Positions 1 to 39,527 of a stretch of 39,527 bases of DNA are shown one piece after another. Position 1 is the first letter of the stretch. The number at the start of each line of letters is the position of its first letter. This DNA is from Bacilli bacterium (lineage in GTDB: Bacteria > Bacillota_I > Bacilli_A > RFN20 > CAG-826): positions 1 to 39,527 of the forward strand of contig JAGBLE010000019.1 in NCBI GenBank assembly GCA_017635565.1, given 5' to 3'. Made by a program: the position numbers and the translations under genes. The notes below the pieces were generated by a model. The model worked only from the letters and a program-made list of their open reading frames with translations, was not told the origin of the DNA and searched no databases.

Positions 1-34
1 ATCCCCAATCCCCAATCCCAATCCCCAATCCCCA
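1..34. repeat. Telomere-like CCCCAAT repeat
   Basis: Five C-rich units follow one another: four read CCCC and one reads CCC, separated by AAT. The C-rich strand runs 5' to 3' inward from the extreme left end of the window, as expected for a eukaryotic, and in particular ciliate, chromosome end. Ciliate telomeres are C4A2 or C4A4 types, and this is a C4A2T variant. Nothing bacterial explains it. The array is short, so chance or a low-complexity artefact cannot be fully excluded, but the adjacent DNA supports the telomere reading. Confidence 0.72.
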
Positions 35-335
35 TTTAACTAAATATAAAAAATATATATTAAAATTATTTTTTTATTCATTAAAAAATTTAATTAAAAA
101 TAATAATTTAAATATTTATTTTGAATTAAATATAATATAATAATAATTTGAAAAATAATTTAAAAAATTATTTTTAACAGTTTTTTTGATTTTGATTTTT
201 CTTAATGTTATAATAAATAAAATTAAAAATATATGTAATGTTTAATAATAATCAGTATTATTAAATAAGAACGTTTGCTTAAAAAATGATTAAAATTATA
301 TGGGATTTATCTTTTAAGAAATAATAATAATTATT
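35..335. other. Extremely AT-rich non-coding flank
   Basis: About 300 bases are almost pure A and T, with long T and A runs and no credible reading frame on either strand. This lies between the telomere-like repeat and the 3' end of the minus-strand gene. It fits the short subtelomeric and 3' untranslated DNA of ciliate macronuclear chromosomes. It is clearly more AT-rich than the bacterial intergenic DNA elsewhere in the window. No promoter or RNA gene is visible. Confidence 0.6.
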
Positions 336-812
336 TTAGAAAAATAATGCAATTAATAATATAGAGGCAATAGATAAACTTTTAAGATTAGAAGAATAAC
401 AATCAAGTTGATAAATCTTAGTATTAGCTCCAGCTCTTGTCCATATTGCTCTATCACCTTTTTCCATTCTTTGCATAGTTACTGTAGTATCAAGATAATT
501 TTCTTCACTTAAGCCAATACAACCAGCATGCATTCTTCCGTCTTGTTGGAATCTTATATAACAACAATGATCATAATAAAATTTTTTATCAGGATCCCAT
601 AATTGGAGATCGACACAATCGGAAACGCCAGATGGAACAAATGTTGCACCAGAATTATCATCAAGCCACTCAGTTCCATTTACAATATATCTATCCATAC
701 ATGAAACATAACCACCATTTTTTGCATTATATGCCGGACCTTGCTTTTGTTCGAGTAAAGTGTCAATTGATGCACCTAAGTATATAAGAGTTAATAATAA
801 GAATTTCTTCAT
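336..812 (-). CDS. Cys-rich secreted, GPI-anchor-like protein (probably ciliate)
   Basis: This 158-residue protein has an N-terminal signal peptide (MKKFLLLTLIYLGAS) and a C-terminal hydrophobic stretch ending in SIASILLIALFF with no basic residues after it. That tail resembles a eukaryotic GPI-attachment signal rather than a bacterial membrane anchor. The middle carries six cysteines, including a CC pair in YDHCCYIRFQ and a following AGCIGL, a pattern I associate with ciliate and other protist surface proteins. No bacterial ribosome-binding site precedes the ATG, and the flanks are extremely AT-rich. It stops at TAA and shows no intron. I cannot name the family, and its function is unknown. 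I infer that it belongs to a protist chromosome and not to the bacterium in the rest of the window. Confidence 0.62.
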   Translation of the reverse strand: MKKFLLLTLIYLGASIDTLLEQKQGPAYNAKNGGYVSCMDRYIVNGTEWLDDNSGATFVPSGVSDCVDLQLWDPDKKFYYDHCCYIRFQQDGRMHAGCIGLSEENYLDTTVTMQRMEKGDRAIWTRAGANTKIYQLDCYSSNLKSLSIASILLIALFF

Positions 813-903
813 TTTTTATATGAAATTAATTAAATATTAATATCTAATGATATTTTTTCTATTAAAAATTTATTTTTTAAATAAATAATTTTTTTTAATT
901 TAG
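813..903. other. Junction between eukaryote-like and bacterial DNA
   Basis: This AT-rich stretch would be the 5' flank of the minus-strand gene. It runs straight into the body of bacterial rplJ at about 901-905 without a promoter, leader, ribosome-binding site or start codon for L10. A TAG lies in the L10 frame at 901-903, immediately before the first L10-like codons, so the breakpoint is at or just before 904. Bacterial L11, L1 and the usual L10 leader RNA are absent. Confidence 0.7.
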
Positions 904-1383
904 GATGTCTTAAGCGCAAAACAAGAGACAGTAAGAGAAATCGTTAGTAAAGCTCAAGCAAGTTCTGGAATTATCGTTGCAGAATATCGTGGCTTAACTG
1001 TTGCTCAAATCCAAGAATTAAGACGTGCATTAGCAGCTGAAAAATCTACTATGAACGTTTACAAGAATTCTTTAGTTGAAAGAGCAAGTGATGAACTCGG
1101 TTACTCTGATCTCAAACAAGTTCTTGAAGGACCAAACGCCATCTTCTTCTCTGAAGACGTTAGCGGAGGTGCTAAAGTTCTCGCCAAATATGCGAAAAGA
1201 TATGGTGACTCTTTGAAAATTAAGGGTGGTATCTTCGAAGGCAAATACGCTGACAAAGCTCAAGTCTTAGAAGTTGCAAAACTCCCAAACAAAGAGGGCA
1301 TGCTTGCCATGTTATTATCGTGCTTACAAGCACCAGTCCGTCAATTTGCCTGTACAGTTAAGGCTGTTGCGGATGCAAAATAA
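904..1383 (+). CDS. rplJ: 50S ribosomal protein L10, 5' end missing
   Basis: L10 forms the base of the ribosomal stalk and binds L7/L12 dimers and 23S rRNA. The reading frame from 904 gives DVLSAKQETVREIV, then IIVAEYRGLTVAQIQELRRAL and the C-terminal LLSCLQAPVRQFACTVKA, a full-length L10 match apart from a few N-terminal residues. No in-frame start exists upstream: TAG sits at 901-903, and the ATG at 905 is out of frame. The in-frame ATG at 1051 would delete about 50 conserved residues and is not the real start. The gene is therefore cut by the junction to foreign DNA. The next gene is rplL, 24 bases downstream, the normal order. Confidence 0.9.
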   Translation, partial: DVLSAKQETVREIVSKAQASSGIIVAEYRGLTVAQIQELRRALAAEKSTMNVYKNSLVERASDELGYSDLKQVLEGPNAIFFSEDVSGGAKVLAKYAKRYGDSLKIKGGIFEGKYADKAQVLEVAKLPNKEGMLAMLLSCLQAPVRQFACTVKAVADAK

Positions 1384-1407
1384 TGCCAATTTAGGAGGAA
1401 AAGAAAA

Positions 1408-1785
1408 ATGGCTAAATTAACAAAAGAAGAAATTATTGCTAGTTTAAAAGAAATGACAGTTCTCGAATTAAACGAACTTGTCAAAGCAATTGAAGAAGAA
1501 TTCGGTGTCACAGCCGCTGCCCCAGTTGCAGTCGCTGCTGCTGCCCCTGCTGAAGAAGAAGAAAACAAAGGACCAACAGAAGTCAGCTTATTCATCAAAT
1601 CAGTTGGTGCTTCAAAAGTCCAAGTTATCAAAGCTGTCCAAGCAATTACCGGTTTAGGCTTAATGGATGCAAAGAAATTAGTCGATGCCGCTCCAGTTGC
1701 TGTTAAAGAACACATCACACCTGTCGAAGCTGAAGAACACAAGAAAGCTCTTGAAGCCGCTGGTGCTGAAGTCGAAGTTAAATAA
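1408..1785 (+). CDS. rplL: 50S ribosomal protein L7/L12
   Basis: L7/L12 is the mobile stalk protein that recruits and stimulates the translational GTPases, including EF-G and EF-Tu encoded further along this window. The 125-residue product has the N-terminal dimerization helices ([13 protein letters not shown]), an Ala/Glu-rich hinge at about residues 34-52 ([19 protein letters not shown]) and the C-terminal factor-binding domain with [15 protein letters not shown]. Length and layout are normal. A strong AGGAGGA ribosome-binding site lies at about 1395-1400. It is co-transcribed with rplJ, and a methyltransferase gene follows, as in Bacillus. Confidence 0.97.
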
Positions 1786-1815
1786 TTTCGCTTCTATCTT
1801 AACTCTGAGGTGATA

Positions 1816-2412
1816 ATGGGCCATTATTTTGACGAAAACCCAGAAACTATTTCAAATATTCGCGAAATTAGTTTTACGCTTTTTGATAAAACATATACTT
1901 ATTACACCGATAACGGAGTATTTTCTAAATCTCGGATTGATGAGGGGTCTTATATCTTTCTTAAGGTATTATTACCCCTCTGCTTAACCGGGAGAATATT
2001 GGATTTAGGCTGTGGATATGGGCCAATAGGACTCACCATCGCCTTAAATTCAAAAGAGGCAAGAGTTGATCTTGCCGATATTAATTCGCGCGCACTCGCT
2101 CTAGCGTCAAAGAGCGGTGAACGGCTGAATTTAAATTCACGAGTCACCTTCCTTCATAGTGACATCTTCGAAAAGATTGAAGGACCATATGATTCAATTG
2201 TTGTAAATCCCCCAATACGTGCTGGTAAAATCGTTACCTACTCAATGTATGAGGGAAGCAAACAACACTTAGTTGATGGCGGTTCGCTTTACATTGTTAT
2301 CCGAAAAAAGCAAGGAGCAGAGAGCGCTTTCAAATATCTCGAAACAGTATTTGAAAACGTTTCCGTGCTTCATAAAGAAAAAGGCTATTGGATAATCAAA
2401 GCCACAAAGTGA
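1816..2412 (+). CDS. RsmC/YbxB-like class I methyltransferase
   Basis: This is a SAM-dependent methyltransferase of the RsmC (16S rRNA guanine-N2) family. It has the SAM-binding motif [13 protein letters not shown] and the catalytic NPPIRAGK, with NPPI being the hallmark for methylation of exocyclic base amines. The position between rplL and rpoB matches B. subtilis ybxB, supporting orthology. Single-domain YbxB proteins are about 200 residues, as here, whereas E. coli RsmC has an extra N-terminal domain. I start at ATG 1816 behind GAGGTG at 1807-1812; a GTG at 1810 lies inside that ribosome-binding site. The gene ends in TGA, which with TGG-coded Trp throughout argues for the standard code. 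The rRNA target site is inferred from the family. Confidence 0.9.
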
Positions 2413-2449
2413 ACTAGAAAACATTTTTATAGAAAAAGGAGCCATTAGA

Positions 2450-5400
2450 ATGTCCAGAAATATTACTGAACTTAGACAAATTAACAACAATCGTTATGAT
2501 TACTCAAAAATCTCTGGCGACCTTCCTCTTCCAAATTTAGTGGAAATTCAAACAAAGAGTTACGCTGAATTCTTAGAAAAAGGTTTAGATGAAGTATTTA
2601 GAGAATCATTTCCAATTGAGAACTATATCGGTACATTAACTATCGAATACTTATCAATTAGATTAGGCGAACCAAAACATTCTTACTTAGAATGCAAAGA
2701 AAAAGATCTCACATATAACGTACCAATGTATATCACTGTGCGTTTAATTCATAAAGAAACAGGAGAAATCCAAGAGAGTGAAGTCTTTATGGGTGATCTC
2801 CCACTTATGACCAATAGTGGAACATTCATTGTCAATGGTGCAGAAAGAGTTATTGTTAGCCAACTCGTCAGATCTCCAGGAGCCTACTTATCCAAAGAAT
2901 TTAAAGCTGGTAAATACTTATATGAAGCAGATTTAATTCCAGGAAGAGGAACTTGGTTACAATTTGAAAGTGATGCGAAAGATTTACTCTCTGTTCGTAT
3001 TGATCGTCAAAGAAAGATTCACGCTACAACACTTTTAAGAGCGTTAGGTCTTGAAACAAGTGAAGACATTGAAAAATTCTTTGGTGATTCATTCGCTTTA
3101 AAGAACACATTAGACAAAGAAGAAAGCAAGATTAAATCAAGCAAAGCTGCTCTTTATGATATCTTCAGAAAAATGAAACCAGGTGAACCAGTTACTGAAG
3201 AAGGAACTGCTAACTTCTTAATTCAAAGATTCTTTGATGAGAAGAGATATGACCTCGGTCGTGCTGGTAGATATAAATTCATCAAGAAACTTGGTATTTA
3301 TAATCGTTTACCAGGCAGAATCCTCGCTGAAAACTTAGTCACCAACGATGGTGAAATTAGATTCAAAAAAGGATATCAATTGACTGTTGAAGACGTTGAA
3401 GCTTTAAGAGATGAAGAATTCTTCGAAACAAGTTCACGTCACACCAAAAAAGCCAAAATCAATGAACGTTTAAATGATAACGGTAATGTCAATGTTCTCA
3501 AAGTTTATAACAATGACAAGAAAGAAAAAGTTTCCGTTATTATTGGAACTGATTTAAGAAATCAATCAACATACGTGAATATTTGTGATATTTACGCAGT
3601 ATTTTCATATTTCTTAAATGTCATGGATGGATTTGGTGACACTGATGATATCGATCACTTAGGTAATAGAAGAGTTAGATGTGTTGGTGAACTCATTCAA
3701 AATCAATTCCGTGTCGGTTTAGCCAAGATGCTTAAAACCGTTCAACAAAAGATGTCAATTTCTGATTTAGGCAATGTCAAACCAAAAGCCTTAATCAATC
3801 CACGTCCATTAGTTGCTTCAATTAGAGAATTCTTCGCAAGTTCTCAATTATCTCAATTCATGGATCAAACTAACCCATTAGCAGAACTTACCAATAAGAG
3901 AAGATTATCTGCTTTAGGTCCTGGTGGATTAACAAGAGATCGCGCTAGTACTGAAGTTCGTGACGTTCACGTTTCTCACTATGGACGTATTTGTCCAATT
4001 GAAACCCCTGAAGGTCAAAACATTGGTCTTATCAATAACTTAGCCTCATACGCGAAAGTAAATAAATATGGATTTATAGAAACTCCATATCGTCCAGTTG
4101 ATAAAAAGACTAACTGCGTCTTATCAAAAGCCGAAGATAGTGTTTATTTAACTGCAGACGAAGAATGGGATTATGTCATCGCTGAAGCAAACATCAATCT
4201 TGGTAAAAACGGAGAAATTCTCGATGAAGTCGTTGTCGCTAGACACCGTGGAGAAAATATTCTCGCCAAGAAAGAAGATGTCGACTTTGTCGATGTCAGC
4301 CCAAAACAAGTTGTTTCGATTGCTGCTGGTAGTATTCCATTCCTTGAGAATGATGATACTATGCGTGCTCTTATGGGTTCCAACATGCAACGTCAAGCTT
4401 TACCACTTTTAAAGCCACACGCTCCATTTGTTGGAACAGGACTTGAACACCAAGTCGCTCGTGACTCTGGACTTGCAGTTGTTGCTAATTCTGATGGTGT
4501 TGTCACTTACACCGATAGTAGAACAATTGAAGTGCTTGAAAAAGGTAAGAGTGAACCTGTCACATATCACTTACAAAAATTTGAAAGAAGTAATAACGGT
4601 ACTTGTATTAACCAAAATAGCATCGTCAAAGTTGGTGATAAAGTCAAAAAAGGACAAATTATCGCTGATGGACCTGCTATGGAAAATGGTGATCTCGCTT
4701 TAGGTCAAAACGTAACCATCGCCTTCATGACATGGAATGGATATAACTACGAAGACGCGGTCATCATGAGTGAAAGACTCGTTAAAGATGATGTTTATAC
4801 TTCTATTCATATTGAAAAATATGATTGTGAATGCCGTAGCATTCCAAAATTAGGGGACGAAGAAATTACCGCTGATGTACCAAACGTTTCCACAGAATCT
4901 AAGGCTCACTTAGACAGCCGTGGTATTGTCGTTGTTGGTACTGAAGTTATAGAAGGCGATATCTTAGTCGGTAAAGTTACTCCAAGAGGACAAACTGAAC
5001 CAACTCCAGAAGAAAAACTCTTAATGGCCATCTTCGGAGAAAAGACTAATGAAGGTAAAGATGCTTCTTTACGTGTTCCACATGGTGGAGCTGGTATCGT
5101 TCTCGATGTCAAAATTCGTAAAAGAGAAGAAAAAGCCAAAGACAACATTCTCCCTCCAGGAGTTAATGAAATCGTCACTGTCTATATCGTTCAAAAGAGA
5201 AAGATTAGTGAAGGTGACAAGATGTCTGGACGTCACGGTAACAAAGGTGTTATTTCTCGTATCTTACCTGAAAATGATATGCCATTCTTACCTGATGGAA
5301 CTCCAGTTGACATCATGCTCAACCCTCTTGGCGTTCCTTCCCGTATGAATATCGGTCAAATTCTTGAAGTCCATTTAGGTATGGCTCTTAAGAAACTTGG

Positions 5401-6055
5401 CTATAAGATTGCAACTCCAGTCTTTGATGGAATCACAAACGAAGAAATCTTCGAAATGATGGACAAAGCTGGAATGGCAAAAGATGGTAAAACCGTCTTA
5501 TATGATGGCCGAACTGGTGAACCTTTCGATGAAAGAATTACAGTCGGTGTCATGTATATGATTAAACTCGTCCACATGGTCGATGATAAGTTACACGCTC
5601 GTGCAACTGGTCCATATTCATTAGTGACTCAACAACCTCTTGGTGGTAAAGCACAAAATGGTGGACAAAGATTTGGTGAAATGGAAGTTTGGGCTCTTGA
5701 AGCTTATGGCGCAGCCCATATCTTACAAGAAATCATTACAGTTAAATCTGATGACCGTGTTGGTAGAAGAAAGACTTATGAAGCAATTATTAAGGATCAA
5801 CCACTTCCAAAAGCGGGTATCCCAGAAGCCTTCAAGGTCTTAGTAAAAGAATTACAATCCTTATCAATGGATGTTCAACTCCTTGATAATGAAGGTAATA
5901 ATATCGATATGGACGCTCTCGCTAAAGAAGCTGACAAAGAAGAAAGAAAGATTAATACTGCTCTCCGTAATCTTGTCGGTGATGAAAGTGGAACAGTTCA
6001 TAACGAAGTTGATGAAGATGTCTCGATGACAACATTCATCAACGGTGGTGAATAA
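2450..6055 (+). CDS. rpoB: RNA polymerase beta subunit
   Basis: The 1201-residue beta subunit of RNA polymerase spans from the N-terminal lobes to the C-terminal region that meets beta'. Diagnostic stretches include the rifampicin region [16 protein letters not shown] followed by [16 protein letters not shown], the [17 protein letters not shown] motif and [11 protein letters not shown]. At the position equal to E. coli His526 this protein has Asn (residue 482, codon 3893-3895), the substitution linked to natural rifampicin insensitivity in Mollicutes. The start at ATG 2450 follows AAAAGGAG at about 2435-2442. rpoC follows after 18 bases, forming the usual rpoBC operon. Confidence 0.98.
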
Positions 6056-6073
6056 TTTTAGGAGGTAAAAACA

Positions 6074-9000
6074 ATGTTTGACGTAAAAAAATTATCTGCG
6101 ATTAAAGTTGGCTTAGCATCTCCTGAAACGATTAGAAAATGGTCTCATGGTGAAGTTTTAAAACCAGAAACCATTAACTATCGTAGTCAAAAACCAGAAA
6201 TGCAAGGTTTATATTGTGAAAAAATCTTTGGACCTAGCAAAGACTACGAATGCCACTGCGGAAGATATAAGAAGATTAGATATTCTGGCATCGTCTGCGA
6301 AAGATGTGGTGTTGAAGTTATTTCCAAAGAAGTTCGTAGAGAAAGAATGGGTCATATTGAACTCGCTTCTCCATGTACTCATATTTGGTATTTAAAAGGC
6401 ATCCCTTCAAGAATTGGTTTATTACTTGATGTTTCTCCAAAACACCTTGAAGAAGTTGCTTATTACGCAGCACACATCTGCTTAAAACCAGGAAGAAGCG
6501 AAATTCTCCATAAGAGCGACTTCGTTAACGAAAATAATGGTCGTAAACTCTTCATTCCTCTCATTCAAGAAATTCAAGAACATGGTGAAGAATGGGGATT
6601 AATTCCTGAAAGCGATGATTATATTCGTTCTCAAGAACTCATTGCAAAGCTTGAAAACCCAGGTGAAGTTTTCGATTTCGAAACAAATTATAACTTTGTT
6701 AAGAAATATACTGGAGCGGTATTCTCCGAAGGTGCCGCTGCGATTAAAGAGCTCCTTAAAGACGTTGATTTAGATGCTGAAGCAGAAGAAATCAATCGCA
6801 AGATGAAAGGAACAACCGCTCTTAATCGTACAAAACTCACTAAGAGACTCGAAGTTATTGAAGCTTTCCGTCATAGTGATAACAAACCTGAATGGATGGT
6901 TTTGGATGTCATTCCAGTCATTCCACCAGATTTAAGACCAATGCTTCAACTCGATGGTGGTCGATTTGCGACTTCCGATTTAAATGATTTATATCGTCGT
7001 GTTATTTCTCGTAATAACCGTTTAAAGAAATTAATCGATATGAATTCTCCTGCCGTTCTTCTTTTCAATGAAAAACGTATGCTTCAAGAAGCAGTTGACG
7101 CTTTAATTGATAATGGTAGAAGAAATAAACCAGTCACTGGCCCAGGTGGAAGACCTCTTAAATCCCTCAGTAGTGGACTTAAAGGTAAACAAGGTCGTTT
7201 CAGACAAAACTTACTTGGTAAACGTGTCGACTATTCTGGTCGTTCCGTTATCGCAGTTGGTCCATTCTTAAAGATGTATCAATGTGGTTTACCAAGAGAA
7301 ATGGCTGTTCAACTTTTAAGACCATTTATCGCCTGTGAATTATTAAAAAGAGGTATCGCTAACGCGCATAAGCAAGCTGACAAAATTATCGATAGATATG
7401 ATCCAACGGTTTTAGATATCGTTGAAGAAATCATCGGTAAACACCCAGTCTTACTTAACCGTGCTCCTACCTTACATAGACTTGGTATTCAAGCATTCCA
7501 ACCTTGCTTAGTCGATGGAAGAGCAATCCGTTTACACCCACTTGTTTGTACCGGATTTAACGCTGACTTCGATGGTGACCAAATGGCGGTTCACGTTCCA
7601 CTAAGTAAAGCAGCCCAAGAAGAAGCTTTAGACTTAATGCTTGCTAGTAATAACATTCTTGGTCCAAAAGATGGTAAACCTATCGTCACTCCTGGCCAAG
7701 ATATGGTTATTGGTAACTATTATTTAACTCTTGAAAACACTAAAGAAGACTTCTTGAAGAAAGCAGAACAAGTGAGACAATATGAACCAGAACGCGCTGA
7801 AGAACTCGAACTCTTTGCTGCTAGTGAAGGTAAAGTCTTTAGAAGCGTTGATGATGTTCTTCTCGCTTATCAAACAAGACAAATTCATCTCCATAACCGT
7901 ATTGCTATTTTAGGCCGTGCGCTTATGAAAAAAGGATTCACTGAAGAAATGAATAGAAGTTACTTAATTACTTCTGTTGGTAAAGTGATCTTCAACCAAA
8001 TTTTCCCAAGTGATTTCCCATATTTAAATGAAGTCAATAGTAAGAACTTTGCTGGTGATCTCCCAGAATACTTTGTACCAATGGGAACCGATATCAAATC
8101 TTATATTGCTTCTCAACCAATTCATTCTCCTGTCAAGAAGGGTGATTTAGGAAAGATTATTAATGAAATCTTCCAACGTTACGACCGTAAAGGTAATCCA
8201 AAGACTAGTGCAGTTCTTGATAAGATGAAAGATCAAGGATTCAAATATTCCACAGTCGCTGGATTTACCATTTCTATCGATGATATTCATGTCGTCGAAG
8301 GAAAAGAAAAGATCTTAGAAGAAGGTGACCGTAAAGTCGCTGAAATCGAAGAGATGTATAATCTCGGTATGTTGACCGAAGAAGAAAGACACAACAGTGT
8401 TGTTGGTGTTTGGAATGGAGTTACTGACACAGTTAAATCAACATTAACTGAACAATTCTCCAAAGACACTCGTAATCCAATTTATATGATGAGTGATTCA
8501 GGTGCTCGTGGTAACATCTCTAACATTCTTCAATTAGCAGGTATGAGAGGTCTTATGGGTAATACCTCTGGTGGAGTTATTGAACTTCCAGTTAAACGTT
8601 GTTTCCGTGAAGGTATGACCGTTTCTGAATTCTTCATTGCGACCCATGGTGCTCGTAAAGGTGGTACTGATACCGCTCTTAAGACTGCTGACTCTGGTTA
8701 CTTAACTAGAAGACTTGTCGATGTTTCTCAAGATGTTATCGTTAGAGAAGTCGATTGTGGCACTGACCATGGATTTGTCGTTAGAGAAATTAGAGATACT
8801 TCAAGAAACGCTGTTATCGTTAAATTATTTGACCGTTTAGTTGGTCGATATGCCTTAAATGATGTCGTCAATCCACAAACTGGAGAAGTCATCGTCAAAG
8901 GTAACACCATGATTACTGAAGAAAGTGCTAAAGCTATTATTGATGCTGGCATTACTGAAGTTGAAATCAGAAGCTTATTTGGCTGTGAAACTAAAGATGG

Positions 9001-9988
9001 TGTTTGTATCCACTGTTATGGTCGTAACTTAGCAACTGGACGTGAAGTTCAAGTTGGTGAAGCAGTTGGTATTATGGCTGCTCAATCCATTGGTGAACCT
9101 GGTACTCAATTAACAATGAGAACCTTCCACACTGGTGGTGTCGCTGGTAGCGATATTACAATGGGTTTACCTCGTGTCCAAGAATTATTTGAAGCGAGAA
9201 ATCCAAAAGGTGAAGCTCTCATCTCTGAAATTCCTGGTGAAATCACCAAGATTGAAGAAAAGAATGGTTGCTATTTAGTTACTGTTCGTAATGAATTAGA
9301 AGAAAAGACATATGTCACAAGCTTTGGTGCGAAACTCCGTGTCAAGAAAGGTGACAAAGTCGTTAATGGTGGAAAGATTACCGAAGGAGCAATCGATCCT
9401 AAGAAACTTCTCGAAGTTAGTGATGTCAAAGCGGTTGAAAGATACATCATTAAAGAAGTTCAAAAAGTTTATTCCACTCAATCCATTGGCATTTCTGATA
9501 AACACATTGAAGTTATCGTCAGACAAATGCTTAGAAAAGTCTTCGTTGTCGATGCTGGAGACACTGATTTAATCGCTGGTACACGTGTTTCTATTAACAC
9601 ATTTACTGCGAAAAATAACGAAGCCATTATTAATGGCAAACGTCCTGCTGTCTTCTCACCTCTTATCTTAGGTATCACAAAGGCTGCTCTTGAAACTGAT
9701 AGCTTCTTATCAGCGGCGTCCTTCCAAGAAACCACAAGAGTCCTTACTGACGCTGCAATTAAAGGTAAAGTTGATTATTTACACGGCTTAAAAGAAAATG
9801 TCATTACAGGACACTTAATTCCAGCAGGAAGAGGTCTTCTCTCTGAAGAAGAAAGCGATGAGATGCTCAAAGACTTCTCCGTTGAAAAGACGATGCACGA
9901 TGTCAAAGATCGTTATGTTGAAGATCATGAACGTGTCATCAACGAAATTCACGAAAAGATTGACCGCAAATCTGAAGAAAATCGTTAA
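6074..9988 (+). CDS. rpoC: RNA polymerase beta' subunit
   Basis: The 1304-residue beta' subunit carries the catalytic [16 protein letters not shown] loop that binds the active-site magnesium. It has the N-terminal zinc ribbon ([20 protein letters not shown], about residues 60-79), the second zinc site ([13 protein letters not shown]) and the trigger-loop region [16 protein letters not shown]. The length is ordinary for Bacilli. The start at ATG 6074 follows TAGGAGGT at 6059-6066. A strong stem-loop terminator begins 11 bases after the stop and closes the rplJL-rpoBC transcript. Confidence 0.98.
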
Positions 9989-9998
9989 TTCAAAAAAT

Positions 9999-10030
9999 AA
10001 CCTCTACGAAAAAAACGTAGAGGTTTTATT
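9999..10030 (+). terminator. rpoC terminator, probably bidirectional
   Basis: A perfect 10-base stem (AACCTCTACG with CGTAGAGGTT, loop of seven A) is followed by TTATTTT. On the other strand the same stem is followed by ATTTTTTG, so it can also stop the minus-strand gene ending at 10064. Confidence 0.93.
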
Positions 10031-10063
10031 TTGCCAAAATTAAAACCCGATATATGGGTTTAT

Positions 10064-10531
10064 TTACCAATTTACTTCAATGACTTCATCTACATAACTG
10101 AGGACTTCATCGTTTGGTTCTTCAAATTTATTATATAATCCAATAAGAACATCTTCTGGAACCCTAACTTCTTCATCTCTCATTCCATTATATTTTTTAC
10201 TTTTTTCATAAGTTGAAGGAAATAAGACTAAGATTTTTTTATCAAATTCAGGAGTAGTGGAGAGATATTTAAGTCTTACCGGATTAACATCATTAAGAGC
10301 GTCAAGTATAACGGTTGCGTTATCAATAGCCCCATATTCATGAATTCTTTTTTCGAATAATTCCCAGACTTCTTTTTGATGGGTATGATCATGGTAATTA
10401 CCGTGACATACTTCCATTCTCACCTCATCGCTACTTACGATATAAGTATTCGGGTGATTTTGTTGATATTCCTTTGCCCAGGTTGATTTTCCGGAAGCGG
10501 GAATAGCGCTTAACATTATGAGTGTTTTCAT
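10064..10531 (-). CDS. Small P-loop kinase (AAA_33 / polynucleotide-kinase-like)
   Basis: The 155-residue protein starts with a Walker A motif, SAIPASGKST at residues 8-17, followed by an SSDEVR segment. That resembles the substrate-binding DxxR region of polynucleotide kinase, zeta-toxin and related AAA_33 phosphotransferases. An IPASGKST P-loop is common in bacterial 5'-polynucleotide-kinase-like proteins. No phosphatase or ligase domain is present. AAGGAGA lies just before the ATG on the minus strand. It is convergent with rpoC and divergent from rpsL, an isolated single gene interrupting the usual rpoC-str order. The substrate (RNA or DNA 5' end, or a small molecule) cannot be decided from sequence. 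Confidence 0.7.
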   Translation of the reverse strand: MKTLIMLSAIPASGKSTWAKEYQQNHPNTYIVSSDEVRMEVCHGNYHDHTHQKEVWELFEKRIHEYGAIDNATVILDALNDVNPVRLKYLSTTPEFDKKILVLFPSTYEKSKKYNGMRDEEVRVPEDVLIGLYNKFEEPNDEVLSYVDEVIEVNW

Positions 10532-10764
10532 CTTGTCTCCTTAAGTTTCCAATCTTCAAAAGGGATAGGACAAAAATAATTTAAATCATTTTATTCTTAT
10601 TTAAAATAAAAAATATTAAAAGTGTGTATGAGCGTGTATAGATGCGCATAAGAAATGAATGAAAAAATATAACGGCTCCGGGAGTGTCAAAGGAAATTTT
10701 TAAAGCCAAATTTTCTTAAAAATATCGTTATTTTTTGAGTTTTGAAAATATTTTTATTTTTTTG
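10532..10764. other. Intergenic region between P-loop kinase and str operon promoter
   Basis: About 230 AT-rich bases carry no reading frame I can support. The minus-strand ribosome-binding site of the kinase gene lies at the left edge. A somewhat richer segment around 10630-10700 with alternating GTGTG and GCGC groups does not fold into an RNA family that I recognise. Confidence 0.5.
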
Positions 10765-10793
10765 TTGCCAGATTATTTCTTCGCGTATATATT
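10765..10793 (+). promoter_or_regulatory. Promoter of the str operon
   Basis: TTGCCA (10765-10770) and TATATT (10788-10793) are separated by 17 bases. The expected start near 10800 leaves a leader of about 130 bases before rpsL. Confidence 0.75.
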
Positions 10794-10800
10794 ATATAGG

Positions 10801-10875
10801 CGTGTGATTCCCATCCACGTAGACCGATTTGGTCCATTTTTTAAGGAAAAAACGGACACGACCGGTTCGGTGGAC
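10801..10875 (+). promoter_or_regulatory. Structured 5' leader of rpsL-rpsG-fusA
   Basis: The untranslated leader contains several consecutive pairings: CGTG/CACG (10801-10804 with 10816-10819), GACC/GGTC (10822-10825 with 10831-10834) and a long hairpin GTCCATTTTTT / AAAAAACGGAC (10832-10842 with 10847-10857, loop AAGG, one mismatch). An ACCG/CGGT hairpin (10861-10871) follows. The second and third stems share bases and are mutually exclusive. No T-run follows, so it is not a terminator. A ribosomal-protein-binding autoregulatory leader is a reasonable inference; I do not recognise a named family. Confidence 0.5.
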
Positions 10876-10928
10876 AATTAGTCACCAAAAAATTAAATTA
10901 GGAAATAATTGAAAGGAGCAATATATAA

Positions 10929-11348
10929 ATGCCAACAATTAATCAATTAGTCCGTGAAGGCCGTAGAACCGCCGTTGTTAAATCAAAGGCTCCAGCCCTT
11001 GGCAAAAGATGGAACTCTTTAAAGAAAAAAGAAACCAACCAAGCCGCTAGCCAAAAAAGAGGTGTTTGCACCCGTGTCGGTACAATGACTCCTAAAAAAC
11101 CAAACTCTGCTTTAAGAAAATACGCTCGTGTTCGCTTGAGCAATGGTTATGAAGTCACTGCTTATATCGGTGGTGAAGGTCACAACTTACAAGAACACTC
11201 CACAGTTATGATTCGTGGTGGACGTGTTAAGGACTTACCAGGTGTTCGTTATCACATTATTAGAGGAACACTCGACTGCGCTGGAATCGAAAAGCGTCGT
11301 CAAGGACGTAGCTTATATGGTTCAAAGAAACCAAAAGCTGCTAAATAA
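10929..11348 (+). CDS. rpsL: 30S ribosomal protein S12
   Basis: S12 sits at the decoding centre and influences translational accuracy. The 139-residue protein has the invariant [11 protein letters not shown] loop and [14 protein letters not shown], and both lysines known as streptomycin-resistance positions are wild type. A small oddity is [13 protein letters not shown], where most bacteria have [22 protein letters not shown] at 10910-10918 supports ATG 10929. It is first in the str operon, with rpsG 19 bases downstream. Confidence 0.98.
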
Positions 11349-11367
11349 TTAGAAGGAGGAAAAAATA

Positions 11368-11838
11368 ATGCCACGTAAAGGTAGCGTTGCAAAACGTGAT
11401 GTGTTACCAGATCCAATTTACAATTCAAAACTCGTAACACGTTTAATCAATAAAATTATGATTGATGGCAAAAAGGGAACTGCTCAAACAATTCTCTACA
11501 CCGCCTTCAATAAAATCGAATCCAAAACTGGTAAACCAGCAATGGATGTCTTCGCAACAGCGATTCACAATATCATGCCTGAAGTTGAATTAAAGGTCCG
11601 TAGAATCGGCGCTGCTAACTATCAAGTTCCAACCGAAGTATCTCCAGAAAGAAAAGTTACATTAGGTTTAAGATGGTTAGTCAACTACAGTAGACTCAGA
11701 AATGAAAAAACCATGGAAGACAGACTCGCTAATGAAATTATCGATGCCGCTAATGGCACCGGTGCTTCCGTGAAAAAGAGAGAAGATACCCACAAGATGG
11801 CTGAAGCTAACAAAGCTTACGCACATTATCGTTGGTAA
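11368..11838 (+). CDS. rpsG: 30S ribosomal protein S7
   Basis: S7 nucleates assembly of the 30S head and contacts mRNA at the exit site. The 156-residue protein begins [16 protein letters not shown] and contains [14 protein letters not shown] and [12 protein letters not shown], all typical of S7. AGAAGGAGGA lies just before ATG 11368. The order rpsL-rpsG-fusA is the standard str operon. In other bacteria S7 can repress its own operon, so the rpsL leader may be its target here, which is an inference. Confidence 0.98.
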
Positions 11839-11856
11839 TCTTAGGGAGAGTAGAAT

Positions 11857-13932
11857 ATGGCACGTGAATATGATTTAGCCCATACACGTAACATCGGTAT
11901 CATGGCTCACATCGATGCCGGAAAAACAACAACAACAGAACGTATTCTTTTCTTCACAGGTAAAATTCACAAAATTGGTGAAGTTCACGAAGGAGCTGCC
12001 ACCATGGACTGGATGGAACAAGAACATGAAAGAGGAATTACTATTACTTCCGCAGCAACAACCGCTTTCTGGAAAGGTAATAGAATTAACATCATCGACA
12101 CTCCGGGCCACGTCGACTTCACAGTTGAAGTTGAAAGATCCCTCCGTGTTCTCGATGGTGCTGTCACTGTCTTAGATGGTAAAAATGGTGTTGAACCACA
12201 AACAGAAACCGTTTGGAGACAAGGATCCAAATATGGCGTTCCAAGAATCGTCTTCGTTAATAAACTCGATGCGATTGGTGCAGACTTCGAAATGTGTGTT
12301 CGTTCCTTAAAAGAAAGACTTGGCGCTAATGCAAAAGCTGTTCAACTCCCAATTGGTATTGAAAGTACCTTAAGAGGAGCGGTTGACCTCATCAATAGAA
12401 CCGCTTGGGTTTATGAACAAGGTTCTCAAGAACCACGTCAAGTACCAGTCCCAGAAGATATGGTCGAATCCATGGAAGCTCATAGAGCGGAATTAATCGA
12501 AGCTCTCGCTGCTTTCGATGATGACTTCATGATGAAGGTTCTTGAAGGTGAAGAACCAACAGTTGATGAAATCAAATCAGTTATTCGTAAGGCTGTTCTT
12601 ACCGGTGAATTCCACCCAGTATTCTGCGGTAGTGCTTACAAGAACAAAAACATTCAATTACTTCTCGATGGAGTTGTTGATTATCTCCCAAGCCCACTCG
12701 ACATCCCTGCCGCTAAAGGCGTTGATGAAGATGGAAATGAAGTTCACTGTCAGCCAGATGATAACGCCAATTTAGGAGCGTTAGCATTCAAGATTGCCAC
12801 TGACCCATTCATTGGAAGATTAGCTTATGTCCGCGTTTATAGCGGTACCCTCAAATCAGGATCTTATGTCCTTAATTCCACCAAAGGTGTTAAAGAAAGA
12901 ATTGCTCGTGTTGTCTTAATGCACAGTAATCATAGACAAGAAGTTGATGAACTCCACGCTGGAGATATCGGAGCTGTTGTCGGACTTAAAAACACCACAA
13001 CTGGTGACACATTATGTGATGAAAAGAATCCAGTCATCCTTGAGAAGATGGAATTCCCAGATCCAGTTATTGAAGAAGCGGTTGAACCAAAAACCAAAGC
13101 TGACCAAGAAAAAATGTCAATCGCTTTACAAAAACTCGCTGAAGAAGATCCAACCTTCAGAGTGAGAACCAATGCCGAAACTGGTCAAACCATTATTGCT
13201 GGTGTTGGTGAATTACACTTAGACATCATCGTCGATCGTATGAGAAGAGAATTCAATGTTGCGGTTAACGTTGGTGCTCCACAAGTTGAATATCGTGAAA
13301 CCATTAAATCTACCGCTGATTGTGAAGGTAAATACATCAAACAATCTGGTGGTCGTGGACAATATGGTCACGTTTGGATCAAATTTGAACCAAACCCAGG
13401 AAAAGGATTTGAATTCGTCGATGCTATCGTTGGTGGATCTGTTCCAAGAGAATATATCAAACCAACTCAAGATGGTCTTGTCGATGCCTTAGGTAGAGGT
13501 ATGGTTGCTGGCTTCCAAGTCATGGATATTAAAGCGACATTATTCGATGGTAGTTACCATGATGTCGACTCTTCCGAAGCTGCTTATAAAATCGCAGCCA
13601 GTATGGCGCTTAAAGAAGCTGCAAAGAAATGTAATCCAGTCATTCTTGAACCAATCATGAAGATTGAAGTTACTGTCCCAGAACAATATTATGGTGATGT
13701 TCTTGGCGATATCGCTCGTAGACGTGGACTCGTCACTGGCGAATCTCAAAGAAATAACGCCAAAACCATTGAAGCGGAAGTACCATTATCAGAAATGTTT
13801 GGTTACGTCACTGATTTACGTTCTATGACTCAAGGACGTGGAAACTACGCGATGCAATTCGACCATTATGGTGAATGCCCACGTTACGTCCAAGATGAAA
13901 TCATCAAGAAAAGCGGCATGAGTGCTCGCTAA
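11857..13932 (+). CDS. fusA: Elongation factor G
   Basis: EF-G is the GTPase that drives ribosomal translocation. The 691-residue protein has the G1 motif [13 protein letters not shown], switch [10 protein letters not shown] and G4 VNKLDA, followed by domains II-V with [11 protein letters not shown] and the C-terminal [16 protein letters not shown]. The length is normal and there is a single copy in the window. AGGGAGAG at about 11843-11850 precedes ATG 11857. It is the third gene of the str operon. Confidence 0.98.
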
Positions 13933-13973
13933 TCTTGATAACAAATCATAATTAATAACCAATTAAATTGGTA

Positions 13974-14002
13974 TTGATTATAAATTAAACTTGCTATATA
14001 TT
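13974..14002 (+). promoter_or_regulatory. Promoter in the fusA-tuf gap
   Basis: TTGATT (13974-13979), a 17-base spacer and TATATT (13997-14002) give tuf its own promoter. An imperfect AT-rich dyad around CCAATTAAATTGG lies just upstream but has no T-run and does not look like a terminator. Confidence 0.6.
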
Positions 14003-14044
14003 AAAAATGTTGAATTCATTTATTTGAAAGGAGAAATTCAAACA

Positions 14045-15229
14045 ATGGCAAAGGAAAAATTTGACAGATCTAAAGAGCACGTTAACATTGGTACCATTGG
14101 ACACGTTGACCATGGTAAGACTACATTAACTGCTGCTATTACTACTGTCTTAGCAAAGAAAGGCTTATCCGAAAAGAAAGCATATGATCAAATCGATGCT
14201 GCTCCAGAAGAAAAAGCCCGTGGTATTACAATTAATACTGCCCACATTGAGTATCAAACAGAGAAAAGACACTATGCCCACGTTGACTGCCCAGGCCACG
14301 CTGACTATGTTAAAAACATGATTACTGGTGCTGCTCAAATGGATGGTGCTATCTTAGTTGTTGCCGGTACTGATGGCGTTATGCCACAAACTCGTGAACA
14401 CATCTTACTTGCTCGTCAAGTTGGTGTTCCATCAATCGTTGTCTTCATTAACAAGACTGACTTAGTTGATGACCCAGAATTATTAGACTTAGTCGAAATG
14501 GAAGTTCGTGACTTATTAAATAGCTACGGATTCCCAGGAGATGAAGCTCCAGTTATTCGTGGTTCCGCTAGAGCTGCTCTTGATGGAGATCCAAAAGCTG
14601 AACAAGCTATTATGGATTTAATGGATGCATGTGATTCCTATATTGCTGCTCCTGCTCGTGATACCGATAAACCATTCTTACTCGCTATCGAAGACGTTAT
14701 GACCATTTCTGGACGTGGTACAGTTGTTACTGGCCGTGTTGAAAGAGGTACTGCTAAACTCGGTGACGAAGTTGAAATCGTTGGTATTAGAGAAACCCAA
14801 AAATCTGTTATTACAGGTCTTGAATCCTTCCGTAAAACTTGTGACTTTGTCCAAGCTGGTGATAACGTTGGTGTCCTTTTAAGAGGTATCAACCGTGATC
14901 AAGTCCAACGTGGTCAAGTTCTCGCAAAACCAGGAAGCGTTACTCCACACACCAAATTCAAAGCTTCTGTTTACGTTTTAACCAAAGAAGAAGGTGGCCG
15001 TCACACAGCTTTCTTAAGCAACTACAGACCACAATTCTACTTCCGTACAACTGACGTTACTGGTGTCATCACTCTCCCTGCAGGTGTTGATATGGTTATG
15101 CCAGGTGATAACGTTGAACTCAGCGTCGAATTAATTCACCCAATCGCTCTTGAAAAGGGTACAAAATTCTCCATCCGTGAAGGTGGTAGAACTGTCGGTG
15201 CTGGTACAGTTAACGAAATCATTAAATAA
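14045..15229 (+). CDS. tuf: Elongation factor Tu
   Basis: EF-Tu delivers aminoacyl-tRNA to the ribosome. The 394-residue protein begins [19 protein letters not shown], with G1 GHVDHGKT, switch [15 protein letters not shown]4 NKTD and the domain II/III stretches expected. I choose ATG 14045, behind AAAGGAGAA at 14025-14033. The frame stays open upstream to 13991, but that extension has no EF-Tu homology and overlaps the promoter. A terminator follows 23 bases after the stop. Confidence 0.98.
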
Positions 15230-15252
15230 TTTAGTTAATTACTAGTTATAAG

Positions 15253-15279
15253 AGAGATCTCAAACGAGGTCTCTTTTTT
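15253..15279 (+). terminator. tuf terminator
   Basis: The stem AGAGATCTC with GAGGTCTCT (nine pairs, one T-G), loop AAAC, is followed by five further T. It ends the str-tuf region. Confidence 0.9.
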
Positions 15280-15303
15280 CTTTCAAATTTTACATTATTA
15301 GAG

Positions 15304-15330
15304 TAATATAAAGTTGACCAGACTAGTCAA
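15304..15330 (+). promoter_or_regulatory. Putative promoter -10 and operator of the toxin-antitoxin pair
   Basis: TAATAT (15304-15309) is followed directly by the dyad TTGAC-7-GTCAA (15314-15330). A palindrome over the start region is the usual site of antitoxin autorepression in Phd-type modules. The -35 is weak, so the promoter assignment is tentative. Confidence 0.42.
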
Positions 15331-15342
15331 GGCAGGTAAATT

Positions 15343-15577
15343 ATGGATATTAACATCTACAACGCAAAAACAAATTTTTCAAAAATTATTCAACTCATTA
15401 TTGAAGGAAAAAAAAGACATAATTATCATTTCTAAAAATGGTAAACCAGTGGCCCAATTGACTCCTATTTTAAAGAAAAATAGTAAACGAATTGGAATTG
15501 CAAAAGAAGAGATGAAAGATTTTGACATGTCATTAGATGACTTCAACGCAATTAAAACTTTAGATTTTGGTTTATAA
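15343..15577 (+). pseudogene. Phd/YefM-family antitoxin, frame broken at an A8 tract
   Basis: The start is ATG 15343 behind GGCAGG. It gives MDINIYNAKTNFSKIIQLIIEG, the classic Phd/YefM N-terminus, but that frame stops at 15433-15435. The rest of the antitoxin, DIIIISKNGKPVAQLTPI and an acidic C-terminal tail, continues in another frame to 15577. The two halves join exactly across eight A at 15408-15415; with seven A the product would be one 77-residue antitoxin. A TTG-initiated reading from 15314 would avoid the stop but loses the family N-terminus. The break may be a sequencing error, a real mutation, a phase switch or a slippage site. It is followed two bases later by its toxin gene. Confidence 0.78.
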
Positions 15578-15579
15578 CA

Positions 15580-15972
15580 ATGAAATTATTATTAGATACG
15601 CATGTTATATTGTGGGCTTTAGAAGATTCGTCCAGATTACCTATACATATTAGAGATATGATTATTGATGAGAGAAACGAAATTTATGTCTCTACTATTT
15701 CACTTTGGGAAATAGCAATCAAACATAAAATACAACCAAACGTTATGATATATAGCGCAACAGAAATAAGAGATTTTTGTCAAAGAGCGGGATATATCTT
15801 TCTTTCCCTTAATGTTGATAATATTGCAATGTATGAAAAATATGATTTATCTAGTCATTTAGATCCTTTTGATCAAATGTTGGTTATTCAAAGCGAGACT
15901 CATGGTATGAGATTACTCACTCATGATGAGAAAATGAAACAATACAATATAGGATTTGTTGAATTGTTTTAA
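15580..15972 (+). CDS. PIN-domain toxin (VapC-like ribonuclease)
   Basis: The 130-residue PIN-domain protein starts MKLLLDTHVILWAL. The acidic metal-binding residues are in place: Asp6, Glu44 (SLWEIAIK), Asp94/Asp97 (HLDPFDQML) and Asp115 (LTHDEK). Such toxins are Mg2+-dependent ribonucleases held inactive by the cognate antitoxin. Here the partner is Phd/YefM-type, a common pairing for this VapC subgroup with its H-x-DPFDR-like motif. Only two bases separate it from the antitoxin, suggesting translational coupling. The catalytic residues look intact, so a truly dead antitoxin would be hard to tolerate. Confidence 0.88.
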   Translation: MKLLLDTHVILWALEDSSRLPIHIRDMIIDERNEIYVSTISLWEIAIKHKIQPNVMIYSATEIRDFCQRAGYIFLSLNVDNIAMYEKYDLSSHLDPFDQMLVIQSETHGMRLLTHDEKMKQYNIGFVELF

Positions 15973-16007
15973 AATGACAAATTTGGTATTGTGGTTAAAA
16001 AGATATT

Positions 16008-16031
16008 GAGATCCTTTGGGTCTCCTTTTTA
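16008..16031 (+). terminator. Terminator after the toxin gene
   Basis: GAGATCC pairs with GGGTCTC (seven pairs, one T-G) around a TTT loop and is followed by CTTTTTA. Confidence 0.8.
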
Positions 16032-16048
16032 TCTATATAAAAAAGGTA

Positions 16049-16054
16049 TATAAT
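16049..16054 (+). promoter_or_regulatory. -10 element 11 bases before the endonuclease start
   Basis: A perfect TATAAT at 16049-16054 lies so close to ATG 16065 that transcription would begin about four bases before the start codon. No Shine-Dalgarno sequence is present. The -35 region is T-rich without a good match. Confidence 0.5.
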
Positions 16055-16064
16055 TAATTTATAA

Positions 16065-17564
16065 ATGAAAAAAACAACTTTATTAATATTATCAACTTTA
16101 ATTATGTTTACTTCTTTTTCTTTGATTAATGAAAAAGATAACGTATTAAAGGTCTTTAGTTACTCTAATGAAGATATTTCGACATATTATTCATCTATTG
16201 GTGAATTTGATTCTGGAGTAACCCTTACAAACGCTTTAAACACACTGAACAACACTAAAAGAAGAAGATTAATATCTTACGATAGCATGGTTAATTATTT
16301 TGATGAAACCGATCCAGGAGTGAGAAGTGGTGAAGTTACTGCTTTTTATTCTGGAACTTCAGCGAGATATTCTGGAAATATGAATCGAGAACATATTTGG
16401 CCATTTTCAAAACTTTTTATTAATGAAGGAAGTCGAGGACAAAATGATATCGAAAAAGATATGCATATGATTAGGCCTACTCTTAAAGATGAAAATGAAG
16501 GAAGAGGTAATTCTTTTTACACTTATAGCACTGGTCAAGGTTGGGATCCGGGTTCATTAGGAGATGAAACTTATCGAGGAGACGCAGCAAGAATTATTTT
16601 TTACTGCACAATCGCTGATTTAAATCTCACTTTAGTGGATCGTGATTACGATAGCAAAGACAATCATACAATGGGTAAATTAAGCGCGCTTCTTGAATGG
16701 AATTTGATGTATCCAGTTTCGTCTCGAGAAAATGTTAGAAATGAAGCAGTGGAATCTTTACAAGGTCATCGTAATCCTTTTATTGACCATCCAGAATACG
16801 CTTGTCGAATTTGGGGAAAAACAAATACCGCTACTCAATCAATATGCGCGAGACAAGGCTTTTCTGGAACACTAGATATTAAATTAAATAACTCTTCGGT
16901 AAATGAATCTAATTTAATTGTTGATTCAACATATAATTTTTCTGCTTCAGTAGGAAAAACAAATACTGGGACATATAGCTGGAAATTTGTTACTTCTTCT
17001 GGAATTGAAACAACTACTGACATCGCTGAGATTAGTGGTTCTGGAAAAGAGATAACTGTGACTGCAAAAAAGGTTGGAGAAACATATTTACAAGTAAATT
17101 ATGTTAATACTCTTTCTAATGGAACAACTGAAACTTTATCTCGAAGAATTAAATTAGTAATTGAAGATAAAATTAGATTATCTAAATTTTATTTAGAATA
17201 TTATCCATATAAACTCAATTATTATGTCGGTGATGAATTTGATCCAAACGGAATAAAAGCAGTTGCTGAATTTACTGATGATAGAATTGTTGATGTTACT
17301 AATAAAATAACTTTTAGCGATACTTCTATTAATGAAATCGGAGAGAAGACAATTACTGTTTATTACGTTTATGATAATGAGACTTATGAAGATTCTTTTG
17401 TAATTAGAATCAAAGAAAAGAAGTCGACTCCTACAAGTCCAACAAATAATGGATGTGGTGGGTATATCGCTTCCAGTAGTGTTATTCTTTCTTCAATTTC
17501 TTCAATTGCAATATTATTAAGCGTTTCAGAAATTAAACGCAGAAAGAAACGCAGAACAAAATAA
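16065..17564 (+). CDS. Secreted endonuclease I family nuclease with Ig-like domain and C-terminal anchor
   Basis: The 499-residue protein has a signal peptide (about residues 1-21) and an endonuclease I (EndA/Bsn-type) domain at about 35-250. Its catalytic core is visible as NREHIWP (His110) and DMHMIRPT (His134), followed by ENEGRGNS. Family members are metal-dependent nucleases that cut DNA or RNA without strong sequence preference. Two Ig-like segments follow; the second, about residues 370-450, resembles bacterial Ig-like group 3 (YYVGDEFDPNGIKAVAEF). The C-terminus has GCGG, a hydrophobic segment and a KRRKKRR tail, implying retention at the cell surface. The gene lacks a ribosome-binding site and may be leaderless. 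It is the first of several surface nucleic-acid-degrading enzymes here. Confidence 0.88.
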   Translation: MKKTTLLILSTLIMFTSFSLINEKDNVLKVFSYSNEDISTYYSSIGEFDSGVTLTNALNTLNNTKRRRLISYDSMVNYFDETDPGVRSGEVTAFYSGTSARYSGNMNREHIWPFSKLFINEGSRGQNDIEKDMHMIRPTLKDENEGRGNSFYTYSTGQGWDPGSLGDETYRGDAARIIFYCTIADLNLTLVDRDYDSKDNHTMGKLSALLEWNLMYPVSSRENVRNEAVESLQGHRNPFIDHPEYACRIWGKTNTATQSICARQGFSGTLDIKLNNSSVNESNLIVDSTYNFSASVGKTNTGTYSWKFVTSSGIETTTDIAEISGSGKEITVTAKKVGETYLQVNYVNTLSNGTTETLSRRIKLVIEDKIRLSKFYLEYYPYKLNYYVGDEFDPNGIKAVAEFTDDRIVDVTNKITFSDTSINEIGEKTITVYYVYDNETYEDSFVIRIKEKKSTPTSPTNNGCGGYIASSSVILSSISSIAILLSVSEIKRRKKRRTK

Positions 17565-17588
17565 ATTCTCTTTATTTTGAGTTAATAG

Positions 17589-17594
17589 TAAAAT
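17589..17594 (+). promoter_or_regulatory. Possible -10 immediately before the nucleotidase gene
   Basis: TAAAAT at 17589-17594 abuts ATG 17595. The predicted transcription start would fall on the second in-frame ATG at 17601, giving a leaderless message. No ribosome-binding site or terminator separates it from the upstream gene, and the -35 is poor. Confidence 0.35.
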
Positions 17595-17600
17595 ATGAAC

Positions 17601-19766
17601 ATGAAAAGAAAAGGAATTATCTTCATTCCATCAATTTTTATTCTCTTTTTGACAAGCTGCGCTGTCGATACTTTTTTTGTTAATCCTGAAAGCGATACGA
17701 ATAATAGCTTATATATCGCTAATAAGCCAAATGTAACCGATTATAATGTTGGTGAATATTTTTCTTTAGACGGAATAAAAGTTATTGACGGTACTAGTGG
17801 AGAAAATATCACCAGTTATACTTCTTCAATTAATGAAGGATATCAATTCGTTAATAGTGATATTGGAACAGATAAAGAAGTTTATATTTCTAAAAAAGGA
17901 TATAAACAAGCTTCTTTTAAAATTTCAGTTTCTGATTTACCTCATTTAGAAATCAAGTCTTACCCAAAACAAGAATTCACAGTGGGTGAATATTTTTCTT
18001 TAGATGGATTAGTTATTACTTGTAATGGAGTTGAAATTACTGATTATACATGTAACTTCAAAGTTGGAAATAGATTAAACACTTCTGGCTCTTTTACTGT
18101 TGCCATTTCCAAAAGTGGTTATTGGCCAGTTTCTTATGATATTAATGTTTATCCTGCTCGTTCCTTATTTATTAATAAATTACCAAATAAAACTAGTTAT
18201 GTAGTTGGTGAATCTTTCACAAGTGAAGGATTAATTATTTATGATGAAAGAGATAATGTTATTAATGATTATCAATTATCAATTAATGAAGGAACAGTTT
18301 TAAAATATAGTGGCTCCACAACTGTGGAAGTGAAAAAAGAAGGATATCGATCCGCTACTTTTGAAATTAAAGTTGAAGAAGCGAGTAGTACCGATGTCAT
18401 TAATAGGGATTTGACTATTTATTATATTAATGACACTCATGGTTCATTTATTAGAAACACTTCAGAAGATGAAGGTGGAATGAGTTATATTTCTACTTAT
18501 CTGAAAAATAAAGTAAACGCTAATCCGAATAATTCAATTGTTCTTTCTGGTGGAGATATGTTCCAAGGTGGATATGAAAGTAACGAAACTCGTGGAGCAA
18601 TCATGATTGATGCAATGAATGAAATCGGCTTTGATGCGATGGTTCTTGGCAATCATGAATTTGATTGGGGAGAAGAATATATCAAGAAATTTGATGAATC
18701 CCTTGATTGTCCAATCATTTCCGCGAATACATTTTATAGTTACGATAATGTCACTAGACCAAGTTGGCTTACTCCTTATACAGTTATTAGTCGAGGCGAC
18801 TTAAAAATAGGAATCATTGGTGGAGCGAAAAAAGGACTTGGAAGTTCGATAACAGGTAATATCTCCGATAATTTCTATTTCCCAGAACCAAATCAATATA
18901 TTAAACAATATTCAACTTATTTAAGACAAAGCGAAGGCTGTGACGTCATTATTGCCGCTTTCCATGATGGTGGATTTGAAGGATATTCTGGTTCTCCAAC
19001 TATTTATCAAGATTTAACAGAAACTGATCCATCAACAAATAGAAAATATGTTGACGCAATGTTTTTTGCTCATGATCATTTAAGGAAGCAAGGAACATAT
19101 AACGATGTTCCATATTTAGAGGCAGCATGTAATGGAAAAAATATTGGAGAATTAACTCTTTCTTTAACAGGGAATGGAGTCTCTTACTCAGTTAATTCAA
19201 GCCACACGAACATGATTTACACGGTGAGTGAATGTAAAGTTAGTGATCCAGCTATTGACGCTTTATTAACAAAAGAAGAATATGTTGATATCATTTCTCA
19301 TGCGGATGATTTGATTTATACATTTAAGAATTATTATAGCGAAGAAGATTTTACAAGTGTTGTTTGTATGGCAATGCATTGGTTCGTTAATAATAACAAA
19401 GACAAATTTGATAATACCACTGTTTATTTTGCTAGCCATAACACTGGTGGAATAAGAGATGATGTCTCCGTCGGTGCCTTCACAATGAGAGACTTAGTTA
19501 AAGTCTTCCCATTTGATAATCAGTTATCAATTCAAACTTGTACATCAAAAAATATTAATAACCTCTCTTCTTCATCTTATTATCGTACTTATCAAGATGG
19601 GGAAATCGTTTATGATAGTAATGGACACACTAAAGCTGTAAGTATCACTTATATAACCGAATATAAATATGCTTATAATTACCAAGTGGATTATAAGAAT
19701 TATGATTATACTGCGAAAGACGCTTTAGTTGCTTATTTAAAATCAGGAGTGAATACATCATTATAA
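17601..19766 (+). CDS. Lipoprotein 5'-nucleotidase / 2',3'-cyclic phosphodiesterase (UshA-like)
   Basis: This surface lipoprotein has a lipobox at LFLTSC. Three Ig-like repeats of about 75 residues follow (each with VGE-x-F-S-x-x-G and a closing sheet such as KKGYKQASFKI), then a calcineurin-like phosphoesterase domain. Metal-binding motifs are YYINDTHGSF, GGDMFQGG, GNHEFDWG and FAHDHL. The 5'-nucleotidase C-terminal domain follows, with ASHNTGGIRDDV and VFPFDNQL. Family enzymes strip phosphate from extracellular nucleotides and some open 2',3'-cyclic nucleotides. I use ATG 17601 because a possible -10 ends at 17594; ATG 17595 adds only two residues. The stop overlaps the next start (TAATG), so translation is coupled to the RDD-type membrane protein. 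Confidence 0.88.
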   Translation: MKRKGIIFIPSIFILFLTSCAVDTFFVNPESDTNNSLYIANKPNVTDYNVGEYFSLDGIKVIDGTSGENITSYTSSINEGYQFVNSDIGTDKEVYISKKGYKQASFKISVSDLPHLEIKSYPKQEFTVGEYFSLDGLVITCNGVEITDYTCNFKVGNRLNTSGSFTVAISKSGYWPVSYDINVYPARSLFINKLPNKTSYVVGESFTSEGLIIYDERDNVINDYQLSINEGTVLKYSGSTTVEVKKEGYRSATFEIKVEEASSTDVINRDLTIYYINDTHGSFIRNTSEDEGGMSYISTYLKNKVNANPNNSIVLSGGDMFQGGYESNETRGAIMIDAMNEIGFDAMVLGNHEFDWGEEYIKKFDESLDCPIISANTFYSYDNVTRPSWLTPYTVISRGDLKIGIIGGAKKGLGSSITGNISDNFYFPEPNQYIKQYSTYLRQSEGCDVIIAAFHDGGFEGYSGSPTIYQDLTETDPSTNRKYVDAMFFAHDHLRKQGTYNDVPYLEAACNGKNIGELTLSLTGNGVSYSVNSSHTNMIYTVSECKVSDPAIDALLTKEEYVDIISHADDLIYTFKNYYSEEDFTSVVCMAMHWFVNNNKDKFDNTTVYFASHNTGGIRDDVSVGAFTMRDLVKVFPFDNQLSIQTCTSKNINNLSSSSYYRTYQDGEIVYDSNGHTKAVSITYITEYKYAYNYQVDYKNYDYTAKDALVAYLKSGVNTSL

Positions 19767-21046
19767 TGAATAAAGAAGTCAGTAAATATAAAAATAACGT
19801 TATTGCAAGTAAGAAAAAACATATCTATTCAAGATTAATGGATTATTTTTCTTTGTTCGTTGTGACATATTTATTATTCACTATTTTTTATTCTATTGGA
19901 GCAAGATTACCAGTTGTTAATTCAATATCAACGGAATTAAAGAATAAAAGTGGTGAAGTAGCGGAATATATCGATTCCACTCATTTGCAAAGATTAAATG
20001 AAGATCATTCTTCTTTATTATCAATTGATGAAGGAGCAAAACAATATGTTTTAAATGTTTGTAAGACAAGCGCTTACATTCATGATTTAACTTTCCCAAT
20101 AAAAAATAGTGAAGGAATATATGAAGAAAAGACGATTAATGAAAATGAAACTTTTGCCTATAATGCTTCAGAATATAATTTAGATACCTTATCTTATTAT
20201 TTTAAAAAATTCAAAAAAGAAGATAGTTCATTAAATACTTACATCTATCAAGAAGTCGATTATAAAGATGATATTGATACTTATTTATATCTAAAAATCA
20301 TGAATCTTGATGAAACTAAATATGTTTCTTCTGATGATTCTAATTTACTAGCGAAAGGAAACGGAATATCTCGATTTACTGTTTTAAATTTAGAAGAAAC
20401 AAATAATCTTCTTCGTTATTACAAGGAAGATCGAATTGATACTTCGACTTATGACCGTGTCTTTTTAAGCTTCATTTCTGCGTGTAAATACGGAATTAAA
20501 GAAGTAGAAAATAAATCATCTACTTATTTGAATTTACTTTCTTCATATCAAAATACATATCAGTCTTTAACTCTATCAATTTTTATCATTTATTTAATTT
20601 CTTATGTGGTTTCTTATTTATTATTACTCTTTATTATGAGATTAGTGAGTAAGGAATGGATTACTTTAGGACAAAAAGTGATGGGTCTAGCGATGAGCGA
20701 CTATGAAGAGATGGAGCCAGGCCCTCTTAATATTGTGATATATAACGTTATTAACTTTATTTTATTTATTTCATCTTTATCAATTGCCTTTTATTTCACA
20801 GGAATGCTTGGAATATTCACTTTAACAATTGTTCCCGGATTAACCTTATTTACTTTATTTGTTCCATTATTGATATTAAACTTAATATCATTATTCATGC
20901 CTTTATTTACAAAAAATCATCATAACCTATCAACGTTACTATCTCGATTGATTGTTAAAGACACGAAAGACTTTGATGGACCAGTTGATATTATTGAAAG
21001 CGAAGAAGATGGAAGAGAAAAAACAGAAGATCGAAGTAATATATAA
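19766..21046 (+). CDS. RDD-type multi-pass membrane protein, first of a pair
   Basis: The 426-residue protein has one membrane segment near the N-terminus (about 28-48), a large extracytoplasmic region of about 200 polar residues, and a cluster of three or more membrane segments from about 265 to 380. The N-terminal SRLMDYFSLFVVTYLLF and the later LGQKVMGLAM resemble RDD-family membrane proteins, whose biochemical role is mostly unknown. It begins inside the stop of the nucleotidase gene, so the two are translationally coupled. The charged tail ends in KTEDRSNI. Family assignment is moderate; a role in nucleotide or ion handling is only inferred from context. Confidence 0.6.
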   Translation: MNKEVSKYKNNVIASKKKHIYSRLMDYFSLFVVTYLLFTIFYSIGARLPVVNSISTELKNKSGEVAEYIDSTHLQRLNEDHSSLLSIDEGAKQYVLNVCKTSAYIHDLTFPIKNSEGIYEEKTINENETFAYNASEYNLDTLSYYFKKFKKEDSSLNTYIYQEVDYKDDIDTYLYLKIMNLDETKYVSSDDSNLLAKGNGISRFTVLNLEETNNLLRYYKEDRIDTSTYDRVFLSFISACKYGIKEVENKSSTYLNLLSSYQNTYQSLTLSIFIIYLISYVVSYLLLLFIMRLVSKEWITLGQKVMGLAMSDYEEMEPGPLNIVIYNVINFILFISSLSIAFYFTGMLGIFTLTIVPGLTLFTLFVPLLILNLISLFMPLFTKNHHNLSTLLSRLIVKDTKDFDGPVDIIESEEDGREKTEDRSNI

Positions 21047-21971
21047 AAAAGCCAAACTCGGTAAAAGGATGTTAGCCTATTTTATTGATATTGGGTTATT
21101 TTTACTAACGACTTTTATTCTTTTTTCAATTGTAAACGTTCCAGTGACGAATTCTGGATGGTTTATTTCTAAAAGAAATGAATTAACCCAACTTCGTAAC
21201 GATAGTGGTCTATATATTAACGGATTAGTGGTCACTGAATACGTTAAAAACGACACTGAATTCCCTTCTTATGAAGCGAAAAAAGATGAATTATCGACTA
21301 GAATAAATAATTTCTACAATAATACAACCTACTTTTCTGATTTAAAAGTCATTCATTCTCAATATGATAGTAGAAGATTATCCGCTAAAAACGGTTCATT
21401 AAACCTATTTATCAAATCTGGAGATGAAATTATCGAAAATTCTGTAAACGCTGAATTATTATATAATTTCTATAAAGGAGAAGTTGAAAATTACACACTT
21501 GGTTTTTTAGTCCAAAATCCAACATATTTCTATCTTGTGAGATTTTCTTTTTGGGTTTCAGTGATTGAATTTATTTCCATATTAATTATAACCTTCACAA
21601 TTTATTACTTAGTCCTGCCTTTAACTTGCTTCAAAAGAGGAAGACAAACCATCGGAATGAAGCTAGAAAAAATTGGGATAATTGGAGTTACTGCTTTAAA
21701 TGTCCCTACTGGAAAATTTATTGGTCGGTTCTTATTTAATTTCCTAGTTTTTGTGGTCTTAGATTTTATTGGCTTTCTCATTCCTGCAATCATTTCAATT
21801 ACTATGATGTACTTCAATAAAACCAACTCAAATTTGACCAATTATGTTTTTAATGATTATGCGGTTGATGTGACCGATAAAGAGATCTACTTAAACGAAC
21901 TTGAACGCGAGGAAGCATCATTTAAACTACAAGAAATAAGTATTGAAAATAAGGACCTCCGACTAAGGTAA
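21009..21971 (+). CDS. RDD-family membrane protein, second of a pair
   Basis: The 320-residue protein has [20 protein letters not shown] near its start, with the Arg and Asp spacing typical of RDD proteins, and a later [17 protein letters not shown] that matches the family's cytoplasmic loop. It has one N-terminal membrane segment, an extracytoplasmic loop of about 140 residues, then two or three more membrane segments. The layout matches the preceding gene, suggesting an old duplication or a heteromeric pair. I start at ATG 21009, which overlaps the upstream gene by 38 bases. The frame is open back to 20952, but that extension lies wholly inside the neighbour and lacks homology. The stop is followed by the promoter of the ABC operon. 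Confidence 0.65.
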
Positions 21972-21978
21972 GTTTTAC

Positions 21979-22008
21979 TTTACACGTATTTTTTGCCCGC
22001 GCTATAAT
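21979..22008 (+). promoter_or_regulatory. Promoter of the seven-gene ABC transporter/nuclease operon
   Basis: TTTACA (21979-21984), an 18-base spacer and a perfect TATAAT (22003-22008). Transcription from about 22015 would give a very short leader made almost only of the GGAGG ribosome-binding site. Confidence 0.75.
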
Positions 22009-22026
22009 ATGAGCGGAGGATCACAT

Positions 22027-23535
22027 ATGGAAATAAAACTGAAGAACCTAACAAAGGTTTTTCCAGGTAATCCAGCAAAGAACATTCCAGACGCTGTCGC
22101 TGTCGATTCTTTAAACGTTGACATTCGCGATGGTGAACTTATTGGTTTATTAGGACCTTCTGGATGTGGTAAATCCACAACTCTTTACATGATTGCCGGA
22201 TTAAAGGCACCAACCGATGGTGAAATTTGGTTTGGTGATGAAGATGTTACCCATTTAGCGCCTGAAAAACGCGAAATCGGTTTAGTCTTCCAAAATTATG
22301 CTTTATATCCACACATGACAGTTTATGATAACGTCAAGTTCCCTTTAACAAACTTGAATATCATTACCTGCAAAAAAGACAAATTGCTCGAACAAAACTC
22401 TTTGATTAAAGAACTTTTGACAAACGAATTTGATCAAATTATGGATATAATTATTCATTCTCAATTCAAAGGCAAATTCTCTAAGGATATGAGTGCAAGA
22501 AAAATGGTTAAAAAATACCATGTTGTTACTTCTGTAGCCGAGAGAATTTTTAAATTTGGATTCCAAAATGTTAAAGCTGCTGAAGGGGAAAATCTCACTC
22601 AAGCTAGGTTAGCAAAACGCGATGAAGTAGTGGCTTCTCTTACTGCTGCAAACGAGAAAGAATTAGCAACATTGAAATCAAAAGGTTTATCCGTTGATGA
22701 ATCATTCTACTTATTAGACGCAAATGGCGAAAAAATTCAAGTTAAGAAAAAGCTTGATAAGGATGAAATGGATGCTCTCATTCAAGAAACCGCTCGCCTT
22801 GTTCAAATCGATGAATATTTGACAAGAAAACCAAGCGAACTTTCTGGTGGTCAACAACAACGTGTCGCTATTGCTAGAGCGTTAGTTAAAAAACCAAGAG
22901 TTTTACTCCTTGATGAACCATTATCCAACCTCGATGCTCGTTTAAGACTTCAAACTCGTGAAGAGATTAGAAGAATTCAACAAGAAACAGGTATCACAAC
23001 TATTTTCGTTACTCACGACCAAGAAGAAGCAATGTCAATTTGTGATGATATCGTCGTTATGAAACTTGGTGTTCAAATGCAAAGAGATCATCCACAAGCT
23101 GTTTACAATTCTCCAAATAGCTTGTTCGTTGCAAAATTCTTAGGAACTCCACCAATCAATGTTTTCAATGGTGTAGTTAAAGAAGGAAAAGTTTTCATTG
23201 GAGAAGAAGCAATTCTTGAAAACGCAAAATTAAAAGAACTCAATGATGGTCATAAAGTCTTTGTTGGTATTCGACCAGAAGGTTTCTTAGCTGGAGCGGA
23301 TATTCCAGAAGAGAAGAAAGTCTTAACTCTTAATGTCGAACAGATTCAAACCATGGGAAGAGATATTTCTCTTGTCTGTGAATCTGAATACCACACTGAT
23401 GAAAATGATATAAAAGTGATTATCGACTCACTTATCAAAGTCGACCTTGGAACTAACAAATTTGGAATTAAAGAACAAAAAACATTCATCTTCGATGCTG
23501 AAAATTCGAAGAATTCAAGGATTTATTTAGATTAA
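22027..23535 (+). CDS. UgpC/MsmK-type ABC ATPase with a large insertion
   Basis: This is the energy-coupling ATPase of a carbohydrate-type (CUT1) ABC importer. It has Walker [10 protein letters not shown] (Lys49), Q-loop [11 protein letters not shown], signature LSGGQQQR (Ser273), Walker [14 protein letters not shown], the switch His in [10 protein letters not shown], and a C-terminal TOBE-like domain. Lys49 to the signature serine is 224 residues, against about 95 in typical MalK/UgpC proteins. About 130 extra charged, largely helical-looking residues therefore sit in the helical subdomain after YDNVKFPL, giving 502 residues instead of about 365. I start at ATG 22027 with GCGGAGGATC in front; ATG 22009 lies before the expected transcript start. 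Two permeases follow directly. Confidence 0.93.
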
Positions 23536-23537
23536 TT

Positions 23538-24479
23538 ATGGAAAGTAAGAATAACTGGAAAGCTTGGTTATATTTGGCACCTGTCTTAATCTTATTGGCA
23601 GTGTTTACTTTTTATCCAATCATTAACACCGTTTACGTTTCCTTTTTGAAGGATTACAACTACACAACTGGAACTCATTCTGGTTTTGCGTGGTTTGATA
23701 ATTATGTTGCGGTTTTAACTCCTTATTCCGAATTAGGTGGAGCAATGTATGAAAAAGTCATGAAAATTGCTCTTCCAAACACTTTATTAATCACAATTAT
23801 TACCGTGCCACTCAGCATTATCATTTCAATGGTTATTGCTTTGACACTCAATTCCATTAAGATTTTAAAGAAATTCTTCCAAACAGTATTCTTTATGCCT
23901 TATGTCACTAACGCGATTGCTATTGGTATGGTTTTCAGCGTTATCTTCTCAACAGATTATGGTATTTTCAATAACTTATTAGGAGTCCAAAATCTCGCTT
24001 GGATTTATCGTACAAGTGCTTCTGATACTGTTAATTATTGGAGAGCGTTATTTGCAATCTGCTTCTACATTATTTGGCATTCATTACCATATAAGATCCT
24101 CATTTTCTTAGGTGGTTTACAAAATATTGATGCCCAATATTATGATGCAGCAAAAATCGATAGCGCTCCAAAATGGAAGATCGCACTTAAAATTACAGTT
24201 CCATTATTATCACCACAAATTTTATATATGATGATTACTTCCTTTATTGGATCATTCAAAGAATATAACTCAGTTATTGGTTTGTTTGGTAAAGATGGTG
24301 GTAATTTCGATGTTAACACCGGTCCATCAACCATGCAGACAATGGTCTTCTTTATCTACGATCAAGTCGATAAAAACAATGTCCATTATGCCTCTGCTGC
24401 TTCAATATTCTTATTCTTAATCATCATGGCATTCACTGTCATTCAAAACAAAGTTTCAAAGAAGAGGGTGCATTATTAG
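23538..24479 (+). CDS. ABC transporter permease, MalF/UgpA type
   Basis: The 313-residue integral membrane protein has about six membrane segments, starting WLYLAPVLILLAVFTFYPI, a typical UgpA/MalF-like N-terminus. The cytoplasmic EAA loop that docks onto the ATPase is YYDAAKIDSAPKWKIALKIT, with Ser in place of the usual Gly. It starts two bases after the ATPase stop and is followed one base later by the second permease. The substrate is not readable from sequence: this permease family carries sugars, glycerol phosphate and, in some bacteria, other small polar solutes. Confidence 0.92.
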   Translation: MESKNNWKAWLYLAPVLILLAVFTFYPIINTVYVSFLKDYNYTTGTHSGFAWFDNYVAVLTPYSELGGAMYEKVMKIALPNTLLITIITVPLSIIISMVIALTLNSIKILKKFFQTVFFMPYVTNAIAIGMVFSVIFSTDYGIFNNLLGVQNLAWIYRTSASDTVNYWRALFAICFYIIWHSLPYKILIFLGGLQNIDAQYYDAAKIDSAPKWKIALKITVPLLSPQILYMMITSFIGSFKEYNSVIGLFGKDGGNFDVNTGPSTMQTMVFFIYDQVDKNNVHYASAASIFLFLIIMAFTVIQNKVSKKRVHY

Positions 24480-24480
24480 T

Positions 24481-25431
24481 ATGAGAGACGAAAAATTTAA
24501 ATACGCTGCTGATACTTCTGATTATGTATTAGCCCTCGCTGGTAGTGAATCCAGTACTGAAAAGAAGCAAAGAATTTCAAAAATTACACACATCATTTCT
24601 CTTGTTATTACTTATGCTTTCTTAATCATCATGGGAATTATCATCATTTTCCCATTCTATTGGATGATTATCACTTCTTTGAAAGAAGGCGAAGAAATCA
24701 AACAATTACAACAAACATTTTTCCCACAAGTTATCAGATGGGAAAACTACACTGAAGCATTTAATAGACTTAATTTTGGAGTGTTATTAAGAAATACTCT
24801 TCTCGTTGGAATTATTTCCACTTTAGGAACTTTAATTACAACGATTCTTGCTGCTTATGCATTCGCTAGACTCAACTTCAAGGGTCGTGACCTCGTATTT
24901 ACTTTCCTCCTTGGAAGTATGATGATTCCTGGCGAAATGATGGTTATTTCTAATTACATCTCTGTTTCAAGATTAGGATGGACTGCATCAAGCAACATAG
25001 TTGGTAATTTTGCTGCGATGATTGTTCCGTTCTGGGTATCTATTTTCTATATTTATTTATTAAGGCAAAACTTCAAACAGATTCCTAACGAATTATATTT
25101 GGCCGCTAAAGTGGATGGTAAAAGCGATTGGGAATTCTTGTGGAAAGTTATGGTCCCACTTGCGATGCCAACCTTAACAACCATCTTCATTCTTAAGTTG
25201 ATGGGTGCTTGGAACTCCTATGTGTGGCCAAACTTAATCGCTTCAGGTAACTCAAATGTCTACCTTATTACCAACGGTTTAAGAGAAACCTTCTCAACCG
25301 CTGATAATCCTAATGATTATGGTGCACAAATGGCTGCTACAGTCGTTGTTACCGTTCCATTATTACTCTTGTTTATATTTTTCAGAAAATACATTATGCG
25401 TGGCGTTGGCCGTGCTGGTATTAAAGGCTAA
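24481..25431 (+). CDS. ABC transporter permease, MalG/UgpE type
   Basis: The 316-residue second permease has an N-terminal cytoplasmic stretch of about 40 residues, longer than usual, then six membrane segments (first about 39-62). The EAA loop LYLAAKVDGKSDWEFLWKVM is well conserved, including the Gly missing from its partner. It ends IMRGVGRAGIKG, a common MalG-type C-terminus. Together with the upstream permease it should form the channel of a CUT1-type importer. The solute-binding lipoprotein follows after 14 bases with its own AAAGGAGG site. Confidence 0.93.
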   Translation: MRDEKFKYAADTSDYVLALAGSESSTEKKQRISKITHIISLVITYAFLIIMGIIIIFPFYWMIITSLKEGEEIKQLQQTFFPQVIRWENYTEAFNRLNFGVLLRNTLLVGIISTLGTLITTILAAYAFARLNFKGRDLVFTFLLGSMMIPGEMMVISNYISVSRLGWTASSNIVGNFAAMIVPFWVSIFYIYLLRQNFKQIPNELYLAAKVDGKSDWEFLWKVMVPLAMPTLTTIFILKLMGAWNSYVWPNLIASGNSNVYLITNGLRETFSTADNPNDYGAQMAATVVVTVPLLLLFIFFRKYIMRGVGRAGIKG

Positions 25432-25445
25432 AAGGAGGCTTACAA

Positions 25446-26975
25446 ATGAAAAAGAAAAATTTATTGATTGTCGCTCTTTCTTCTCTCATGAGCTTAGTGT
25501 CTTGTGGTGGAGCAGGTGCAACAGTCGTTGACCAAACTCTTCCAGAAGATGATCCTACTAGTGAAGTCACAATTAACTTCTGGCATTGTTTAGGACATGA
25601 AAAAACTAAAAATTTAACATCAATTGTTAATGCGTTTAACACCCAATACGCTGGTAAATACAAAGTCGTATTAACTCACCCAGCTGGTGATTATGATGCT
25701 TTACATTCTGTTGTTAAAACAAAAATTTCTTCTGGTGAAGTCCCTGCTCTTACCATGGGTTACCCAGATTCATTCTCAGAATACATGACTTCTCGTATCG
25801 AAGATTCATTCCTTCTTAGACTTGATAACTTCATTAAAGATGAAAAATTTGGATATAGCCAACAAGAAATTAATGACTTCGTTCAAGGCTATTATAACGA
25901 AGGCACAAATTACCAATTCGATGGAACTTGGTCAATGCCAATGTATAAATCAACAGAAGTTGTTTATTACAATTATTCTTATTTCTCAGGAGTTAATCCT
26001 CTTAACGCTAAGAAATACGAATCCAACACCGAATTCATGCAACTTTATAATACCGCTAACGGAAGAACGCTTGAAAACGATGATGGTACATTATCTGGTG
26101 ATTTAGAAGCTGTTAGAGCCTGGTTAACAAATCCTGCTCACGAAGGATATGTTTATGATGTTCCTGAAACTTGGGATCAAGCCATTGCCTTAGCAAGACA
26201 AATGAAAGCTGATAGAGCAGAAATGGAAATTACTGATGAATTCTATCCATTTGGATATGATAGTGACGCTAACTTACTCATTTCTCAAATGGCGCAACGT
26301 GGTATTGAATACACCGTTAACGATGAAGAAAGTAAAACAAATCCAAGAAAGCACTTTAAATTTGTTAATGATGATGCAAAAGCCCTTGTTAACGAAATCA
26401 TTGGCTATTTAAATGAAAGAATTATGATTACTAAGAACTCTCTTGGTGGATCAACTTACACAAATACATATTTCAATGAAGGAAAATGTGCGTTTACTGT
26501 TGGTTCAACTGGTGGTTCTTCATATAACATCTCATCTAACTTTGCTGTTAAACTCGCTCCAGTTCCTTATAAGGGAGTCAGAAAATATATTCAACAAGGT
26601 CCATCCATCTGTTTCTTTGATGTTGGTAATAAATATATCCATAAAGGTGCTTGGCTCTTCTACAAAGCCTTAGCAGACAGCTCAAATAATGCAAAATTAG
26701 CTTTAGAAAATTCATATGATCCAATTAGAACTTCTTCATACAGCACTCCAGAGTATGGTTCTTGGATTGCTAACGAGGGACAAGGATTGAAATATGATAT
26801 TCCAGCAATGACTGCTAGATTAAAAGAATATTACATGACTTCTCCAGTCTTTATTGGAAGTAGCACTGCTAGAACTGAAATCGGAATGATTATCAACTAT
26901 ATTTACGCTAGTAAATATTCTACCGATGCAGCATTCTCCAAAGCATACGATGCATGTGTTACCGCTGCTAAATAA
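25446..26975 (+). CDS. Solute-binding lipoprotein of the ABC importer (family 1)
   Basis: The 509-residue extracellular solute-binding protein has a lipoprotein signal (lipobox LVSC, Cys20) followed by a Gly/Ala/Thr-rich linker. The mature protein opens with VTINFWHCLGHEKTKNLTSI, the sheet and helix typical of family 1 binding proteins, and GEVPALTMGYPDSF and AFTVGSTGGSSYNI fit the ligand-cleft region. It captures the substrate for the two permeases. The family often binds sugars or glycerol-phosphate compounds. Because the operon also encodes a nuclease lipoprotein, a nucleoside or nucleotide ligand is a reasonable alternative, which is an inference. Confidence 0.92.
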   Translation: MKKKNLLIVALSSLMSLVSCGGAGATVVDQTLPEDDPTSEVTINFWHCLGHEKTKNLTSIVNAFNTQYAGKYKVVLTHPAGDYDALHSVVKTKISSGEVPALTMGYPDSFSEYMTSRIEDSFLLRLDNFIKDEKFGYSQQEINDFVQGYYNEGTNYQFDGTWSMPMYKSTEVVYYNYSYFSGVNPLNAKKYESNTEFMQLYNTANGRTLENDDGTLSGDLEAVRAWLTNPAHEGYVYDVPETWDQAIALARQMKADRAEMEITDEFYPFGYDSDANLLISQMAQRGIEYTVNDEESKTNPRKHFKFVNDDAKALVNEIIGYLNERIMITKNSLGGSTYTNTYFNEGKCAFTVGSTGGSSYNISSNFAVKLAPVPYKGVRKYIQQGPSICFFDVGNKYIHKGAWLFYKALADSSNNAKLALENSYDPIRTSSYSTPEYGSWIANEGQGLKYDIPAMTARLKEYYMTSPVFIGSSTARTEIGMIINYIYASKYSTDAAFSKAYDACVTAAK

Positions 26976-26986
26976 GGAGCAACAAT

Positions 26987-29113
26987 ATGAAAAAAAGTTT
27001 ATCAACTATCTTACTTGGCTTATTAACTGTCAGCGCACTTGCTGGATGTGGAAATAATACTGCTGATACAAAAGCGAGTTATGTTGATTTAACTGCGGAA
27101 TCCATTTATGGAAGATTAACTGATTTCTCTTCTGAAACTGTTAAAGCTGGTGACACATTAACTTTCACCGTTAGACCTTCTCAATATTTCTTTGTTGAAG
27201 GAGTCACCAATAACGGAAAAAGATGTAAGTTAGTTACTCAAAACGAAGATGGAACTGCTGTTTATTCAACAACAATTACCGCTGGAGTAAACAAATTATC
27301 AGGATCTTATTCGGTTGATCCTGCAATCGATTTTGTCGATAAATTTAAATTAGACATTTCTGATGAAGTTTTTGATGAAGTTATGTCTAAAACTGAAGCA
27401 AAAAACGGCGATAGAACTGAACTTGATTTCCGTAAATCGGGTATTGAACAAGTTCGTGCACCAAATAAGTTTGATTCAAGTGGTAAAAAAGTTGCAAGAA
27501 GTTCAAAAGAAGTATTCCTCAACTATGTTGATGGAGATACCACTCACGTTGAAACTTATAACTTGCAATACACTGTTAAAATTAGATATTTGAGCATTGA
27601 TACCCCTGAAAGTACAAGCGAAATTGAAGAATGGGGTTTAACCGCTTCTTATTATTCTAAATATATTTATACAGGCAATGATGAATATAAGTCTTATATC
27701 AAATCAACAACTGATTTAAGTACAGTTCAAGCTGGTGCAACAAGTATCATTCTTGTTTCTCAAGCCGCTTCTATTAATTCATCAACAATGACCAAAGCAG
27801 ACCTCAATATTGGTAAGACTGAAAATGGACCATACGCTGCTACAACTGATGGTAACCAAAGAAATCTTGCTTATGTGTGGTATGCAACAAAACAAAATCC
27901 TACCAAAAATGATTTCCGTTGTTTAAATCTTGAAATGGTTTATCAAGGATTCTCATTCGGTGTTGGTTCTGCTGATGACACAAGCGATTACTATTACAGA
28001 ATGTTTGATGCTGCTAATTTATCAGCTCAAGCTAATAGACGTCACATCTATTCAACAGATACTCAATCTGATCCAAACTATTATTATTACGAAACCAAAG
28101 GCGTTAGTAATTTATCTTTGAAGAAACTATATGAATCCGCTGAAAAAGATGACACAATTGGCTACTACCCAGTTTCTCAATTCGCAAACAAGAAAACCCT
28201 TTATCGTGTAAAAGGATTCGTTTCAAGAAAAGTTGGGACTTCCTTCTACATTCAAGATAAAAAAGAATACGATAACGACGCTGTTATCGCTGGAACTGAA
28301 ACTCCATACGGAATTTATGTCTTCACATATTCTGAAACACCAATCCGTGTCGGTGATGAAGTTGAAGTTGTTGGTGCTGTTTCTAGCTATGGTGGAACTT
28401 TCCAAATGCAAGGAATTACCTTCAGCACAATTTCTCCAGATCCAGTAAGAGACACAATTATCGTTACTAGGGGAAACACCATTAAACCTGTTAAGGTTAC
28501 TGGTGAACAATTTAACTCTTTAAAACTTCCACAAATCTTAGTGGAAATTACAGATAATGTCTGGTTCTATCAATTTACCAGCACTTATCAAGGAGTCGCA
28601 GAAGATATCGGTGAAGGCGGTTCTGAAGAAGTTAATAAGTATAATACTGCTTATCCTTTCTATAACACCTCCAATTCTCCAATCTTCTACGGAAGCTTTG
28701 GTGCAACTGATAACGCTGCTTCAATCAATAGTTCTGAAAGCAACATCAGATATTCAAATAAGATTATCAGATTCACAGTTGACCAAAACATCTTAGTTAA
28801 CTATGGTATTACCACAGCTTATTCTTACCAATTCTTCACAGGCGGCAGCTATTGGTATAACGTTGCTGGTGCTGAATATGCTTCAGCAGAATACGCTCCA
28901 GAAGCAAAACCTGCTGATTGTTCTGAAGAAGAAGCCTACAAATATCAAGCCGTTTTAAAAACATTTAAACGTAAATCCTGCCAACCAGAAGTTGCTGGAC
29001 ATGGTTTAATTGTTATTTCTCACGGTTATGAATCCACTAGTGGAAATACCAAAATGACTGCTACAATTTGTAGCGGTAGTGCAAGAGACATCTCTCTTAC
29101 AGAACTTGATTAA
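26987..29113 (+). CDS. Surface nuclease lipoprotein: SNase-like plus OB-fold domains
   Basis: The 708-residue lipoprotein has a lipobox LAGC (Cys21). At about residues 175-345 lies a staphylococcal-nuclease-like domain: YVDGDTTH, then IRYLSIDTPEST, then QRNLAYVWY. Arg200, Glu208 and Arg292 match the spacing and context of SNase Arg35, Glu43 and Arg87, so the active site looks complete. The domain carries a long inserted loop. An OB-fold-like domain follows at about 400-490 (YRVKGFVSRKVGTSFYIQD, VGDEVEVVGAVSSYGG), of the kind found in YhcR-type nucleases. It is the fifth gene of the ABC operon, 11 bases after the binding protein. Extracellular degradation of DNA or RNA feeding the importer is inferred. 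Confidence 0.85.
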   Translation: MKKSLSTILLGLLTVSALAGCGNNTADTKASYVDLTAESIYGRLTDFSSETVKAGDTLTFTVRPSQYFFVEGVTNNGKRCKLVTQNEDGTAVYSTTITAGVNKLSGSYSVDPAIDFVDKFKLDISDEVFDEVMSKTEAKNGDRTELDFRKSGIEQVRAPNKFDSSGKKVARSSKEVFLNYVDGDTTHVETYNLQYTVKIRYLSIDTPESTSEIEEWGLTASYYSKYIYTGNDEYKSYIKSTTDLSTVQAGATSIILVSQAASINSSTMTKADLNIGKTENGPYAATTDGNQRNLAYVWYATKQNPTKNDFRCLNLEMVYQGFSFGVGSADDTSDYYYRMFDAANLSAQANRRHIYSTDTQSDPNYYYYETKGVSNLSLKKLYESAEKDDTIGYYPVSQFANKKTLYRVKGFVSRKVGTSFYIQDKKEYDNDAVIAGTETPYGIYVFTYSETPIRVGDEVEVVGAVSSYGGTFQMQGITFSTISPDPVRDTIIVTRGNTIKPVKVTGEQFNSLKLPQILVEITDNVWFYQFTSTYQGVAEDIGEGGSEEVNKYNTAYPFYNTSNSPIFYGSFGATDNAASINSSESNIRYSNKIIRFTVDQNILVNYGITTAYSYQFFTGGSYWYNVAGAEYASAEYAPEAKPADCSEEEAYKYQAVLKTFKRKSCQPEVAGHGLIVISHGYESTSGNTKMTATICSGSARDISLTELD

Positions 29114-29134
29114 TTTAAGAAAGGAGTTTAAGAC

Positions 29135-29521
29135 ATGGAAGAAGTAAAACAATCAAAAAATTACGAATCCTTATCCTATGACGAACTTTCTCAAATTAGT
29201 CGTGATGACCATCAAGAAGACGTCCGCCAATACGATAAGCAACAAAATGCCTTATGCTTAGTTGTTATTGGTGGAATCACCCTTGTATGTGGAATCTTAT
29301 TTCTTATTCTTTCATTTGTGAGAAGAAGAAATGTTATGACCGGTATAGATCCAAAGTCATTGCCATTCTTTGTCTTTATCGGCTGTGCTGTTGCCGCAGT
29401 TGTCCTATTGACAATTGGACTCATAAGATTTTTCAAAGCACATAATGTAAGAAAGGCATTAAAAAGTGAAATCATTACTGTCACAAAATTAAAATCAGCA
29501 ATGATGTCACAAAACAATTAA
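29135..29521 (+). CDS. Small membrane protein with two transmembrane helices
   Basis: The 128-residue protein has an acidic, polar N-terminal stretch of about 45 residues (SYDELSQISRDDHQEDV), two hydrophobic helices at about 47-67 and 81-101 separated by a basic loop (VRRRNVMTG), and a short polar C-terminus. I recognise no family. GAAAGGAG lies about ten bases upstream. It sits between two large lipoprotein genes of the ABC operon. Since the N-terminal part is probably cytoplasmic, an accessory or assembly role for the membrane complex is possible but unproven. Confidence 0.75.
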   Translation: MEEVKQSKNYESLSYDELSQISRDDHQEDVRQYDKQQNALCLVVIGGITLVCGILFLILSFVRRRNVMTGIDPKSLPFFVFIGCAVAAVVLLTIGLIRFFKAHNVRKALKSEIITVTKLKSAMMSQNN

Positions 29522-29538
29522 TGGGGGGCTTAAAAAGC

Positions 29539-32277
29539 ATGAAAAGAAAAACCAAATTTGGCGCCTTTACATTAGCCTTAGCTATGGGAGCAGGATTGCT
29601 CGTTGGCTGTGGCTCTAATGGCGGTGGCACAACTCCTGTAGTACCTGAAAAAGAAACAAGATATGTTTCTGTACCACAATCAAGTGATTATAGGGTCGAA
29701 GGAATTAACGCTGACGGCTATTTAGCAGGCGCAACAGTTTCTTTCACAGTTTCTCTTTTAAACACTGAGAAAGAAATTACTGCAGTTGGATACGATTCAA
29801 CTACATTAACAGAAAAAGAAACAGGTGGATATGAATTCGCTATGCCTGACAAAGACGTTAGACTCTTTGTTAATACAAGAACTGTTGAAAAGTATGTTTT
29901 AACACATACTGGAACACTCCAAGTTGATGGCGATCCAGTTACATTCACTCTTTCTTTAGGAACAGACCCAGTTACAGATGACTTCACTCTTGAAGCAGTC
30001 GAAGGTGCTGAACACGTTTCCATTAGTGGAGATCAAGTCACTGGTATTTCTGAAGGTGATGTTACTATTGCTGCAAAAATTGATGGTGAAGAAGTTGCAA
30101 GAGAATCAACTACAGTTGAAAGATCTGCTATTTACACCTTACGCGAAGCTATTGATGATGCTTGGGAAAACACTACAGATTTCGCTGATAACTCAAAATC
30201 AACAAAAACAGAAAAGAAATATAAGGTTCGCGCGAAAGTCGTTTTCATTGGATCAGTTTTCAAAGAAAAAGTTGAAATGCTCCTTGATGATGGAACCGCA
30301 ATTATTGACTATCAAGTTAAATCAAGTGCAGATATTACTGCCTTCACCGTTGGTGATGTTATTGAAATTGAAGAACCACTTCAAAACTATTTTGGTTTAA
30401 TTGAAATGTATTCTTCTGATGTCAAATATGTTACAAAGCTTGATGATGTCGAAATTACAGAAACAGCGTTCACAACATTAGCTGATGGTGCAGCTTATGA
30501 CGCTCTTTATAACAGCACCATGGTCAATGATGGTGAGCACAAAGTTACTCCTGTCACCCTTCAAGCAAAAACAAAAACCAAGAATCGTTATGAAGTTGTT
30601 GGCGCAACAAAAGGTTTGTTAGCTACAACAAAATCAGCAATTGATTTAGCATTTGAAGAAGGCGCTACTTATAATTTTAAAGGTTATTTATTAAACTGGA
30701 ATAGCAGTGAAAGTGCTCAATATTGTAACTTTATTGCTGTTAAACAAGAAGCCTTAGCGGCAACCTCTGTTACTCTTGATCAAGAAGGACCAATTGAATT
30801 ACGTATCAATAACGAAACTCAATTAACTTATACAACCGAACCTGCTGGTGCTGGAAAAGAAGTTACTTGGTCAGTTGAACCTGCTGGTGTCGTTACTGTT
30901 GAAAATGGTAAAGTTACCGCTGTTGCATCTGGTACAGCAACCGTTACTCTCACTGTTGATGGTCAAACCGATTCAGTCGAAGTTAAAGTTTTAGCCGGAC
31001 TTGTTCCTGCTACTGCTGCAACATTACCAGAAACATTAGCTCTCACTGTTGGTGATGAAGAAACATTAACTCCTGAAGTTACTCCAAGTGATACAACTGA
31101 CGAAGCTGTTTGGTCAGTTGAACCTGCTGGTGTCGTTACTGTTGAAAATGGTAAAGTTACCGCTGTTGCATCTGGTACAGCGACCGTTACAGTTAAATAT
31201 AACGATACAGTTTCTGCTTCTACAACCGTTACAGTTAAAGCTGTTGAAGGGACAACAATTGATGATCCATTAACTGCTGCTGAAGCACATACTGAAGGTT
31301 TGAAATTAAAACACCAAGGAACTAGTGAATTAGAATATTACATTACTGGTACAATCACAACCAATACAACCACAACTGGAAAATTGTTCGCAGTTTTAGA
31401 TGATGGCGAATTCACCCTTTATCAATTCACAAGACCATCAGATGAAATTATGGCGAAATTTGAAGTTGGTGCAAAAATCGTCATTAAAACAAAACTTTAT
31501 AGATACAATTCAACGATTGAAAACCCAAGCAATTCTGGTGAAGTAATTTCCATCGACAATTCTAAACCAACAATCATTAAGGTTGATGGTGCTACATCGA
31601 TGTTAGTTAACGAAACAAAAACATTAACTGCTACAGTTTATCCAGCATCATTGAATTTAACTGCTACATTCGAATCTTTGAATCCTGAAGTTGCAACCGT
31701 TACTAGCGAAGGCGCTGTTACTTCAGTCGCAGAAGGAACTGCTAAAATTAAGGTTAAAGCTGGAGAATTAGCTGTTGAACACACCATAGTTGTTACTGCT
31801 CCTCTTACTTCAGTTGCAAAATATACATTTACAAATGAAAAAGGTGGCGAAGCAACTGATGTCGCCAAAATATTAGAATGGTTCACAAAAGCATCTGGAG
31901 AAAATATTGTTTCATCGGTATCAGAACCTATCAAAATTTATCCTGGAGCGAATGGTGGAAGCGGTACCACTGCTTGGGAATCTGATAATATGTTGAAAAT
32001 TGGAACATCGAAGGCTGGTGGTGCTTTAACACTTAATTTAACACAAAATGTTAAAAAAATAGTTATCACTGGATATGCTTGGAAAAACACATTAGATGTT
32101 GATGTTAATGGCGTTCAAGTTAGTGGTGCTCTTGCTGAAAATCTTGCTACCAAAGCAAATGTTGAAGCAGGCAATGTTGGTTCAGTTGAATTTACACTTG
32201 GAACCGCAAGTAAGGCTCTTACTATTGCCACAACAAATACTGCTCTTGTTATCACAGCCATTGAATTCTTTGCCTAA
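29539..32277 (+). CDS. Lipoprotein with OB-fold-like domains and three Big_2 Ig-like domains
   Basis: The 912-residue surface lipoprotein has a lipobox LVGC followed by a Gly/Thr linker. I read two OB-fold-like segments at about 224-303 (YKVRAKVVFIGSVF, VGDVIEIEEPL) and 599-674 (YYITGTITTNTTTTGKLFAV). Three bacterial Ig-like group 2 domains lie at about 407-487, 490-567 and 676-754, with endings like VTVENGKVTAVASGTATV. A C-terminal beta-rich domain of about 150 residues follows. No catalytic motif is evident, so nucleic-acid or polysaccharide binding is the likely type of role. I start at ATG 29539 behind GGGGGGCT; ATG 29521 lies before that site. It is the last gene of the operon, before a terminator. 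Confidence 0.82.
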   Translation: MKRKTKFGAFTLALAMGAGLLVGCGSNGGGTTPVVPEKETRYVSVPQSSDYRVEGINADGYLAGATVSFTVSLLNTEKEITAVGYDSTTLTEKETGGYEFAMPDKDVRLFVNTRTVEKYVLTHTGTLQVDGDPVTFTLSLGTDPVTDDFTLEAVEGAEHVSISGDQVTGISEGDVTIAAKIDGEEVARESTTVERSAIYTLREAIDDAWENTTDFADNSKSTKTEKKYKVRAKVVFIGSVFKEKVEMLLDDGTAIIDYQVKSSADITAFTVGDVIEIEEPLQNYFGLIEMYSSDVKYVTKLDDVEITETAFTTLADGAAYDALYNSTMVNDGEHKVTPVTLQAKTKTKNRYEVVGATKGLLATTKSAIDLAFEEGATYNFKGYLLNWNSSESAQYCNFIAVKQEALAATSVTLDQEGPIELRINNETQLTYTTEPAGAGKEVTWSVEPAGVVTVENGKVTAVASGTATVTLTVDGQTDSVEVKVLAGLVPATAATLPETLALTVGDEETLTPEVTPSDTTDEAVWSVEPAGVVTVENGKVTAVASGTATVTVKYNDTVSASTTVTVKAVEGTTIDDPLTAAEAHTEGLKLKHQGTSELEYYITGTITTNTTTTGKLFAVLDDGEFTLYQFTRPSDEIMAKFEVGAKIVIKTKLYRYNSTIENPSNSGEVISIDNSKPTIIKVDGATSMLVNETKTLTATVYPASLNLTATFESLNPEVATVTSEGAVTSVAEGTAKIKVKAGELAVEHTIVVTAPLTSVAKYTFTNEKGGEATDVAKILEWFTKASGENIVSSVSEPIKIYPGANGGSGTTAWESDNMLKIGTSKAGGALTLNLTQNVKKIVITGYAWKNTLDVDVNGVQVSGALAENLATKANVEAGNVGSVEFTLGTASKALTIATTNTALVITAIEFFA
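30868..31190 (+). repeat. 80-bp direct repeat (79/80) inside the Big_2 lipoprotein gene
   Basis: Bases 30868-30947 and 31111-31190 are identical except for one A/G difference. They are 243 bases (81 codons) apart and encode the same WSVEPAGVVTVENGKVTAVA segment in successive Big_2 domains. Synonymous codons are identical too, so the copies are recent or kept alike by recombination. Confidence 0.95.
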
Positions 32278-32298
32278 TTCAAAATCACATATAGACTA

Positions 32299-32320
32299 GG
32301 GGCGCGAAAGCGCTCCTTTT
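32299..32320 (+). terminator. Terminator of the ABC transporter/nuclease operon
   Basis: GGGGCGC pairs with GCGCTCC (one G-T) around GAAA, followed by TTTT. It is the most GC-rich stem in this AT-rich region and lies 22 bases after the stop. Confidence 0.88.
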
Positions 32321-32351
32321 CTATTGGGGGAAATTGTGTTAGTCTTTTTAT

Positions 32352-33515
32352 ATGAAATATAAGAATAAATTAGTTAGAACTTTATCTTTATTGGTTATTA
32401 TTCTTTCTTCTTGTAATAAAGAAGTTATTGTTCCTAAAGAAGTAAGTGTTATTAATGATGAATTGCCATCATCTTTATCAATTCATACAGAAGAACAAAA
32501 AGAATTATTAGAATCAGAAGATCCTGCTTATTTAATTGAGAATAATTCTGCTTCTTTCGGGAGAATGTCAAATTCAAAACCTCTTCCAGTTTCTTTATCT
32601 TGGAAAGAAGAAAATGATATTGATCAGGCTGCGGATGAATATGTTATCAAAATTAGTGAATCAAGTGATTTAAGTAATCCGCTTATCTATAAGGCTAAAG
32701 AAACAACTTTTGATGTATATAACTTAAAAATTAATACCCAATATTATTATTCAGTTAGTTCTAATCATTCTGGTCATTATTTTAGTAGCGAAATTAATGA
32801 TTTCATTATTGAAGAATCAGCTCCAAGAAATTTATTTATTGAAGGAGTAGAGAATTGTCGTGATTTAGGCGGATGGAATATTGGTGAAGGAAGAACGTAT
32901 AAACAAGGGATGATATATCGAACCGCACAATTTAATTATGGTGGTGGACTTAATACATTTATCTCTGAACCTACTAGTTATGGGAAAAGTGTTCTCGTTG
33001 ATGAATTAAAAATCAAAACTGATATTGATTTAAGAAGAACAGTGGCGTTTGATGGAGAAGATGAAGTAAATGGAATATCTTCTTCTCCTCTTGGTAATGA
33101 AGTTAAATATGTTTCTGCTCCGATGTATTACGGAAGAAAAAATATTTTTACTCAAGAAGAAAACATCGATTCGATTAAATTGTTCTTTTCTACTTTAGCA
33201 GATGAATCTAATTATCCAATTGCTTTCCATTGCTTAAGAGGAACTGATCGAACTGGGGCTCTTGCTTATGTTATTGGCGCTCTTGTTGGAATGAATGAAG
33301 AAGATTTATTACTTGACTATTTGTTTTCCGATTTAGCAAATATCTCTACTCCGGTAAAAAAGAGTACGATTGATGGTGATGATTTTTATATTAAAGGTAT
33401 TCAAAATAGCGATGGTGATACTTTATCAATAAAAGCAAAGAATTATTTGATGAACACTGTTGGGGTAAGTGAAGATACATTAAATAAAATAATAGATATC
33501 CTTGTGGAGGAATAA
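32352..33515 (+). CDS. Lipoprotein tyrosine phosphatase with Fn3-like domain
   Basis: The 387-residue lipoprotein has a lipobox ILSSC. An N-terminal beta-rich segment at about 75-155 resembles a fibronectin type III domain (PVSLSWKEENDID, INTQYYYSVSSN). The rest is a tyrosine/dual-specificity phosphatase of the Y_phosphatase3 type. It has NCRDLGGW, an IDLRR segment supplying a likely general-acid region, and the active-site loop HCLRGTDRTG with Cys294 and Arg300 in C-x5-R spacing. Most relatives have GKDRTG or similar at the loop. Being outside the cell, its substrate may be host or community phosphoproteins or a phosphorylated small molecule. No ribosome-binding site is visible. The next gene starts two bases after the stop. 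Confidence 0.85.
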   Translation: MKYKNKLVRTLSLLVIILSSCNKEVIVPKEVSVINDELPSSLSIHTEEQKELLESEDPAYLIENNSASFGRMSNSKPLPVSLSWKEENDIDQAADEYVIKISESSDLSNPLIYKAKETTFDVYNLKINTQYYYSVSSNHSGHYFSSEINDFIIEESAPRNLFIEGVENCRDLGGWNIGEGRTYKQGMIYRTAQFNYGGGLNTFISEPTSYGKSVLVDELKIKTDIDLRRTVAFDGEDEVNGISSSPLGNEVKYVSAPMYYGRKNIFTQEENIDSIKLFFSTLADESNYPIAFHCLRGTDRTGALAYVIGALVGMNEEDLLLDYLFSDLANISTPVKKSTIDGDDFYIKGIQNSDGDTLSIKAKNYLMNTVGVSEDTLNKIIDILVEE

Positions 33516-33517
33516 AT

Positions 33518-34066
33518 ATGAAGGTTCTTATTTTATATGCAGATGGATTTGAAGATGTCGAAGCGATTGCAACTCGCGATGTTCTTGTTAGAGCGGGAAT
33601 TGATGTTTACGACGCAAAAATTAGTGAAGATAGGGAATTAGTCACTTCAAGTCATAAATTGTCTCTAAGTGGCTTTTTAAGCCCAAGAAATATCAATGCT
33701 AATGAATTTGACGCACTCATCCTTCCAGGAGGAAGTGTTGGAGTTAATAATTTATTAAAAAGTGAATTAGTGGATTCTTTAGTTCAAGAGTTTTATAGAC
33801 TTAACAAGTTGGTGTGTGCAATATGCGCTGCTCCAATGGTGCTTGGTAAAAATAGTCTTCTTAAAAATAGAAGATATACATGTTATCCAGGATGCAACGA
33901 AGGATTAGATGGAATATATACCGGAGAAGAAGTAGCGGTTTCCGATAATATCGTTACTGGTCGAAGCATGCTTTTTAGCGTTCCATTCGGCTTAAAAATT
34001 ATTGAATTATTAATTTCTGAAGAAGAAAGCAAAAGAATATATCGTCAAATCGCTGGTTTAAAATAA
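33518..34066 (+). CDS. DJ-1/PfpI family protein
   Basis: The 182-residue protein is of the DJ-1/PfpI (YajL/ThiJ-like) superfamily. The nucleophile elbow is CAICAAP with reactive Cys103, the partnering acid is Glu15 (GFEDVEA), and LPGGSVG and NIVTGRS are typical. The family includes stress-response, glyoxalase-like and deglycase-candidate activities, and the precise reaction cannot be assigned. GTGGAGGA lies before ATG 33518, inside the end of the phosphatase gene. That two-gene arrangement suggests co-expression, though no functional link is obvious. Confidence 0.92.
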   Translation: MKVLILYADGFEDVEAIATRDVLVRAGIDVYDAKISEDRELVTSSHKLSLSGFLSPRNINANEFDALILPGGSVGVNNLLKSELVDSLVQEFYRLNKLVCAICAAPMVLGKNSLLKNRRYTCYPGCNEGLDGIYTGEEVAVSDNIVTGRSMLFSVPFGLKIIELLISEEESKRIYRQIAGLK

Positions 34067-34073
34067 TGTTCTG

Positions 34074-34105
34074 AATTCGAATGTATCAGGTGATACAACC
34101 GAATT
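34074..34105. promoter_or_regulatory. Nested palindrome, possible operator
   Basis: A perfect 16-base palindrome, TGTATCAGGTGATACA (34082-34097), is enclosed by AATTCG/CGAATT (34074-34079 with 34100-34105). No T-run follows, so it is a poor terminator; its symmetry suits a dimeric repressor. It lies upstream of the candidate promoter for the DUF1846 gene. Confidence 0.5.
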
Positions 34106-34134
34106 ATAAAATATTAAAAAATATTCACATTTTC

Positions 34135-34162
34135 TTGAAATTGAGAAATTGAGATTATATCT
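34135..34162 (+). promoter_or_regulatory. Candidate promoter of the DUF1846 gene
   Basis: TTGAAA (34135-34140), a 16-base spacer and TATATC (34157-34162). The predicted start is only about six to eight bases before ATG 34176, and no ribosome-binding site is present. Confidence 0.4.
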
Positions 34163-34175
34163 TTTTTACATAAGT

Positions 34176-35663
34176 ATGAAAACTCCATTTAATAATCAAA
34201 AATATTTAAGAATACAAAGAGAAAACATCCTTAAGAGAATTTCTCGCTTTGGAGATAAACTCTACCTCGAATTCGGTGGAAAACTTTTTGATGATTATCA
34301 TGCGAGTAGAGTACTACCTGGCTTTAAAAGCGACTCAAAACTTCAAATGTTATTAGGCATTAAAAACAAGGTTGAAGTCGTTGTTGTTGTTAACGCGAAT
34401 GACATTTCTTCAAACAAAGTTAGAAACGATACTTTAATCACTTATCAAGAAGAAGTTGAAAGACTGATTGATACTTATCGTGAAGTCGGCTTATTTGTCA
34501 GTAGTGTTGTTATTTCTTTCTACGAAAGTGGAGTTTCTGTTGATAATTTTATTAAGAAACTTGAAAATAACGGTTTAAATGTATATCACCATTACAAAAT
34601 AAATGGATATCCTCACAATATCCCACTTATTCTTTCGGATGAAGGACTTGGTAAAAACGAATATATTAAAACCTCAAAACCATTAGTGGTTGTTACTGCC
34701 CCTGGACCAGGAAGTGGAAAAATGGCGACTTGTTTAAGCCAGTTATATCATGAAAACAAAAATGGAATTAGAGCGGGATACGCTAAATATGAGACATTCC
34801 CTGTTTGGAATTTGCCACTGAATCATCCTGTTAATTTAGCATACGAAGCCGCAACAGTCGATTTAGCGGATGTTAATATGATTGATCCATATCACTTAGA
34901 AAAATATGGAGTTACAACCGTTAACTATAATCGTGATATCGAAGTCTTCCCATTACTTAAAAATATTTTTGAACATATTTATGGAGAATCTCCTTATTTC
35001 TCTCCAACTGATATGGGAGTTAATATGATTGGATTCGCTATTGATGATGAGAAAAATGTCATTGAAGCGTGTAATTGTGAAATCATTAGAAGATATTATC
35101 AAACCGAAAAGAACGTCTATCTTGGAAGGTTCAAAGATGAAACCATTGATAAGATGGATATGCTCATTAATAAAGCTGGCCTTTCTGTTAATTCAAGAAA
35201 AAGTGTGGCAGCTTGCATGAAAGTTGCTGAACAAACTGGTGAACCAAGTGTCGCAATTGAATTGCCTAATGGAAAAATCATTACAGGTCATCGCAGCCCT
35301 CTTTTTGGAGCGTGTGCTGCTGCTTTACTTAATACGATTAAGCATTTAGCAAAAATCGATAAAGAGATGTACCTATTAATGCCGGTTGTTCTCGAACCAA
35401 TTAAAGAACTCAAAACCAATTACTTACACAGAAGTAATACTAGACTTAGAGCAGAAGAAGTTCTCTTAGCTCTTTCCATTCAATCGAGAACTAATCCTCT
35501 TGCAGAGCTAGCAATGAAACAACTTCCAAAACTTGTTGGATGTGAAGCTCATAGTAGCACAATCCTTTCTGAAGCCGACTTAGGAACATTGACTCGACTC
35601 GGAATTAGAGTAACCGAAGAGCCAATTTCCTATAAGAAGAAGTTATATACAAATAATCAATAA
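34176..35663 (+). CDS. DUF1846 family protein
   Basis: The 495-residue protein matches the DUF1846 family throughout, with the signature RISRFGDKLYLEFGGKLFDDYHASRVLPGF near the start (shown here in part: KLYLEFGGKLFDDYHASRVL), then VVVTAPGPGSGKMATCLSQL and GANMIG-like TDMGVNMIGFAID. The APGPGSGK stretch looks like a phosphate-binding loop and suggests nucleotide or phosphosubstrate binding. The family's biochemical role is not established to my knowledge. I start at ATG 34176 (MKTPFNNQKYL), where family homology begins; an upstream TTG at 34149 would add residues lying over the promoter. A terminator follows the stop closely. Confidence 0.9.
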   Translation: MKTPFNNQKYLRIQRENILKRISRFGDKLYLEFGGKLFDDYHASRVLPGFKSDSKLQMLLGIKNKVEVVVVVNANDISSNKVRNDTLITYQEEVERLIDTYREVGLFVSSVVISFYESGVSVDNFIKKLENNGLNVYHHYKINGYPHNIPLILSDEGLGKNEYIKTSKPLVVVTAPGPGSGKMATCLSQLYHENKNGIRAGYAKYETFPVWNLPLNHPVNLAYEAATVDLADVNMIDPYHLEKYGVTTVNYNRDIEVFPLLKNIFEHIYGESPYFSPTDMGVNMIGFAIDDEKNVIEACNCEIIRRYYQTEKNVYLGRFKDETIDKMDMLINKAGLSVNSRKSVAACMKVAEQTGEPSVAIELPNGKIITGHRSPLFGACAAALLNTIKHLAKIDKEMYLLMPVVLEPIKELKTNYLHRSNTRLRAEEVLLALSIQSRTNPLAELAMKQLPKLVGCEAHSSTILSEADLGTLTRLGIRVTEEPISYKKKLYTNNQ

Positions 35664-35666
35664 TTG

Positions 35667-35690
35667 AACGCTTGAAATATAGCGTTTTTT
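35667..35690 (+). terminator. Terminator after the DUF1846 gene
   Basis: AACGCT pairs with AGCGTT around an eight-base loop and is followed by TTTT. It starts four bases after the stop. Confidence 0.82.
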
Positions 35691-35704
35691 ATATCAAGAA
35701 AAAA

Positions 35705-35805
35705 TGTGGAAAACTTCATCCACATATTTATATTATTATATTTCTATTTAATTAATACTATACGTACTACTTAAATATAAATATAGTGGATGTTTTTGTG
35801 GATAA
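35705..35805. promoter_or_regulatory. Cluster of DnaA-box-like 9-mers around an AT-rich stretch
   Basis: TGTGGATAA at 35797-35805 is a perfect DnaA box on the complementary reading. TGTGGAAAA (35705-35713) and TCATCCACA (35716-35724) each differ by one base and face each other; AGTGGATGT (35785-35793) is a weaker match. About 60 almost pure A/T bases lie between the groups. Neither dnaA nor dnaN is in the window, so a DnaA-regulated promoter or titration site is as likely as an origin. Confidence 0.45.
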
Positions 35806-35815
35806 AAAATTTCTA

Positions 35816-35845
35816 TTGATTTTATTATTTTTTGCTTGCTACTAT
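35816..35845 (+). promoter_or_regulatory. Promoter of the small unidentified gene
   Basis: TTGATT (35816-35821), an 18-base spacer and extended TGCTACTAT with TACTAT at 35840-35845. The predicted start near 35852 is about five bases before ATG 35857. Confidence 0.55.
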
Positions 35846-35856
35846 TGAAGCACGTT

Positions 35857-36234
35857 ATGACAAGAAGAAAACCAAAAATCATTAATCAAACTAGAATCAA
35901 GAACGCGATTGATTCTCTGCCTAATCCAATGTATGACAAGAAACACGACTTAACTATTTATATTGTTGGCAAAGCAAGAAGCAATCAAAGCCGCGTTGAT
36001 CATATTGCGGAATATGGTCACGATTTGAAAGTAAGAGATATCGAGTCTATTCCTAACGAACTAAATAATTATCTTCTTTTCAAAAAAAATTCGGCATATA
36101 AAAGCACATTCAATTATTATTTGAAGAGGAAAGGAAAAAGCAAAGGACTTATTAAAGTTTCGATACGTATATCTGAAGTCAATCCAAGAATCGCCTGGAT
36201 TAAGACAATATTTATCACTTACAACATAAAATAA
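35857..36234 (+). CDS. Small basic protein, possibly BECR-fold nuclease
   Basis: I do not recognise this 125-residue protein with confidence. It begins MTRRKPKIINQ, is rich in Lys and Arg, and has RVDHIAEYGHD, a YYLKRKGKSKG turn and a closing IAWIKTIFITYNIK strand. The order, a His-containing helix, an IP-x-x segment, then beta strands with a YY-x-x-R motif, recalls the barnase/EndoU/colicin/RelE-like (BECR, including phage-associated PBECR) nuclease fold. That resemblance is from pattern only. A TTG at 35836 would add seven residues but sits inside the promoter. The gene stands alone, with DnaA-box-like sites in front and a small RNA gene directly behind. Confidence 0.6.
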   Translation: MTRRKPKIINQTRIKNAIDSLPNPMYDKKHDLTIYIVGKARSNQSRVDHIAEYGHDLKVRDIESIPNELNNYLLFKKNSAYKSTFNYYLKRKGKSKGLIKVSIRISEVNPRIAWIKTIFITYNIK

Positions 36235-36270
36235 CTTACCAATTATATCAAAACGATGATATAGTTATAT

Positions 36271-36391
36271 TGTCAGAGGTGGAGAACCAGTGTGCGACCA
36301 CGGCGCGTCTCTAATGAGATGGATGGCAGCGATCCAGAATGTTAACTGCTCTGGCTGACAAACAATTAGTGTCCTATTAAGGACATTTTTT
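36271..36391 (+). ncRNA. Structured small RNA of unknown family with terminator
   Basis: A GC-richer block of about 90 bases is closed by TGTCAG/CTGACA (36271-36276 with 36355-36360). Inside are GTGG/CCAC (36279-36282 with 36298-36301), TCTC/GAGA (36308-36311 with 36316-36319) and GGAT/ATCC (36321-36324 with 36332-36335, loop GGCAGCG). A terminator follows: TGTCCT/AGGACA (36370-36375 with 36380-36385) and six T. A TATAGT -10 at 36260-36265 places the transcript start on the closing stem. No open frame is present. It does not match SRP, 6S, T-box or other families I can recall. A riboswitch or attenuator is possible, but it ends before the next promoter. Confidence 0.6.
36370..36391 (+). terminator. 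Terminator of the small RNA
   Basis: Six-base stem TGTCCT/AGGACA, four-base loop, then six T. Confidence 0.85.
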
Positions 36392-36423
36392 GTTTGATAA
36401 AATCAACATTTATTCTTTTATCG

Positions 36424-36452
36424 TTGTTGATACAATTATTAATTGATACAAT
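36424..36452 (+). promoter_or_regulatory. Promoter of the riboswitch-ATPase transcript
   Basis: TTGTTG (36424-36429), exactly 17 bases, then TACAAT (36447-36452). The expected start near 36459 lies just before the riboswitch. Confidence 0.65.
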
Positions 36453-36464
36453 TAATCTGTTAAT

Positions 36465-36550
36465 CCAAACGGGGAGTAGCAAATCTATGAATTCGTCAAG
36501 ACGATAGTATCACTATCCGGATCATGGACCGATGAGGAGCAAGACCTTTG
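36465..36550 (+). promoter_or_regulatory. yybP-ykoY (Mn2+) riboswitch
   Basis: The 5' conserved GGGGAGTAGC (36471-36480) and the 3' GAGCAAGACCTTTG (36537-36550) are the hallmarks of the yybP-ykoY family. They are joined by P1 pairing CAAA(c)GG with CCTTTG. The CCGGATCATGGACCGATGAG part supplies the second loop region. The family senses Mn2+ and commonly raises expression of metal exporters. No intrinsic terminator lies before the gene; a weak hairpin at 36555-36570 covers the AAGGAG site, so control of translation is more likely. Confidence 0.85.
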
Positions 36551-36576
36551 TATTACTTTTCCGAAGGAGTTTTTAT

Positions 36577-39426
36577 ATGGATGAATTAAAAGATGTTCAA
36601 TATGAGACAGTAAATGAGTCGGAAGTTTTAAAAACTTTAGAAACCGATAAAGAAAATGGTCTCAGTGATGAAGAAGCCAAAATAAGATTAGAAAAATTTG
36701 GTCCTAATAAGCTTCAAGAACAAAAGAAGAAGAGCTGGATTAGAATTTTCTTTGAGCAGATGGCTAACCCAATGATTTATGTTCTTTTTGCTGCAGTTGC
36801 GATTACCATTGGTGTTTCGATTTATGAAACAATTAACGCTCAAGCGGCAGTTCACGCTGGTGGAGAAAGGCTTGCTAATTTACTCGCTAAATTAAATTAT
36901 ACTGATGCTAGCCAAATAAGATGGTTTCTTGATGTTGGCGATTGGCCAGATATCATTATCATTTTAGCGGTTATCATTCTCAATTCAGTTATTGGAACTG
37001 TTCAAGAGATTAAAGCTCAAACATCATTAGAAGCTTTAAAACAATTATCTTCTCCTGAAAGCACAGTTATTAGAGGTGGAAAGAGATTTAAAGTTAAATC
37101 AAGCGAATTAGTTGTTGGAGATCTCGTTGTTTTAGAAGAAGGAGACACAATAGGCGCTGATTTAAGATTGGTTGAAGCAGTTAACTTGAAATGTGATGAA
37201 TCTTCTTTAACTGGAGAAAGTGTTCCTGTTGAAAAAGATAGTAGTATTACTTTCTCAGAAAGTGTCGCTATTGGTGATAGGGTTAATATGGCTTATATGT
37301 CTACTCCGGTTAGTTATGGTCGAGGAAAAGGTATTGTTACTTCGACTGGCATGAAAACTGAAATCGGTAAGATTGCAAAAGCCTTAGATACTGAAGAAGA
37401 TGAAGAAACTCCATTACAAAAAGTCTTATCCAAATTATCTAAATTCTTAGGTTTATTAACTTTAGGAATTGTTGTTGCAGTTTTGGTTATTGAAGTTATT
37501 TGGATTTTGGTTAGAGGAAATGGTGGAGTTGTCGACAAATGGATTGATGCAGTCCTTGAATCAATTGCTTTAGCAGTTGCCGCTATTCCTGAAGGGCTTG
37601 CTGCTGTTGTTACTATCGTTCTTTCTATTGGTGTTCAAAGAATGGTTAAGGTCAACACAATCGTGAAGAAATTACCTTCTGTTGAAACATTGGGAGCGGT
37701 TTCTGTTGTCTGTTCTGATAAAACTGGTACTTTGACTCAAAATAAGATGACTGTTTTAGAAGCTTATGTTGATGGTCAATATTTCAAAAGAGAAGAATTT
37801 AATAAAGATCACAAAAATGAAGATCTTAAATTATTAGCAAAAGGTATGTCACTTTGTTCTAATGCGACTGTGGATGAAGGATTATTTGGTGATCCAACTG
37901 AAATTGCCTTAGTTGTTTTCGCAAATGACTTTGATATGCATAAGAAAGAATTAGAAGAAAAGACTCCTCGTATTGACGAACTTCCTTTTGATTCTGTTAG
38001 AAAAATGATGTCCACAAAACATAGTGATGGATATATTTACACAAAAGGTGCTCTTGATTCAATTTTGGCTAACACCACTCACATCTTAGAAAATGGTCAA
38101 GAAAGAAAGATTACTGAAGAAGATATTAAACGTATTTACGAAGTTAATCGTGAATTCTCATTTAAAGCTTTACGCGTTCTCGCTTTAGCGTATAACAAAA
38201 AAGACAAGATTTATGAAAAAGATTTAGTCTTTGTCGGTTTAGCGGCGATGATTGATCCTGCTCGACCAGAAGCAAAACCTGCAGTTAGCAAATTTAAAGA
38301 TGCAGGAATTACCACTGTTATGATTACTGGTGACCATAAAGATACTGCTTTTGCAATCGCTAAAGAACTTGGCATTGTTGAAAGCATTGATCAATGTGTT
38401 ATGGGTAAAGAAATTGACGATTTAAGTGAAGAGCAACTTCAAGAATTAGTAAAGACAGTACGTGTCTTTGCTCGTGTTTCTCCAGAAAATAAAGTCAGTA
38501 TTGTTAAGGCTTTTAAAGCAAATGGCAATATTTGTGCGATGACTGGAGATGGAGTTAATGACGCTCCTAGCTTAAAAGCAGCAGATATTGGTATTGCTAT
38601 GGGTATTACTGGTACTGATGTTGCTAAAGGCGCTGCTGATATGGTTTTAGCAGATGATAATTTTGCTTCTATTGAAAAAGCAGTCGAAGAAGGAAGAGGA
38701 ATCTTTACAAATATTAAAAAGACAATTATTTTCCTTCTTTCGAGTAATATCGCTGAAGTTCTCGTCATGTTCTTCATTATTTTAATTGGATTTGAAACTC
38801 CATTTATCGCTATCCACTTATTATGGATTAATCTTATCACTGATTCTCTTCCTGCCATTGCTCTTGGCATGGATCCAAAAGATAAGGGTATCATGAAAGA
38901 AAAACCACGTGATCCAAATGAAACAATATTCGCACATGGTGGATTTAGAGATACCGTTATGCATGGTTCATTTATTACCATTGCGGTTATCTTAGCTTAT
39001 TTAAGTGCTTTCTGGCTTAATGGAATTACTGATTATAGTACAATTGCTAATATTTCTAATTACGCTAATGAAATTATTGGAAATGCTGGTCAAACCGGAA
39101 AAGCAATTTTAATGCAAGCTCAAACTATGTCATTTACTGCTCTTGGATTTGCTGAACTTATTCATATGGTCTGCATGAGTAGTGTTGAACATAGTGCCTT
39201 TAAAGTTTTTGAAAATAAAAACTGGATGATGGGTTTAGCTTTTGTTTTAGGAATTGGATTACAATTCTTTGTTGTTTTAACTCCAGGAGTTCAAGATATT
39301 TTCAAAACCGCTACTCTTGATTGGCATGAATGGTTAATTACCGCTGCAGCAGCGTTTGTGCCTCTTGTGGCTCATGAAATTGAAGTCTTAATCAAATTCA
39401 TTATCAAAAAGAAAAAAGCAAAATAA
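36577..39426 (+). CDS. P-type cation ATPase (P2A), probable Mn2+/Ca2+ exporter
   Basis: This 949-residue P-type ATPase has SSLTGESVPVEK in the actuator domain, the phosphorylation site CSDKTGTLTQNKMT (Asp381), the KGA motif YTKGALDSI in the nucleotide domain and MTGDGVNDAPSL at the hinge. Ion-site residues of the Ca2+-pump group are present: PEGL in the fourth membrane helix and NLITDSLPAIALGMD in the sixth. About ten membrane helices are expected. Such P2A pumps export Ca2+ or Mn2+; the Mn2+ riboswitch directly upstream favours Mn2+ detoxification, as for P-type ATPases under the same riboswitch elsewhere. I start at ATG 36577 behind AAGGAG; an ATG at 36532 lies inside the riboswitch and is rejected. 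Confidence 0.93.
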   Translation: MDELKDVQYETVNESEVLKTLETDKENGLSDEEAKIRLEKFGPNKLQEQKKKSWIRIFFEQMANPMIYVLFAAVAITIGVSIYETINAQAAVHAGGERLANLLAKLNYTDASQIRWFLDVGDWPDIIIILAVIILNSVIGTVQEIKAQTSLEALKQLSSPESTVIRGGKRFKVKSSELVVGDLVVLEEGDTIGADLRLVEAVNLKCDESSLTGESVPVEKDSSITFSESVAIGDRVNMAYMSTPVSYGRGKGIVTSTGMKTEIGKIAKALDTEEDEETPLQKVLSKLSKFLGLLTLGIVVAVLVIEVIWILVRGNGGVVDKWIDAVLESIALAVAAIPEGLAAVVTIVLSIGVQRMVKVNTIVKKLPSVETLGAVSVVCSDKTGTLTQNKMTVLEAYVDGQYFKREEFNKDHKNEDLKLLAKGMSLCSNATVDEGLFGDPTEIALVVFANDFDMHKKELEEKTPRIDELPFDSVRKMMSTKHSDGYIYTKGALDSILANTTHILENGQERKITEEDIKRIYEVNREFSFKALRVLALAYNKKDKIYEKDLVFVGLAAMIDPARPEAKPAVSKFKDAGITTVMITGDHKDTAFAIAKELGIVESIDQCVMGKEIDDLSEEQLQELVKTVRVFARVSPENKVSIVKAFKANGNICAMTGDGVNDAPSLKAADIGIAMGITGTDVAKGAADMVLADDNFASIEKAVEEGRGIFTNIKKTIIFLLSSNIAEVLVMFFIILIGFETPFIAIHLLWINLITDSLPAIALGMDPKDKGIMKEKPRDPNETIFAHGGFRDTVMHGSFITIAVILAYLSAFWLNGITDYSTIANISNYANEIIGNAGQTGKAILMQAQTMSFTALGFAELIHMVCMSSVEHSAFKVFENKNWMMGLAFVLGIGLQFFVVLTPGVQDIFKTATLDWHEWLITAAAAFVPLVAHEIEVLIKFIIKKKKAK

Positions 39427-39454
39427 ATTTGGAAATTTATGTGAGAGATAATTC

Positions 39455-39483
39455 TTGATTTGAGTAATCAAATAAGTTATATT
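39455..39483 (+). promoter_or_regulatory. tRNA gene promoter
   Basis: TTGATT (39455-39460), a 17-base spacer and TATATT (39478-39483), the same hexamers and spacing as the tuf promoter. An imperfect outer dyad (39443-39452 with 39481-39490) overlaps it and could contribute to termination of the ATPase transcript, but lacks a T-run. Confidence 0.7.
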
Positions 39484-39495
39484 ATTTCTCGCACT

Positions 39496-39527
39496 GGTCC
39501 CTTAGCTCAGTTGGTAGAGCAACTGAC
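39496..39527 (+). tRNA. tRNA, 5' part only (possibly tRNA-Lys)
   Basis: An acceptor strand GGTCCCT, then TA, the D-arm GCTCAGTTGGTAGAGC and the start of an anticodon stem (ACTGA) run into the window end. The D-arm and ACTGAC resemble tRNA-Lys, but the anticodon lies outside the window, so the identity is a guess. Confidence 0.85.

Follow-up and report, generated by a model that had tools for sequence, protein, structure and literature searches.

Telomeres built of CCCCAAT repeats have been described in Entodinium caudatum (PMC6211341), Muniziella cunhai (PMC11316547) and Balantidium ctenopharyngodoni (PMC10978948), all three genera being trichostome litostomes from animal guts (PMC6211341, PMC11316547, PMC10978948). 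In Muniziella the genetic code is the standard one and most stop codons are TAA (PMC11316547). A 15-bp AT periodicity has been reported within approximately 100 bp of subtelomere in E. caudatum. In Balantidium, telomeres embedded within longer sequences were encountered in approximately 3% of contigs and in approximately 48% of corrected Nanopore reads, and derived from chimeras or artefacts (PMC10978948). Here we report a contig of a bacterial MAG that begins with a telomere of this type and continues as a bacterial ribosomal protein operon. We conclude, with a probability of approximately 0.96, that the contig is a chimera in which the end of a trichostome ciliate chromosome was misjoined to the rplJ operon of a rumen member of the Bacilli, the true flank of which lies on a second contig (C2) of the same assembly.

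The sequence analysed, referred to throughout as the window, comprises all 39,527 bp of contig C9, from a 31-contig, 1.07-Mb assembly that is 73% complete; the features at its left end are listed in Table 1. Rightward of position 904, ORF translations and Pfam searches gave the bacterial gene order rplJ (from codon 4 onward), rplL, a methyltransferase of the MTS type and rpoB. The closest named relatives are MAGs assigned to Bacilli or 'Erysipelotrichaceae' that were mostly recovered from rumen, reticulum, omasum and the faeces of reindeer and horse. Positions 902 to 39527 are genuine rumen Bacilli DNA that begins inside rplJ. These sources bear out the gut or rumen origin proposed in an earlier note on this DNA, which had named rumen material or single-cell amplification as possible sources, but nothing requires amplification. 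At the right end of the contig (39497–39527) the sequence breaks in the start of an apparent tRNA gene, which is an ordinary repeat-type assembly break.

Table 1. Coordinates of features at the left end of the window, with strand and basis of assignment.
Position	Strand	Feature	Basis
3–34	.	Ciliate telomere, approximately 4.5 CCCCAAT units; C-rich strand 5′, i.e. a left chromosome end	Sequence, Markov null, published repeat
35–335	.	AT-rich subtelomeric flank; GC 8.3% over 36–335	Composition
336–812	-	Putative ciliate ORF (158 aa) for a secreted- or surface-type protein; ends with TAA on the telomere-facing side; GC 32%	Translation
813–901	.	5′ flank of the 158-aa ORF, up to the misjoin; GC 4.5%	Composition
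902–979	+	78 bases identical to the C2 terminus; sequences diverge left of 902 (chimeric junction)	C2 alignment
904–1383	+	rplJ (ribosomal protein L10), beginning at codon 4; C2 carries its L10 leader, RBS and start codon instead	Pfam, C2 comparison
1408–1785	+	rplL, ordinary bacterial neighbour	Translation and operon order
1810–2412	+	Small bacterial methyltransferase (MTS domain) in the position between rplL and rpoB	Translation, Pfam
2450–6055	+	rpoB, bacterial	Translation

The telomeric array comprises units at 3–9, 10–16, 17–22 (CCCAAT, with one C missing), 23–29 and 30–34 (CCCCA, followed by TTTAAC). Despite the missing base, 27 of the first 34 bases agree with a perfect CCCCAAT period, compared with a best score of 21/34 over approximately 400,000 positions of a 2-Mb dinucleotide-Markov sequence built from the window. 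Two consecutive CCCCAAT units (CCCCAATCCCCAAT) were found nowhere else in the whole 1.07-Mb assembly. The presence of CCCCAAT units at the left tip in chromosome-end orientation, as first noticed, was therefore confirmed by comparison with the null. The attribution of the repeat to a ciliate was likewise correct, but the published trichostome telomeres identify it as C4A2T, the litostome repeat, and not as the C4A2 of Tetrahymena.

The sequence between the array and rplJ differs sharply in composition from the remainder of the contig. After position 902 the GC content is 35.4% and reaches a minimum of 22% in any 300-bp window, compared with 8.3% in the subtelomeric flank, in agreement with the extreme AT-richness previously remarked for this region. 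Of the genome's 62 contig ends, excluding the two of C23 (2,517 bp, with N for 500 bases at its start and 508 at its end), the left end of the window was an outlier with 18% GC over its terminal 500 bases, the next lowest contig end having 24%. Flanks comparable to 35–335 are present in two ciliate nanochromosomes, L134 and L015, which are described below. Positions 36–335 gave no peak above the null at a lag of 15, although the measure published for E. caudatum may average many chromosome ends.

The product of the 158-aa ORF has a signal-peptide-like hydrophobic N-terminus, a Cys-rich middle and a hydrophobic C-terminal tail, and the ORF fits the genetic code and stop preference of Muniziella in having a TAA stop and no in-frame stops. 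We found no Shine-Dalgarno-like stretch ahead of its ATG, consistent with the earlier observation that it lacks a bacterial ribosome-binding site. The ORF had no Pfam match, no significant sequence match in the PDB and no relative in either genome_contigs or viral_contigs, and its single-sequence structure prediction (mean pLDDT 44.9) was too poor for use. A bacterial homologue of this protein, which the earlier note had regarded as one observation that would speak against a chimera, was sought across 18 congeneric genomes and none was found.

It is exceedingly improbable that the CCCCAAT array arose by chance or is a repeat of bacterial origin, next to an AT-rich flank that is itself bacterial. 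GC-rich viral or phage contigs do contain runs of three tandem CCCCAAT units, but the array in the window lies at the outermost end of the contig, is oriented as a telomere and is unique in its assembly, the GC content of the flank is far beyond the range of the genome, the adjoining ORF is without a homologue in the genus, and the same repeat also caps clear eukaryotic chromosomes (L134 and L015). The ciliate origin of the left piece is argued from its telomere, from its base composition and from these undoubted ciliate chromosomes, which terminate in the same way, and as judged from its sequence we interpret window 1–901 as the macronuclear chromosome end of a trichostome gut ciliate, entodiniomorph-like in character.

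The change from ciliate sequence to rplJ occurs at 902/903, where GAT (codon 4 of rplJ) is preceded in frame by TAG. An abrupt switch into rplJ had previously been placed at 904; the switch itself is real, but lies two or three bases earlier. In C2 and in the relatives, ATG-AAT-AAG or a close variant is found where the window has the TAG-ending sequence ahead of GAT. The rplJ gene of the window has no start codon, no ribosome-binding site and none of its first three codons, and no L10 leader was found in the window. A search of the assembly with this truncated gene returned the end of C2 as a second match, with the first 25 codons identical. Read outward, C2 carries rplK, rplA, an L10 leader (Rfam RF00557; 45.9 bits against a gathering threshold of 44), AAGGAGG and then ATG-AAT-AAG-GAT, and its last 78 bases correspond to window 902–979. 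The sequence that truly precedes base 902 is the end of C2. The rplK-rplA pair lies immediately upstream of rplJ in all 23 of 23 relatives, and the ciliate-rplJ junction was absent from every relative examined. Since one assembly offers two left flanks for a single stretch, only one of which makes biological sense, the join is false. The original proposal of a chimeric contig formed from ciliate and bacterial DNA is thus supported both by the trichostome telomere and by the real flank of rplJ on C2.

We also considered a true insertion or lateral transfer beside rplJ, involving either a piece of ciliate chromosome in the bacterium or a telomere-capped bacterial piece in a macronucleus. The join contains no gap and the sequence is clean in both parts, and gut ciliates are known to take up bacterial genes, as described under HGT for Balantidium (PMC10978948). 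We nevertheless regard transfer as very unlikely, because the start, ribosome-binding site and leader of rplJ that are lost in the window are intact on C2 beyond an exact 78-base overlap, because the insertion has no counterpart in any congener (both the junction and the ORF being absent from relatives), and because a telomere at the tip would need a linear bacterial chromosome ending there. No mobile element was seen between the telomere and rplJ in ORF translations or Pfam searches.

The misjoin was probably made in vitro or in silico. It could have arisen as a chimeric library molecule, or alternatively in a low-k step or branch, or a local extension, of a MEGAHIT-type multi-k de Bruijn assembler. 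Exact shared ends among the contigs of this MAG measured 141, 141, 140, 78, 74 and 29 bases; these, together with a contig of a related rumen MAG that is named k141_..., suggest a multi-k de Bruijn assembler with a final k of 141. The 78-base overlap between the window and C2 is one below a standard MEGAHIT k (79), and to name the precise assembly step behind the join on this basis is a guess. A k=77 SPAdes signature was also considered for the 78-base overlap, and was dropped because other contigs of this MAG have ends that agree exactly over 141 bases. A rare real molecule bearing the ciliate-rplJ join is formally possible. The junction most probably exists in no cell, and there is consequently no function of it to explain.

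Ciliate DNA was not confined to the window. A search for (CCCCAAT)3 among 279 genomes of the order recovered only two genomes, both from the genus of the window; with the window's own genome, which has a 14-base version, the repeat is present in 3 of the 19 genomes of the genus and in none of the other 260 in the order. It was also absent from 392 genomes drawn from the phylum, a sample that overlaps the 279-genome set and is skewed toward the same class and toward complete genomes. In one of the two congeners, contig G015:C41 (L135, 1–10673; RUG14619, a name assigned from matching rplJ coordinates) starts with a CCCCAAT telomere followed by approximately 560 AT-rich bases with the end of an ORF, and then by prs, which is cut after approximately 140 codons where the congener G002 has a 301-aa frame. 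The ciliate-side ORF (L135, 1–560) had no Pfam match and no significant PDB match. This contig is a second, independent chimera of telomere, ciliate and bacterium, with the same build as the window and from another species. In the other congener, contig G005:C10 (L134, 1–3649; RUG042, named on the same basis) is 3,649 bp in length, has telomeres at both ends and encodes a 1,080-aa Ca2+-ATPase of the plasma-membrane type (PMCA-type); it is a complete ciliate nanochromosome that was binned into a bacterial species-representative MAG.

Similar sequences were observed in viral collections. L015 (1–3253; IMGVR_UViG_3300010998_001116), which is telomeric at both ends and encodes a 928-aa SNF2-type helicase, is a complete ciliate nanochromosome filed in IMG/VR as a viral contig. 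L012 (1–2299; IMGVR_UViG_3300028833_000049) is AT-rich and carries two head-to-head CCCCAAT telomeres (GGGATTGGG/CCCAATCCC) as well as an apparent terminal repeat, and is probably a ciliate chromosome mistaken for a circular virus. The large AT-rich 'viral' contig L019 (IMGVR_UViG_3300021400_000885, 103,909 bp) opens at 1–120 with a TG-rich tract and CCCCAAT repeats and continues as coding-like sequence, a telomere-like end that could belong to either a protist or a large virus.

The recurrence of ciliate DNA within one genus might indicate that these bacteria live on or in rumen ciliates, in which case the ciliate DNA in their MAGs would have been co-purified and would co-vary with theirs, and the join would still be an artefact, as a by-product of the partnership. 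The distribution given above for the order and the phylum draw favours such an association (2/18 with the window's own genome left out versus 0/260; p approximately 0.004, by hand arithmetic). However, the comparison is confounded by habitat, in that nearly all of the named relatives are rumen or herbivore-gut MAGs, from settings rich in trichostome ciliates; similar AT-richness favours co-binning; and neither Bacilli nor Erysipelotrichaceae is mentioned in a survey of protozoa-associated rumen bacteria (PMC11222294). We consider this explanation unlikely, and regard the recurrence as a weak, habitat-confounded lead to the physical association that the earlier note had raised as a possibility.

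Irrespective of its cause, the misjoin is of practical consequence as a quality flag, as at least three species-representative MAGs of a rumen genus carry ciliate DNA. This DNA was missed by standard bacterial completeness and contamination scores, the MAG of the window being listed at 1.3% contamination. A check for terminal (CCCCAAT)n would flag such contigs in MAG sets from herbivore guts and avert false claims of gene transfer, and the clustering of ciliate telomeres at genus level points to an inexpensive way of testing for bacteria associated with ciliates.

Compared with the macronuclear chromosome ends of E. caudatum, B. ctenopharyngodoni and M. cunhai, the left end of the window is alike in its (CCCCAAT)n array, AT-rich subtelomere and compact gene with standard code and TAA stop, but differs in being fused to bacterial DNA; a signal of the 15-bp AT periodicity of E. 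caudatum was not seen in it. The gene order of the bacterial rplKAJL-rpoBC operon with its L10 leader (RF00557) is found in two parts, the window matching it to the right beginning with rplJ and C2 matching it to the left of the rplJ start; the difference is that the misjoin splits the operon over two contigs. The window also resembles the chimeric or contaminated contigs of MAGs and ciliate assemblies, in that a gene is cut at the join, the true flank of this gene is found on a different contig and a congener provides a further, independent example, and it shows no difference of substance from them.
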